From an uncultured Oscillospiraceae bacterium (GTDB lineage Bacteria; Bacillota; Clostridia; Oscillospirales; Oscillospiraceae), in NCBI GenBank assembly GCA_944387075.1, contig CALXDO010000011.1, positions 1-47,568 on the forward strand: a stretch of DNA of 47,568 bases, written 5' to 3'. Positions 1 to 47,568 of this stretch are shown here, one piece after another; position 1 is the first letter of the stretch; each line of letters starts with the position of its first letter. A program made the position numbers and the translations under genes. The notes beneath the pieces were generated by a model, which searched no databases, was not told the DNA's origin, and saw only the letters and a list, made by a program, of their open reading frames with translations.

Positions 1-516
1 CACGGCCTGCGCTATGTGGCCCTGCGCCACTTCAACGCCTGCGGCGCCCACGCCTCCGGCAAGATCGGCGAGGCCCACAACCCCGAGACCCATCTCGTCC
101 CCCTGATTCTCCAGGTGCCCAACGGCCAGCGGGAGAAAATCTCCATCTTCGGCAACGACTATCCCACCAAGGACGGCACCTGCATCCGGGACTACATCCA
201 CGTCACCGACTTGGCTCAAGCCCACATTCTGGCTCTGGACTACCTCATCCGGGGCGGCGAGAACAACGTGTTCAACCTGGGCAACGGCGTTGGCTTCACC
301 GTCAACGAGGTCATCGAGGTGGCCCGTGCCGTCACCGGCCATCCCATTCCCGCCGAGGTCTCTCCCCGCCGGGCCGGCGACCCCGCCCAGCTCATTGCCT
401 CCTCCGAGAAGGCCAAGACCGTGCTGGGCTGGAAGCCTCAGTATGACGATCTGAACACCATTGTCTCCTCTGCCTGGAACTGGCACAAGGCCCATCCTCA
501 CGGCTACCAGAAGTAA
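1..516 (+). CDS. galE: UDP-glucose 4-epimerase GalE, C-terminal part
   Basis: This is the 3' half of an epimerase that interconverts UDP-galactose and UDP-glucose in the cytoplasm (Leloir pathway). The reading frame is open from base 1, so the start, the NAD-binding Rossmann part and the catalytic Ser/Tyr lie off the window. About 171 residues remain. The first ones (RHFNACGAH) match the conserved segment just after the catalytic Tyr, TCIRDYIHV is the family's substrate-domain motif, and [16 protein letters not shown] is the usual late GalE block. The C-terminus ends in a normal place for the family. galT starts 16 bases downstream, so the two are almost certainly one operon. Any other sugar-nucleotide epimerase is less likely because of this partner. 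Confidence 0.93.
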
Positions 517-532
517 GGAGGAGCAAAGAGAG

Positions 533-2023
533 ATGAACGAAGCCATTTCCAAACTGATTACTTACGCTGTCCGCACGGGGCTCATTGAGCCCTGTGAGAC
601 CACCTGGGCCACCAATGCGGTGCTGGAGGTGCTCAAGCTGGACAGCTACGCCGACCCCGGACAGGAGTGGGGAGACATCGACCTGGCGGCGGTGCTGAAC
701 GAGCTGCTGGACGACGCCTACCAGCGCGGGGTTCTCACCGAGAACTCCGTGGTGTACCGGGACCTCTTTGACACCGCCATTATGGGCGTCCTCACCCCCC
801 GGCCCAGCCAGGTGCGGGCCAAGTTTGACGCTCTGTACCGGGAGGACCTGCAGAAGGCCACCGACTGGTACTACACCTTCTCTCAGGATACCAACTACAT
901 CCGCCGGGACCGCATCGCCAAGGATGTGCGGTGGAAGGCAGATACCGAGTATGGGGAGATGGACATTACCATCAACCTCTCCAAGCCGGAGAAGGACCCC
1001 AAGGCCATTGCCGCCGCCCGCAACCTCCCCGCCTCCAACTATCCCCGCTGCCAGCTGTGTGCAGAGAATGAGGGCTACGCCGGACGGGTGAACCATCCCG
1101 CCCGCCAGAACCACCGCATTGTGCCCATTACCATCAACAACTCCCCCTGGTTCCTGCAGTACTCCCCCTATGTGTACTACAATGAGCACTGCATCTGTCT
1201 CAACCAGGAGCACACCCCCATGAAGATTGACCGGGCCTGCTTTGGCAAGCTGCTGGATTTTGTCCGCCAGTACCCCCACTACTTTGTGGGCTCCAACGCG
1301 GATCTGCCCATTGTAGGCGGCTCCATCCTGGCCCACGACCACTTCCAGGGCGGGCGGTACACCTTCGCCATGGCCACCGCTCCCGTGGAGACTCCCGTGA
1401 CCTTCGCTGGTTTTGAGGATGTCTCCGCCGGCATCGTCAAGTGGCCCATGTCGGTGATCCGCATTGCCAGCGAGAACCCCCAGCGGCTGGTGGAGTTGGC
1501 CGACAAGATTCTGCTCAGCTGGAGAGGGTACACCGACCAGGGGGCCTTCATCTTCGCCGAGACCGACGGGGAGCCCCACAACACCATTACCCCCATCGCC
1601 CGGATGCGGGATGGGAAGTATGAGCTGGATTTGGTGCTGCGCAACAACATTACCACCGAGGAGTACCCCCTGGGTGTGTACCATCCCCACCAGAAGCTGC
1701 ACCACATCAAGAAGGAGAACATCGGCCTCATCGAGGTCATGGGTCTGGCCGTTCTCCCCGCCCGGCTGAAAGAGGAGTTGGCCCAGGTGGCCGACTGCCT
1801 GGCCACCGGTGCCGACCTGCGAGCCCAGGAGACCACCGCCAAGCACGCGGACTGGGCGGAAGGCTTCAAGGGCAAGTACGAGAGCATCACCCAGGACAAC
1901 GCCTGGGAGATTGTGAAGTACGAGACCGGCCTGGTGTTTGCCCAGGTGCTGGAGCACGCCGGGGTGTACAAGCGTACCCCTGAGGGCAAGGAGCAGTTCT
2001 TGAAGTTTATTGCACAGGTGTAA
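533..2023 (+). CDS. galT: UDP-glucose--hexose-1-phosphate uridylyltransferase, GalT class 2
   Basis: GalT moves UMP from UDP-glucose to galactose-1-phosphate, giving UDP-galactose for the neighbouring GalE to epimerise. The 496-residue product has the length of the Firmicutes-type (class 2) GalT, longer than the roughly 350 residues of the E. coli type. The ILAHDHFQGG segment carries His268 and His270; by family knowledge the HxH motif holds the nucleophilic His. NHPARQNHRIVPI and YYNEHCICLNQEH are other conserved blocks. I chose ATG 533 because AAGGAGG sits at 515-521, overlapping the galE stop. The longer open frame upstream lies inside galE. A strong hairpin terminator follows the stop. 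Confidence 0.95.
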   Translation: MNEAISKLITYAVRTGLIEPCETTWATNAVLEVLKLDSYADPGQEWGDIDLAAVLNELLDDAYQRGVLTENSVVYRDLFDTAIMGVLTPRPSQVRAKFDALYREDLQKATDWYYTFSQDTNYIRRDRIAKDVRWKADTEYGEMDITINLSKPEKDPKAIAAARNLPASNYPRCQLCAENEGYAGRVNHPARQNHRIVPITINNSPWFLQYSPYVYYNEHCICLNQEHTPMKIDRACFGKLLDFVRQYPHYFVGSNADLPIVGGSILAHDHFQGGRYTFAMATAPVETPVTFAGFEDVSAGIVKWPMSVIRIASENPQRLVELADKILLSWRGYTDQGAFIFAETDGEPHNTITPIARMRDGKYELDLVLRNNITTEEYPLGVYHPHQKLHHIKKENIGLIEVMGLAVLPARLKEELAQVADCLATGADLRAQETTAKHADWAEGFKGKYESITQDNAWEIVKYETGLVFAQVLEHAGVYKRTPEGKEQFLKFIAQV

Positions 2024-2033
2024 CAGAATAGCA

Positions 2034-2073
2034 AAATCCCGGAGCTGAACCATCGGCTCCGGGATTTGTTTTT
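2034..2073 (+). terminator. Intrinsic terminator after galT
   Basis: A perfect 12-bp stem (AAATCCCGGAGC at 2034-2045 with GCTCCGGGATTT at 2056-2067) has a 10-nt loop and is followed by a T-rich run (GTTTTT). It lies 10 bases after the galT stop. It closes the gal transcript before the convergent phosphate-transporter gene. Confidence 0.92.
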
Positions 2074-2180
2074 GAGGGAAGAGTCCCCACCCAAGTTGAA
2101 AGGCTTTCAAAGAGAAATCGGAGAAAAATAGGCCCTCTCAGTCAACCCTGTGGGCTGCCAGGAGAGCCAAGGGAAAGGCC

Positions 2181-3113
2181 TCACACCATAAGCAGGGCAA
2201 ACCCATACCCCAGCCCCATGCAGGCGGGAAAGGTGAGCCCCCACACCAGGAGCAGCTGGGCCACCACCCCCGGCTTGGGATGGGGGGAGGCCCCGCAGAT
2301 GGCGGCAACCTTGGCGTGACTGGTGGACACAGGCAGGCCCAGGGCCGAGCATACCGCCAGCACCACCCCGGTGGCCAGGTCGGCCGCCAACCCCTGGGTG
2401 GGGGTGAGGTGGGCCAGCTCCTTTCCGATTTTCTCCACAATGCGCCGTCCCCCCAGAGCGGTGCCCAGGGCCATGACCCCGGCGGTGAGCAGGGGAAGGG
2501 CCAGGGGAGAGGGCGGGGTGGAGCCTGGGCCCCGGGCTAAGAGAAGCAGGGCCAGAAACTTCTGCCCGTCCTGAACGCCGTGGAGAAAGGCGGTGAGGGC
2601 GGCCCCCGCCCGCTGCCAGGGGACGGGGTTGTGGGGCATGTGGCCCAGACCGCCGCAGATGGCCCGCCCGGCCCACACCCCCGCCGGGAGAGAGAGCACC
2701 AGTCCTGCCGCCACGGCCAACCAGCCCCCGGGGGAAACGTCCGCCCCCAACGCCAGGGCGGAGCCGGACAGCCCCGCCAGCAAAGCGTGGCTCTCGCTGG
2801 TGGGCAGCCCGAACCACCACGCCGCCACGGCCCACACAATCACCGCCAGCAAGGCTCCGCACAGACCGGCCAGGGCGTCCCGAGGGGAGGAGAAGGAAAC
2901 CAACCCCTCCATGGTGGCCGCCACAGCGGGAAAGAACAGGCAAGAGAGAACTACCCCGAAAAAGTTGCACCCGGTGGCCAGCGCCACAGCGTCCCGGTAG
3001 GACATGGCCCCAGAACCCACAGCGGTGGCAATGGCGTTGGGGGCGTCCGTCCAGCCGTTGACCAAAATGACGCACAGCACCAACAGCATCAGGGTGGTGG
3101 TGGATAGGGTCAT
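2181..3113 (-). CDS. pit: Inorganic phosphate transporter, PiT family
   Basis: This is a membrane permease that takes up inorganic phosphate using a cation gradient. The product is 310 residues and mostly hydrophobic, with about 10 predicted membrane spans. Near the N-terminus it has the PiT signature (VNGWTDAPNAIATAVGSG, residues about 17-34). The second family repeat is at GVQDGQKFLALLLL in the middle, and SHAKVAAICG is a further conserved block. The start at 3113 is supported by AAGGAGGG eight bases upstream on the minus strand, and longer upstream extensions read through this ribosome site. The gene is convergent with galT and divergent from dgt. No phoU-like partner is next to it. Confidence 0.93.
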   Translation of the reverse strand: MTLSTTTLMLLVLCVILVNGWTDAPNAIATAVGSGAMSYRDAVALATGCNFFGVVLSCLFFPAVAATMEGLVSFSSPRDALAGLCGALLAVIVWAVAAWWFGLPTSESHALLAGLSGSALALGADVSPGGWLAVAAGLVLSLPAGVWAGRAICGGLGHMPHNPVPWQRAGAALTAFLHGVQDGQKFLALLLLARGPGSTPPSPLALPLLTAGVMALGTALGGRRIVEKIGKELAHLTPTQGLAADLATGVVLAVCSALGLPVSTSHAKVAAICGASPHPKPGVVAQLLLVWGLTFPACMGLGYGFALLMV

Positions 3114-3253
3114 GCGACATCCCTCCTTGAGATACCCTATGGAGGGGACAAGAGGGGTATGAAAAAACTTTTGAGAAAATTTTTTGAAAAAAGAAGGATT
3201 CCCCGCAGTTATGGAGTATAAAGTCATAGGAAATATTGTGAGGAGGGGTGCAG

Positions 3254-4258
3254 ATGGAAATTCGTACCTATGCCGAGGAGTTGGAGCGACAAATTCTCTC
3301 TCCCCGTGCCTGCCTGGCCAGCCAGTCCAAAGGGCGGGCTGTGGACATCCCTCCATGTCCCATGCGCACTTGTTTCCAGCGGGATGTGGACCGGGTGATC
3401 CACTGTAAGGCCTTTCGGCGGCTGATGCACAAAACCCAGGTGTTCCTCCAGCCCGAGGGAGATCACTACCGCACCCGGATGACCCACACCCTGGAGGTGT
3501 CGGGGATTGCCCGGAGCATGGCCCGGGCCTTGCGTCTCAACCAGGACCTCACCGAGGCCGCCGCCCTGGCCCACGACTTGGGCCACACCCCTTTCGGCCA
3601 CGCCGGAGAGCGGGCCTTGAGCCGTATGGTGGAGGGGGGCTTTCGCCACTATGAGCAGTCCCTGCGGGTGGTGGACCGGCTGGAGCAGGACGGAGCGGGG
3701 CTAAACCTGTGCTATGAGGTGCGCCGGGGCATTGTCTGCCACACCACCGGCCCTATGGCGGAGACGTTGGAGGGCCAGCTGGTGCGCTATGCGGATCAAA
3801 TCGCCTACATCAACCATGACATCGACGATGCCATGCGGGGGGGTATCATCTATCCCACCGACATCCCGGTGCACATCTCCCAGGTGTTGGGCTATACCAA
3901 CGGGGAGCGCATCGAGCGGCTGGTGCTGGACATTGTGGAGCACAGCCAGGAGGGCATGGAGATCCACCAGTCTCCAGAGGTGGCCAAGGCTATGGCAGAG
4001 CTGAAAAGCTTCATGATTGAGGCGGTGTACTTCAACCCCCGTGCCAAGGGGGAGGAGTGCAAGGCGGAGGATATGATCTGCCACATGTTTGAATACTACT
4101 GCAAACACACCGAGCAGCTGCCTGGGGAGTACCAGGACATCCTGGTGCGGGAGGGCGTGGAGCGGGCGGTGACCGACTACATCGCCGGCATGAGCGACTC
4201 CTATGCGGTGGAGAAATTTGAGGAACTGTTTATCCCCATGCGGTGGATGATTAAATAG
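3254..4258 (+). CDS. dgt: dGTP triphosphohydrolase-like HD-domain protein
   Basis: The product (334 residues) belongs to the dGTPase family, which hydrolyses dNTPs to nucleosides and triphosphate. Its HD metal site is clear: His78 in RMTHTLEVSG, His107-Asp108 in AALAHDLGHTPFGH, and a later Asp in YINHDIDDAM. The N-terminal RDVDRVIHCKAFRRLMHKTQVF is typical of the short dGTPase subfamily (quoted in part: CKAFRRLMHKTQ). ATG 3254 has AGGAGGGG six bases upstream, which favours it over the GTG at 3248. It sits directly before dnaG, an order often seen in Clostridia, which ties nucleotide-pool control to replication priming. The real substrate may not be only dGTP. Confidence 0.92.
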   Translation: MEIRTYAEELERQILSPRACLASQSKGRAVDIPPCPMRTCFQRDVDRVIHCKAFRRLMHKTQVFLQPEGDHYRTRMTHTLEVSGIARSMARALRLNQDLTEAAALAHDLGHTPFGHAGERALSRMVEGGFRHYEQSLRVVDRLEQDGAGLNLCYEVRRGIVCHTTGPMAETLEGQLVRYADQIAYINHDIDDAMRGGIIYPTDIPVHISQVLGYTNGERIERLVLDIVEHSQEGMEIHQSPEVAKAMAELKSFMIEAVYFNPRAKGEECKAEDMICHMFEYYCKHTEQLPGEYQDILVREGVERAVTDYIAGMSDSYAVEKFEELFIPMRWMIK

Positions 4259-4376
4259 GCAAGGGCAATCCCGCAGGATGGCGTCTGTGGGGCTTTGGGG
4301 AAAATTTTGCCCGAATTTCGCTGCATATTTTGCAATATATCCGGCGGATTTTGGCTACAATGTGGGAGGTGAAATC

Positions 4377-6154
4377 GTGGCGATACCCGATCAATTTTTG
4401 GACGAGCTCAGCAGTCGGCTCAACATTGTGGACGTGGTGTCCGCTTACGTCCCCCTCACCCGGAAGGGGGGGAACTACTGGGGGCTGTGTCCGTTTCACC
4501 GGGAGAAAACGCCCTCCTTCTCGGTCAGCGAGAGCAAGCAGATTTTCCACTGCTTTGGCTGCGGCAAGGGGGGCGGAGCCGTGCGCTTTGTCATGGAGAT
4601 GGAGAACCTCCCCTTTCCCGAGGCGGTGCGCAAGCTGGCCGCCCAGGCAGGGATGGAAGTGCCGGAGGACGGCAGCGATGGAACATGGCGGGAAAAACGC
4701 CAGCGCATTCTGGAGCTCAACAAAGAGGCCGCCCGGTTCTACCGTGCCATGCTCTCCCAACCGGAGGGGGAGCGTGTGGCGGAGTATATCTCCCGTAAGC
4801 GGCGTATCAGCCCCAAATTTTCCGCTCGGTTCGGCCTGGGGGCCGCCCCGGATGCCTGGGATCGGCTCATTCTGGCCATGCGGGAAAGGGCTACGACAAA
4901 GCAGAACTCATTGAGGCCGGGTTAGCGGTGGCGGGGAAAAACGGCGGTGTGTACGATAAGTATCGAAATCGTCTGATGCTGCCGGTCATCGATGTGCGGG
5001 GTAACGTCATTGGCTTTACCAGCCGGGTGATGGACGACTCCACCCCCAAGTATCTCAACACCCCGGAGACTGCCATTTTCAAAAAACGGTCCATTTTGTA
5101 CGGCCTCAACTATGCCAAGAACACCAAACGCCCCAACATGATTTTGGTGGAGGGCAACATTGACGTCATCACCCTGCACCAGGCGGGATTTGACAACACC
5201 ATCGCCACCATGGGCACCGCGCTCACCGAAGAGCACATCCGCATGCTGGAGAAGTACACCCAAGAGCTGGTGCTGTGCTACGACAACGACAACGCCGGTG
5301 TGGACGCCACCCAGCGGGCCATTGCCCTGCTGAAAGGCTCTCAGCTGCAGGTGAAGGTGCTCCAGCTGCCCCGGCGGCGGGATGACAGCGGCCAACTGGT
5401 GAAACAGGACGCGGACGACTTCATCAAGCACCAGGGCCCCGAGGTGTTTGAAGGGCTGCTCCAGGGCTGCGCCAACTCGGTGGAGTACCGCCTGGAGGAA
5501 GTGCGCCAGGGCTTTGACTTGAGCCAGGACGACCAGCGGGCCCAATACTTACAGGCAGCGGCGGGGCTGGTGGCGGGGCTGAACAGCCCGGTGGAGCGGG
5601 AAATTTACGGAAACCGGGCGGCCGATGCGGCTGGAATCAGCCGAGAGGCCATGCTCCAGGAGGTGGAGCAGCAGCGACTACAAAAGGGCAGACAAGCCCG
5701 ACGGCAAGAGGAGCGGCGCAGTCTCACCCCCACCCAGACCCTCCAGCCCAAGCAGCGGGAACTGCGGTATACCAATGTGCGCTCCGCTTTGGCGGAGGAG
5801 GGGGTGCTGCGGGTGGTGCTGCTGGACGGGGGCTACTTTCAGCAGCTGGAGGATTTGCAGGAGACGGACTTCTCCGCTCCGCTGCTGGGCCGGGCCTATG
5901 GCCTTCTGCGCCAGCGGTGGAAGGAGGGCAAGCCGGTGACGCTGGCTGCTCTGGATGGGATGTTTACCCCGGAGGAGATGGATCACCTCTCGGCGGTGGT
6001 CCAGCAGCCTCAGCCCATGCACACCGCCCAGGCGGCCCTGAGCGACTATAAGGAAACCATCCTTGCGCAGCATCGAAAGGCAGACAAACACAGCGGCCAG
6101 GACGTGGCCCAACTCAGAGACCAACACAAAAAGAAAAAAAGCTACGGAGGATGA
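4377..6154 (+). CDS. dnaG: DNA primase DnaG, reading frame split by a 1-base frameshift
   Basis: DnaG makes the RNA primers for replication. The frame opens at GTG 4377 behind GGGAGGTG and gives a CHC2 zinc finger (Cys38, His41, Cys59, Cys62). It then breaks in the AAA run at 4885-4887 and stops at 4925. The other frame carries on at once with KGYDKAELIEAG and the rest of the enzyme, including the Toprim core (EGNIDV, then YDNDNAG) and a DnaB-binding type C-terminus. Adding one A restores a continuous 592-residue primase, normal for the family (B. subtilis about 600). As dnaG is essential, a sequencing or assembly error in the homopolymer is the simplest explanation; slippage or a split protein is less likely. 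The rpoD ribosome site GGAGG lies inside its last codons. Confidence 0.93.
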
Positions 6155-6160
6155 AGACCC

Positions 6161-7474
6161 ATGAGTGAGAAGAAGAAAAACAGCAAAAAGCCAGAGGTGG
6201 CTTCCGGCATCAGCATGGTGAGCAAGGAGAAATTCGAGAGCGCCAGAGCGGAGCTGGTGAAGCTGGTGGAGGGCATACAGGGCGGGGAACGCCTGGTGGA
6301 GCTGGTGGATGCCGGTTATAAGAAGGGCAAGCTGTCCTCCAGTGAGATGATGGAAGTGCTGGAGTCCATGAACCTGGAGAGCGAGCAGATGGACAAGATG
6401 TATGACATCATGGAAAATCTGGGCGTGGACGCCGTCGCCGAGGATGATTTGATGCCCATTCTCAGCGAGGAGGACCTGCTGCCCCCTGCCGACGAAATGG
6501 AGGACTTCAATGAGGAGGAGTTGGTGGACCCCAACACCCTGGTGGACTCCTTCGCCATCGATGACCCCGTGCGCATGTACCTCAAGGAGATCGGTAAGGT
6601 GGACTTGCTCTCCCCCGACCAGGAGATTGAGCTGGCCCAGACCATGGGAGCCGGTGCCGCGGCCAAGGAGCAGCTGGCTGAGCTGGAGGCCTCCGGAGAG
6701 GAAGTGCCCGCTGAGGTGCGCCAGGAGCTGGAAAAGGCCATCAAAGCCGGGGAGCGCACCAAGCAGAAGCTGGCCGAGGCCAACCTGCGTCTGGTGGTGT
6801 CCATCGCCAAGCGGTATGTGGGCCGTGGAATGCTGTTTTTGGATCTGATCCAGGAGGGCAATCTGGGTCTCATTAAGGCCGTGGAGAAGTTTGACTACAC
6901 CAAGGGCTATAAGTTCTCCACCTACGCCACCTGGTGGATTCGTCAGGCCATCACCCGTGCCATTGCCGACCAGGCCCGCACCATCCGCATTCCCGTGCAC
7001 ATGGTGGAGACCATCAACAAGGTCATCCGGGTCAACCGTCAGCTGCTCCAGGAGCTGGGCCACGATCCCACCCCTGAGGAGACTGCCGCGGAGATGAACA
7101 TGCCCGTGGAGAAGGTGCGGGAGATTTTGAAGATCGCCCAGGAGCCGGTGTCCCTGGAAACCCCCATCGGCGAGGAGGAGGACAGCCACTTGGGCGACTT
7201 CATCCCCGACGAGGATGCCTCTGAGCCCTCCGAGGCCGCCTCTTTCACCCTGCTCAAGGAGCAGCTGGTGGACGTGCTGTCCACCCTCACCCCCCGGGAG
7301 GAGAAGGTGCTCAAGCTGCGCTTTGGCATTGAGGATGGCCGCACCCGCACCTTGGAGGAAGTGGGCAAGGAGTTCAACGTCACCCGTGAGCGCATCCGCC
7401 AGATTGAGGCCAAGGCCCTGCGCAAGCTGCGCCACCCCAGCCGTTCCAAGAAGCTCAAGGACTTTTTGAGCTAA
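6161..7474 (+). CDS. rpoD: RNA polymerase primary sigma factor RpoD (SigA)
   Basis: This is the housekeeping sigma factor, which directs RNA polymerase to -35/-10 promoters. The 437-residue product has the full set of regions. Region 1.1 is acidic and N-terminal, and [17 protein letters not shown] marks region 1.2. [20 protein letters not shown] and [20 protein letters not shown] are region 2, with the -10 recognition and melting helices. [12 protein letters not shown] lies in region 3. [15 protein letters not shown] and [20 protein letters not shown] are region 4, with the -35 helix-turn-helix. It starts six bases after dnaG, so the two are co-transcribed, as in the classical macromolecular-synthesis operon. 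The lysine-rich N-terminus ([10 protein letters not shown]) is slightly extended. Confidence 0.97.
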
Positions 7475-7486
7475 GAGAAGCATATG

Positions 7487-7537
7487 AAAACCCCCGCCGC
7501 ATCTGCCCGATTTTTTGGCAGATGTGGCGAGGGTTTT
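7487..7537. terminator. Intrinsic terminator between convergent rpoD and membrane-protein gene
   Basis: A stem of about 20 bp, with a few mismatches, pairs 7487-7507 with 7517-7537 (core GCATCTGCC with GGCAGATGT) around a CGATTTTTT loop. A runs on one side and T runs on the other let it act in both directions. This fits its place between the rpoD end and the end of the minus-strand gene. Confidence 0.85.
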
Positions 7538-7576
7538 GCTGATGTCCCTGGTGGGGAACGGGCGGGATGCAAAGAC

Positions 7577-9070
7577 TCACAACGCAGCTGTGGCCCTTTT
7601 TCTCAAATCCAAGGCGGCAGCAATCAAAGAGAGAAGGCCAGCAATGGCCAGCAGAAAGCCCCAAAGGGAACTGCCGACGGGAATGCCTGCCGGTGTCACC
7701 GGCTCAGTCTGCTCCGTCACTTTGGAGAACTGCGGGGACGCGGGGTTGTAGGCAATGGAGATGGTATCCCCCAGGTGCACCAGGGTGTCCCAGGTGGTGT
7801 TGTTTTCGTAGGTTGTGCCGTCCACCGTGTAGGAATACCGGACGCTGTAGGAGTCGGCCTGAGCGGTTACATTGACCACCGTGGCTGTGGTCTCGGGCCA
7901 GATGGTGTTCCGTGGCTGAAGACCCAGCACAGACTGGAGGTAGGGGGAGAGAAGATACAGCCCCACCCACAGAAGGGCCAGACCCACCACCAGAAGGAGG
8001 AGGGGGGAGGGCCTTTTCCAGGTGTGTAAGGCGGCGTCCCGCCGGGGCTGCGCCGGGGCGGCGGCTGGAGCCGCCTGAGGCAGCGGCTGGGCCACAGACC
8101 GGTCCCCAGAACGAGCCGCCTTGGGCGGCGGCTGGACGTCCCGGCGGTTGGCTCCTTGAATGCGGGTTTTCAGCACCTGAATCTCACGGTCGAACTGGTT
8201 CTTCCGGAATGGAAACATGCGTGTGATGCCCTCTTGGTTGGTGAAGGCAAAGTAGAAGGCATAGCTGCGGGAGCCGCTGCGGCGGCGGTACACCCGCCGA
8301 ATCTCTTTGCAGCTCTGAATGGCCGTGTAGCGGTAGTACCGTCCGTTGAAGGGGGTGGTGCGGACATAGAACCCCTTGTCGTCGATGGTGACCCGGAAAC
8401 AGTGGTTGCGTACCGCCAGATACACGATGGCCCCCAGGCCAACCAGAATGCCCAGCCCGTGGAGCAGTGCCAGGGGATATTGGCGCTGGGAGATGGTACG
8501 GAACAACAGAGATAGCTCCAAAAGGAGAAACAGTGCCCAAAGGACCATGGCTATGGCCAGATATGGTTTTTTAAGGGTGTTTCCGGTGATTTCATATTTT
8601 TCCGGCTCCCGCTGGGGGGTAGCAGCCTCCGCGCCCTCCTGGTAGGCCCGAATCCGGGACATCAGATAGGCCAAGGCTTTCTGATCCGCAGGGGAGCAGA
8701 ATACCCGTACAGTGGGTTTTCCTGGAAGTTGATAGTGAAAACACCAGTGTTTTTTGCCAGTTTGGCTCTGTTCGGTGCTGCACCAGGCTCTTTTCAAATT
8801 GCAGTAGCGGTAAAACCGGCCGTTTCCCGGTCGAGTCTGGTGGTAGAAACCGGTCTCGCCCACCAGAAACTTCGTGGCATAGCTGCGGTACACCGCCAAC
8901 AGGGTGACTACCAGGGCAAGGACGGTGAGCAGGACGCCGAACCATACCGCTTTGCTGCCGGAGTGGTACAGCCAAAAGGTCACGCCGCCCAGCAGTGCCA
9001 ACAGGATCAGGGACACCACAGCTCCGCCTGTGCTGCGCCCCAACCCATATCGCCATTTCCCATGCTGCAT
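7577..9070 (-). CDS. Six-helix membrane protein with duplicated soluble domain and DUF3592-like C-terminus
   Basis: The function is unknown. The 497-residue product begins with two membrane spans (about 15-37 and 42-61). A soluble domain follows (about 68-143) containing GFYHQTRPGNGRFYRY. Two more spans (169-190, 199-220) precede a second copy of the same domain (224-304) containing GFYVRTTPFNGRYYRY. An Ala/Pro-rich linker leads to a fifth span (355-375), then a beta-rich segment (TATVVNVTAQADSYSVRYSY, then LGDTISIAYNP) that resembles DUF3592, and a last span (464-487). ATG 9070 has AAAGGAG eight bases before it. It lies 38 bases downstream of the pseudouridine synthase gene and probably shares its transcript. 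The repeated domain could be a PH-like fold, but that is only a guess. Confidence 0.8.
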   Translation of the reverse strand: MQHGKWRYGLGRSTGGAVVSLILLALLGGVTFWLYHSGSKAVWFGVLLTVLALVVTLLAVYRSYATKFLVGETGFYHQTRPGNGRFYRYCNLKRAWCSTEQSQTGKKHWCFHYQLPGKPTVRVFCSPADQKALAYLMSRIRAYQEGAEAATPQREPEKYEITGNTLKKPYLAIAMVLWALFLLLELSLLFRTISQRQYPLALLHGLGILVGLGAIVYLAVRNHCFRVTIDDKGFYVRTTPFNGRYYRYTAIQSCKEIRRVYRRRSGSRSYAFYFAFTNQEGITRMFPFRKNQFDREIQVLKTRIQGANRRDVQPPPKAARSGDRSVAQPLPQAAPAAAPAQPRRDAALHTWKRPSPLLLLVVGLALLWVGLYLLSPYLQSVLGLQPRNTIWPETTATVVNVTAQADSYSVRYSYTVDGTTYENNTTWDTLVHLGDTISIAYNPASPQFSKVTEQTEPVTPAGIPVGSSLWGFLLAIAGLLSLIAAALDLRKRATAAL

Positions 9071-9108
9071 GGTTCCCACTCCTTTGCCGGTTTCTCTCTC
9101 GGTCTCGG

Positions 9109-10008
9109 TTATCGAAACACCCGGTTGAAATCCCGGGGCATCTTGGCTTTGAAGGTGGTGGGCTGTCCGGTGACAGGGTGGACAAAGGATAGTTCGTTGG
9201 CGTGCAGACAAAGCCGTCCAATGGGGTTGGTGCGGGCGTCATACTGCTTGTCCCCGGCGATGGGACAGCCGCGCTCCTTCATGTGAACACGAATCTGGTT
9301 TTTGCGGCCCGTGTCAATGGAGATGTCCAGCAGGGAGTAGCCGGAGCCGGACTTGATGATCTCATAGTTGGTGATGGCCTCCTTGGCTCCGGGGCCAGGG
9401 TCGCCGGAGAAGATCATGTGGGTCTTGGTTTCCACCAGATAGGTGTGGATGGTGTCCCGCTCCGGACGGGGCACTCCTTCCACCACCGCCAGATAGCCCC
9501 GGCGGGTGATGATGTCATTCCAACGGGACTGAAAAAGTTCCTTGGTCTGTTCGTCCTTGGCAAACATCAGCACCCCGGAGGTGTCCCGGTCCAGCCGGTG
9601 GATGACAAAAATCCGGTTGTCGATGTGCTGGTTTTTTACATAGTCGGTAACCATATGGTAGGCGGTGCGAACCTTCTCCTTCTCATTGCCCACGCTGAGG
9701 AGTTTGGCGGGCTTGTTGACCACGATGAGGTGCTCATCCTCGAAGAGGATGGGGAAGGGGAGGGCGTCCTGTTTGGGGGCGGACACAGAGAGAATGGTCA
9801 CCACCTGACCGGGGGCCAGGGGGGTGTCGAACTGGGAGGTGGGCTTGCCGTCCACCGTCACCAGCTTGCGGGAGAGCAGAGACTTGACGTTGTTCCGGCT
9901 CTTGCCTTTGAGGGTGGTGAGCAGGAAGGGGAGCAGGGTGGTGTGCTCTGCCACCGGGTAGCTGGGCTCCCGGCTCTTGTCCCGATATTTGGGGCTTTGA
10001 TGTTGCAT
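9109..10008 (-). CDS. RluA-family 23S rRNA/tRNA pseudouridine synthase
   Basis: The product (299 residues) belongs to the RluA family, which turns selected uridines in structured RNA into pseudouridine. It has an S4-like N-terminal RNA-binding segment (KGKSRNNVKSLLSRKLVTVD). The catalytic core carries HRLDRDTSGVLMFAK, whose Asp in RLDRDTSG is the family nucleophile, and the late motif TGRKNQIRVHM. The RNA site it modifies cannot be read from sequence (RluD-like and YlyB/YjbO-like members are similar). The ATG at 10008 is preferred; a TTG at 10035 in the same frame would add nine residues, and the ribosome site for either is weak (GGCGG upstream of the ATG). It is divergent from yqfC. Confidence 0.9.
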   Translation of the reverse strand: MQHQSPKYRDKSREPSYPVAEHTTLLPFLLTTLKGKSRNNVKSLLSRKLVTVDGKPTSQFDTPLAPGQVVTILSVSAPKQDALPFPILFEDEHLIVVNKPAKLLSVGNEKEKVRTAYHMVTDYVKNQHIDNRIFVIHRLDRDTSGVLMFAKDEQTKELFQSRWNDIITRRGYLAVVEGVPRPERDTIHTYLVETKTHMIFSGDPGPGAKEAITNYEIIKSGSGYSLLDISIDTGRKNQIRVHMKERGCPIAGDKQYDARTNPIGRLCLHANELSFVHPVTGQPTTFKAKMPRDFNRVFR

Positions 10009-10138
10009 GGATGTTGTACCGCCTTTTCTTCGCAATTTTCTTTACTTTATCACAACCAGGGCCAAATGTCCACGGCAATCCCGGTGGGACAGGCAAGTGA
10101 GGGGGAGTTTTTTCATAGAGTTTCCAGAGGTGATGGAC

Positions 10139-10414
10139 ATGGAGAAAAAACAGAGCCTGTTGGAGCGGGCCTCCCGGTTGATGGATGTGCCGGGGGATGT
10201 GCTGGCGGGACTGCCCCGGCTGGAGCTGATTGGAGACGGGGAACTGCGCATGGAGCCGCATCGGGGCATCCTGGCCTACGGACCGGAGGAAATCCACATC
10301 TCGGCGGGGAAGCTGCTGGTGATGGTGCGGGGGGAGGGGCTGGAGCTGCGGGCCATGAACCCCACCCAACTGCTCATCACCGGGCGGATCACATCGGTGG
10401 AGCTGACGAGGTGA
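10139..10414 (+). CDS. yqfC: Sporulation protein YqfC
   Basis: This small protein (91 residues) of the YabP/YqfC family is made in the mother cell during sporulation in bacilli and clostridia. The whole domain is present: SRLMDVPGDVLAGLPRLELI at the start, HRGILAYGPEEIHIS in the middle and ITGRITSVEL at the end. This match, with yqfD directly behind (4 bases), makes the call firm although the sequence is short. ATG 10139 is chosen because AGAGGTG lies just upstream; an ATG two codons earlier (10133) overlaps that site. A longer open frame back to 10007 includes the divergent promoter region and is unlikely to be translated. Confidence 0.9.
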   Translation: MEKKQSLLERASRLMDVPGDVLAGLPRLELIGDGELRMEPHRGILAYGPEEIHISAGKLLVMVRGEGLELRAMNPTQLLITGRITSVELTR

Positions 10415-10418
10415 GGGC

Positions 10419-11666
10419 ATGAAAAAATGGCTGAATTTGCTTCTGGGCTACGCTGTCATTCAGGTGACCGGCGCCTTTCCCGAACGCTTTCTCAACCTGT
10501 GCGCCCAGAACCGGTGCGCCTTCTGGCGTCTGCGCTGGCTGGACAGCAACACCCTGCAAGTGCGGGTGTACCTGGCCGATCTGACCCAGCTGGAGGAGCT
10601 GGCCCAGCGTGCAGGGTGCACCCTGGAGGTGCTCGCCCGCCGGGGCGGTACCGCCCAGGCCCAGCGGCTGTCCAAACGGTGGGGGTTCATGGTGGGTATG
10701 GTGCTGTGTGTGCTGACGGTGAGCGTGCTCAGCCGCTTTGTGCTGGTGGTGGAGGTGGTGGGCAATGAAGAGGTGCCCTCCGCGGTCATTCTCACCGAGT
10801 TGGAACGCCTGGGGGTGCATCCGGGGGTGTATGCCCCCTCTATCTCCCAAAAAGAGGTGGCCAATGAGGCACTCACTAACCTGCCGGAATTGGCGTTTAT
10901 GGCCATCAACGTGTATGGAACCCGGGTGGTGGTGCAGGTGGAGGAGGCGCAGCGCAAGCCGGAGCTGCTGGATGAGTCCACCCCGGCGGACATTGTGGCC
11001 GCCGCGGACGGCATCATTGAGGACATTCAGACTTCCGCAGGAGAACCCCTCTTTGTGGATGGAGACATTGTAGCCCGTGGGGAAGTGCTCATCAGCGGCA
11101 CCATTCCCCTCTACGAGCAAAACATCGAAAAGCCCTATGCGGGAGATCTGGTGGTGCACGCCACAGGGACCGTGACTGCCCGAACCTGGCGGACCCTGGA
11201 GGAGCGGCTGCCCCTGACGGTGCCCACGAAAGTGTACAACGGGGAGGAGGAGACCAGCTACCAGTTCAATCTTTTGGGGTGGGAGTTGGATTTTTTTGAA
11301 AAGAGTAGCATTTTCCCCGATGGATATGATAAAATAACCAACACAGAGTCTCTGGAGCTGGGCGGCTACACCTGGCCGGTGTCATGGACCACCACCACCT
11401 ACCGGGGCTACACCGTCCAGGAGCAGACGGTGGACCCCCAACAGGGGGAAACACTGCTCCAGCAGCTGCTGCAGCAGCGGCTGGAGCGGCTGCTGGAAGT
11501 GGGGGAGGGAGAAATCCTTCACCAGGATTTTGTCACCCGCGTGGAGGGGGACACCTTGGTGGTATCCCTGGTGGCGGAGTGCCGGGAGCAGATTGGCCGC
11601 ACGGTGGAACGCCCAGGGAGCACCGGGCATGTGGAACCAGAAGCCCAAATTGGGGAGGAATCATAA
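10419..11666 (+). CDS. yqfD: Sporulation protein YqfD
   Basis: YqfD is a membrane protein needed for normal spore formation in B. subtilis and is almost always paired with YqfC. The 415-residue product starts with the conserved MKKWLNLLLGYAVIQVTG region. It has one clear membrane helix at about residues 88-107 (WGFMVGMVLCVLTVSVLSRF), and then an extracytoplasmic-type domain starting with a POTRA-like segment (VEVVGNEEVPSAVILTELER). The late GETLLQQLLQQRLERLL is a charged helix seen in the family. The gene overlaps nothing and is followed after 3 bases by phoH. Together with yqfC it shows that this organism makes spores. Confidence 0.92.
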   Translation: MKKWLNLLLGYAVIQVTGAFPERFLNLCAQNRCAFWRLRWLDSNTLQVRVYLADLTQLEELAQRAGCTLEVLARRGGTAQAQRLSKRWGFMVGMVLCVLTVSVLSRFVLVVEVVGNEEVPSAVILTELERLGVHPGVYAPSISQKEVANEALTNLPELAFMAINVYGTRVVVQVEEAQRKPELLDESTPADIVAAADGIIEDIQTSAGEPLFVDGDIVARGEVLISGTIPLYEQNIEKPYAGDLVVHATGTVTARTWRTLEERLPLTVPTKVYNGEEETSYQFNLLGWELDFFEKSSIFPDGYDKITNTESLELGGYTWPVSWTTTTYRGYTVQEQTVDPQQGETLLQQLLQQRLERLLEVGEGEILHQDFVTRVEGDTLVVSLVAECREQIGRTVERPGSTGHVEPEAQIGEES

Positions 11667-11669
11667 CAA

Positions 11670-12674
11670 ATGACAGAGCAATCCATCAGCATTGAACGGA
11701 TGGAAGAGGCCATCAACCTGTTCGGCCTCTTTGACGAGAATATCCGCATCATTGAGCAGGAGTTGGGGGTCACGGTGGTGAACCGGGAGTCCAACTTGAA
11801 AATCTCCGGGGACGGGGAAGCGGTGATGTGGGCGGTGAAGGCGGTGCAGGGCCTTCTCTCCCTCTCTGCCAAGGGAGAGGCCATCAACCAGCAGAACGTC
11901 CGCTACATCATCGAGTTGGTGCGGGCGGGCAACGAGGGAAAGATTGCCCAGCTGGCCGGAGACGTGGTGTGTGTCACCGCCAAGGGAAAGCCCATCAAGG
12001 CCAAGACCGTGGGCCAGAAGAAGTATATTGACGCCATCAAGAAAAACACCGTCACCTTGGGCGTGGGCCCCGCCGGTACCGGCAAGACTTATCTGGCGGT
12101 GGCGGCGGCGGTGGCGGCCTTCCGGGAAAAACAGATCAACCGCATCATCCTCACCCGCCCCGCCGTGGAGGCGGGGGAGCGGCTGGGCTTCTTGCCCGGC
12201 GATTTGCAGTCCAAGGTGGACCCCTACCTGCGCCCCCTGTACGATGCCCTCTTTGACATGCTGGGGGCGGAGACCTACCAGAAGTACCTGGAGCGGGGCA
12301 ACATTGAGGTGGCCCCGCTGGCCTATATGCGTGGCCGCACCCTGGACGACAGCTTCATCATTTTGGATGAGGCCCAGAACACCAGCCGGGAGCAGATGAA
12401 AATGTTCCTCACCCGTATGGGCTTCGGCTCCAAAGTGGTCATCACCGGGGACGTGACCCAGATTGACCTGCCGGCTGACAAGACCAGCGGCTTGAAGGAG
12501 GCCATGCGGGTGCTCCAGGGTGTGGAGGACATCGCCATCTGTCCCCTCACCGACCAGGACGTGGTGCGCCATGTGATTGTCCAGCGCATCATCAAGGCCT
12601 ACGACGACTATTATCATACCAGCAATCCCCAGAAGGGCAGCGATAAGGCGGGGAGGAGGAAGTCCCATGGCTGA
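11670..12674 (+). CDS. phoH: PhoH family ATPase
   Basis: This is a 334-residue P-loop ATPase of the PhoH family, related to the helicase-like N-domain of superfamily 1. Its cellular role is still poorly defined, but it is linked to RNA metabolism by its constant neighbour ybeY. The Walker A motif is GPAGTGKTYLA, the Walker B region is FIILDEAQNT, and VVITGDVTQIDLP is the third ATPase motif. The N-terminal part (about residues 1-115) is the usual KH-like extension (NLKISGDGEAV). The gene is tightly packed between yqfD and ybeY. Its end overlaps the ybeY start by 8 bases, suggesting translational coupling. Confidence 0.94.
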   Translation: MTEQSISIERMEEAINLFGLFDENIRIIEQELGVTVVNRESNLKISGDGEAVMWAVKAVQGLLSLSAKGEAINQQNVRYIIELVRAGNEGKIAQLAGDVVCVTAKGKPIKAKTVGQKKYIDAIKKNTVTLGVGPAGTGKTYLAVAAAVAAFREKQINRIILTRPAVEAGERLGFLPGDLQSKVDPYLRPLYDALFDMLGAETYQKYLERGNIEVAPLAYMRGRTLDDSFIILDEAQNTSREQMKMFLTRMGFGSKVVITGDVTQIDLPADKTSGLKEAMRVLQGVEDIAICPLTDQDVVRHVIVQRIIKAYDDYYHTSNPQKGSDKAGRRKSHG

Positions 12675-13161
12675 GGCACACAACATCTCCATTTCCACGG
12701 AGGTGGAGGGGGCGGACGATGAGGCCACCTGTGCACGCATTCGCTCCACCATCACCACCGCCCTGGCTGCCCAGGGGGTAGAGGTGCCCTGTGAAATTGA
12801 TGTGCTGCTCAGCGATGATACCGGCATCCACACCATCAACCAGGACATGCGGGGGGTGGACCGCCCCACCGACGTGCTCTCCTTCCCCATGTTTGAGCTT
12901 TCCCCCGGGGAGACCCCCCAGGCGGATTGGGCCGACCCGGACAGCGGCTGTGTCCCTCTGGGGGATATGGTGCTGTCTCTGGAGCGGGTGGAGGCCCAGG
13001 CCCAGGAGTACGGCCACAGCCGGGAGCGGGAGCTTTCCTACCTGGTGGTGCACTCGGTGCTCCATCTGCTGGGCTATGACCACCTGGACGAGGGACCCCA
13101 GAAGGCCCAGATGCGAGCCCGGGAGGACGCCATCATGGAGCAAATCGGGCTCACACGATAA
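12667..13161 (+). CDS. ybeY: Endoribonuclease YbeY
   Basis: YbeY is a zinc-dependent endoribonuclease for 16S rRNA 3'-end maturation and ribosome quality control. The 164-residue product has the full metal motif, His129, His133 and His139 in HSVLHLLGYDH. RPTDVLSFPM is the conserved substrate-pocket loop. ATG 12667 is used because GGGAGGAGGA lies at 12651-12660; the upstream open frame is inside phoH. The stretch ETPQADWADPDSGCVPLGDM is a little longer than in shorter family members but keeps the LGD block. The usual neighbour order phoH-ybeY-(dgkA)-era is kept except that a lipoprotein gene replaces dgkA/cdd. Confidence 0.94.
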   Translation: MAEAHNISISTEVEGADDEATCARIRSTITTALAAQGVEVPCEIDVLLSDDTGIHTINQDMRGVDRPTDVLSFPMFELSPGETPQADWADPDSGCVPLGDMVLSLERVEAQAQEYGHSRERELSYLVVHSVLHLLGYDHLDEGPQKAQMRAREDAIMEQIGLTR

Positions 13162-13194
13162 AACGCCAACATTCACATCAAAGGGGGATGCGCC

Positions 13195-13761
13195 ATGAAG
13201 AAATTGCTGATGTTGTCCGCTGTGACCCTGTGCGCCGGGCTGCTTCTCTCCGGGTGCACAGCCTTTATGACCAAAACCGAGGTGACCACCCAGGAGGTGG
13301 ACACCCTGCCTCCGGTGGAGGTGACCCAGCCGGTTGAGACCTCCCAGCCTCTGGACCAGGAGAGGCTGTTTGACGCCCTGGCCGGGGACAGCATCCTGGG
13401 TGTGGTGATTTTGAGTCCCACCCAGAAGGAGTTGGAACTGGCACAAAACGTGGATCAGGTATTCCCCCACCAGGAGTATGGGGAATATATGCTCGTGGTG
13501 CCAAAACTTCCCGGCAGCACCATCACCTTGCAGGAGTTGACCTACGACTATGACACCGGCGAAGTGGTGGAGGTGAAGGACGTTCACACCACCAGCGGCA
13601 CCGATCCGGTGGCCATGCTGGTGCAGCAGGACATCCCCGAGGGCTTTCCCACCCTGCGGGTGGTCATTGAGGCCCAAGGACGCACCGGAACCTACGACCT
13701 GACCTACTATGGCAAGGGGGACGGGCGGCGAGACTTTTATATCATATGGAATCGAGAATAA
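13195..13761 (+). CDS. Putative lipoprotein of unknown function
   Basis: I do not recognise the family. The 188-residue product starts with a lipoprotein signal: MKK, a hydrophobic stretch and the lipobox LLSGC, so it should be lipid-anchored at Cys21 on the outer face of the membrane. A Thr/Val/Glu/Pro-rich linker (about 22-55) leads to a compact domain with alternating beta-type segments (ILGVVILSPTQKELELAQNV, LQELTYDYDTGEVVEV, FPTLRVVIEAQG). The start is 33 bases after ybeY, with GGGGG as a ribosome site. It lies where many Firmicutes have dgkA/cdd. Nothing in it suggests an enzyme; it could be a substrate-binding or envelope-stress component. Confidence 0.8.
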   Translation: MKKLLMLSAVTLCAGLLLSGCTAFMTKTEVTTQEVDTLPPVEVTQPVETSQPLDQERLFDALAGDSILGVVILSPTQKELELAQNVDQVFPHQEYGEYMLVVPKLPGSTITLQELTYDYDTGEVVEVKDVHTTSGTDPVAMLVQQDIPEGFPTLRVVIEAQGRTGTYDLTYYGKGDGRRDFYIIWNRE

Positions 13762-13763
13762 TC

Positions 13764-13950
13764 TCTCGAAAATGCAAGCATTTCCGAGAAGTTACAGCCC
13801 GCTGCAGCGCACCAGCGAAAGCTGGCACGTTTGCGGGCTGAGAAGTGTATTTTCTGATGCGCATGTCCTCAGAAAATACGTGATTGTAATTTATTTTCCC
13901 GCCGGAGGCGGGAAAACTCTGCGAGGCTTAACAGCCAGGAGAGATTGAAA
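13764..13950 (+). ncRNA. Dispersed structured RNA element, copy A (before era)
   Basis: First of three copies of an unrecognised folded element. Order: variable hairpin (13764-13775 with 13778-13789); P2 (AGCCCGC 13796-13802 with GCGGGCT 13833-13839) enclosing a CCAGC-GAAA-GCTGG hairpin; invariant GAGAAG (13840-13845); P3 (TATTTTCTGA 13848-13857 with TCAGAAAATA 13869-13878) with loop TGCGCATGTCC; P4 (TTTTCCCGCC 13894-13903 with GGCGGGAAAA 13907-13916); then CTCTGCGAGGCT. The stems pair perfectly yet differ from those of the other copies, while loops and joiners are kept. It fills the gap between the lipoprotein gene and era and ends about 85 bases before era. The exact ends are uncertain. Confidence 0.8.
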
Positions 13951-14033
13951 CAGTTGAAAAGAGGTAAGCCTCTTTCAAATAAAAACGGCCATTGTTCAAT
14001 GCCAATACCAAAGAAAGTTGAGGATCATCTACT

Positions 14034-14930
14034 ATGTCTCAGATTAAGAAAAGCGGAATCATCACCATTGTGGGCCGCCCCAACGTGGGCAAGTCCACCC
14101 TGACCAACACCCTGGTGGGGGAGAAGATTGCCATTGTCTCCTCCAAGCCCCAGACCACCCGCAACCGCATCTGTGCGGTGTTGAACCGGGGGGACACCCA
14201 GTTTGTCTTTGTGGACACCCCCGGCTTGCACAAGGCCCGCACCCGCCTGGGCGACTACATGGTCAAGGTGGTGCGCCAGTCGGTGGCGGACGTGGACGGG
14301 GTGATGCTGCTGGTGGAGCCGGTGGACAAAATTGGCCCTGCCGAACAGGAACTGATTACCCGCATTAAGGCCCTGGGTGCCCCGGCGGTGCTGGTCATCA
14401 ATAAAATTGACACCATCGAGAAGGAAAAACTGCTGGCTGTCATGGCAGTTTACGGAGCGGCCCACAATTGGGATGCTGTCATGCCCATTTCCGCAAAAAC
14501 CGGGGAGGGTGTGGAAGAATTGCTGGACCTGCTGGCCAAGTGGATTCCCGAAGGCCCCCAGCTGTTCCCCGATGACGTGGTCACCGACCAGCCCGAGCGG
14601 CAGATCATGGCGGAGATTGTGCGGGAGAAGCTGCTGCGCAATCTGGACCAGGAGATTCCCCACGGCACCGCCGTGGAGGTCACCAAGTTCTCCCAGCGGG
14701 ACGACGACATCATTGACTGCCATGTCACCATTTACTGCGAGAAGGAGTCCCACAAGGGCATCATCATTGGCAAAAAAGGCTCCATGCTGAAAAAGATCTC
14801 CACCCAGGCCCGGGAGGACATGGAGGCGTTTATGGGTGCCAAGGTGTACCTGGAGACTTGGGTAAAGGTGAAAGAAAACTGGCGAGATAATGTGAATCTG
14901 ATCCATAATTTTGGATATACGGAAGACTAA
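14034..14930 (+). CDS. era: GTPase Era
   Basis: Era is an essential GTPase that binds 16S rRNA near its 3' end and helps 30S assembly. The product is 298 residues, a normal length. The G1 loop is GRPNVGKST (from residue 14), G3 is DTPG (from 61) and G4 is NKID (from 123). The KH RNA-binding domain at the C-terminus contains GIIIGKKGSMLKK. The start ATG has GAGG about 12 bases upstream, a modest site. What is odd is behind it: the last 17 codons and the stop (14877-14930) are repeated in diverged form at 15091-15144, after a palindromic cassette. The upstream copy completes an intact protein, so the gene itself is not broken. Confidence 0.96.
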   Translation: MSQIKKSGIITIVGRPNVGKSTLTNTLVGEKIAIVSSKPQTTRNRICAVLNRGDTQFVFVDTPGLHKARTRLGDYMVKVVRQSVADVDGVMLLVEPVDKIGPAEQELITRIKALGAPAVLVINKIDTIEKEKLLAVMAVYGAAHNWDAVMPISAKTGEGVEELLDLLAKWIPEGPQLFPDDVVTDQPERQIMAEIVREKLLRNLDQEIPHGTAVEVTKFSQRDDDIIDCHVTIYCEKESHKGIIIGKKGSMLKKISTQAREDMEAFMGAKVYLETWVKVKENWRDNVNLIHNFGYTED

Positions 14931-14945
14931 AGAAGTGGAGAACTG

Positions 14946-15101
14946 TCTCGGCCAGTTTTCCAGCCGGCATCTGCCGGCCGCCGCAGGTGCGGCGTAAAAT
15001 TGGCCCATGGGCCAATTTCCATAGGGCGAATTCACTTCGCCCGTTATGGATAAAATCATGGGGTCCCCACGAAACGAGTTTCGTGGGGCAAACTGGCGAG
15101 A
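14946..15101. repeat. Cassette of five palindromes closed by an outer stem, 3' of era
   Basis: An outer 12-bp stem with one bulged G joins 14946-14958 (TCTCGGCCAGTTT) to 15090-15101 (AAACTGGCGAGA). Five hairpins with tiny loops lie inside: 14963-14969/14972-14978 (GCCGGCA), 14979-14985/14988-14994 (CGCCGCA), a 22-base perfect palindrome at 14997-15018, 15019-15030/15036-15049 (GGGCGAA core), and 15065-15075/15078-15088 (CCCCACGAAAC). There is no coding frame and no T tract, so it is not a simple terminator. The left outer arm is also the reverse complement of era codons at 14875-14888. The make-up recalls REP/BIME-type or MITE-like repeats, but only one copy is in the window, so family membership is inferred. 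Confidence 0.75.
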
Positions 15102-15144
15102 TAACATCAATTTGATTCACAATTTCGGTTATACCGAGGACTAA
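15091..15144 (+). pseudogene. Second, diverged copy of the era 3' end (17 codons and stop)
   Basis: Read in frame, these 54 bases give NWRDNINLIHNFGYTED and a stop, against NWRDNVNLIHNFGYTED at the real end of era (14877-14930). Only one residue differs (Val to Ile), while many third codon positions differ. The copy therefore diverged as a translated, selected sequence and is not a fresh target-site duplication. It has no start or ribosome site and begins inside the right arm of the palindromic cassette. The best reading is that it is the former end of the resident era gene, left when an insertion or allele replacement brought in the present end. Confidence 0.8.
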
Positions 15145-15169
15145 AAATGCTTGCACCTTTTTGAAGGAA

Positions 15170-15253
15170 TTCCCAGTTATAAACGGACACATCCCCTCTC
15201 ACCCTAAGGGTAGAAAGGGGATGTGACGTGTGGAGCCGTTTGGAAACTGGGAA
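15170..15253. repeat. Large imperfect hairpin between era remnant and acetyltransferase gene
   Basis: Four nested stems fold 84 bases into one long structure: TTCCCAGTT (15170-15178) with AACTGGGAA (15245-15253), AAACGG (15181-15186) with CCGTTT (15236-15241), CACATCCCCT (15188-15197) with AGGGGATGTG (15216-15225), and CCCT (15202-15205) with AGGG (15207-15210). No T tract follows. No gene lies in 14931-15335 (405 bases); it holds the palindromic cassette, the era remnant and this hairpin, and then about 80 bases in which I see only the ribosome site of the next gene. Its role is unknown: an RNA leader or a cruciform-forming repeat. Confidence 0.6.
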
Positions 15254-15335
15254 CTGTTTTGGAAAACCGGATTGCCCGAGGTGTGGCTGATGACCCGCTG
15301 GGAACGCCCGGGGATAGAGAAAGAAGGAACATCAC

Positions 15336-15839
15336 ATGCTCAAACGCATCACCCAGGTGGAGCCGTCGGTGGTTCGGGACTTGGTGGAACTCTACCGGGA
15401 GTCCATGGCCCAACTGGCTCGCCGTTTTGAGTCGCCCCAGGCCATGGAACAGGCCTATGGGGAGTTTTTGAAGGAATTTGTCACCCATGACCGCCAGATG
15501 GTGCTGGTGGAAGAGGTGGACGGGGTGTGGGTCAGTGGCCTGCGCTGTGTGGAGAGTGCGCCGGGGGTTTGGTACCTGGAAGCTGTGGAGACGGCACCCC
15601 AGGCACGGGGTCAAGGCTGGGCCAAACAGCTGCTCACCCACACCCAGCAGCGGCTTACAGGGCAGGGGGCCCGGGAACTGTTCAGCCTCATTGACCCGGA
15701 AAACACCCCGTCCATTGCCACCCATGTGGACTGTGGATTTGCCCCCACCCAGCGCAAGCCCATCAACGGATGGGGCGAAGAAGATCCCGGAAACATTGTA
15801 TATGTCTGGCATCCGGAGGGAGATCTGCCATGCACCTGA
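15336..15839 (+). CDS. GNAT family N-acetyltransferase
   Basis: The 167-residue product has the GNAT fold, which transfers an acetyl group from acetyl-CoA to an amine. The acetyl-CoA loop is seen as VETAPQARGQGWAKQLL (motif A, Q/R-x-x-G-x-G/A), preceded by the beta strand GVWYLEAV. NTPSIATHVDCGFAP is the usual late N/xxGF motif B region. The substrate cannot be told. ATG 15336 has AAGAAGGA eight bases upstream. The gene overlaps recO by 10 bases, so it is probably translated with it. It lies just after the unusual era 3' region and could have its own promoter in the leader, but I see no clear -35/-10 pair. Confidence 0.85.
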   Translation: MLKRITQVEPSVVRDLVELYRESMAQLARRFESPQAMEQAYGEFLKEFVTHDRQMVLVEEVDGVWVSGLRCVESAPGVWYLEAVETAPQARGQGWAKQLLTHTQQRLTGQGARELFSLIDPENTPSIATHVDCGFAPTQRKPINGWGEEDPGNIVYVWHPEGDLPCT

Positions 15840-16606
15840 CCACCTCAGCCCTGGTGCTGCGGGAAGTGGAATACAAGGAATCGGATAAGTTGCTCACGGT
15901 TTTGACCCCGGAGCAGGGAAAACTCACCCTGTCCGCCCGGGGAGTGCGTAAGAAAAAGGATGCCACCGCCGCCGCCTGCCAGCTGCTGACCTGGGGAGAG
16001 TTTACCCTCTCCCAGCACCGGGGGCGGTGGCTGGTGCGGGAGGGGACGACCCTGCGGGCGTTTCGCGGGGTGCGGGAGGACCTGGACAAACTGGCCCTGG
16101 GCAGCTACTTTGCCCAGGTTACCGAGACGTTGTGCGAGGAGGAGCAGCCCGAGCCGGAGTTTCTCTCCCTCACCCTCAACGCCCTCCACGCCCTGGACGA
16201 GATGCCGGTGTCCCTGAAGCTGGTAAAGACGGTTTTTGAGTGGAAGGCTATGGCTCTGGCAGGCTATGAGCCCCTGCTGGACGGCTGCGGGGTGTGCGGC
16301 TGTGAGGAGCCGGACACCCCCTGCATCCATCTGGGAGAAGGGGTGCTCCACTGCAAGGGGTGCCGGGAGAAGCTGGGGGCGGGGGTGTCCATGCCCCTGA
16401 CCGGGGCGGGGCTGGCGGCCCTGCGGCACATTGTGTGGGGCAACCCCAAGCGGCTGTTTTCCTTTACGGTGGACGAGGCCTCCCTGGGGCGGCTGGCTGA
16501 CGCCTCCGAGGCCTATCTCATGACCCAGTTGGAACGAGGATTTCATACCCTGGACTTTTACAAGTCCTTAACCATGGAGACGAAAACATATGACAGAACT
16601 ACTTGA
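15830..16606 (+). CDS. recO: DNA repair protein RecO
   Basis: RecO helps load RecA on single-stranded DNA coated with SSB, together with RecR, and anneals complementary strands. The 258-residue product has an N-terminal OB-fold (TTSALVLREVEYKESDKLLT to LSARGVRKKK, the usual opening). The C-terminal helical domain holds the zinc-site cysteines (GCGVCGCEEPD and LHCKGCREKLG). ATG 15830 is supported by GGAGGG about ten bases before it and lies inside the end of the acetyltransferase gene. Its own end overlaps the start of mutS2. The era-recO order is standard in Firmicutes, with the acetyltransferase as an extra gene. Confidence 0.95.
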   Translation: MHLTTSALVLREVEYKESDKLLTVLTPEQGKLTLSARGVRKKKDATAAACQLLTWGEFTLSQHRGRWLVREGTTLRAFRGVREDLDKLALGSYFAQVTETLCEEEQPEPEFLSLTLNALHALDEMPVSLKLVKTVFEWKAMALAGYEPLLDGCGVCGCEEPDTPCIHLGEGVLHCKGCREKLGAGVSMPLTGAGLAALRHIVWGNPKRLFSFTVDEASLGRLADASEAYLMTQLERGFHTLDFYKSLTMETKTYDRTT

Positions 16607-18974
16607 AAAATCCATACAGACCCTGGAACTGCCTCGGGTGCTGGCCATGCTGGCCGACGAGGCGGTGACCGAGGAGGGAAAGGAGACCTGCCGCAAGGTG
16701 CGGCCCCAGACGGTGGCGTCTGACGTGGCCCGACTGCAAAAGCAGACCTCAGCGGCCTTTCAGATGCTGGTCAAGCACGGCACCCCCTCCTTTTCCGGGG
16801 TGCGCCCGGTGGCCGCTGCCTTGCAGCGGGCAGACCGGGGGGGCAGCCTGAACACCCGGGAGCTTTTGGACATCGCCCAGGTGCTGCGCTGCGCCCGCAG
16901 TGTGCGGGAGTACGGGGTGGGGGAGAGTACCGAAAAGACGGTGCTGGACGGCTACTTCCAAAGCCTGTCCCCCAACCGCTTTTTGGAGGAGAAGATCAGC
17001 GGCTCCATCCTCAGCGAGGATGAGATTGCCGACTCCGCCTCTCCCGAACTGGCAGACATCCGCCGCCACATTCGGGCGGCGGCGGGAAAGGTGCGGGACG
17101 TGCTCAACCGGCTCATCTCCTCCAACCAGTCCAAGTATTTGCAGGAGTCCATCATCACCATGCGCGGGGGCCGGTATGTGGTGCCGGTGAAGAGCGAACA
17201 CAAAAACGAGATTCCCGGTCTGGTGCACGACGTGTCCGGCTCCGGCGGCACCTTCTTCATTGAGCCCATGGGCGTGGTCAACGCCAACAACGAGCTGCGG
17301 GAACTGCAAATGAAGGAACAAAAGGAAATTGAGCGAATTTTGGCGGAGCTGTCCGCGGATTGCGCCGGGTTCCGGGAGGGCATTGAGGACAACTACCGCA
17401 CCCTCATCGCCCTGGACGTGATCTTTGCCCGGGCCAAGCTGTCCACCCATATGGGAGGCATGGAGCCGGTGCTGGGGGATTATATCGAGCTGCACAAGGC
17501 CCGTCACCCCCTGCTGGATGCCAAAACCGCCGTACGCAACGACCTGTATCTGGGCAAAGACTTTGACACCCTGGTCATCACCGGCCCCAACACCGGCGGT
17601 AAGACGGTGACGCTGAAAACCCTGGGCCTTTTGACCCTCATGGCCCAGTGCGGCCTCCACATTCCCGCCTCGAATGGCTCCACCATCCGGGTGTGTTCGG
17701 CGGTGTTGGCGGACATCGGGGATGAGCAGTCCATTGACCAGTCTCTGTCCACCTTCTCCTCCCACATGGTGAACATCGTGGCCATGCTGGAGCAGCTGGA
17801 CGATACCACTCTGGTGCTCTTTGACGAGTTGGGGGCGGGCACCGACCCGGTGGAGGGCGCTGCCCTGGCCGCCGCCATCATTGAGTCCGCCCGTCAGCTG
17901 GGTGCCCGGGTAGCGGCCACCACCCACTACGCCGAGTTGAAGGTGTACGCCATGACCACGCCGGGGGTGGAAAACGCCTCCTGCGAGTTCAATGTGGACA
18001 CCTTGGCCCCCACCTACCGGGTGCTCATCGGCATCCCCGGCAAGTCCAACGCCTTTGCCATTTCCCGCCGCCTGGGGCTGCCCGACTACATCATCCAGCG
18101 GGCCGCTGACCGCATTGATGCGGAGAACGTCCGCTTTGAGGATGTTATAAGCCAGCTGGAACAGCAGCGGCAGGCCATGGAGCGGGAGAAGGAGAAGGCC
18201 CAGGAGCTGCGGCAGGAGATGGAGCGCACCAAGGCAGAGGCGGACCACTACCGCCAGCGGATTGAAGAGGAGCGGCGAAAAGCCACCGAAAAGGCCCAGG
18301 CCGAGGCCCGCGCCATCATCCAGGAGGCCCGGGACACCGCCGACCAGGTGTTCAAGGAACTCAACGCCATGCGCCGCCGCCAGGAGAAGGCCCGTGAGTG
18401 GGTGGACGACAACCAGCAACGGTCTGATCTGCGCCGCACCCTCAACGAGGCGGAAAACGCCCTGGGCGGCAAGCCCCAGGAGGTACCGGCTCCCGCCCCC
18501 ACCCGTCCGGCGGTGAAGGGGGATCTGGTGGAGGTGCTGAAAACCGGCACCCAGGCCCAGGTGGTGGATGTGAACAAGGACGGCACCTTGCAGCTGCAAG
18601 CGGGGATTTTGAAACTCAAGGCCAAACAGGACGAGGTGCGGGTGCTGGAAGAGGCAACCGCCCGCCACAAGCAGAGCCAGAAGGACAAGGCCCGCAATTC
18701 TGCGGTTACCCGCCCTTTCCGGGCCGCTGCCGCCAAGGCGGAGCTGGACCTGCGGGGGATGATGGTGGACGAGGCCCTGGCAGCGGTGGATATGTTTTTG
18801 GACAACGCCCTCATGGGCAAACTGGAGACGGTGACCATCATCCACGGCAAGGGCACCGGCGCGCTGCGCAAGGCGGTGCGGGAGCACGTCAAGCACAGCC
18901 GCTATGTGAAATCCGCTCGGCCCGGGGCCTACGGAGAGGGCGAGGACGGGGTGACCGTCGTCACCTTGAAATGA
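16590..18974 (+). CDS. mutS2: MutS2 (Smr-domain MutS homologue)
   Basis: MutS2 is a 794-residue homologue of MutS that lacks the mismatch-binding domain. In Firmicutes it suppresses recombination between diverged DNA and/or rescues collided ribosomes. Seen in order: the core/lever domains, then the ABC-type ATPase with Walker A GPNTGGKTVTLK (Lys338), the signature-like segment DEQSIDQSLSTFSSHM and Walker B LVLFDELGAGTDP. A long charged coiled coil follows (about 515-640, rich in Glu, Gln and Arg), then a KOW-like segment and the C-terminal Smr nuclease domain (about 718-794, LDLRGMMVDEAL and HGKGTGALR). The start overlaps recO by 17 bases. No terminator is obvious downstream before the ptsH promoter. 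Confidence 0.96.
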   Translation: MTELLEKSIQTLELPRVLAMLADEAVTEEGKETCRKVRPQTVASDVARLQKQTSAAFQMLVKHGTPSFSGVRPVAAALQRADRGGSLNTRELLDIAQVLRCARSVREYGVGESTEKTVLDGYFQSLSPNRFLEEKISGSILSEDEIADSASPELADIRRHIRAAAGKVRDVLNRLISSNQSKYLQESIITMRGGRYVVPVKSEHKNEIPGLVHDVSGSGGTFFIEPMGVVNANNELRELQMKEQKEIERILAELSADCAGFREGIEDNYRTLIALDVIFARAKLSTHMGGMEPVLGDYIELHKARHPLLDAKTAVRNDLYLGKDFDTLVITGPNTGGKTVTLKTLGLLTLMAQCGLHIPASNGSTIRVCSAVLADIGDEQSIDQSLSTFSSHMVNIVAMLEQLDDTTLVLFDELGAGTDPVEGAALAAAIIESARQLGARVAATTHYAELKVYAMTTPGVENASCEFNVDTLAPTYRVLIGIPGKSNAFAISRRLGLPDYIIQRAADRIDAENVRFEDVISQLEQQRQAMEREKEKAQELRQEMERTKAEADHYRQRIEEERRKATEKAQAEARAIIQEARDTADQVFKELNAMRRRQEKAREWVDDNQQRSDLRRTLNEAENALGGKPQEVPAPAPTRPAVKGDLVEVLKTGTQAQVVDVNKDGTLQLQAGILKLKAKQDEVRVLEEATARHKQSQKDKARNSAVTRPFRAAAAKAELDLRGMMVDEALAAVDMFLDNALMGKLETVTIIHGKGTGALRKAVREHVKHSRYVKSARPGAYGEGEDGVTVVTLK

Positions 18975-19047
18975 CTTCCAGCACAGAATAGAGCGGGGGA
19001 AATGTGCTTTTCACCAAATGAAACGCTGCGATTTGTACAAATTGCTG

Positions 19048-19076
19048 TTGACGATACCTTCCAAATTTGATATGCT
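19048..19076 (+). promoter_or_regulatory. Sigma-A promoter for ptsH
   Basis: The -35 TTGACG (19048-19053) is separated by exactly 17 bases from the -10 TATGCT (19071-19076), in an A/T-rich stretch (AAATTG...AAATTTGA) that stands out from the GC-rich surroundings. The ptsH start is 73 bases after the -10, leaving a leader of about 65 bases. Confidence 0.75.
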
Positions 19077-19148
19077 AGGAATGCAAATATTTTCGGGGAA
19101 AGCGCGGGATAGTACTCCCCCAATCCAAGAATATGGAGGGACTCTCTT

Positions 19149-19412
19149 ATGGTAACGAAAGAGACTGTTGTGAACAATCAGGTTGGTCTGCACGCTCGTC
19201 CGGCCACCTTCTTTATCCAGAAAGCCAACGAATTCAAAAGCTCTGTGTGGGTGGAGAAAGAGGAGCGCCGGGTCAACGCCAAGAGCTTGCTGGGCGTGCT
19301 CTCTCTGGGCATTGTCAAGGGCACTCCCATTACCCTCATTGCCGACGGCCCCGATGAGGAGGAGGCAGTCAACGCTCTGGTGGAGCTGATTAACTCCGAT
19401 TTCTCTGAGTAA
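19149..19412 (+). CDS. ptsH: Phosphocarrier protein HPr
   Basis: HPr carries a phosphate from enzyme I to the sugar-specific enzyme II proteins of the PTS. The 87-residue product has the phospho-His site His15 (VGLHARPAT) and the regulatory Ser46 (NAKSLLGVLSLG) that HPr kinase phosphorylates in Gram-positive bacteria. Having His15 argues against the Crh paralogue. It is a single-gene unit with its own promoter and terminator, and no ptsI lies nearby; enzyme I must be encoded elsewhere, or this HPr serves mainly as a regulator. The ribosome site is GGAGGGAC just before the ATG. Confidence 0.95.
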   Translation: MVTKETVVNNQVGLHARPATFFIQKANEFKSSVWVEKEERRVNAKSLLGVLSLGIVKGTPITLIADGPDEEEAVNALVELINSDFSE

Positions 19413-19425
19413 GCCAGACAGGTAG

Positions 19426-19453
19426 AAGCGCCGCTCACAGCGGCGCTTTTTTT
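19426..19453 (+). terminator. Intrinsic terminator after ptsH
   Basis: A 9-bp perfect stem (AAGCGCCGC 19426-19434, GCGGCGCTT 19440-19448) with loop TCACA ends in a run of seven T. It lies 13 bases after the ptsH stop and ends just before element copy B. Confidence 0.95.
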
Positions 19454-19458
19454 AATCC

Positions 19459-19655
19459 CGTTTGGAAAGACACGTCTTTCCAAACGAAGAAAATTACACC
19501 CTGCTGCGCGCATATTTGGTCCGCCAAAGGCAGACCAAATCCACACTTGCAGGGCGAGAAGTATTTTTCCCGACGCACATGTCGCCGGGAAAAATGGATT
19601 TCAATTTTTTGTGCCTGCGGGCACAAACTCTGCGAGGCTAAGTCGAAGACGAGAG
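19459..19655 (+). ncRNA. Dispersed structured RNA element, copy B (before uvrC)
   Basis: Second copy of the element. It opens with a perfect 13-bp hairpin (CGTTTGGAAAGAC 19459-19471 with 19474-19486). P2 is CCCTGC (19499-19504) with GCAGGG (19549-19554), enclosing an ATTTGGTC/GACCAAAT hairpin. Then come GAGAAG (19556-19561), P3 (ATTTTTCCCG 19563-19572 with CGGGAAAAAT 19586-19595) with an ACGCACATGTCGC loop, the joiner GATTTCAATT, P4 (TTTGTGCC 19608-19615 with GGCACAAA 19620-19627) and CTCTGCGAGGCTAA from 19628. Lying directly after the ptsH terminator, it would need its own promoter or belong to the uvrC transcript. It ends about 35 bases before the uvrC start. Confidence 0.8.
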
Positions 19656-19689
19656 TACCATCTGTTTTGAATGCAATGGGAGGGTGTGT

Positions 19690-21510
19690 ATGACCTTTGA
19701 AGAGCTGCGGGACAAGGCCCACGGACTGCCCCTGAAGCCGGGGGTGTATATCATGCAAAACGCCGCCAGCGAAGTGATCTATGTGGGCAAGGCCAAGGCA
19801 CTGAAAAACCGGGTCAGTCAATACTTTCAGGACCAGAGCCGCCACAACGAAAAGACCCGGGCCATGGTGGCCCAGATCCATCACTTCGACGTCATCGTGG
19901 TGGAGACGGAATTTGAGGCCCTGGTGCTGGAGTGCGCCCTCATCAAACGCCATCAGCCCCGATATAACATTCTGCTCAAAGACAGCAAGGGCTATCCCTA
20001 CATTCGCCTGAGTGTGCAGGAGGAGTACCCCCAGTTCTCCCTGACCAGCAAGGTGGCCCGGGACGGGGCCCGATACTTTGGCCCCTATGGCACCCGGGGA
20101 GCCAGCCAGGGCATCATTGACGCCCTATGTTCCGCTCTGCGCCTGCCCACCTGTCGGCGGAAATTCCCCCGGGACATTGGGAAAGAACGCCCCTGCCTCC
20201 ATTTTCATATGGGCACCTGCGACGGCTATTGCCGCCCGGAGATGGACCAGAGCCAGTACCGCCAGAGCATCGACCAGGCGGTGCGGCTGCTGGAGGGCAA
20301 GCTGGACGAGGTGGTGGGCCAGTGGACCAAGAACATGGAGCAGGCCGCCGAGGACCTGCGCTTTGAGCGGGCCGCCCAGTACCGGGACCGCATCCGGGCG
20401 GTACAGCTGCTGGCCAAGCGGCAAAAGGCGGTGGTGGGCTCCCTGGCCGACACCGATGTGGTGGGCTACCACCGGGGGGAGGCCAAAAGCTGCTTTGTGG
20501 TGCTCCACTATGTGGATGGGGAACTGGCCGCCAAGGACTGGCAGCTGCTCCCTCTGCCCATGGAGGAGGACGAGGGGGAGAGCGTGGCTACCCTCACTGC
20601 CCAGTATTACCAGGGCCGTCAGGCCCTGCCCCGGCAGATTCTCCTCCCTGTGGACTTTGACGGACAGGTGGAACTGGCCCGCATGCTCACCCAGGCGGTG
20701 GGGCGGAAGGTGGAATTGCTCACCCCCCAGCGGGGGGCCAAAACCGAACTGGTGGCCTTGGCCAACCAAAACGCCGCCGAGGAAGTGCAGCGAGCCACCA
20801 CCGCCCAGGAGCGGTCCTCCAAGCTGATGGAGGCTCTGGGACGGCTGTTGGGGCTGGACAGCCCGCCCCACCGCATGGAGGCGTTTGATATTTCCAACAG
20901 CGGCAATGCGGACATTGTGGCATCCATGACGGTGCATGTGGATGGTAGGCCGTTGAAGCGGGATTACCGCCACTTCACCCTCAAGGGGATGGAGCACGCC
21001 GATGACTACGCCTCCATGGAGCAGGTCATCACCCGGCGGTTCCAGCGGTATCTGGACGGGGATGAGAAGTTTGGAGCACTGCCCGACGTGCTGCTCATAG
21101 ACGGCGGTGTGGGCCAGGTGCGGGCCGCAGCCTCTGCGCTGGACAAGCTGGGGCTGACCATTCCCATCTTTGGCATGGTCAAAGACGACCGCCACCGCAC
21201 CCGGGCTCTGGTGGATGGGGCGGGGCAGGAGATTGGTTTGCAGCAAAACCAGGCCCTCTTTGCCCTCATTGGCCGCATCCAGGAGGAGACCCACCGCTTT
21301 GCCATTGAATTCTTACGCTCCCGCCAGGACAAGCGGATGAAGGGATCGGTGCTGGACGAAATTCCCGGCGTGGGCCCCACCCGCAAGGCGGCGCTGCTGC
21401 GCCACTTCAAAAGCATCAAGGCCATTCGCGCTGCCACGGTGGAGCAGCTGGGGGAAGTGGTGCCCAGCAACACGGCCCAGGCGGTGTACGACTATTTTAA
21501 GAAGGAGTGA
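19690..21510 (+). CDS. uvrC: Excinuclease ABC subunit C (UvrC)
   Basis: UvrC makes both cuts around bulky DNA lesions in nucleotide excision repair. The 606-residue product has the N-terminal GIY-YIG nuclease (KPGVYIMQNAASEVIYVGKA), a Cys-rich insert (PCLHFHMGTCDGYC) and a UVR motif (AAEDLRFERAAQYRDRI) that binds UvrB. The RNase-H-like second nuclease follows (MEAFDISNSGNADIVASM, with the later LLIDGGVGQV), and two helix-hairpin-helix motifs close it (IPGVGPTRKAALLRHF). I start at ATG 19690, five bases after GGGAGGG; a GTG two codons earlier sits on top of that site. The gene leads a unit with rsmD, coaD and a coiled-coil gene. Confidence 0.95.
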   Translation: MTFEELRDKAHGLPLKPGVYIMQNAASEVIYVGKAKALKNRVSQYFQDQSRHNEKTRAMVAQIHHFDVIVVETEFEALVLECALIKRHQPRYNILLKDSKGYPYIRLSVQEEYPQFSLTSKVARDGARYFGPYGTRGASQGIIDALCSALRLPTCRRKFPRDIGKERPCLHFHMGTCDGYCRPEMDQSQYRQSIDQAVRLLEGKLDEVVGQWTKNMEQAAEDLRFERAAQYRDRIRAVQLLAKRQKAVVGSLADTDVVGYHRGEAKSCFVVLHYVDGELAAKDWQLLPLPMEEDEGESVATLTAQYYQGRQALPRQILLPVDFDGQVELARMLTQAVGRKVELLTPQRGAKTELVALANQNAAEEVQRATTAQERSSKLMEALGRLLGLDSPPHRMEAFDISNSGNADIVASMTVHVDGRPLKRDYRHFTLKGMEHADDYASMEQVITRRFQRYLDGDEKFGALPDVLLIDGGVGQVRAAASALDKLGLTIPIFGMVKDDRHRTRALVDGAGQEIGLQQNQALFALIGRIQEETHRFAIEFLRSRQDKRMKGSVLDEIPGVGPTRKAALLRHFKSIKAIRAATVEQLGEVVPSNTAQAVYDYFKKE

Positions 21511-21517
21511 ACCTCCC

Positions 21518-22063
21518 ATGCGAGTGATTACAGGAAGTGCCCGGGGTAAGCACCTCAAGGAGCTGCCCGGTATGGATACCCGCCCCACCACTGACCGGGT
21601 GAAGGAGGGGCTGTTCAACATCATCCAATTTGACATTCCCGGGAGAAGGGTGCTGGATCTGTTTGCTGGCACCGGTCAGCTGGGCATCGAGTGCCTGTCC
21701 CGGGGGGCGGCCTGGTGTGACTTTGTGGACCGTTCCCCCGCCGCCATGGCCGTTGTGCGGGACAATGTGAAGGGGTGCAATCTGTCGGATCGGGCCGGTT
21801 TTCATCAAAAAGAGTTTGATGCTTTTCTGGCCTCGGCGAAAGGTCCCTACGATCTGGTATTTCTCGACCCCCCCTATGCCTCAGATTATATCAAACGGGC
21901 CCTGGAACGGATGACGGCAATTGACATTGTTACGAGAAATGGTATAATAGTGTGCGAAACGCCGGCGGAAGCCCAATTGCCGGAGTTAGATGCCCCTTAT
22001 GAGAAGGGGCGTGACTACCGGTATGGGAAGATCAAGCTGACCCTGTACCGCAGGAGTGTGTGA
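21518..22063 (+). CDS. rsmD: 16S rRNA (guanine966-N2)-methyltransferase RsmD
   Basis: RsmD methylates G966 of 16S rRNA in the assembled 30S subunit, using SAM. The 181-residue product has the SAM-binding start VLDLFAGTGQLGIE and the N6/N2-methyltransferase motif LVFLDPPYA. The opening MRVITGSARGKHLKE and RPTTDRVKEGLFNII are hallmark RsmD blocks. Its ribosome site AAGGAG overlaps the end of uvrC. The coaD start comes four bases after its stop. The rsmD-coaD pair is one of the most conserved neighbour pairs in Firmicutes, which supports the call. Confidence 0.94.
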   Translation: MRVITGSARGKHLKELPGMDTRPTTDRVKEGLFNIIQFDIPGRRVLDLFAGTGQLGIECLSRGAAWCDFVDRSPAAMAVVRDNVKGCNLSDRAGFHQKEFDAFLASAKGPYDLVFLDPPYASDYIKRALERMTAIDIVTRNGIIVCETPAEAQLPELDAPYEKGRDYRYGKIKLTLYRRSV

Positions 22064-22066
22064 CCC

Positions 22067-22558
22067 ATGAAACGAGCCATCTACCCCGGCAGCTTTGACC
22101 CGGTAACGCTGGGGCATTTGAATATCATCAAGCGGGCAGCCGCTATTTTTGACGAACTCATTGTGTGTGTGATGGTCAACTCCAGCAAAAACGGCCTGTT
22201 CACCCCGGAAGAACGGGTGGGTTTGATTGGTCAGGTGACCCGGGAACTGCCCAACGTGAAGGTGGACTGTTCCCGCCAGCTGTTGGCGGACTATGCGCGG
22301 GAGCACCAGGCCAAGGTGCTGGTGAAGGGCCTGCGGGCAGTGTCGGACTATGAGTCGGAGATCCAAATGGCTATGATTAACGCCAAGCTATACCACGAAT
22401 TGGACACGGTGTTTTTGTACACCAGTCCCAAATATGCCTACCTGAGTTCCACGGTGGTGAAGGAAATGGCACGGTACGGGGCAGATCTATCGGATTTTGT
22501 CCCGAGACAGATCATAAATCAGGTTCAAAGCAGGGTGAATGGCACCCTGGAACGGTAA
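22067..22558 (+). CDS. coaD: Phosphopantetheine adenylyltransferase
   Basis: CoaD adds AMP from ATP to 4'-phosphopantetheine, giving dephospho-CoA, the penultimate step of coenzyme A synthesis. The 163-residue product opens with AIYPGSFDPVTLGHLNIIKR, which holds the nucleotidyltransferase T/HxGH motif. VKGLRAVSDYESEIQMAMIN is the phosphopantetheine-binding region, and YLSSTVVKEMA the second ATP motif. Length and all motifs are complete. It overlaps nothing and is followed 13 bases later by the coiled-coil gene. Confidence 0.96.
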   Translation: MKRAIYPGSFDPVTLGHLNIIKRAAAIFDELIVCVMVNSSKNGLFTPEERVGLIGQVTRELPNVKVDCSRQLLADYAREHQAKVLVKGLRAVSDYESEIQMAMINAKLYHELDTVFLYTSPKYAYLSSTVVKEMARYGADLSDFVPRQIINQVQSRVNGTLER

Positions 22559-22571
22559 GGAGGAATCGCCC

Positions 22572-23090
22572 ATGGCAACCACAGTGGAAGAATTGCTGAA
22601 TATGCTGTTCGATATGATTGATGAGGCCAGAAATGCGCCTTTGAGCTCAGAAAAATGCGTTCTCGAGCGGGACAAGGCGTTGGATTTGGTGGAGGACATC
22701 AAGGCCCAGCTGCCGGTGGAATTGGCCGAGGCCCGCAAGGTGCTCAACAACCGCAACGAGTTGGTGGCCAGTGCCAAGCGGGAGGCTGAGGATCTGCGCA
22801 AGCGTGCGGAAAATGAGGCTCGCCGCCTGGTGGGCGAGACGGAGGTCATTGCGGTGGCCCGCCAAAAGGCAGCGGAAATGATGGCTCAGGCGGAACAGAA
22901 GTCCAAGGAAGTGCGAAGTGCAACCAATCAGTACTGTGACGATGTGATGCGCCGTGCCGAGGAGGCGCTGAGCGAGGCCCACACAGAAATGTGCCGGGTA
23001 CAGGCCAAATTCCGAGAGGCGTTGGGGACAGCCAGCGGCGCAGCTTCCACCAACCGGATGTATGATGCCGAGGCGGACAAATCGGTATAA
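22572..23090 (+). CDS. Coiled-coil protein of unknown function
   Basis: I do not recognise a precise family. The 172-residue product is soluble and mostly helical. A short ordered start (VEELLNMLFDMIDEARNAPL) is followed by a long heptad-like, charged coiled coil (about 40-150) rich in Ala, Glu, Arg and Lys (SAKREAEDLRKRAENEARRL), similar in style to ATP synthase subunit b/E stalks or DivIVA-type proteins. The end is polar and disordered. ATG 22572 has TAAGGAGGAA ten bases upstream. A gene of this kind behind coaD is common in related Clostridia. A role in cell shape or as a scaffold is only a guess. Confidence 0.75.
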   Translation: MATTVEELLNMLFDMIDEARNAPLSSEKCVLERDKALDLVEDIKAQLPVELAEARKVLNNRNELVASAKREAEDLRKRAENEARRLVGETEVIAVARQKAAEMMAQAEQKSKEVRSATNQYCDDVMRRAEEALSEAHTEMCRVQAKFREALGTASGAASTNRMYDAEADKSV

Positions 23091-23142
23091 AAAGAATGGA
23101 GGACCACAGAATGGGATGTATTCTGTGGTCCTCCATTCTTTT
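23091..23142 (+). terminator. Long intrinsic terminator closing the uvrC-coaD unit
   Basis: A 22-bp perfect stem (left arm 23091-23112, right arm 23120-23142, core GGAGGACCACAGAAT) has a 7-nt loop and ends in TTTT. It begins immediately after the stop codon of the coiled-coil gene and separates it from the division cluster. Confidence 0.92.
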
Positions 23143-23267
23143 CCAACAAAGAGTAAAGCTGGTAAAAAACATGGAAAAGTAAAGACTTTTACCGTAAAAA
23201 CATGAAATAGTGGCTTAATATGCAAAAAAATTTATGAAAACCTCATATTTTTCCAGGAAAATAGTCC

Positions 23268-23296
23268 TTGCAATTTCATACGGGGGGATGTATACT
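23268..23296 (+). promoter_or_regulatory. Promoter of the mraZ-led division cluster
   Basis: A -35 TTGCAA (23268-23273) and a -10 TATACT (23291-23296) lie 17 bases apart. Transcription would start near 23303, directly before the repeated boxes bound by MraZ and about 38 bases before the mraZ start codon. Confidence 0.8.
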
Positions 23297-23306
23297 AGGG
23301 ATACAT

Positions 23307-23341
23307 TGGAGTGAAATGGAGTGAAATGGAGGGGTCTGGGA
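23307..23341 (+). promoter_or_regulatory. Putative MraZ operator: four TGG boxes at 10-base spacing
   Basis: TGGAG at 23307, 23317 and 23327, then TGGGA at 23337, recur at exactly one helical turn. E. coli MraZ binds TGGGN repeats separated by five bases upstream of its own gene, so this row is very likely the autoregulatory site. Here it lies downstream of the -10 and runs through the ribosome site to the start codon, so bound MraZ could block elongation or initiation. Confidence 0.75.
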
Positions 23342-23757
23342 TGACTGGCACCTACGAGCATAGTCTTGACAGCGCCGGTCGACTCATTGTGCCATCCAAA
23401 CTTCGGGAGGAGTTGGGCTCCCAGTTTTACCTGGCTGTGGGGGTTAAGGAAAATCTCACCTTGTACCCCATGGCGGCGTGGAACAAGCTCCAAGAGCGCG
23501 TGGCCAGCCTGACCACGGCGCAGGCAGCCTCCATGGATGTGTTTTTTGCCGCTGCCCAGCTGTGTGAGCCGGACAAGCAGTGGCGGTTTCAGGTGCCCTC
23601 TTATTTGAAGGACTACGCCAAAATTGATCGGGATGTGGTGATTACCGGCAACAACGACCGGGCCCAGATTTGGAGCGCAGAGAACTGGAAGGCCAAGACG
23701 GCCCAGCAGCTCAATCCCGAACACATGGCGGCATTGCTGGAAGGACTGGGGATTTGA
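23341..23757 (+). CDS. mraZ: Transcriptional regulator MraZ
   Basis: MraZ is the AbrB-like DNA-binding protein that heads the division and cell-wall cluster and represses it in E. coli. The 138-residue product has the two expected SpoVT-AbrB-like repeats: EHSLDSAGRLIVPSKLREEL at the N-terminus and a second one around YLKDYAKIDRDVVITGNNDR, with IWSAENW late. ATG 23341 is six bases after GGAGGGG, which is itself part of the box array. In-frame GTG/ATG codons further up are inside the operator. The stop is followed after three bases by rsmH. Confidence 0.94.
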   Translation: MTGTYEHSLDSAGRLIVPSKLREELGSQFYLAVGVKENLTLYPMAAWNKLQERVASLTTAQAASMDVFFAAAQLCEPDKQWRFQVPSYLKDYAKIDRDVVITGNNDRAQIWSAENWKAKTAQQLNPEHMAALLEGLGI

Positions 23758-23760
23758 TCC

Positions 23761-24693
23761 ATGGAATATACACATAAATCGGTGTTGCTCCACGAGTGCC
23801 TGGACGGCCTGAACATTAAGCCGGATGGCATCTATGTGGATGGCACGTTAGGCCGGGCGGGGCATTCCAGAGAGATTGCCAAGCGCCTGACCTCTGGCCG
23901 TCTCATCGGCATTGACCGAGACGCAGCTGCCTTGGAGGCAGCTCCCGCCCGCTTGGAAGGGCTGATGGACCGGGTGACCCTGGTGCGTGGAAACTTTGGT
24001 CAGGTGGGGGAGATTTTGCATCAGCTGCAAATCCCTCATGTGGATGGTATGTTGTTTGACCTGGGCGTGTCCTCCCCTCAGCTGGACGAGGCGGCCCGCG
24101 GTTTTTCTTATTTACAGGATGCTCCTCTGGACATGCGGATGGATCAGTCTGCCCCCCTCACCGCCTATGATGTGGTCAACGGGTGGAGCCAGGAGGAACT
24201 CAAGCGCATCTTGTGGCAGTATGGGGAGGAGCGGTACGCCGGTCCCATTGCCGCTGCCATTGTGCGAGAGAGGGCCAAGGCGCCCATCCAGACCACGCTG
24301 GAGTTGGCGAATTTGATCCGCAGCACCATGCCCGGCAAGGCGTGTCGGGAAAAGCAGCATCCGGCCAAGCGTTCCTTCCAGGCCATTCGCATTGCGGTCA
24401 ATGACGAACTGGGTGAAGTGGAGCGTATGCTGGATGGTGCGTTGGACCTGCTCAACCCCGGTGGACGGCTGGCCATCATTTCCTTCCATTCCCTGGAGGA
24501 TCGGCTGGTGAAGACCGCTTATGCCCGGTGGGCCAAGGGATGCACCTGCCCTCCGGACTTTCCTGTATGTGTGTGTGGAAAAACCCCTAAGGTACGCCTG
24601 GTGGGAAAGAAACCCATTGTGTCCACACCGCAAGAATTAGAAGTGAATCCAAGGGCTCGCAGTGCCAAGTTGCGTGTGGCAGAGAAACTGTGA
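23761..24693 (+). CDS. rsmH: 16S rRNA (cytosine1402-N4)-methyltransferase RsmH (MraW)
   Basis: RsmH methylates N4 of C1402 in the decoding centre of 16S rRNA. The 310-residue product opens with HKSVLLHECLDGL, followed by the SAM-binding DGTLGRAGHSREIAKRL. FDLGVSSPQLDEAARGFSYL is the RsmH signature, and RVNDELGEV-type and AIISFHSLEDRLVK blocks follow. The C-terminus has NPRARSAKLRVAEKL, as in all members. It lies three bases behind mraZ, with only a weak ribosome site (AAGGACTGGGG), which suggests translational coupling. Confidence 0.96.
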   Translation: MEYTHKSVLLHECLDGLNIKPDGIYVDGTLGRAGHSREIAKRLTSGRLIGIDRDAAALEAAPARLEGLMDRVTLVRGNFGQVGEILHQLQIPHVDGMLFDLGVSSPQLDEAARGFSYLQDAPLDMRMDQSAPLTAYDVVNGWSQEELKRILWQYGEERYAGPIAAAIVRERAKAPIQTTLELANLIRSTMPGKACREKQHPAKRSFQAIRIAVNDELGEVERMLDGALDLLNPGGRLAIISFHSLEDRLVKTAYARWAKGCTCPPDFPVCVCGKTPKVRLVGKKPIVSTPQELEVNPRARSAKLRVAEKL

Positions 24694-24716
24694 GTGGAAC
24701 AAAGGAGACGTTCGCC

Positions 24717-25250
24717 ATGGCAACTCAGCGCAAAGGCAGGCCCTACGCCACCTATGGCAATGTGGCTTACAAAGTGGATAACAGGGCCCAGACCAGGGAG
24801 CGCAGAAGGGCAGAGCAGCCTCGTCGGCCTCGGGTACAGCCCCGGGAGCGGGTGGCGTCCCGGCCCCAGGTGGAGGTCCGCCAGCAGAGTGCCGTGGCAC
24901 CATTTACCATTGTGGGATTCGTGGCAGTCATCGCCTGTGCGCTGTTTTTGGTGATGTCCAGCGCCCAGCTGGCCATGGTCAACGCGGAGACGGTGGAGCT
25001 TCGTTCCACTCTGTCTGAGCTGCAAGATGAGAAAAAAACACTGATGGCCCAGTATGAAAAGACCTTTGACCTGACCGCGCTGGAGCAGCAGCTCACCGCT
25101 GACGGTTCTATGGTGGAGGCGGGTGCAGGCCAGACGGTTTACCTGGATCTTTCCCAGGGAGACAGTGTGGTGTATTACGAGGAGGCCCGACAGGGGATCT
25201 CCGGCCTGGTTCGCCAAATCGAGGAATTTCTGAGCGGCATGCTGTCATAA
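24717..25250 (+). CDS. FtsL/DivIC-like septum protein
   Basis: A small bitopic membrane protein in the usual ftsL position of the dcw cluster. The 177-residue product has a basic cytoplasmic N-terminus (about 1-60, rich in Arg and Gln). One membrane helix follows (about 61-84, VAPFTIVGFVAVIACALFLV), then an outside coiled coil (about 85-125, AETVELRSTLSELQDEKKTL). This layout is that of FtsL/DivIC, which link FtsQ and the FtsWI synthase. Sequence alone is too variable to separate FtsL from DivIC, so the call rests on layout and place. The acidic tail (LDLSQGDSVVYYEEARQGIS) makes it longer than B. subtilis FtsL. ATG 24717 has AAAGGAGA eight bases before it. Confidence 0.8.
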   Translation: MATQRKGRPYATYGNVAYKVDNRAQTRERRRAEQPRRPRVQPRERVASRPQVEVRQQSAVAPFTIVGFVAVIACALFLVMSSAQLAMVNAETVELRSTLSELQDEKKTLMAQYEKTFDLTALEQQLTADGSMVEAGAGQTVYLDLSQGDSVVYYEEARQGISGLVRQIEEFLSGMLS

Positions 25251-25299
25251 TCGCCGCCCCAGAAGACATACATTGAAATGCGGATATAGAGAGAATGAG

Positions 25300-25334
25300 G
25301 GGCGTAAGAAAACTTCCAGTGGTTTCTTACGCCC
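25300..25334 (+). terminator. Hairpin between ftsL-like gene and PBP gene
   Basis: A perfect 12-bp stem (GGGCGTAAGAAA 25300-25311 with TTTCTTACGCCC 25323-25334) has an 11-nt loop. It is followed only by TTCTTG, so it is a weak terminator or an attenuator that may lower expression of the downstream cell-wall genes. Confidence 0.5.
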
Positions 25335-25387
25335 TTCTTGTCCCGCTATGCTGCCGAGTAAAACAGGAACATAGGAGCGAAAAAGGC

Positions 25388-27814
25388 ATGCAAAAATCCA
25401 AGCAAAATCAAGGCCGCTCTTCCGGCCAGGGAAATCGGACCCTATTCCGGCGAACCATTTTTCTTTTGGTGATTGTGGGGGTGCTGGCTTTCATCCCCCT
25501 GGTGGTGCAGTTGACCCGGCTGCAAATCTTTCAGCATGACTACTGGGAGGAGCGGGCTGCCAACCAGCAGACCAAGGATGTGGCGGTCAACGCCGGACGC
25601 GGTTCCATTTTTGACAGCCAGGGGCGCACGCTGGCCCGATCCGGCACGGTCTATCAGCTGGTACTTTCCCCCCGGGATGTACTGGTTTCGGTGGACAAAG
25701 AGGATTATCAAAACGAGGATGGGACCACCAATCAGTCCGCCTACGACGCGGCCCTGCAGGAAAAGCGGGCTCTGATTGTCAATGGCCTGGTGAAGCTGTT
25801 GGGGCTGGACGAGGATAATTTATGGAAACGCATTGAGTACACCAACTCGGCCTACGAGGTGTTGGCATATGAGATGGAGGAGGAGGATACCGCCGCGGTG
25901 CGGGAGTTTATCAGCGAAAACAAACTCTCGGGTATGCTCTATTTTGCCCCTTCCAGCAAGCGGTACTATCCCTACTCCTCGGTGGGGGCTCACCTGTTGG
26001 GCTTTATGGCCTACACCGAGAACAGCGGAAGCGTCAAGGTGGGGGTGCAGGGCATTGAGGCCTTGTACCAGGATGTGCTCTCTGGGGCCACAGGCCGGGT
26101 GGTAACCTCCAAGACCGGAGCGGGCACTGAGATGCTCTCCTCCTATGAGGAGTACATTGACGCCGAGGACGGGTACAATCTGAACCTGACCATTGATTCC
26201 ACCATTCAGTCGATGCTGGAGCAGACCTTGAGCGAGGGCATTGAGACATACAACGTCAAAAATGGCGGCTTCTGCATTGCCATGAAGCCCAGCACCGGGG
26301 CAATCCTGGGCATGGCCAGCAGCCCCAACTTCGACCCCAACAGCTATGCCAGTGTGTTTGACCAGAATCTGCTGGACGAACTCAAAGGCTTGGCGGATCA
26401 ATATGGTACGGACAGCGAGGAGTACAACCAAGCGGTGACCGATGCCCTCAACCTCCAGTGGAAAAACAAGGCGCTTTCCGACACCTATGAGCCGGGCTCC
26501 ACCTTTAAGCCCCTGGTGGTGGCGGCGGCTTTGGAAGAGGGCATCATCTCCCCGGACGACCACTTCTACTGTGACGGCGTTCACAACGCCGGTGGCTGGG
26601 ATATTACCTGTCATAAGAAGTATCCGGGCCATGGCGACCAGACGGTGACGCAGGTGTTGGAAAACTCCTGCAACGACGCCATGATGCAGATTGCGGAAAA
26701 GATAGGGCCGGAGATTTTCTGGGACTATCTGGAAAACTATGGTCTCTTTGACTCCACCGGCATCGACCTGTACGGGGAGGGCACCAGCGTGTTCTGGTCC
26801 GGTGGCAAGGACTTCTTCACCAGTGTTTATGGAGAGTCCTCTCTGGCCACCGCCTCCTTCGGGCAGACCTTCAAGATTACCCCCATCCAGATGGTCACCG
26901 CCTTTTCCTCGGTCATCAACGGCGGACATCTGCTAAAGCCCTATGTGGTGCAGTCGGTGAGCGACGATGAGGGCAACAACACCTATTATCGCCAGGTGGA
27001 GGAGGTGCGCCAGGTCATCAGTGAGGAGACCTCGTCCACGCTGCGCACTATGCTGGAGAGCGTGGTGGCTGGTCCCTCCGCTTCGGGCCGCAACGCCTAC
27101 ATGGCGGGCTACCGCATCGGCGGTAAGACGGGTACCTCTCAGAAGCGAGACGAGAACACCGGAAATCTGATCTGCTCCTTTATGGGTTTTGCCCCTGTGG
27201 ATAACCCCAAGGTGCTGGTGCTGCTGGCCTTTGACTCCCCGGCCCAGTCGGACTTCAACTCTAACTACACCCCCTCCGGCACCTACATCAGCGGTGGTAA
27301 CATCGCCGCCCCCATGGCCGGGCAGTTGATCGCCAACATTTTGGACTACATGGGAGTGGAGAAGCAGTACTCCACCGACGAGCTGGAGGCAGCCGACACC
27401 ACCATGATCAACGTCAACGGCTACGAGCTGACGGTGGCCAAGGGCCTGCTCACCGACCGTGGCATCCGTTGCCGCACCGTGGGCAGCGGCAATACCGTTA
27501 CCGGTCAGCTGCCGGCGGCGGGAGTGACCATTCCCGGAAGTTCCACCGTCATCCTGTATCTGGGGCAGGAAGTCCCCACGGACAAGGTGAAGGTGCCGAA
27601 TCTGGAAGGCCTTAGCCCGTCGGAGGCCAAAAATACCCTGGAGGAACTGGGTCTGTTTTTGCGAGCCACAGGTGTGACCGACGATGGAGGCACCATGGAG
27701 GCTCTCAGCCAAACCATAGCCGCCGGTACTGAGGTGGCGCCGGGAACGGTGGTGGAAGTGAGGTTTGTCAGCAGTGTTATCGACTATGCCGATCAACAAC
27801 TCCCGGAAGGGTGA
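25388..27814 (+). CDS. Class B penicillin-binding protein (FtsI/SpoVD type) with two PASTA domains
   Basis: This transpeptidase cross-links peptidoglycan at the septum or in the spore cortex. The 808-residue product has a short basic N-terminus and one membrane helix (about 22-41). The pedestal/dimerisation domain follows (AGRGSIFDSQGRTLARSG), then the transpeptidase with its three signatures: Ser371 in PGSTFKP (SxxK), Ser427-Cys-Asn429 (SxN) and Lys580 in GGKTGTS. Two C-terminal PASTA domains (about 666-730 and 737-800) end it. It is co-located with mraY and ftsW. Division PBP (FtsI/PBP2B) and sporulation PBP (SpoVD) cannot be told apart with certainty, so no symbol is given. ATG 25388 has AGGAG ten bases upstream. 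Confidence 0.92.
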   Translation: MQKSKQNQGRSSGQGNRTLFRRTIFLLVIVGVLAFIPLVVQLTRLQIFQHDYWEERAANQQTKDVAVNAGRGSIFDSQGRTLARSGTVYQLVLSPRDVLVSVDKEDYQNEDGTTNQSAYDAALQEKRALIVNGLVKLLGLDEDNLWKRIEYTNSAYEVLAYEMEEEDTAAVREFISENKLSGMLYFAPSSKRYYPYSSVGAHLLGFMAYTENSGSVKVGVQGIEALYQDVLSGATGRVVTSKTGAGTEMLSSYEEYIDAEDGYNLNLTIDSTIQSMLEQTLSEGIETYNVKNGGFCIAMKPSTGAILGMASSPNFDPNSYASVFDQNLLDELKGLADQYGTDSEEYNQAVTDALNLQWKNKALSDTYEPGSTFKPLVVAAALEEGIISPDDHFYCDGVHNAGGWDITCHKKYPGHGDQTVTQVLENSCNDAMMQIAEKIGPEIFWDYLENYGLFDSTGIDLYGEGTSVFWSGGKDFFTSVYGESSLATASFGQTFKITPIQMVTAFSSVINGGHLLKPYVVQSVSDDEGNNTYYRQVEEVRQVISEETSSTLRTMLESVVAGPSASGRNAYMAGYRIGGKTGTSQKRDENTGNLICSFMGFAPVDNPKVLVLLAFDSPAQSDFNSNYTPSGTYISGGNIAAPMAGQLIANILDYMGVEKQYSTDELEAADTTMINVNGYELTVAKGLLTDRGIRCRTVGSGNTVTGQLPAAGVTIPGSSTVILYLGQEVPTDKVKVPNLEGLSPSEAKNTLEELGLFLRATGVTDDGGTMEALSQTIAAGTEVAPGTVVEVRFVSSVIDYADQQLPEG

Positions 27815-28319
27815 CCCCATTGCCGTGGTGGGGCGGGGCAATTCCGCCACCGCCCGGCTGCTGCGGCGTATGACGGGGGTACCTGTGGTGGAACTCACCC
27901 CCTATGAGGCGGTGATGAACCCCCACACCCATCCACAATACAGGGCCGTGGTGGTGGAAAACTTTGAGCCACGGGACCGCCGCAGTCTCTCCCCCTGTGC
28001 GGTGGCTCGGTGGGAATTGTCCCGTCGGGCAGGAGTCACGGTGGTGGCCCTGGACGATGGAGAGGGGCGGCGCTTGGCCCGGGCCCTGCCACAGCGGGTC
28101 TTTGCCTACTCCGACGGCAAGCCACAGGCGGATTTGACCGCCAAAAATGTGTGCTTGCGCCACCACCAAGTGGAATTTGAAGCCCTCACCCACAACAATC
28201 TGCTGCGGGTGCGGGTTCCCCGGGGCCAAGGTGGCTTGTATGAGAGCCTGGCTGCCCTGGCGGCGGCTGTGGCGCTGGGGATGCCGCTGGAACAGGCGGC
28301 CCAGTGCCTGGAGAAATAA
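27786..28319 (+). CDS. Degenerate Mur-ligase-like protein (probable pseudoenzyme)
   Basis: The 177-residue product looks like the shortened central part of a Mur ligase (MurE/MurF type). IAVVGRGNSATARLLRRM aligns with the family's P-loop region, but the GTNGKTTT core has become GRGNSATA, with the catalytic Lys and Thr lost. VALDDGEGRRLA matches the VNLDDP-type block. ADLTAKNVCL and YESLAALAAAVALGMPLEQA match the segment ahead of the C-terminal domain. No C-terminal ligase domain remains. It sits between the PBP gene and mraY, where murE/murF usually lie, and overlaps the PBP end by 29 bases. The start is uncertain: ATG 27786 has no good ribosome site, while GTG 27825 (or ATT 27819) follows GGAAGGGTGA. 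It may be a scaffold or a decaying gene. Confidence 0.7.
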   Translation: MPINNSRKGDPIAVVGRGNSATARLLRRMTGVPVVELTPYEAVMNPHTHPQYRAVVVENFEPRDRRSLSPCAVARWELSRRAGVTVVALDDGEGRRLARALPQRVFAYSDGKPQADLTAKNVCLRHHQVEFEALTHNNLLRVRVPRGQGGLYESLAALAAAVALGMPLEQAAQCLEK

Positions 28320-28351
28320 GAGATACAAAAGAGTGTGTGGAGGTTACAACC

Positions 28352-29338
28352 ATGATGAGTTTAGCAGCAGCGGCAACGGCCTTTTTGGTCACAGCGGTGG
28401 TGGGGAAATTTCTCATTCCCATTCTCCGCGCCATGAAGGCGGGGCAGTCCATCAAGGAAATCGGTCCCAACTGGCACATGACCAAGCAGGGGACTCCCAC
28501 CATGGGCGGCCTTATGTTTATGGTGGGCATTACTGTGGCGGTCCTGGTGTTCTGCTGGCAGGATATGGCCCAGGGAGACTGGTCGGCCCTCATTGTGCTG
28601 GCTCTGGCTCTGGTGTACGGGGGCATCGGCTTTATTGATGACTTTGCCAAGGTGCGCAAACACGAAAATACCGGCCTCACCGCCGGGTGGAAGCTGCTGC
28701 TGCAGCTGGCGGTGGCGGTGGCCTTCCTGGCACTGATGCGCTACTTTGGCTACCTGTCCCCCAACCTGTACATCCCCTTTGCCAACATTACCATCCCTCT
28801 GCCCTGGGCGGTATATCTGGTGTTTGCCGCTTTTGTCATTGTCGCGTGCGTCAATGCCGTCAACCTCACCGACGGCCTGGACGGTTTGGCGGGGTCTGTG
28901 ACGTTACCGGTGGCCATTTTCTTCTGCTTTCTGGCTGCCTGGTGGGAAAAGGGCAGCGCAGAGGTGTTTGCCGCAGCTCTGGCCGGTGGCATCCTGGGCT
29001 TCTTGGTATATAATTTCTACCCGGCTAAGGTGTTTATGGGGGATACCGGCTCCCTGTTTTTGGGCGGGGCTGTGTGTGGCATGGCCCTGGCGGTGGATGC
29101 CCCTCTCATTTTGATCCCGGTGGGCATTATCTACATTGCCGAGACCATGAGCGACATCATTCAAGTCAGCTACTTCAAGCTCACCCACGGCAAGCGGATT
29201 TTCCGCATGGCTCCGCTCCACCATCACCTGGAATTGGGGGGCTGGAGCGAGGTGCGCATTGTGCTCACCTTTGCCGCCATCACCGTAGCCTTCTGCCTGC
29301 TGGCGTTTGCCGGGGTGATGTACCGCTACGGCGTGTAA
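28352..29338 (+). CDS. mraY: Phospho-N-acetylmuramoyl-pentapeptide transferase MraY
   Basis: MraY joins phospho-MurNAc-pentapeptide to undecaprenyl phosphate in the membrane, making lipid I. The 328-residue product has about ten membrane spans. Its active-site motifs are GFIDDFAKV (Asp-Asp), VNLTDGLDGLAG, FMGDTGSLFLGG and APLHHHLELGGW (the HHH loop). TKQGTPTMGGL is the first cytoplasmic loop. ATG 28352 has GGAGG eight bases upstream; the open frame above it is inside the previous gene. MurG, which acts next, is encoded two genes downstream. Confidence 0.96.
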   Translation: MMSLAAAATAFLVTAVVGKFLIPILRAMKAGQSIKEIGPNWHMTKQGTPTMGGLMFMVGITVAVLVFCWQDMAQGDWSALIVLALALVYGGIGFIDDFAKVRKHENTGLTAGWKLLLQLAVAVAFLALMRYFGYLSPNLYIPFANITIPLPWAVYLVFAAFVIVACVNAVNLTDGLDGLAGSVTLPVAIFFCFLAAWWEKGSAEVFAAALAGGILGFLVYNFYPAKVFMGDTGSLFLGGAVCGMALAVDAPLILIPVGIIYIAETMSDIIQVSYFKLTHGKRIFRMAPLHHHLELGGWSEVRIVLTFAAITVAFCLLAFAGVMYRYGV

Positions 29339-29368
29339 CAAGGAATTTCTCTGGAAGGAGGCACACCA

Positions 29369-30595
29369 GTGCGCAAAAAAGCCAAACGAGACCTGACCAT
29401 TGAGCAACAGCTGGCCCGCGGCCCGCTGGATCTGCCCTATTTGGCCCTGGTGCTGCTGCTGACCGCCATCGGTCTCATCATGCTCCTCTCCGCCTCCTAC
29501 GCTTCGGCCTACTACAATCTGGATGACAGCGTGAATACCGGCGGGAACCCGTATTACTACTTTATGGGGCAGCTGAAATTTGCCATCGCCGGGGTTGTGA
29601 TTATGTACCTGGTGTCCAAGTTTGACTACCAGCGGTGGCGGTTGTTGTCGGTGCCTGCCATTGCGGGAAGTATTTTTCTGCTGCTGCTGATCTTTACCCC
29701 CCTGGGCCGTACCAGTAACGGCGCGCGGCGTTGGCTTGACATCGGCTTTTCCTTCCAGCCCTCTGAGCTGGCCAAGGTGGCGGTGATTCTCTTCTTTGCC
29801 GCCCGCCTGTCCAAGCGCAAGGATCAGATCAAGGCCCCGCCGAAGAAGTGGAACCGCCGTACCCTTCGGGGGCGGATGGGGGAGTTTATGGAAAACATTG
29901 GTTTGTTGGAGCTGGTTCCTTATGCCCTCATTTTGCTGATCATTCTGCTCCTGCTGGCCATGCAGCCCCACATGTCGGGCATGATTCTGGTGCTCTCTGG
30001 GGCGGCGGCGGTGCTGTTTGCCTCGGGAATCCGGCTGTACTGGTTTGTGGGCGGCGGAAGCGTTGTGGCGGCAGCACTGATCTATGTGATTACCCAGACC
30101 AGCTACATGAACGCCCGCATCGAGTCCTGGCTCAATCCTCTCTCCGACTTGAAGGGAGACGGATACCAGCTGTGGCAGTCCCAAATTGCCATTGGCTCCG
30201 GCGGCTTGCTGGGGCTGGGGCTGGGCAACAGCCGACAGAAATACATGTTCCTTCCCGAGGAGCATAACGACTTTGTCTTTGCCATTGTCTGTGAGGAGCT
30301 GGGGCTCATTGGGGCCTGCCTCATCATCGTTCTCTTTGCGCTGCTCATCATCCGAGGCTATTGGCTGGCCCTCCACGCCCGGGACCGGTTTGGCAGCTTG
30401 CTCATCGTGGGCATCAACACCCAGCTGGCGGCCCAGGTGATCTTTAACATCGGCGTGGTCACAGGTGCGCTGCCCACCACCGGCATCTCGCTGCCCTTCT
30501 TCAGTTACGGCGGCACAGCTTTGGTGGTGCAGCTGGCAGAAGTGGGCATCATATTGGCGGTATCCAGGCAGATTGTGGCGCCCAAAGCGGAGTAG
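29369..30595 (+). CDS. ftsW: SEDS peptidoglycan glycosyltransferase FtsW
   Basis: FtsW polymerises lipid II into glycan strands at the septum with its partner class B PBP, here probably the product at 25388-27814. The 408-residue polytopic protein has the SEDS motifs: NGARRWLDIGFSFQPSEL, ARIESWLNPLSDLKGDGYQL, EEHNDFVFAIVCEELG and GISLPFFSYGGTALV. A hydrophilic basic loop (about 151-173) sits between spans. It starts with GTG 29369, seven bases after AAGGAGG. RodA and SpoVE are the alternatives, but the location in the dcw cluster favours FtsW/SpoVE. The TAG stop is ordinary, which matters for the amber codon in hflX. Confidence 0.92.
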   Translation: MRKKAKRDLTIEQQLARGPLDLPYLALVLLLTAIGLIMLLSASYASAYYNLDDSVNTGGNPYYYFMGQLKFAIAGVVIMYLVSKFDYQRWRLLSVPAIAGSIFLLLLIFTPLGRTSNGARRWLDIGFSFQPSELAKVAVILFFAARLSKRKDQIKAPPKKWNRRTLRGRMGEFMENIGLLELVPYALILLIILLLLAMQPHMSGMILVLSGAAAVLFASGIRLYWFVGGGSVVAAALIYVITQTSYMNARIESWLNPLSDLKGDGYQLWQSQIAIGSGGLLGLGLGNSRQKYMFLPEEHNDFVFAIVCEELGLIGACLIIVLFALLIIRGYWLALHARDRFGSLLIVGINTQLAAQVIFNIGVVTGALPTTGISLPFFSYGGTALVVQLAEVGIILAVSRQIVAPKAE

Positions 30596-30605
30596 GAGGA
30601 GAGAG

Positions 30606-31715
30606 ATGAAGGTACTGTTTACCTGTGGGGGCACGGCAGGACATGTCAACCCGGCCTTGGCGGTGGCCCAGACCTTTGAAACATATCACCCGGGGTGTCA
30701 GATTCTCTTTGTGGGGGCAGAGAAGGGGATGGAGAAACGTCTGGTGGAACAGGCGGGCTATCCCATTCGCTGTGTGAAGGTGTCCACCTTTGAGCGCAAT
30801 TTGAGCTGGAAGGTGATTCGCCACAACTTCAAAAGCGTCTTTAAGGTGCCTGTGGGGCAATGGCAGGCCGCCCGGATTTTGCGCCAGTTCAAGCCGGATC
30901 TGGTGGTGGGCACCGGGGGCTATGCCTCCTTCCCCGCCGTGCGGGAGGCCACCCGATTGGGCATCCCCACCGCCATCCACGAGTCCAACGCCTATCCGGG
31001 GCTTACCACCCGGGTGCTGTCCAAGCGGGTGGACCTGATGATGGTGGGCTTTCCCGAGGCCGCGGAGTACTACTCCCATGCCAAGCAGGTGGCGGTGACC
31101 GGGACCCCGGTGCGGGGGGCCTTTTTCCGCCTGGATCGGAAGGAAGCCCGGCAGGAGCTGCGCCTCACCGATGACAAGCCCTTGGTGGTGTCCTTCTGGG
31201 GCTCCCAAGGTGCCCGGGACATGAATCGAATGACCGAGGACTTTGTGCAGCGTTGGGTGGAGCAGGGCAGGCCCTTCCACTACATCCACAGTGCGGGGCG
31301 GGACTACCAGGCCATGAGTGAGCGCCTGGCTGGGCGTGGGGTGTCTGTGACCCAGCAGGAGGTGCGTCCCTACATTGACAACATGCCCACCGTGATGGCT
31401 GCGGCAGACCTGGTGATCTGTCGGGCCGGTGCCTCCACCCTGGGAGAGCTCACCGCCATGGGCAAACCGGCGGTGCTGGTGCCCTCCCCCTATGTGGCGG
31501 CCAATCATCAGTTCAAAAACGCCAAGGTGCTGGCCGATCGGGGAGCCGCCCAACTGTTGGAGGAAAAAGCGTGCTCTGGAGACAAGTTGTATGACACGGC
31601 AGTGGAGCTGCTGTCCAGTCCCCAACGGCGGGACAGCATGAGCCGCGCTATGAAGGAACTGGCCACGCCCCGGGCGGCGGAGGACATCTACCAGGCGTTG
31701 ATGAAGCTGCTTTAA
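30606..31715 (+). CDS. murG: UDP-GlcNAc:lipid I N-acetylglucosaminyltransferase MurG
   Basis: MurG adds GlcNAc to lipid I on the inner face of the membrane, making lipid II. The 369-residue product has the N-terminal glycine loop TCGGTAGHVNPALA, the second loop VVGTGGYASFPAV and the acceptor-side HESNAYPGLTTRVLSK. The C-terminal donor site is CRAGASTLGELTAMGKPAVL with AANHQFKNAKVL. ATG 30606 is ten bases after the AGGAGG that straddles the ftsW stop. In the same-strand longer frame the extra residues are a shadow of ftsW. Confidence 0.96.
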   Translation: MKVLFTCGGTAGHVNPALAVAQTFETYHPGCQILFVGAEKGMEKRLVEQAGYPIRCVKVSTFERNLSWKVIRHNFKSVFKVPVGQWQAARILRQFKPDLVVGTGGYASFPAVREATRLGIPTAIHESNAYPGLTTRVLSKRVDLMMVGFPEAAEYYSHAKQVAVTGTPVRGAFFRLDRKEARQELRLTDDKPLVVSFWGSQGARDMNRMTEDFVQRWVEQGRPFHYIHSAGRDYQAMSERLAGRGVSVTQQEVRPYIDNMPTVMAAADLVICRAGASTLGELTAMGKPAVLVPSPYVAANHQFKNAKVLADRGAAQLLEEKACSGDKLYDTAVELLSSPQRRDSMSRAMKELATPRAAEDIYQALMKLL

Positions 31716-31724
31716 CCGAATTTC

Positions 31725-31765
31725 CCTCCCTTTCATAGAATGTTCCAAGGTAATGGAAAGGGAGG
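31725..31765 (+). promoter_or_regulatory. Leader hairpin covering the murA ribosome site
   Basis: CCTCCCTTTC (31725-31734) pairs with GAAAGGGAGG (31756-31765), ten perfect base pairs, and two more pairs extend it past a bulged G. The right arm is the ribosome site of murA (GGGAGG at 31760-31765). No T tract follows, so it is not a terminator. It should keep the start of murA closed until it is opened, for example by ribosomes finishing murG. Confidence 0.6.
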
Positions 31766-31772
31766 CGTTTGC

Positions 31773-33026
31773 ATGAGCGTCATGTACATAGAAGGTGGAG
31801 TGCCCTTGGAAGGGGCGTGGCGGGTACAGGGAGCCAAAAACAGCGTGTTACCCATTCTGGCCGGGTGCCTGCTGACCAAAGAGCCGGTGACCATCTCCAA
31901 CTGCCCCCGTCTGTCCGATGTGGATGCGGCGGTGGACATTCTCCACCATCTGGGCGCGACCTGCGTCTGGGAAGGGGAGACCCTGGTGGTGGATGCCGCA
32001 GGGGCCAACCACACCTGCATTGACCAGGGGCGGATGCGGGCCATGCGCTCCTCTATCATGTTTTTGGGGCCTTTGGTGGCCCGCATGGGGAAGGCAAAGG
32101 TCAGTTATCCCGGCGGGTGTGAATTGGGGCCCCGGCCCATCGACCTGCACTTAGAGGCATTGACGGCCCTGGGCTGTCAGGTGCACGAGGGGCAGGGAGA
32201 AATCCTCTGCCAGGGACGACCCCGGGGCGGAGTCATCCACCTGCGTTTCCCCAGCGTGGGGGCAACGGAAAACGCCATGCTGTGCGGGGTGGGAGCAGAG
32301 GGGGACACCACCATCCTCAACGCTGCCCGAGAGCCGGAGATTGTCCAGCTGCAGCAGTTCCTCAACACCTTGGGGGCCAAGGTGACAGGCGCTGGGGGGA
32401 GTGTCATTACCATCCGGGGAGGGTGCACGCTCCACGGAGGCCAGGTGTCCATCATCGGAGACCGTATTGTGGCCGCCACCCTTTTGGCGGGTGTGGCGGC
32501 GGCAGGCGGCGAGGTACAAGTGGACGGGGTGGACTGGCGGCATCTGTCCACGGTACTCCAGCTGTTGGAACAGGCGGGGTGCCAGGTACGCAGTGGGGTG
32601 GATCACATTTGGCTGCGCCGGGACCGTGGGGCGCCGCTGCGGGCCGTGCCCTCCATCGCCACCGCCCCCTATCCCGGGTTTCCCACCGATGCCCAGGCTC
32701 CCATCATGGCGGTCTTTGCCACCGCTCGAGGCACCACCTTTTTCCGGGAGACCATGTTCTCCAACCGCTTTGGCCATGTGGCTGGGCTGCACAAGATGGG
32801 AGCGGACATCACCATCCATGGCACCACAGCGTGGGTGCGTGGGGTACGCCGGCTCCATGGGGCGTCTGTCACCGCCACGGACCTGCGAGGCGGCGGAGCC
32901 CTGGCAGTGGCGGCGTTGGCTGCGGAGGGCCAGACGGTCTTGGACGGCCTGGAGCACATCGACCGGGGGTATGAAAGGCTGGAGAAGATGTTTGGGCACT
33001 TGGGAGCGAAAATGGAACGCAGATAA
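31773..33026 (+). CDS. murA: UDP-N-acetylglucosamine 1-carboxyvinyltransferase MurA
   Basis: MurA starts peptidoglycan synthesis by moving enolpyruvate from PEP to UDP-GlcNAc. The 417-residue product has the two-domain inside-out barrel repeats, with VQGAKNSVLPILAG near the start. The catalytic loop is GGCELGPRPIDLH with Cys116, the residue that fosfomycin alkylates, so a sensitive enzyme is expected. RFPSVGATENAML and GFPTDAQAPIMAVF are further signature blocks. ATG 31773 follows GGGAGG, which lies in a hairpin. Many Firmicutes have two MurA paralogues; this one is the dcw-cluster copy. Confidence 0.96.
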   Translation: MSVMYIEGGVPLEGAWRVQGAKNSVLPILAGCLLTKEPVTISNCPRLSDVDAAVDILHHLGATCVWEGETLVVDAAGANHTCIDQGRMRAMRSSIMFLGPLVARMGKAKVSYPGGCELGPRPIDLHLEALTALGCQVHEGQGEILCQGRPRGGVIHLRFPSVGATENAMLCGVGAEGDTTILNAAREPEIVQLQQFLNTLGAKVTGAGGSVITIRGGCTLHGGQVSIIGDRIVAATLLAGVAAAGGEVQVDGVDWRHLSTVLQLLEQAGCQVRSGVDHIWLRRDRGAPLRAVPSIATAPYPGFPTDAQAPIMAVFATARGTTFFRETMFSNRFGHVAGLHKMGADITIHGTTAWVRGVRRLHGASVTATDLRGGGALAVAALAAEGQTVLDGLEHIDRGYERLEKMFGHLGAKMERR

Positions 33027-33049
33027 TTTTACCAAAGAAGGTGATGAAC

Positions 33050-33820
33050 ATGGCGCGTGAGCGAAAACACCCGCCCCGAAAAAAGCGGCGGGGTCGGTTT
33101 CGATTCATCTATAAGCTACTCTCTCTGGTGATGGTGGCCGCCGCCCTTGTCACCGCTTGTGTCATATTCTTCCGGGTCAATGGCATCCATGTGGAGGGAA
33201 ATTCCCACTACACGGCCCAGGACATCATTGCTGCCTCGGGGATTGAAATGGGAGACAATCTGGTGACCATGTGGGAGCCGGACATCAACGACCGCATTTG
33301 CGGACAGCTGCCCTATGTACAGCGGGTGGTGCTTCAGCGCACTCTGCCCGATCAAATCACCTTAAAGGTGGTGGAGCGCACGGTGGCGGCCACCATCACA
33401 GGAGAGGGAACCTCTTGGCTGCTCTCTGTGGATGGATATCTGCTGGAGCCTACCCAGCAGGTGCAGGGCATGGAAGTGGTGGGCTTGCAGGTGATAGAGC
33501 CCAAGGCGGGAACCGCCGTGCAGGTGCAGGAGGAGGATCAGTCCAAGGCCCGCGCACTCACCCAGCTGATGCCTGCGCTGGAGGAGGATGGGAAACTAGC
33601 ACAGTGCACAAAAGTAGACTGTTCCGGGGTAGCTTCTTTGACGGTGACATATGGGGCACACCAGTTAAAATTCCCCCTCCATGGGGATTATCCCTACATG
33701 CTCCAGCTGCTGCAGGCCGCGCTGGACAGTGGACAGGTACCGGAGGGAGAGGCGCGCATCTTTGACTTTACAGTGGCAGACCGTGAGGTATATATGCAGA
33801 GGCCCAAAGCTACCCAATAA
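33050..33820 (+). CDS. ftsQ: Cell division protein FtsQ/DivIB
   Basis: FtsQ/DivIB is a bitopic protein that bridges early and late septum proteins together with FtsL and DivIC. The 256-residue product has a very basic start (MARERKHPPRKKRRGRFRF) and one membrane helix (about 26-45). An outside POTRA domain (FRVNGIHVEGNSHYTAQDII) leads into a beta domain (LPYVQRVVLQRTLPDQITLK, the usual FtsQ block). ATG 33050 has AGAAGG eight bases upstream; ATG 33044 and GTG 33041 in the same frame are closer to that site. It ends the wall-synthesis part of the cluster before a terminator. Confidence 0.92.
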   Translation: MARERKHPPRKKRRGRFRFIYKLLSLVMVAAALVTACVIFFRVNGIHVEGNSHYTAQDIIAASGIEMGDNLVTMWEPDINDRICGQLPYVQRVVLQRTLPDQITLKVVERTVAATITGEGTSWLLSVDGYLLEPTQQVQGMEVVGLQVIEPKAGTAVQVQEEDQSKARALTQLMPALEEDGKLAQCTKVDCSGVASLTVTYGAHQLKFPLHGDYPYMLQLLQAALDSGQVPEGEARIFDFTVADREVYMQRPKATQ

Positions 33821-33825
33821 GTGCA

Positions 33826-33866
33826 TCCATCCTCCGATCCTGTTTGGGACGGAGGATGGACTTTTC
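33826..33866 (+). terminator. Intrinsic terminator after ftsQ
   Basis: An 11-bp perfect stem (TCCATCCTCCG 33826-33836 with CGGAGGATGGA 33850-33860) can extend inward (GATCC with GGGAC) and is followed by CTTTTC. It separates ftsQ from ftsZ, which has its own promoter. Confidence 0.85.
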
Positions 33867-33935
33867 TTGGGGATAATCTGCTGAAACTTCCAAAAGGAAT
33901 CGACAAAATTCCTCAAAAAAACTTTCATTTCACTA

Positions 33936-33964
33936 TTGACCCCATGGGAAAAAAAAGCTAAAAT
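33936..33964 (+). promoter_or_regulatory. Strong promoter for ftsZ
   Basis: A -35 TTGACC (33936-33941), a spacer of 17 bases with an A8 tract, and a -10 TAAAAT (33959-33964) lie in the most A/T-rich stretch of the region. The leader before the ftsZ start is about 65 bases. With the terminator just upstream, ftsZ seems to be transcribed on its own. Confidence 0.85.
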
Positions 33965-34035
33965 AAAATACGATTGTAGTCTGGATCATTGCAGGCATTT
34001 ACACAAACTGTTTTTGATATAGGAGGGTCATGTTT

Positions 34036-35091
<1,056 letters not shown>

Positions 35092-35102
35092 TTGGTTGAA
35101 CC

Positions 35103-35125
35103 GTGCCGCTGCTTTGCAGCGGCAC
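35103..35125 (+). promoter_or_regulatory. Perfect hairpin between ftsZ and gluQRS
   Basis: GTGCCGCTGC (35103-35112) pairs fully with GCAGCGGCAC (35116-35125) around a TTT loop. No T tract follows, so it is probably a stability or attenuation hairpin in the message and not a full terminator. The gluQRS ribosome site starts 11 bases later. Confidence 0.55.
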
Positions 35126-35147
35126 GCATGCTATAGGAGGAATATCC

Positions 35148-36074
35148 ATGACGGTACGGGGGCGGTTCGCGCCCAGCCCCAGTGGACGGATGCACCTGGG
35201 CAACCTATTGGCGGCTCTGCTGGCTTGGCTGGATGTGCGCAGCCAGGGGGGAATTATGGTGCTGCGCATCGAGGATTTGGACCCCCAGCGCTGTTCATTG
35301 AACAAGGCAGAACAGCTGGTGGAGGACCTGCAATGGCTGGGGCTGGACTGGGACGAGGGCGGCTTGGAGCCGGAGTATTGCCAGTCTCACCGCTCCCACC
35401 ACTATCAGGTAGCTTTTGACCGATTAGAGGCTATGGGGCTTGTGTACCCCTGTTATTGTACCCGTGCAGAACGTCTGGCGGCCTCGGCCCCCCACGCCTC
35501 GGACGGTGCGGTGGTGTACAACCGCCGCTGTGCCCAGTTGACCCAGACCCAGCGGGACATGCTGGAGGCCCAGGGCCGCAGACCCGCCTTCCGGGTGCGG
35601 GTGCCGCACCAAACGGTGACGGTAGATGACGGCCACATGGGGCCATATACCCAGCAGCTGGACACCGATTGCGGGGACTTCATTGTTCGCCGCTCTGATG
35701 GGGTTTGGGCCTACCAGCTGGCGGTGGTGGTGGACGATGCCTTGATGGGGGTCAATCATGTGGTGCGGGGGTGCGATCTGCTCACCTCCACGCCTGCTCA
35801 GGCCTGGCTGCACCGCACTTTGGGCTACCAGCCGCCTGCGTTTTATCATCTGCCTCTGTTGGTGGATGCCCAGGGGAGGCGTCTGTCCAAGCGGGACCGG
35901 GACCTGGATCTGGGGGTTTTGCGGGAGAAATACACCCCCCAGGAACTGGTGGGGTGGCTGGGCTGGCTGGCTGGACTGCAAAAAGAGCCAAAAAGTGCCA
36001 CACCCAGACAGCTGATTTCCCGGTTCCAATGGTCAAAAGTGCCGAAAAAGTCCATTGCCATCGGTTCAACTTGA
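35148..36074 (+). CDS. gluQRS: Glutamyl-Q tRNA(Asp) synthetase
   Basis: GluQRS is a shortened glutamyl-tRNA synthetase that attaches glutamate to queuosine in tRNA(Asp) and does not charge a tRNA 3' end. The 308-residue product has the class I HIGH-type motif (RFAPSPSGRMHLGNLLA) and the KMSKS-type motif (GRRLSKRDRDL). The zinc site characteristic of this subfamily is seen in YPCYCTRAERL and VVYNRRC. The anticodon-binding domain of true GltX is missing, as expected. ATG 35148 has AGGAGG upstream. The guaB promoter starts inside its last codons. A small GltX paralogue with another role is less likely. Confidence 0.92.
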   Translation: MTVRGRFAPSPSGRMHLGNLLAALLAWLDVRSQGGIMVLRIEDLDPQRCSLNKAEQLVEDLQWLGLDWDEGGLEPEYCQSHRSHHYQVAFDRLEAMGLVYPCYCTRAERLAASAPHASDGAVVYNRRCAQLTQTQRDMLEAQGRRPAFRVRVPHQTVTVDDGHMGPYTQQLDTDCGDFIVRRSDGVWAYQLAVVVDDALMGVNHVVRGCDLLTSTPAQAWLHRTLGYQPPAFYHLPLLVDAQGRRLSKRDRDLDLGVLREKYTPQELVGWLGWLAGLQKEPKSATPRQLISRFQWSKVPKKSIAIGST

Positions 36075-36099
36075 CACTCTTTTTTCCAGAGCGTAAAAT
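36071..36099 (+). promoter_or_regulatory. Consensus promoter for guaB
   Basis: A perfect -35 TTGACA (36071-36076), a 17-base spacer and a -10 TAAAAT (36094-36099). The -35 overlaps the gluQRS stop codon, and the leader before guaB is only about 27 bases. It has no room for a riboswitch. Confidence 0.88.
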
Positions 36100-36114
36100 G
36101 AAGCATAAATATAA

Positions 36115-37608
<1,494 letters not shown>

Positions 37609-37618
37609 GATCTTGTGG

Positions 37619-37655
37619 TCTGCCACAGAGGGAAATCCTCTGTGGCAGATTTTTT
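37619..37655 (+). terminator. Intrinsic terminator after guaB
   Basis: A 13-bp perfect stem (TCTGCCACAGAGG 37619-37631 with 37637-37649), a GAAAT loop and six T residues. It lies about ten bases after the guaB stop. Confidence 0.95.
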
Positions 37656-37656
37656 G

Positions 37657-37685
37657 TTGCATTGTGGGGAAATAACCAATATAAT
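37657..37685 (+). promoter_or_regulatory. Promoter for the lysozyme gene
   Basis: A -35 TTGCAT (37657-37662) and a perfect -10 TATAAT (37680-37685) lie 17 bases apart. The -35 starts two bases after the T tract of the guaB terminator. The start codon is 22 bases after the -10. Confidence 0.85.
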
Positions 37686-37706
37686 GGGGAAAAAGGAGGG
37701 ATAAAG

Positions 37707-38822
37707 TTGCAGGACCAGATATTGGAGCAGGAGAGGGAGACGGAAGAGGAAATTGTCGGTGAGCCGGAGGCTGTGCCCACCTTGGACCCGCCGGAGGGGG
37801 CGACCGAAGAGGAGCCTTTGAGTAGCCCAAAGCCAGTGAAACCGCGCAGAAAACGGCCCTGGGGCTGGCCTGTGGTGGCATTGGCACTGTGCGTGGGAGT
37901 GCTGTGTGGGGCCGTGCCCACCGGCCTGTATTTCACCGCCAAGCTGGAGCGGCTCCAGACCCGAATGGAGGAGACCACTGTGGCCAAAAGTACCATCCGG
38001 GATTTGGTGTACCAGTACGGCCTGACCACCACCTTTATCCAGCAGATGTTTCCCCAGGATTATGTGTATGTGGGGGAGCATGGCATCGCCATCGAACCCA
38101 TGAACGAGGCTCTGACCCGGCACAGCTATGACTGGAGCGGGTTGGGGGAGGAGGAAAACGGGCGTTACACCTACACGGCTCCAGACGGAACCCAGGCCTT
38201 GGTGGGGGTGGATGTGTCCACTTTCTCCGGCACCATCGACTGGGCGGAGGTGAAGGCGGATGGCATTTCCTTTGCCATGGTGCGCCTGGGCTTCCGGGGC
38301 TATGGGGAGTCGGGCAAGTTGGTGCTGGATGACCAGTATCTTGCCAACATCCAGGGAGCCACAGAGGCGGGACTGGATGTGGGGGTGTACTTTTTCTCCC
38401 AGGCCATCACCGTGGAGGAGGCCGAGCAGGAGGCCGCATATGTCATCAGTGCTTTGGAGGGCTACTCCATCACCTACCCTGTGGTCTTTGATTTGGAGAA
38501 AATCGGCTATGACATTGCCCGCACCGACGATCTGAGTGTGGAAATGGCCACTCAGGTTACCCAGGCTTTCTGTGAGCGGGTGGCCCAGGCGGGCTACCAT
38601 CCTATGATATACGGCAATGTGGCATGGCTCATGGACCGCATTGATCTGACCCAGTTGACCGAGTATGACTTGTGGCTGGCGCAGTACCAGAAAACACCCA
38701 CCTTCCCCTACCAGTTCCGCATGTGGCAGTATACCAACAAGGGCACAGTGGCAGGGATTGAGGGAAGCGTGGACATGAATCTGCTGCTGACCCCGTTTTC
38801 TCAAGAGACCGCTACGCCGTAA
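37707..38822 (+). CDS. Membrane-anchored GH25 family lysozyme (muramidase)
   Basis: A muramidase that cuts the MurNAc-GlcNAc bond of peptidoglycan outside the cell. The 371-residue product has an acidic, Pro-rich N-terminal tail inside the cell (about 1-50) and one membrane helix (about 54-75, PVVALALCVGVLCGAVPTGL). A linker follows, and then the GH25 barrel from about residue 160: GVDVSTFSGTIDW, VYFFSQAI, PVVFDLEKIG (the D-x-E catalytic pair) and FRMWQYTNKGTVAGI, the usual closing block. No signal-peptidase site is seen, so it should stay anchored. TTG 37707 is used because AAGGAGGG is six bases upstream and no ATG in the frame fits. It may act in wall remodelling or in spore lysis. Confidence 0.9.
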   Translation: MQDQILEQERETEEEIVGEPEAVPTLDPPEGATEEEPLSSPKPVKPRRKRPWGWPVVALALCVGVLCGAVPTGLYFTAKLERLQTRMEETTVAKSTIRDLVYQYGLTTTFIQQMFPQDYVYVGEHGIAIEPMNEALTRHSYDWSGLGEEENGRYTYTAPDGTQALVGVDVSTFSGTIDWAEVKADGISFAMVRLGFRGYGESGKLVLDDQYLANIQGATEAGLDVGVYFFSQAITVEEAEQEAAYVISALEGYSITYPVVFDLEKIGYDIARTDDLSVEMATQVTQAFCERVAQAGYHPMIYGNVAWLMDRIDLTQLTEYDLWLAQYQKTPTFPYQFRMWQYTNKGTVAGIEGSVDMNLLLTPFSQETATP

Positions 38823-38833
38823 AAGAGGCTGCG

Positions 38834-38879
38834 AACACCCATCAGAGCAGGGCTGTGCCTGTCTGATGGGTGTTTTTTT
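38834..38879 (+). terminator. Intrinsic terminator after the lysozyme gene
   Basis: A 12-bp stem (ACACCCATCAGA 38835-38846 with TCTGATGGGTGT 38862-38873) has an inner CAGG/CCTG pair and is followed by TTTTTT. It lies 12 bases after the stop. A possible -10 (TAGAAT) for addB follows at about 38904, but no matching -35 is convincing. Confidence 0.94.
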
Positions 38880-38940
38880 GTGGCGTGGCCACACAGGCTG
38901 TGATAGAATAAGGAAAAAATCAAGGAAGGAGTGAGAGGAA

Positions 38941-41900
38941 TTGCTCACCCTATTGTATGCCCGGGCCGGGCAGGAAATACGTACCGAATTACTGGAGCGG
39001 CTGGGAAGGTCCCCGGCCTCCCGCCGTCTGCTTCTGGTGCCGGAGCAGTACTCCCACGAGAGCGAACGGGCCATGTGCCAGGTGCTGGGCAATGGGGCCT
39101 CCCGCACCTGCGAGGTGCTCTCCTTTACCCGCCTGGCCGGTCGTCTGCGGGAGGTGGCGGGGGGCGGAGCCGCTCCGGTGCTGGACGGGGGCGGGCGGAT
39201 GCTGCTGATGTACGCCGCCCTGCGCCAGTGTGCGCCTCAACTGCGTGTGTATCGCTCCCCCTCCCGAAAGCCCGCGTTTCTCACCCATGTGCTGGCCACC
39301 ATCGACGAGTGCAAGAGCTGCTGTGTGCTGCCCCAGCAGCTTTTGGAGGCCGGGGAAGAGCTGGGCGGTCAGCAGGGAGACAAGTGGCGGGACATCGGCC
39401 TGTTGTACGCCACCTATGAGGCCCTGGCGGCGCAGGCAGCCGCCGACCCCCGCAGCCGGTTGGATGTCCTCTGCCAGCAGCTGGAGGAGACGGGTTGGGC
39501 CGGGGGCAAGGAAATTGCCGTGTTCGGCTTCACCAACTTCACCCCCCAGGAGGAGCGGGTGCTGGAAAAGCTCATGGCCCGGGCCCATGTCACCGTGGCC
39601 CTGGTGTGTGATGGGGACCACGACCCAGAGGGCATCTTCGAGCCTGCTCTGCGGGCGGCCTCCCGGCTCAAACGTCTGGCCCGTCAGGGGGGAAGTGGGG
39701 TGGAGGAACACACCCTCCGCCGCCCCAACCCCTGCCACCCGGCCCTGGCCTGGATGGAGGGAAATCTGTATGGCCCCCTGCCCCAGCCCTGGCAGGAGGA
39801 ATGTCCCGTGACCCTGGCCCAGGCCACCACCCCCCGACAGGAAGTGGAGTGGGCGGCCAGTGAAATTGTGGCCCTGCTGCGCACCGGAAAGGTGCGCGGT
39901 CGGGACATTGTGGTGTGTCCCCGGCGGCTGGAAGGGTACGGGGAACTGGTGGAGAGTGTCTTTGCCCAGTACGGTCTCCCGGTGTATTTCAGCGGCATGG
40001 AGGACGTGCTGCGCCACCCGGTGCTGGCCCTGGTCACGTCCGCCCTAGCTGCCGCGGCCCAGGACTACCCTTATGAGGAGTTGTTCCGCTACCTGAAAAC
40101 CGACCTCACCGGGCTGACCCGGGACCAGCGGGACACCTTGGAAAATTACGTCCTCACCTGGAACATCAAGGGGAGCCTTTGGACGAGAAAAAAGCCGTGG
40201 AACATGCACCCCCAGGGGTATGGTCTGACCTTTTCGGAGGAGGACACCGCCCTGGTGGCGGAGTTGGATGCTTTGCGCCGTCAGGTGATTGCCCCTCTGG
40301 AGCGGATGCGAAAATGCCCCGACCAGACGGGAGCGGGGCGGGCTCAGGCCCTCTACCAACTGCTGGAGGACATCGACCTGCCCCAGCGGCTGGGGGAGCG
40401 GGCGGCGAACCTGGAGCAGCGGGGAGACTTGAACACCGCCGCCCAGTACCGCCAGCTGTGGGACATTGTGGTGGGGGGGCTGGAGCAGTGCGCCCTGCTG
40501 CTGGGGGATACCCAGCTGGAAATGGAGGAGTTTGCCCGCCTCTTTGCCCTGGTGCTCAGCCAGTACGACGTGGGGGCCATTCCCGTCTCCCTGGACCGGA
40601 TTACCCTGGGGGAGGCCCCCCGTATGGCCCACAAGGAGTGCAAATACCTCTTCTTCCTGGGGGCGGACTCCACCGCCATTCCCAGCTGCGCCCCGGCGGC
40701 GGGGCTGTTTTCCGACCAGGACCGGGATGCCCTGGCCGCCCTGGAGGTGGAGCTGGCCTCCCGCCAGGAGGAGCAGCTGCGCAGAGAATTGACCATTGTC
40801 TACGAGACCTGTGCCCGGCCCACGGGTGGGCTGTATGTCAGCTATGCCCAACAGGACGGGGCGGGGCAGGAGCGGGGCCCCAGCTTCCTCTACGAGCGGC
40901 TGGCCCAGCTCTTTCCAACGGCCCGGCGGGGAGACCCCGCCCATGTGGCGTGCCGCTTGGCCGCCCCCAGCCCCGCCCTGGAGGCGGCAGGCCGGGTGGG
41001 GCCGGTGCGCCGGGTGTTGGCCCAGCTGCCCGAAATGGCGGGGCGGGTGCAGCGGCTCCAAGAGGCGGGACAGTGGCGGCGGGGCCGCCTGTCTCCCCAG
41101 GGGGTGCGCACCCTGTACGGCAAGGCGGTGCCCATGTCTGCCACCCGGCTGGATTTGTACCAGTCCTGCCACTTCTGCCACTTCCTCCGCTTCGGGCTCA
41201 AGGCCCAGCCCCGGAAGCGGGCCAAGTTCGCCCCCTCCGACTACGGCACCTTTGTCCATGCGGTGCTGGAGGAAGTCTTGGCTCAGCACCCGGCCCCGGA
41301 ACAGTGCCGCGCCCTGGCGAAGGAGGCGGCAGACCGGTATGAGGTGGAGGTGCTCCAGGGCTTGGAGGACGAGAGCGCCCGGTTCCGCTGGCTCTTCGCC
41401 CGGATGAAGGGGGCGGTGCTCACGGTGGTGGACAGCGTGGCCGGAGAACTGGCCACCTCCCAGTTTGTCCCCGTGTGGCTGGAGCTGGGCTTTGGCCGGG
41501 GCGAACAGCTGCCCCCCGTAGAGGCGGAGCAGGACGGGATGACCCTGCGCCTGTCCGGGTTTGTGGACCGGGTGGACAGCTGGGAACATCAGGGGAAACG
41601 CTACCTGCGGGTGGTGGACTATAAGACCGGCAAGAAAGCCTTTGACTTTGCGGATGTGGAGGACGGGCGGGGCTTGCAAATGCTCCTCTACCTCTTCGCC
41701 CTCAGCCGCAACGGCGAGGCGCTCTTTGGCGATCAGCAGCTGGTTCCCGCCGGGGTGCTGTACGTCCCCGCCCGCACTGCCCTGGTGGACGGCAACCGCA
41801 ACACCGACCCACAGGAAGTGGCTCAGGAGCAGGAAAAGCAGCTGCGCCGCCAGGGACTGGTGCTGGATGACCCGGAGGTCATCGACGCCATGGAGCAGCC

Positions 41901-42222
41901 CCAGGGCGGGAAATACCGCTATCTGCCCTTAAACTCCCGCAACCGGGACTGTCTGGTCAATGAGACGCAAATGCAGGAGCTGGACGAGTACGTCACCCAA
42001 GTGCTCAGAGAGGCCGCCAGCCAGGTGGCAGTGGGCAACATTGACGCCGACCCCTATTGGCGGGATGCCCAGCACAACGCCTGCCAGTGGTGTGAGTTCC
42101 GTGCGGCCTGTCACTTTGAGGAGTGCCTGGGGGACACCCTGCGGCGGAGACGAGGCAAGCGGGCCTTGGAGTTCTGGCAGTGGATGGAAGATCGCATGAG
42201 AGGTGAGAAGGATGGCAATTGA
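38941..42222 (+). CDS. addB: AddB subunit of the AddAB helicase-nuclease
   Basis: AddB pairs with AddA to resect double-strand breaks down to a Chi-like site for RecA loading. The 1,093-residue product has an inactivated helicase core at the N-terminus (LLYARAGQEIRTELLERL, where a GxxGxGKT P-loop would sit, then LLVPEQYSHESERAM). The C-terminal RecB-type nuclease contains VVDYKTGKK (Asp893, Lys895). The iron-sulfur cysteines are Cys743 or Cys746 and Cys1048, Cys1051 and Cys1057 (CxxCx5C), as in B. subtilis AddB. Start codon TTG 38941 lies a few bases after GAGTGAGAGGAA. The end overlaps addA by 11 bases. The loss of the P-loop lysine is notable. Confidence 0.93.
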   Translation: MLTLLYARAGQEIRTELLERLGRSPASRRLLLVPEQYSHESERAMCQVLGNGASRTCEVLSFTRLAGRLREVAGGGAAPVLDGGGRMLLMYAALRQCAPQLRVYRSPSRKPAFLTHVLATIDECKSCCVLPQQLLEAGEELGGQQGDKWRDIGLLYATYEALAAQAAADPRSRLDVLCQQLEETGWAGGKEIAVFGFTNFTPQEERVLEKLMARAHVTVALVCDGDHDPEGIFEPALRAASRLKRLARQGGSGVEEHTLRRPNPCHPALAWMEGNLYGPLPQPWQEECPVTLAQATTPRQEVEWAASEIVALLRTGKVRGRDIVVCPRRLEGYGELVESVFAQYGLPVYFSGMEDVLRHPVLALVTSALAAAAQDYPYEELFRYLKTDLTGLTRDQRDTLENYVLTWNIKGSLWTRKKPWNMHPQGYGLTFSEEDTALVAELDALRRQVIAPLERMRKCPDQTGAGRAQALYQLLEDIDLPQRLGERAANLEQRGDLNTAAQYRQLWDIVVGGLEQCALLLGDTQLEMEEFARLFALVLSQYDVGAIPVSLDRITLGEAPRMAHKECKYLFFLGADSTAIPSCAPAAGLFSDQDRDALAALEVELASRQEEQLRRELTIVYETCARPTGGLYVSYAQQDGAGQERGPSFLYERLAQLFPTARRGDPAHVACRLAAPSPALEAAGRVGPVRRVLAQLPEMAGRVQRLQEAGQWRRGRLSPQGVRTLYGKAVPMSATRLDLYQSCHFCHFLRFGLKAQPRKRAKFAPSDYGTFVHAVLEEVLAQHPAPEQCRALAKEAADRYEVEVLQGLEDESARFRWLFARMKGAVLTVVDSVAGELATSQFVPVWLELGFGRGEQLPPVEAEQDGMTLRLSGFVDRVDSWEHQGKRYLRVVDYKTGKKAFDFADVEDGRGLQMLLYLFALSRNGEALFGDQQLVPAGVLYVPARTALVDGNRNTDPQEVAQEQEKQLRRQGLVLDDPEVIDAMEQPQGGKYRYLPLNSRNRDCLVNETQMQELDEYVTQVLREAASQVAVGNIDADPYWRDAQHNACQWCEFRAACHFEECLGDTLRRRRGKRALEFWQWMEDRMRGEKDGN

Positions 42223-45200
42223 ACTGACCCGAGAGCAGCAGGCGGTGGTGGATAACCGGGGAGGCGACCTGTTGGTGTCCGCCGCCGCTGGGTCTGGCAA
42301 GACCCGGGTGCTGGTGGAGCGGCTGATGCAGCGGGTGGAGCAGGGGGAGGACGTGGACCGGTTTCTGGTCATCACCTTCACCAACGCCGCCGCGGCGGAG
42401 CTGCGAGACCGCATTGCCGCCGCCCTCCACCATCGTCTGGCCCAACAGCCCCAAAACCGGCACCTGCGCCGCAACGCCACCCTGGTCTATCAGGCCCAGA
42501 TCTGCACCATCGACGCCTTCTGCCTGGATTTTCTCCGGCAGTGGGGACACTTGGCGGGGCTGGACCCGGATTTCCGCCTGTGCGACCAGGGCACCGGGGA
42601 ACAGCTGCGCCAGCAGGCCCTGGAGGAGGTGCTGGAGCGGCGGTATGCAAACATCGAACATGACCCGGGCTTCCAGGCCCTGGCCGACAGCATGGCCGGG
42701 GATCGGGATGACCAGACCCTGGAGTCGGTGATTCTGGACATCCACGCCAAGGTACAAAGTCAGGCCAGCCCTCTGGACTGGCTCATGGAGCGGCGGCAGG
42801 ATTTCGCCCTGGAGGGGGCAACGGCCCCCCAGGACACCCCTTGGGGTAAACTGCTGTTGGCCGACAGCCGGGAGCTGGCCCAATACTGGGCGGAAACCCT
42901 GCAAGGGGTCATAGAGGAGCTGGCCGACGACCCCGTTTTGTCCAACAACTATGGGGGTACCCTTGCTGCCACCATCTGTGGCTTGGAGCGGGTGGCCTCT
43001 GCCCAGGACTGGGATGAGATGGCCCAGGCGGTGGACACCGTGACCTTTGAACGCCCCAAGGCCAAGCGGGGGGCGTGCGACGAGGCGTTAAAGGAGCGGG
43101 CCAAGGGATTGCGGGACAGCTGCAAAAAGCAGCTGGAGAAGCTGAAACAGCGGTTCCAAGTCACCGGAGCGGAGGCCATGGAGGACTTGCGGGCCATTGC
43201 CCCGGCCATGACCACCCTGTTGGAGGTGGTGGCGGAGTTTGACCAGGCCTTTGTGGCCTGGAAGGGCCGCCATCGACTCATCGACTTTGCCGACGGGGAA
43301 CACCTCACCGCCGCTCTGCTCACCGACGGGGAAGGCAACCCTTCGGAGTTGGCCCGTCAGTGGCAGCAGCGGTATGTGGAGATCATGGTGGACGAGTACC
43401 AGGACACCAATGGGGTGCAAAACGCCATTTTCAATGCCCTCTCCCGGGGAGATAACCTGTTTTTGGTGGGGGACGTGAAGCAGTCCATCTACCGCTTCCG
43501 CCTGGCAGACCCCACCATCTTTTTGGAGAAATACCACCGCTTTGCCCTCTGGGAGGAGGCAGAGCCGGGGGAGGGGCGCACCATCCCCCTCTCCCACAAC
43601 TTTCGTTCCCGCCCCGAGGTGCTGGACGCCACCAACTTCATCTTTCGCAATGTTATGACCCAGTCGGTGGGAGAACTGGACTACTCAGAAGATCAAGCCC
43701 TGCGCCACGGACGGCAGGATTTGCAGCCGGATGGGCGGTATGCCACCGAGCTGTGCTGTGTGGACTTGTCCCCGCTGGGGGAGCAGGAGGACAAGGTGAA
43801 TAAAGACTTGGTGCAGGCCCGGCTGGTGGCCAAACGGATGAAAGAAATGCTGGACGACCGCCTGCCCGTGGGGGACCGCCCGGTGCGCCCGGAGGACATG
43901 GTGATTTTGCTCCGCTCCCCCGGCTCCACCCTGCGCTGGTATGCCGCCGCCCTGGACGAGGTGGGCATCCCCTGGAGTGCGGAAGGGGGGCGGGAGTTCT
44001 TCGGCACCACCGAGATTTCCGTGGCCATTTCCCTCCTGCAAGTGGTGGACAACCCCCGGCAGGACGTGCCTTTGCTGGCGGTGCTGCGCTCCCCGGTGTT
44101 TGGCTTTACCCCCGACCGCCTGGCACAGCTGCGGGCCTCCTGCACCGGCTGTGTGTATGAGGCGGTGGAGGCGGGGGCGCAGCGAGGGGAGCAGGACTGT
44201 GTGGACTGGCTGACCTTGTTGGGTCAGCTGCGCAGCCTGGCGGCGGAGGAGAGCAGCCACAAGCTGCTGTGGTACATCTACCAGCGCACCGACCTGCCCG
44301 CCATCTTTGCCGCCATGCCTGAGGGCGGGGCCAGAAGGGCAAATCTCATGGCCCTGTACGAAGAGGCCCGCCGCTTTGAATCGGGGGGACACCGGGGCCT
44401 GATGGCCTTCCTCCTCCACCTCTCCCGGCTGGCAGACAACGGCCTGCCTGTCCCCGTGGAGGGGGAGAGTGTGGGGGGCGTGCGCATTTTGTCCATCCAC
44501 CGCTCCAAGGGGCTGGAGTTCCCGGTGGTGTTCCTGTGTGGATTGGAGCACCAATTCAACACCGAGGACACCCGATCCACCATCCTCTTTCATCCCGAGT
44601 TGGGCCTTGGCCCCAAGCGGGTGGACCGCGGGCGGATGCTGCGCTATTCCACCATCGCCCGGGATGGGGTGGCCCTGCGCCTGAGCCAGCAGCTCATTGC
44701 CGAGGAGATGCGCCTTTTGTATGTGGCCATGACCCGGGCGGAGCACAAGCTGGTGATGTTCGTCAGCGTCAACGGCAGAACCCTGAACCTGGAGAAGCTG
44801 GCGGCCCAGGCCCAGTGCCCACCGCCGCCCCGCCAGGTGGCACAGGCCACCTCCATGGGCCACTGGATTCTCACCCCTGCCCTGTGCCGGGAGGACAGCC
44901 AGCCCCTGTGGGATGAGATGGGGCTGCAACGCCCGTGCAGCGCTCCTCAGCAGGGGTATCGCTGGGACATCCGACTGCTCACGCCCACCACGGCAGACGA
45001 GGGAAGGGTGGAGGATGGAGTAACCGAGGAAGCGTTGGACGGGGTGGAGTTGCCCCAGGGGTGGCAGGATGCCCTGGTTTGGCATTACCCCCACGACGTG
45101 TCCGCCCAGATGCCCTCCAAGCTCACTGCCACCCAGCTCAAGGGCCGGGACAAGGACGCGGAGGCGGCGGAGAACGGGGTGGAGTACGCCCCTGCCAAGC

Positions 45201-45769
45201 CCACGGTGACCTTGCGCCGCCCGGTGTTTCAAGGCCAAAAGCCTTTGACGCCCGCCCAGCAGGGCACTGCCCTGCACATGGTCATGCAGTATCTGGACTT
45301 TTCCTGTACCCGCACCCTGGAACAGGTGGAGGGGGAGATTGCCCGGCTGGTCTCCCAGCAGTTCATCACCCCCCAGCAGGGGGAGGCGGTGCAGGCACAG
45401 CGGGTGTTGGACTTCTTCCAATCCCCCCTGGGCCAGCGGCTGGTGGAGTCCCCCCAGATGGAGCGGGAATTCAAGTTCTCCATGCTGGTGCCGGCGGCCG
45501 ACTACTATCCCATTGCTGAGGAAGGGGAGCAGGTGCTGCTCCAGGGCGTGGTGGACTGCTGGTTTGTGGAGGCGGACGGCACGGTGACGGTGCTGGACTT
45601 CAAAACCGACCGGGTCACAGCCCAAAGCGTGGAGGAGCGCGCCAAGGAGTACCGTCCCCAGCTGGAGGCCTACAGCCGGGCACTTTCCCAGGCTTTGGAG
45701 CGTCCTGTGGGCCGGTGTGTGCTGTGGTTCTTTGCCCTGGGCCAGGAAATCAGCTGGAACATAAAATAA
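42212..45769 (+). CDS. addA: AddA subunit of the AddAB helicase-nuclease
   Basis: AddA is the UvrD-like 3'-5' helicase and second nuclease of AddAB. The 1,185-residue product has intact motifs: Q-motif/Walker A ELTREQQAVV and SAAAGSGKTRVLVERL (Lys30), FTNAAAAELRDRI (Ia), VDEYQDTN (Walker B), GDVKQSIYRFRLADP (III), SIHRSKGLEFPVVFL (V) and VAMTRAEHKLVMF (VI). A C-terminal RecB-like nuclease carries VTVLDFKTDRV. ATG 42212 has AGAGGTG upstream; a GTG three codons earlier overlaps it. The four-base-scale overlap with addB and the lack of a gap show that they are one transcript. Confidence 0.95.
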   Translation: MAIELTREQQAVVDNRGGDLLVSAAAGSGKTRVLVERLMQRVEQGEDVDRFLVITFTNAAAAELRDRIAAALHHRLAQQPQNRHLRRNATLVYQAQICTIDAFCLDFLRQWGHLAGLDPDFRLCDQGTGEQLRQQALEEVLERRYANIEHDPGFQALADSMAGDRDDQTLESVILDIHAKVQSQASPLDWLMERRQDFALEGATAPQDTPWGKLLLADSRELAQYWAETLQGVIEELADDPVLSNNYGGTLAATICGLERVASAQDWDEMAQAVDTVTFERPKAKRGACDEALKERAKGLRDSCKKQLEKLKQRFQVTGAEAMEDLRAIAPAMTTLLEVVAEFDQAFVAWKGRHRLIDFADGEHLTAALLTDGEGNPSELARQWQQRYVEIMVDEYQDTNGVQNAIFNALSRGDNLFLVGDVKQSIYRFRLADPTIFLEKYHRFALWEEAEPGEGRTIPLSHNFRSRPEVLDATNFIFRNVMTQSVGELDYSEDQALRHGRQDLQPDGRYATELCCVDLSPLGEQEDKVNKDLVQARLVAKRMKEMLDDRLPVGDRPVRPEDMVILLRSPGSTLRWYAAALDEVGIPWSAEGGREFFGTTEISVAISLLQVVDNPRQDVPLLAVLRSPVFGFTPDRLAQLRASCTGCVYEAVEAGAQRGEQDCVDWLTLLGQLRSLAAEESSHKLLWYIYQRTDLPAIFAAMPEGGARRANLMALYEEARRFESGGHRGLMAFLLHLSRLADNGLPVPVEGESVGGVRILSIHRSKGLEFPVVFLCGLEHQFNTEDTRSTILFHPELGLGPKRVDRGRMLRYSTIARDGVALRLSQQLIAEEMRLLYVAMTRAEHKLVMFVSVNGRTLNLEKLAAQAQCPPPPRQVAQATSMGHWILTPALCREDSQPLWDEMGLQRPCSAPQQGYRWDIRLLTPTTADEGRVEDGVTEEALDGVELPQGWQDALVWHYPHDVSAQMPSKLTATQLKGRDKDAEAAENGVEYAPAKPTVTLRRPVFQGQKPLTPAQQGTALHMVMQYLDFSCTRTLEQVEGEIARLVSQQFITPQQGEAVQAQRVLDFFQSPLGQRLVESPQMEREFKFSMLVPAADYYPIAEEGEQVLLQGVVDCWFVEADGTVTVLDFKTDRVTAQSVEERAKEYRPQLEAYSRALSQALERPVGRCVLWFFALGQEISWNIK

Positions 45770-45782
45770 TTTGAAAAAACCC

Positions 45783-45811
45783 TTGCTTTTTCTTGACAGG
45801 CGTGGTAAGAT
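45783..45811 (+). promoter_or_regulatory. Likely promoter for rpmE
   Basis: A -35 TTGCTT (45783-45788), a 17-base spacer and a -10 TAAGAT (45806-45811). A better -35 (TTGACA at 45794) is present, but no -10 lies at the right distance from it. The leader before rpmE is about 60 bases and has a small GGAG/CTCC hairpin, possibly an autoregulatory L31 site. Confidence 0.55.
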
Positions 45812-45877
45812 ACATGTTGCGTTTACATGGAGTTATTACGCTCCTGGACTTATTTTGAAATGAAAGAGGTGAATTCC

Positions 45878-46078
45878 ATGAAGGAAGGCATCCATCCCAA
45901 CTATCAGCAGACCACTATTACTTGCGCCTGTGGCAACGTGATCGAGACTGGTTCTACTAAGAAGGACATTAAGGTGGAAGTCTGCTCCAAGTGTCACCCC
46001 TTCTACACCGGTAAGCAGAAGATGGTGGACACCGGCGGACGTGTCAGCCGCTTCAACAAGAAGTTCGGTTTGGGCTAA
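45878..46078 (+). CDS. rpmE: 50S ribosomal protein L31 (zinc-binding type)
   Basis: L31 bridges the two ribosomal subunits. The 66-residue product is the zinc-ribbon (C+) form: Cys16 and Cys18 in TCACGN, and Cys36 and Cys39 in [13 protein letters not shown]. The KEGIHPNY start and [13 protein letters not shown] end are typical. ATG 45878 is behind GAAAGAGGTG; the upstream frame to 45827 lies in the leader. In zinc-poor conditions some bacteria swap this form for a Cys-free paralogue; none is seen here. It is a single-gene unit between promoter and terminator. Confidence 0.96.
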
Positions 46079-46094
46079 TCTTATGGTTTCTTTC

Positions 46095-46133
46095 AAGGAG
46101 ACGTTGCAGTGTGCAACGTCTCCTTGTCTTTTT
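46095..46133 (+). terminator. Intrinsic terminator after rpmE
   Basis: A 14-bp perfect stem (AAGGAGACGTTGCA 46095-46108 with 46112-46125), a three-base loop and GTCTTTTT. It starts 16 bases after the rpmE stop. Confidence 0.94.
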
Positions 46134-46152
46134 ATGCAAAGGTGCATATAAT
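46124..46152 (+). promoter_or_regulatory. Promoter for the flavin reductase gene
   Basis: A -35 TTGTCT (46124-46129), 17 bases, and a perfect -10 TATAAT (46147-46152). The -35 lies in the tail of the rpmE terminator. An AAGGAGG ribosome site follows before ATG 46185. Confidence 0.7.
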
Positions 46153-46184
46153 GAAACTATCAAAGATACAAGGAGGCTACCATC

Positions 46185-46691
46185 ATGTTGAAAAAAGTGG
46201 AACCCAAGGAGTTGGACTTTAACGTCTTTTCCGCCATTGGTGACCAGTGGATGCTCATTACCGCCGGGGACAAGGAGGACTGCAACACCATGACCGCCTC
46301 CTGGGGTGGCCTGGGCATCCTGTGGGGCAGCCCCATTGCCATTGCCTATATCCGGCCCCAGCGGTACACCAAGGAATTTGTGGACCGTGAGGAGTATTTC
46401 ACCCTTTCTTTCTTTGGCCCTGAGTACCGTCCTCAGCTGGCCCTGTGCGGGTCCAAGAGCGGCAGAGATGTGGACAAGGTGGCAGAGTGCGGCTTCACCG
46501 TGGCCACAGCAGCGGGGGACGCCCCGTATTTTGAAGAAGCGGACATGGTGCTGGTGTGCCGCAAGCGCATGGCCCAGCGCATGAATCCCTCCTACATCCC
46601 GGAGGACGTGCGGGAGAAGTGGTACCCGGAGGGAGATTACCACACCATGTACATCGGGGAGATTGTGGAGGCCCTGGTCAAACACCATTGA
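46185..46691 (+). CDS. Flavin reductase family protein (FMN-binding split barrel)
   Basis: The 168-residue product belongs to the flavin reductase-like family, small FMN proteins that pass electrons from NAD(P)H or bind FMN for a partner enzyme. Seen: DQWMLITAGDKEDCNTMTAS (the FMN-phosphate loop), GILWGSPIAIAYIRPQRYTK and EYFTLSFFGPEYR, all family blocks. The partner and physiological role are unknown. Its stop codon lies inside the left arm of the first hairpin of element copy C, so the two sequences are fused. It has its own promoter. Confidence 0.88.
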   Translation: MLKKVEPKELDFNVFSAIGDQWMLITAGDKEDCNTMTASWGGLGILWGSPIAIAYIRPQRYTKEFVDREEYFTLSFFGPEYRPQLALCGSKSGRDVDKVAECGFTVATAAGDAPYFEEADMVLVCRKRMAQRMNPSYIPEDVREKWYPEGDYHTMYIGEIVEALVKHH

Positions 46692-46895
46692 ACGGACACC
46701 ATGTGCCCGTTCAATGGTGGAGTGTTGCAGCCCACTGCGCGCAAGGCTTGCCCAAAGGACGGGCAAGCCTCACACTTGTGGGCTGAGAAGTGTTTTTCCC
46801 GATGCGCATGTCCTCGGGAAAAACGGGATTTCAATTGATTTCCCCGCCTGGGGGCGGGGAAACTCTGCCGAGGGCACGGTCCGAGCAAGACGAAT
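46683..46895 (+). ncRNA. Dispersed structured RNA element, copy C (before hflX)
   Basis: Third copy. A perfect 13-bp hairpin (CACCATTGAACGG 46683-46695 with 46707-46719) includes the stop codon of the gene before it. P2 is AGCCCAC (46729-46735) with GTGGGCT (46778-46784), enclosing AGGCTTGCCC/GGGCAAGCCT. Then come GAGAAG (46785-46790), P3 (TTTTTCCCGA 46793-46802 with TCGGGAAAAA 46814-46823) with loop TGCGCATGTCC identical to copy A, the joiner GATTTCAATT, P4 (TTTCCCCGCC 46839-46848 with GGCGGGGAAA 46853-46862) and CTCTGCCGAGG from 46863. It ends about 15 bases before the hflX start. Confidence 0.8.
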
Positions 46896-46910
46896 GTTAG
46901 AGGAGTTTCT

Positions 46911-47568
46911 ATGTTCGAAGATACACAAGTAAAAGAAATCAACCGAGCCATCCTGGTGGGGCTCAACGCTCCCAGCCTCACCAGGGAGGAGAACGCCACC
47001 GAGGAGACCCTGGAGGAGCTGGCGGCTCTGTTGGACACTGCTGGGGGCACCTGCCTGGGCACCGTGCTGCAAAATCGGCCCAACCCGGAGCCCCGCACCT
47101 TCATCGGCGAGGGCAAAACCGCCGAAATCAAGGAGCTGGTGGGGACTCTGGGGGCGGACATTGTCATCTTTGACAACCCCCTCTCGCCCTCTCAGCAGCG
47201 GGTGCTCACCGAGGAGCTGGGGGTGACGGTGATGGACCGGGCCGCCCTCATTCTGGACATCTTCGCCAAGCGGGCCCGCACCAGCGAGGGCCGTTTGCAG
47301 GTGGAGCTGGCCCAGTACAAGTAGCTATTGCCCCGCCTGACCGGCATGTGGAAGCACCTGGAGCGGCAGGAGGGTGCCATCGGTACCCGTGGCCCTGGTG
47401 AGACCCAGCTGGAGAGCGACCGCCGCCACATCCACCGGAAAATTGCCAAGCTGGAGGATGAGCTCAAGGACGTGCGCCGGGTGCGGGCCACCCAGCGGGA
47501 GCGCCGGGAGAAAAACGAGGTGCCGGTGGTGGCCATCGTGGGCTACACCAACGCCGGAAAGTCCACCT
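46911..47568 (+). pseudogene. hflX: GTPase HflX, interrupted by an in-frame amber codon (3' end off window)
   Basis: HflX is a ribosome-associated GTPase that splits or rescues stalled 70S ribosomes. The N-terminal domain is complete (RAILVGLNAP, GTVLQNRPNPEPRTFIGEGK, FDNPLSPSQQRVL). After ELAQYK the codon at 47322-47324 is TAG, where the family has Tyr (YKYLLPRL). Translation continues in the same frame with [20 protein letters not shown], then [13 protein letters not shown] and the G1 loop [10 protein letters not shown] up to the window end. One base change from TAC or TAT explains it. TAG is an ordinary stop for dgt and ftsW here, so recoding is unlikely; an error in the sequence or a real mutation are the options. 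Only the first part of the GTPase domain is visible. Confidence 0.88.

Follow-up and report, generated by a model that had tools for sequence, protein, structure and literature searches.

IS1272, a member of the IS1182 family of insertion sequences, targets stem-loops, confirmed terminators among them (PMC4923244), and in the sections of the two relevant papers considered here it deletes or replaces the stem-loop, with target duplication absent (PMC4923244; PMC5678879). In the part of PMC5678879 that holds its model figure, branch 6b depicts a cruciform attacked at its 5' feet, by which the stem-loop is duplicated. Structured multicopy repeats are also described: according to the passages considered, bcr1-type repeats often lie within UTRs or intercistronic regions (PMC3446304; PMC2267715), while in the portion of PMC11109978 used here candidates of the MRSC-65-2 type were judged selfish and possibly relevant as DNA. 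In the open-access literature, outside which most subscription journals lie, we found no paper on the element described below; judging from the parts of PMC8040213 and PMC11109978 considered, these large structured-RNA studies may hold it unlabelled.

We investigated a window of 47,568 nt, i.e., the whole stretch of DNA that was analysed, from an uncultured Oscillospiraceae genome (G000). The first-pass annotation had placed three copies of a structured element in it (13764-13950, 19459-19655 and 46683-46895), with stems that vary by paired changes. All three were confirmed at these positions on the plus strand, and the P2 and P3 arms quoted there were located in each of them. In the copy before the Era-like gene (MMR_HSR1 and KH_2 domains), hairpin P1 (13763..13789, +) precedes a core (13793..13928, +) that a covariance model, R1, built from seven copies of the own genome, the three window copies among them, matches with 141.6 bits. 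This core comprises P2 (13796-13802/13833-13839, +), GAGAAG (13840-13845, +), P3 (13847-13857/13869-13879, +), P4 (13894-13916, +) and the tail CTCTGCGAGG (13917-13926, +). By eye, a small stem-loop, GAGA-ATAA-TCTC, lies over the stop codon of the upstream gene (13754..13765, +), a 188-aa ORF with no Pfam match, and a hairpin, TTGAAAAGAGGTAAGCCTCTTTCAA, lies at 13954..13978 (+); these are the possible left and right copies, respectively, of a target hairpin. At empty sites one hairpin like the 13754..13765 stem-loop is present, AGAGAATTAAATTCTCT in G010 and AGAGAAGGGTAACCTCTCT in G018.

The copy before uvrC shows the same arrangement, with P1 at 19459..19486 (+), the core at 19495..19639 (+; R1 match, 138.8 bits), P2 at 19499-19504/19549-19554 (+), GAGAAG at 19556-19561 (+), P3 at 19562-19572/19586-19595 (+), P4 at 19608-19627 (+) and the tail at 19628-19637 (+). 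Left of it, behind the gene for HPr, lies a terminator-like hairpin with a T-run (19428..19453, +), which is also found at the empty site of relatives. The third copy, between a flavin-reductase-like gene and an HflX-like gene (GTP-bdg_N), has P1 at 46683..46719 (+), its 5' arm containing the stop codon of the upstream gene, followed by a core at 46726..46874 (+; R1 match, 157.1 bits) with P2 at 46729-46735/46778-46784 (+), GAGAAG at 46785-46790 (+), P3 at 46792-46802/46814-46824 (+), P4 at 46839-46862 (+) and the tail CTCTGCCGAGG at 46863-46873 (+). Folding of the first 150 nt of each copy gave z = -4.9, -7.5 and -4.7 against dinucleotide shuffles, and none of 200 such shuffles folded as well.

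Comparison with the wider family revealed what the window copies have lost. A full copy runs from AGCGTGTCGAAAAA, which lies within a hairpin, P0, through P1, P2, P3 and P4 to the tail CTCTGCCGAGGGCTTTT and then TTTTTTGACAGTCTG; the family is well supported as a miniature transposable element (MITE) of about 290 nt, non-autonomous and with IS1182-type ends. The P0 left end is absent from all three window copies, which are thus eroded, with the left end gone and the core, P1-P4, retained.

The expectation of the first-pass annotation that a covariance-model search would find many copies per genome, and further ones in relatives, was borne out. The own genome, 2.27 Mb in size and 88% complete, yielded 18 R1 matches at E<=0.001. 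Scores of 14 matches fall at 74-157 bits, and among the four lowest-scoring ones (31-44 bits) are short forms that retain P1, joiner, P4 and tail but lack P2 and P3. Three own-genome loci (L004, L008 and L012) are such short forms, each with a P1-like hairpin, joiner, P4 and tail. In a survey of 60 genomes, for which 51 candidates per genome were scored so that counts are lower bounds, R1 matches occurred in at least 19 genomes (own included), among them at least 17 of the 37 genus members; within the genus, nine relatives hold at least 24-49 matches each, and none were detected in others of the genus. Across the order, at least 38 of 295 genomes and at least 22 of 148 genera have matches, again lower bounds, since 10 candidates per genome were scored. 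The core pattern was found in 45 stretches of named genomes, carried by Pseudoflavonifractor, Candidatus Flavonifractor merdavium, Candidatus Enterenecus avicola and uncultured Oscillospiraceae. It also matches one IMG/VR viral contig (L144) with terminase, portal and major head genes, in which the copy (1759-1906, minus strand) lies just 3' of the major head gene and on the same strand as the gene. The same head-gene end is seen in Pseudoflavonifractor sp. An85 (L135), and hence this contig may be an An85 prophage. A blastn search of phage and plasmid records with one copy gave no match.

Occupied and empty sites show how the element is distributed among relatives. Among the 30 of 42 genus genomes fetched, the element lies before era only in G000 and G001; at the uvrC site, for which seven contigs were compared, the core is present only in G000, and a P1-like hairpin is present in G018 and G020, where it is either a remnant or an older feature. 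The hflX copy is orthologous in six genomes. At one site in G020 two hairpins flank the element, and four relatives have one hairpin. Near 37.6 kb in the window, a hairpin site is element-free in G000; G001, G010 and G018 hold a copy there in one orientation and G020 a copy in the opposite one, as if the site had been hit twice.

To this we can add a family-wide comparison of flanks. A set of 236 matches was reduced to 144 unique, nearly full-length copies, 136 of which entered a test for direct repeats; a separate search covered 100 of 131 source loci. The two flanks shared a direct repeat of 14 bp or longer in 18/136 copies vs 0/675 shuffled pairs, and 16 of these 18 copies have P0. A gapped comparison covered 158 copies (42 with P0, 116 without); distant copies were added for it, and five duplicated loci as well as any copy whose flanks were short were omitted. 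In 26 of the 42 P0 copies the flanks exceeded all shuffled controls, and 24 of these 26 flank repeats (25-44 bp, median 31) fold as hairpins; the other 16 P0 copies have no clear duplication in this comparison, and 13 of the 116 copies without P0 exceeded their shuffled controls. The hairpin-element-hairpin layout, seen in more than half of the P0 copies, recurs in other genera, and from their shape and place the flanking hairpins are putative terminators. In four loci (L285, the second copy of L287, L288 and L289; G223), a nested hairpin around a CAGTTCGTTCTT...AAGAACGAACTG-like motif extends P1, an arrangement that resembles an additional hairpin-targeted insertion.

The ends of the element point to a probable source of mobility. 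Among the loci that carry the right end TTTGACAGTCTGA are two fragments of transposase genes in the own genome, and in a sister genome, G010, locus L182 is a complete insertion sequence that encodes a 484-aa transposase of the IS1182 family (NF033551, 385.9 bits with a cut-off of 270; DDE_Tnp_1_6). The ends of this insertion sequence, CAGACTGTCGAA(A/G)AAC, are matched by the ends of the element, AGCGTGTCGAAAAA and the reverse complement of AGACTGTCAAAAAA. It is flanked on both sides by a 32-bp hairpin, the two copies of which differ in two loop bases, and another IS1182-matching locus in G010 starts with AGCCTGTCGAAAAAGG directly behind a hairpin. At L182 and L289 the flanking pair differs as if the loop were inverted (GA vs TC and GTGT vs ACAC, respectively), unlike L145, in which the flanking hairpins are plainly direct copies. 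IS1182 models matched in 9/17 element-bearing vs 7/17 element-free genomes, hence there is no simple association between IS1182 and the element; matches over the cut-off came from three genomes, all element-bearing. In the mechanism that we propose, a transposase of the IS1182 family would mobilise the element in trans; the target would be extruded as a cruciform, and the transposase would link the element ends to the stem-loops of this cruciform at their 5' feet. Joining at the 5' feet would duplicate the stem-loop and so leave a terminator on each side. As far as the consulted part of PMC5678879 goes, the family described here resembles branch 6b.

Two candidates had been put forward in the first-pass annotation, a non-autonomous mobile element, which these results support, and HEARO/omega-type RNA. 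The latter explanation, in which the copies would be the many orphans of an RNA that guides an IscB/TnpB-type nuclease, agrees with a dispersed, multicopy element and with its RNA-like fold of several hairpins. The comparison with Rfam that the annotation proposed gave no known family that matches the element: nothing reached the gathering score in the whole window, a search of 13700-14030 at E<=10 returned one weak CRISPR-DR9 match outside the core, and six loci searched at E<=1 gave three matches, all far under their gathering scores. HEARO (RF02033) was not matched in any of these searches (gathering score for the window, E<=10 for the first copy, E<=1 for the six loci). Its model also found nothing in 14 element-bearing genomes, a search that alone is no proof of absence because control genomes were likewise silent. 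The RRXRR domain of IscB/IsrB reached its cut-off in 0/14 of the element-bearing genomes, two matches below it lying in frames of 1365 and 1369 aa. Given these results, along with the IS1182-like ends and flanks of the element, we consider a HEARO/omega RNA highly improbable.

The fold itself was assessed in an alignment, A4, of 121 matches (115 distinct rows). Among the 115 rows, 95.7% of stem cells pair vs 82.8% after shuffling, 324 cells are changed on both sides vs a shuffled mean of 55, and both-side change occurs in 21 of 26 pairs. None of 500 shuffles reached any of five pairing measures, and slid structures fared much worse. Covariation was scored against a null in which both tree and substitutions are preserved; with 20 replicates E-values below 0.05 could not be resolved, and 300 were used. 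In this check for covariation, which the first-pass annotation had called for, only three pairs have E<0.01 under the strict null, one each in P3, P4 and the inner P2 hairpin, though the top eight scores all belong to helix pairs. Two of the top eight covarying pairs sit in that inner hairpin, which is unpaired in the model. Besides the stems, unpaired blocks are strongly conserved, namely GAGAAG, an RCATGTC loop, the GATTT joiner and AACTCTGC. A pairing of the P2 internal loop with the P3 loop and one of CTTCTC with GAGAAG were considered by eye, and as no covariation was apparent both were discarded. In a subtype (L300, L030, L051, L068 and the second match of L215), a different hairpin, marked by a TCGATT...TC motif, takes the place of P2, and GAGAAG, P3, P4 and the tail are kept; from this subtype, the modules of the element seem exchangeable.

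Orientation with respect to genes differs between copies with and without the left end. Gene calls were made by a hexamer scorer, which placed a gene on both sides of 135 of the 144 copies; only one of the 144 copies lies inside an ORF. Genes flank 41 of the P0 copies on either side; the neighbours are convergent in 24 cases, and the co-directional cases are divided into 8 along the genes and 7 against. Hence, the shared orientation noted in the first-pass annotation is true within the window but is only local, P0 copies at co-directional sites being unbiased. Copies without P0 are found 49 times along the genes and 19 times against them, and the median distance between the upstream gene and the start of the element is 39 nt in this group. 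Many copies have lost the left stem-loop as well as P0; these follow closely on the upstream gene and for the most part share its direction.

At orthologous sites, the core has diverged less than its surroundings. In 29 comparisons, which partly share a reference and are thus not independent, and from which L103/L116 and pairs less than 62% identical upstream were left out, change amounted to 5.3% in the core, 10.8% in P1 and 18.0% in the flank (15-95 nt downstream), and in 28 of the 29 the core showed the smaller change of core and flank. By orientation these comparisons comprise 22 sense, 4 antisense, 2 divergent and 1 convergent; mean core change was lower than that of the flank in each group, with few antisense or divergent cases. 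Moreover, across 17 ortholog clusters, from which the same loci and low-identity pairs were excluded, both partners had changed in 21 of 786 stem pairs that still form Watson-Crick pairs; chance both-side variation would give 3.1. At the hflX site one pair of the inner hairpin reads G-C in G018, G.T in G001 and A-T in G020. Because the core diverges less than the flank and the stems co-vary in place, retention of the core after insertion is supported, though gene conversion and palindrome repair could account for part of the pattern. Stem pairing, double changes and low core divergence at orthologous sites support the earlier claim that the fold is kept by selection. The further claim, that the element is RNA and not just repeated DNA, overreaches: what the data establish is the kept fold and not transcription.

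The alternative that would need no function in place is that palindrome-correcting template switching, or gene conversion, produces both the paired changes and the low divergence. Family-wide, double changes do far outnumber intermediates, and some differences between orthologs swap whole family alleles, e.g., the inner P2 hairpin of L259. Such correction is harder to reconcile with the conservation of unpaired blocks, with the 28 of 29 comparisons in which the core is less changed, and with the hflX copies, which carry variants not found at other A4 sites and the stepwise series G-C, G.T, A-T. We therefore regard it as quite unlikely.

Which strand folds is a matter on which the cues conflict, the family-wide wobble pointing to the minus strand and the orientation bias to the plus strand. 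A plus-strand A.C mismatch corresponds to a G.U wobble on the minus strand. Non-Watson-Crick changes in P2, P3 and P4 were 41 of A.C type and 11 of G.T type across the family (expected A.C share 0.54, p=0.0004); the counts were 31 to 19 in P1 and 56 to 25 in the inner hairpin, and the minus-strand fold was more stable in 134 of 144 cores. In ortholog clusters the two types are level (13 A.C vs 17 G.T); the plus-strand A.C excess in A4 is seen in all five helices counted and is absent from these clusters. By eye, nothing conserved that resembles an own promoter was found. The core could instead act as DNA, its single-strand hairpins serving the transposition or replication of the element and the copies being purely selfish; the wobble in every helix counted, the lack of a conserved promoter by eye and the conservation of the core across subfamilies and genera despite differing hosts would all fit. 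The related complete insertion sequence L182 lacks such a core in the parts read, though, and copies without P0 keep their cores at orthologous sites and are biased in orientation, which end-bearing copies are not. On balance, action as DNA appears unlikely.

We favour the reading, with a probability of roughly 0.7, that the window copies are eroded and retained MITEs of IS1182 type whose core is then a putative cis-acting, transcribed RNA. Once the left terminator is lost, the core would be transcribed with its operon and, as a structured RNA of the 3'-UTR or of an intercistronic region, would act in cis in end protection, processing or read-through. We propose that hosts keep the core because of this action in cis; the transcribed cis RNA is our best inference from sequence, not a result. 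Against a sense RNA of the plus strand speak the family-wide mismatches, which favour the minus strand, and the cores that are also kept in antisense and divergent positions, few as these cases are.

The first-pass annotation had remarked that the genes downstream of the three window copies have no common pathway that could account for them, and our findings agree: the same structure stands before era, uvrC and hflX because of insertion. The element has spread through gut bacteria by inserting at hairpins that follow genes, and its older copies retain the fold where they stand, as if it were now used by the host. As the target stem-loop is duplicated, the element can enter a terminator without removing it. 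Possibly, though we put this forward tentatively, a transposon guided by structure, with an extra terminator left behind on either side, has spread one conserved RNA or ssDNA structure, which hosts repeatedly kept as a cis-regulator. If true, dozens of gene junctions in each genome, throughout an order, have received one structure. Sites that are orthologous, some filled and others empty, would make the gain of a structured element by an operon testable, and conservation in place still poses a real functional question beyond insertion.

Comparison with described systems is limited to the parts of the cited papers considered here. With IS1272/TnSha1 (PMC4923244; PMC5678879) it shares, through its relative L182, the transposase family, and also stem-loop targets, many of them terminators, with little preference for primary sequence; unlike IS1272 it duplicates the stem-loop, and unlike IS1272/TnSha1 it is non-autonomous and has a conserved multi-hairpin core. 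It thereby provides many natural cases of stem-loop-duplicating transposition, which the sections of the IS1272 literature considered draw only as a possible branch. MRSC-65-2-type mobile or repeat candidates (PMC11109978, in the portion used) are likewise multicopy structured motifs, but MRSC-65-2 is marked by repeated UYCCGG, unlike the present element. Similarly to the element, bcr1 and related repeats of B. cereus are MITE-like and intergenic with conserved secondary structure (PMC3446304; PMC2267715), whereas bcr1, from Bacillus, is an unrelated family, and the passages considered of these two papers describe neither where its mover comes from nor hairpin-duplicating targeting. The element is a variant of structured MITEs such as bcr1, to which structure-guided targeting of the IS1182 type is added.
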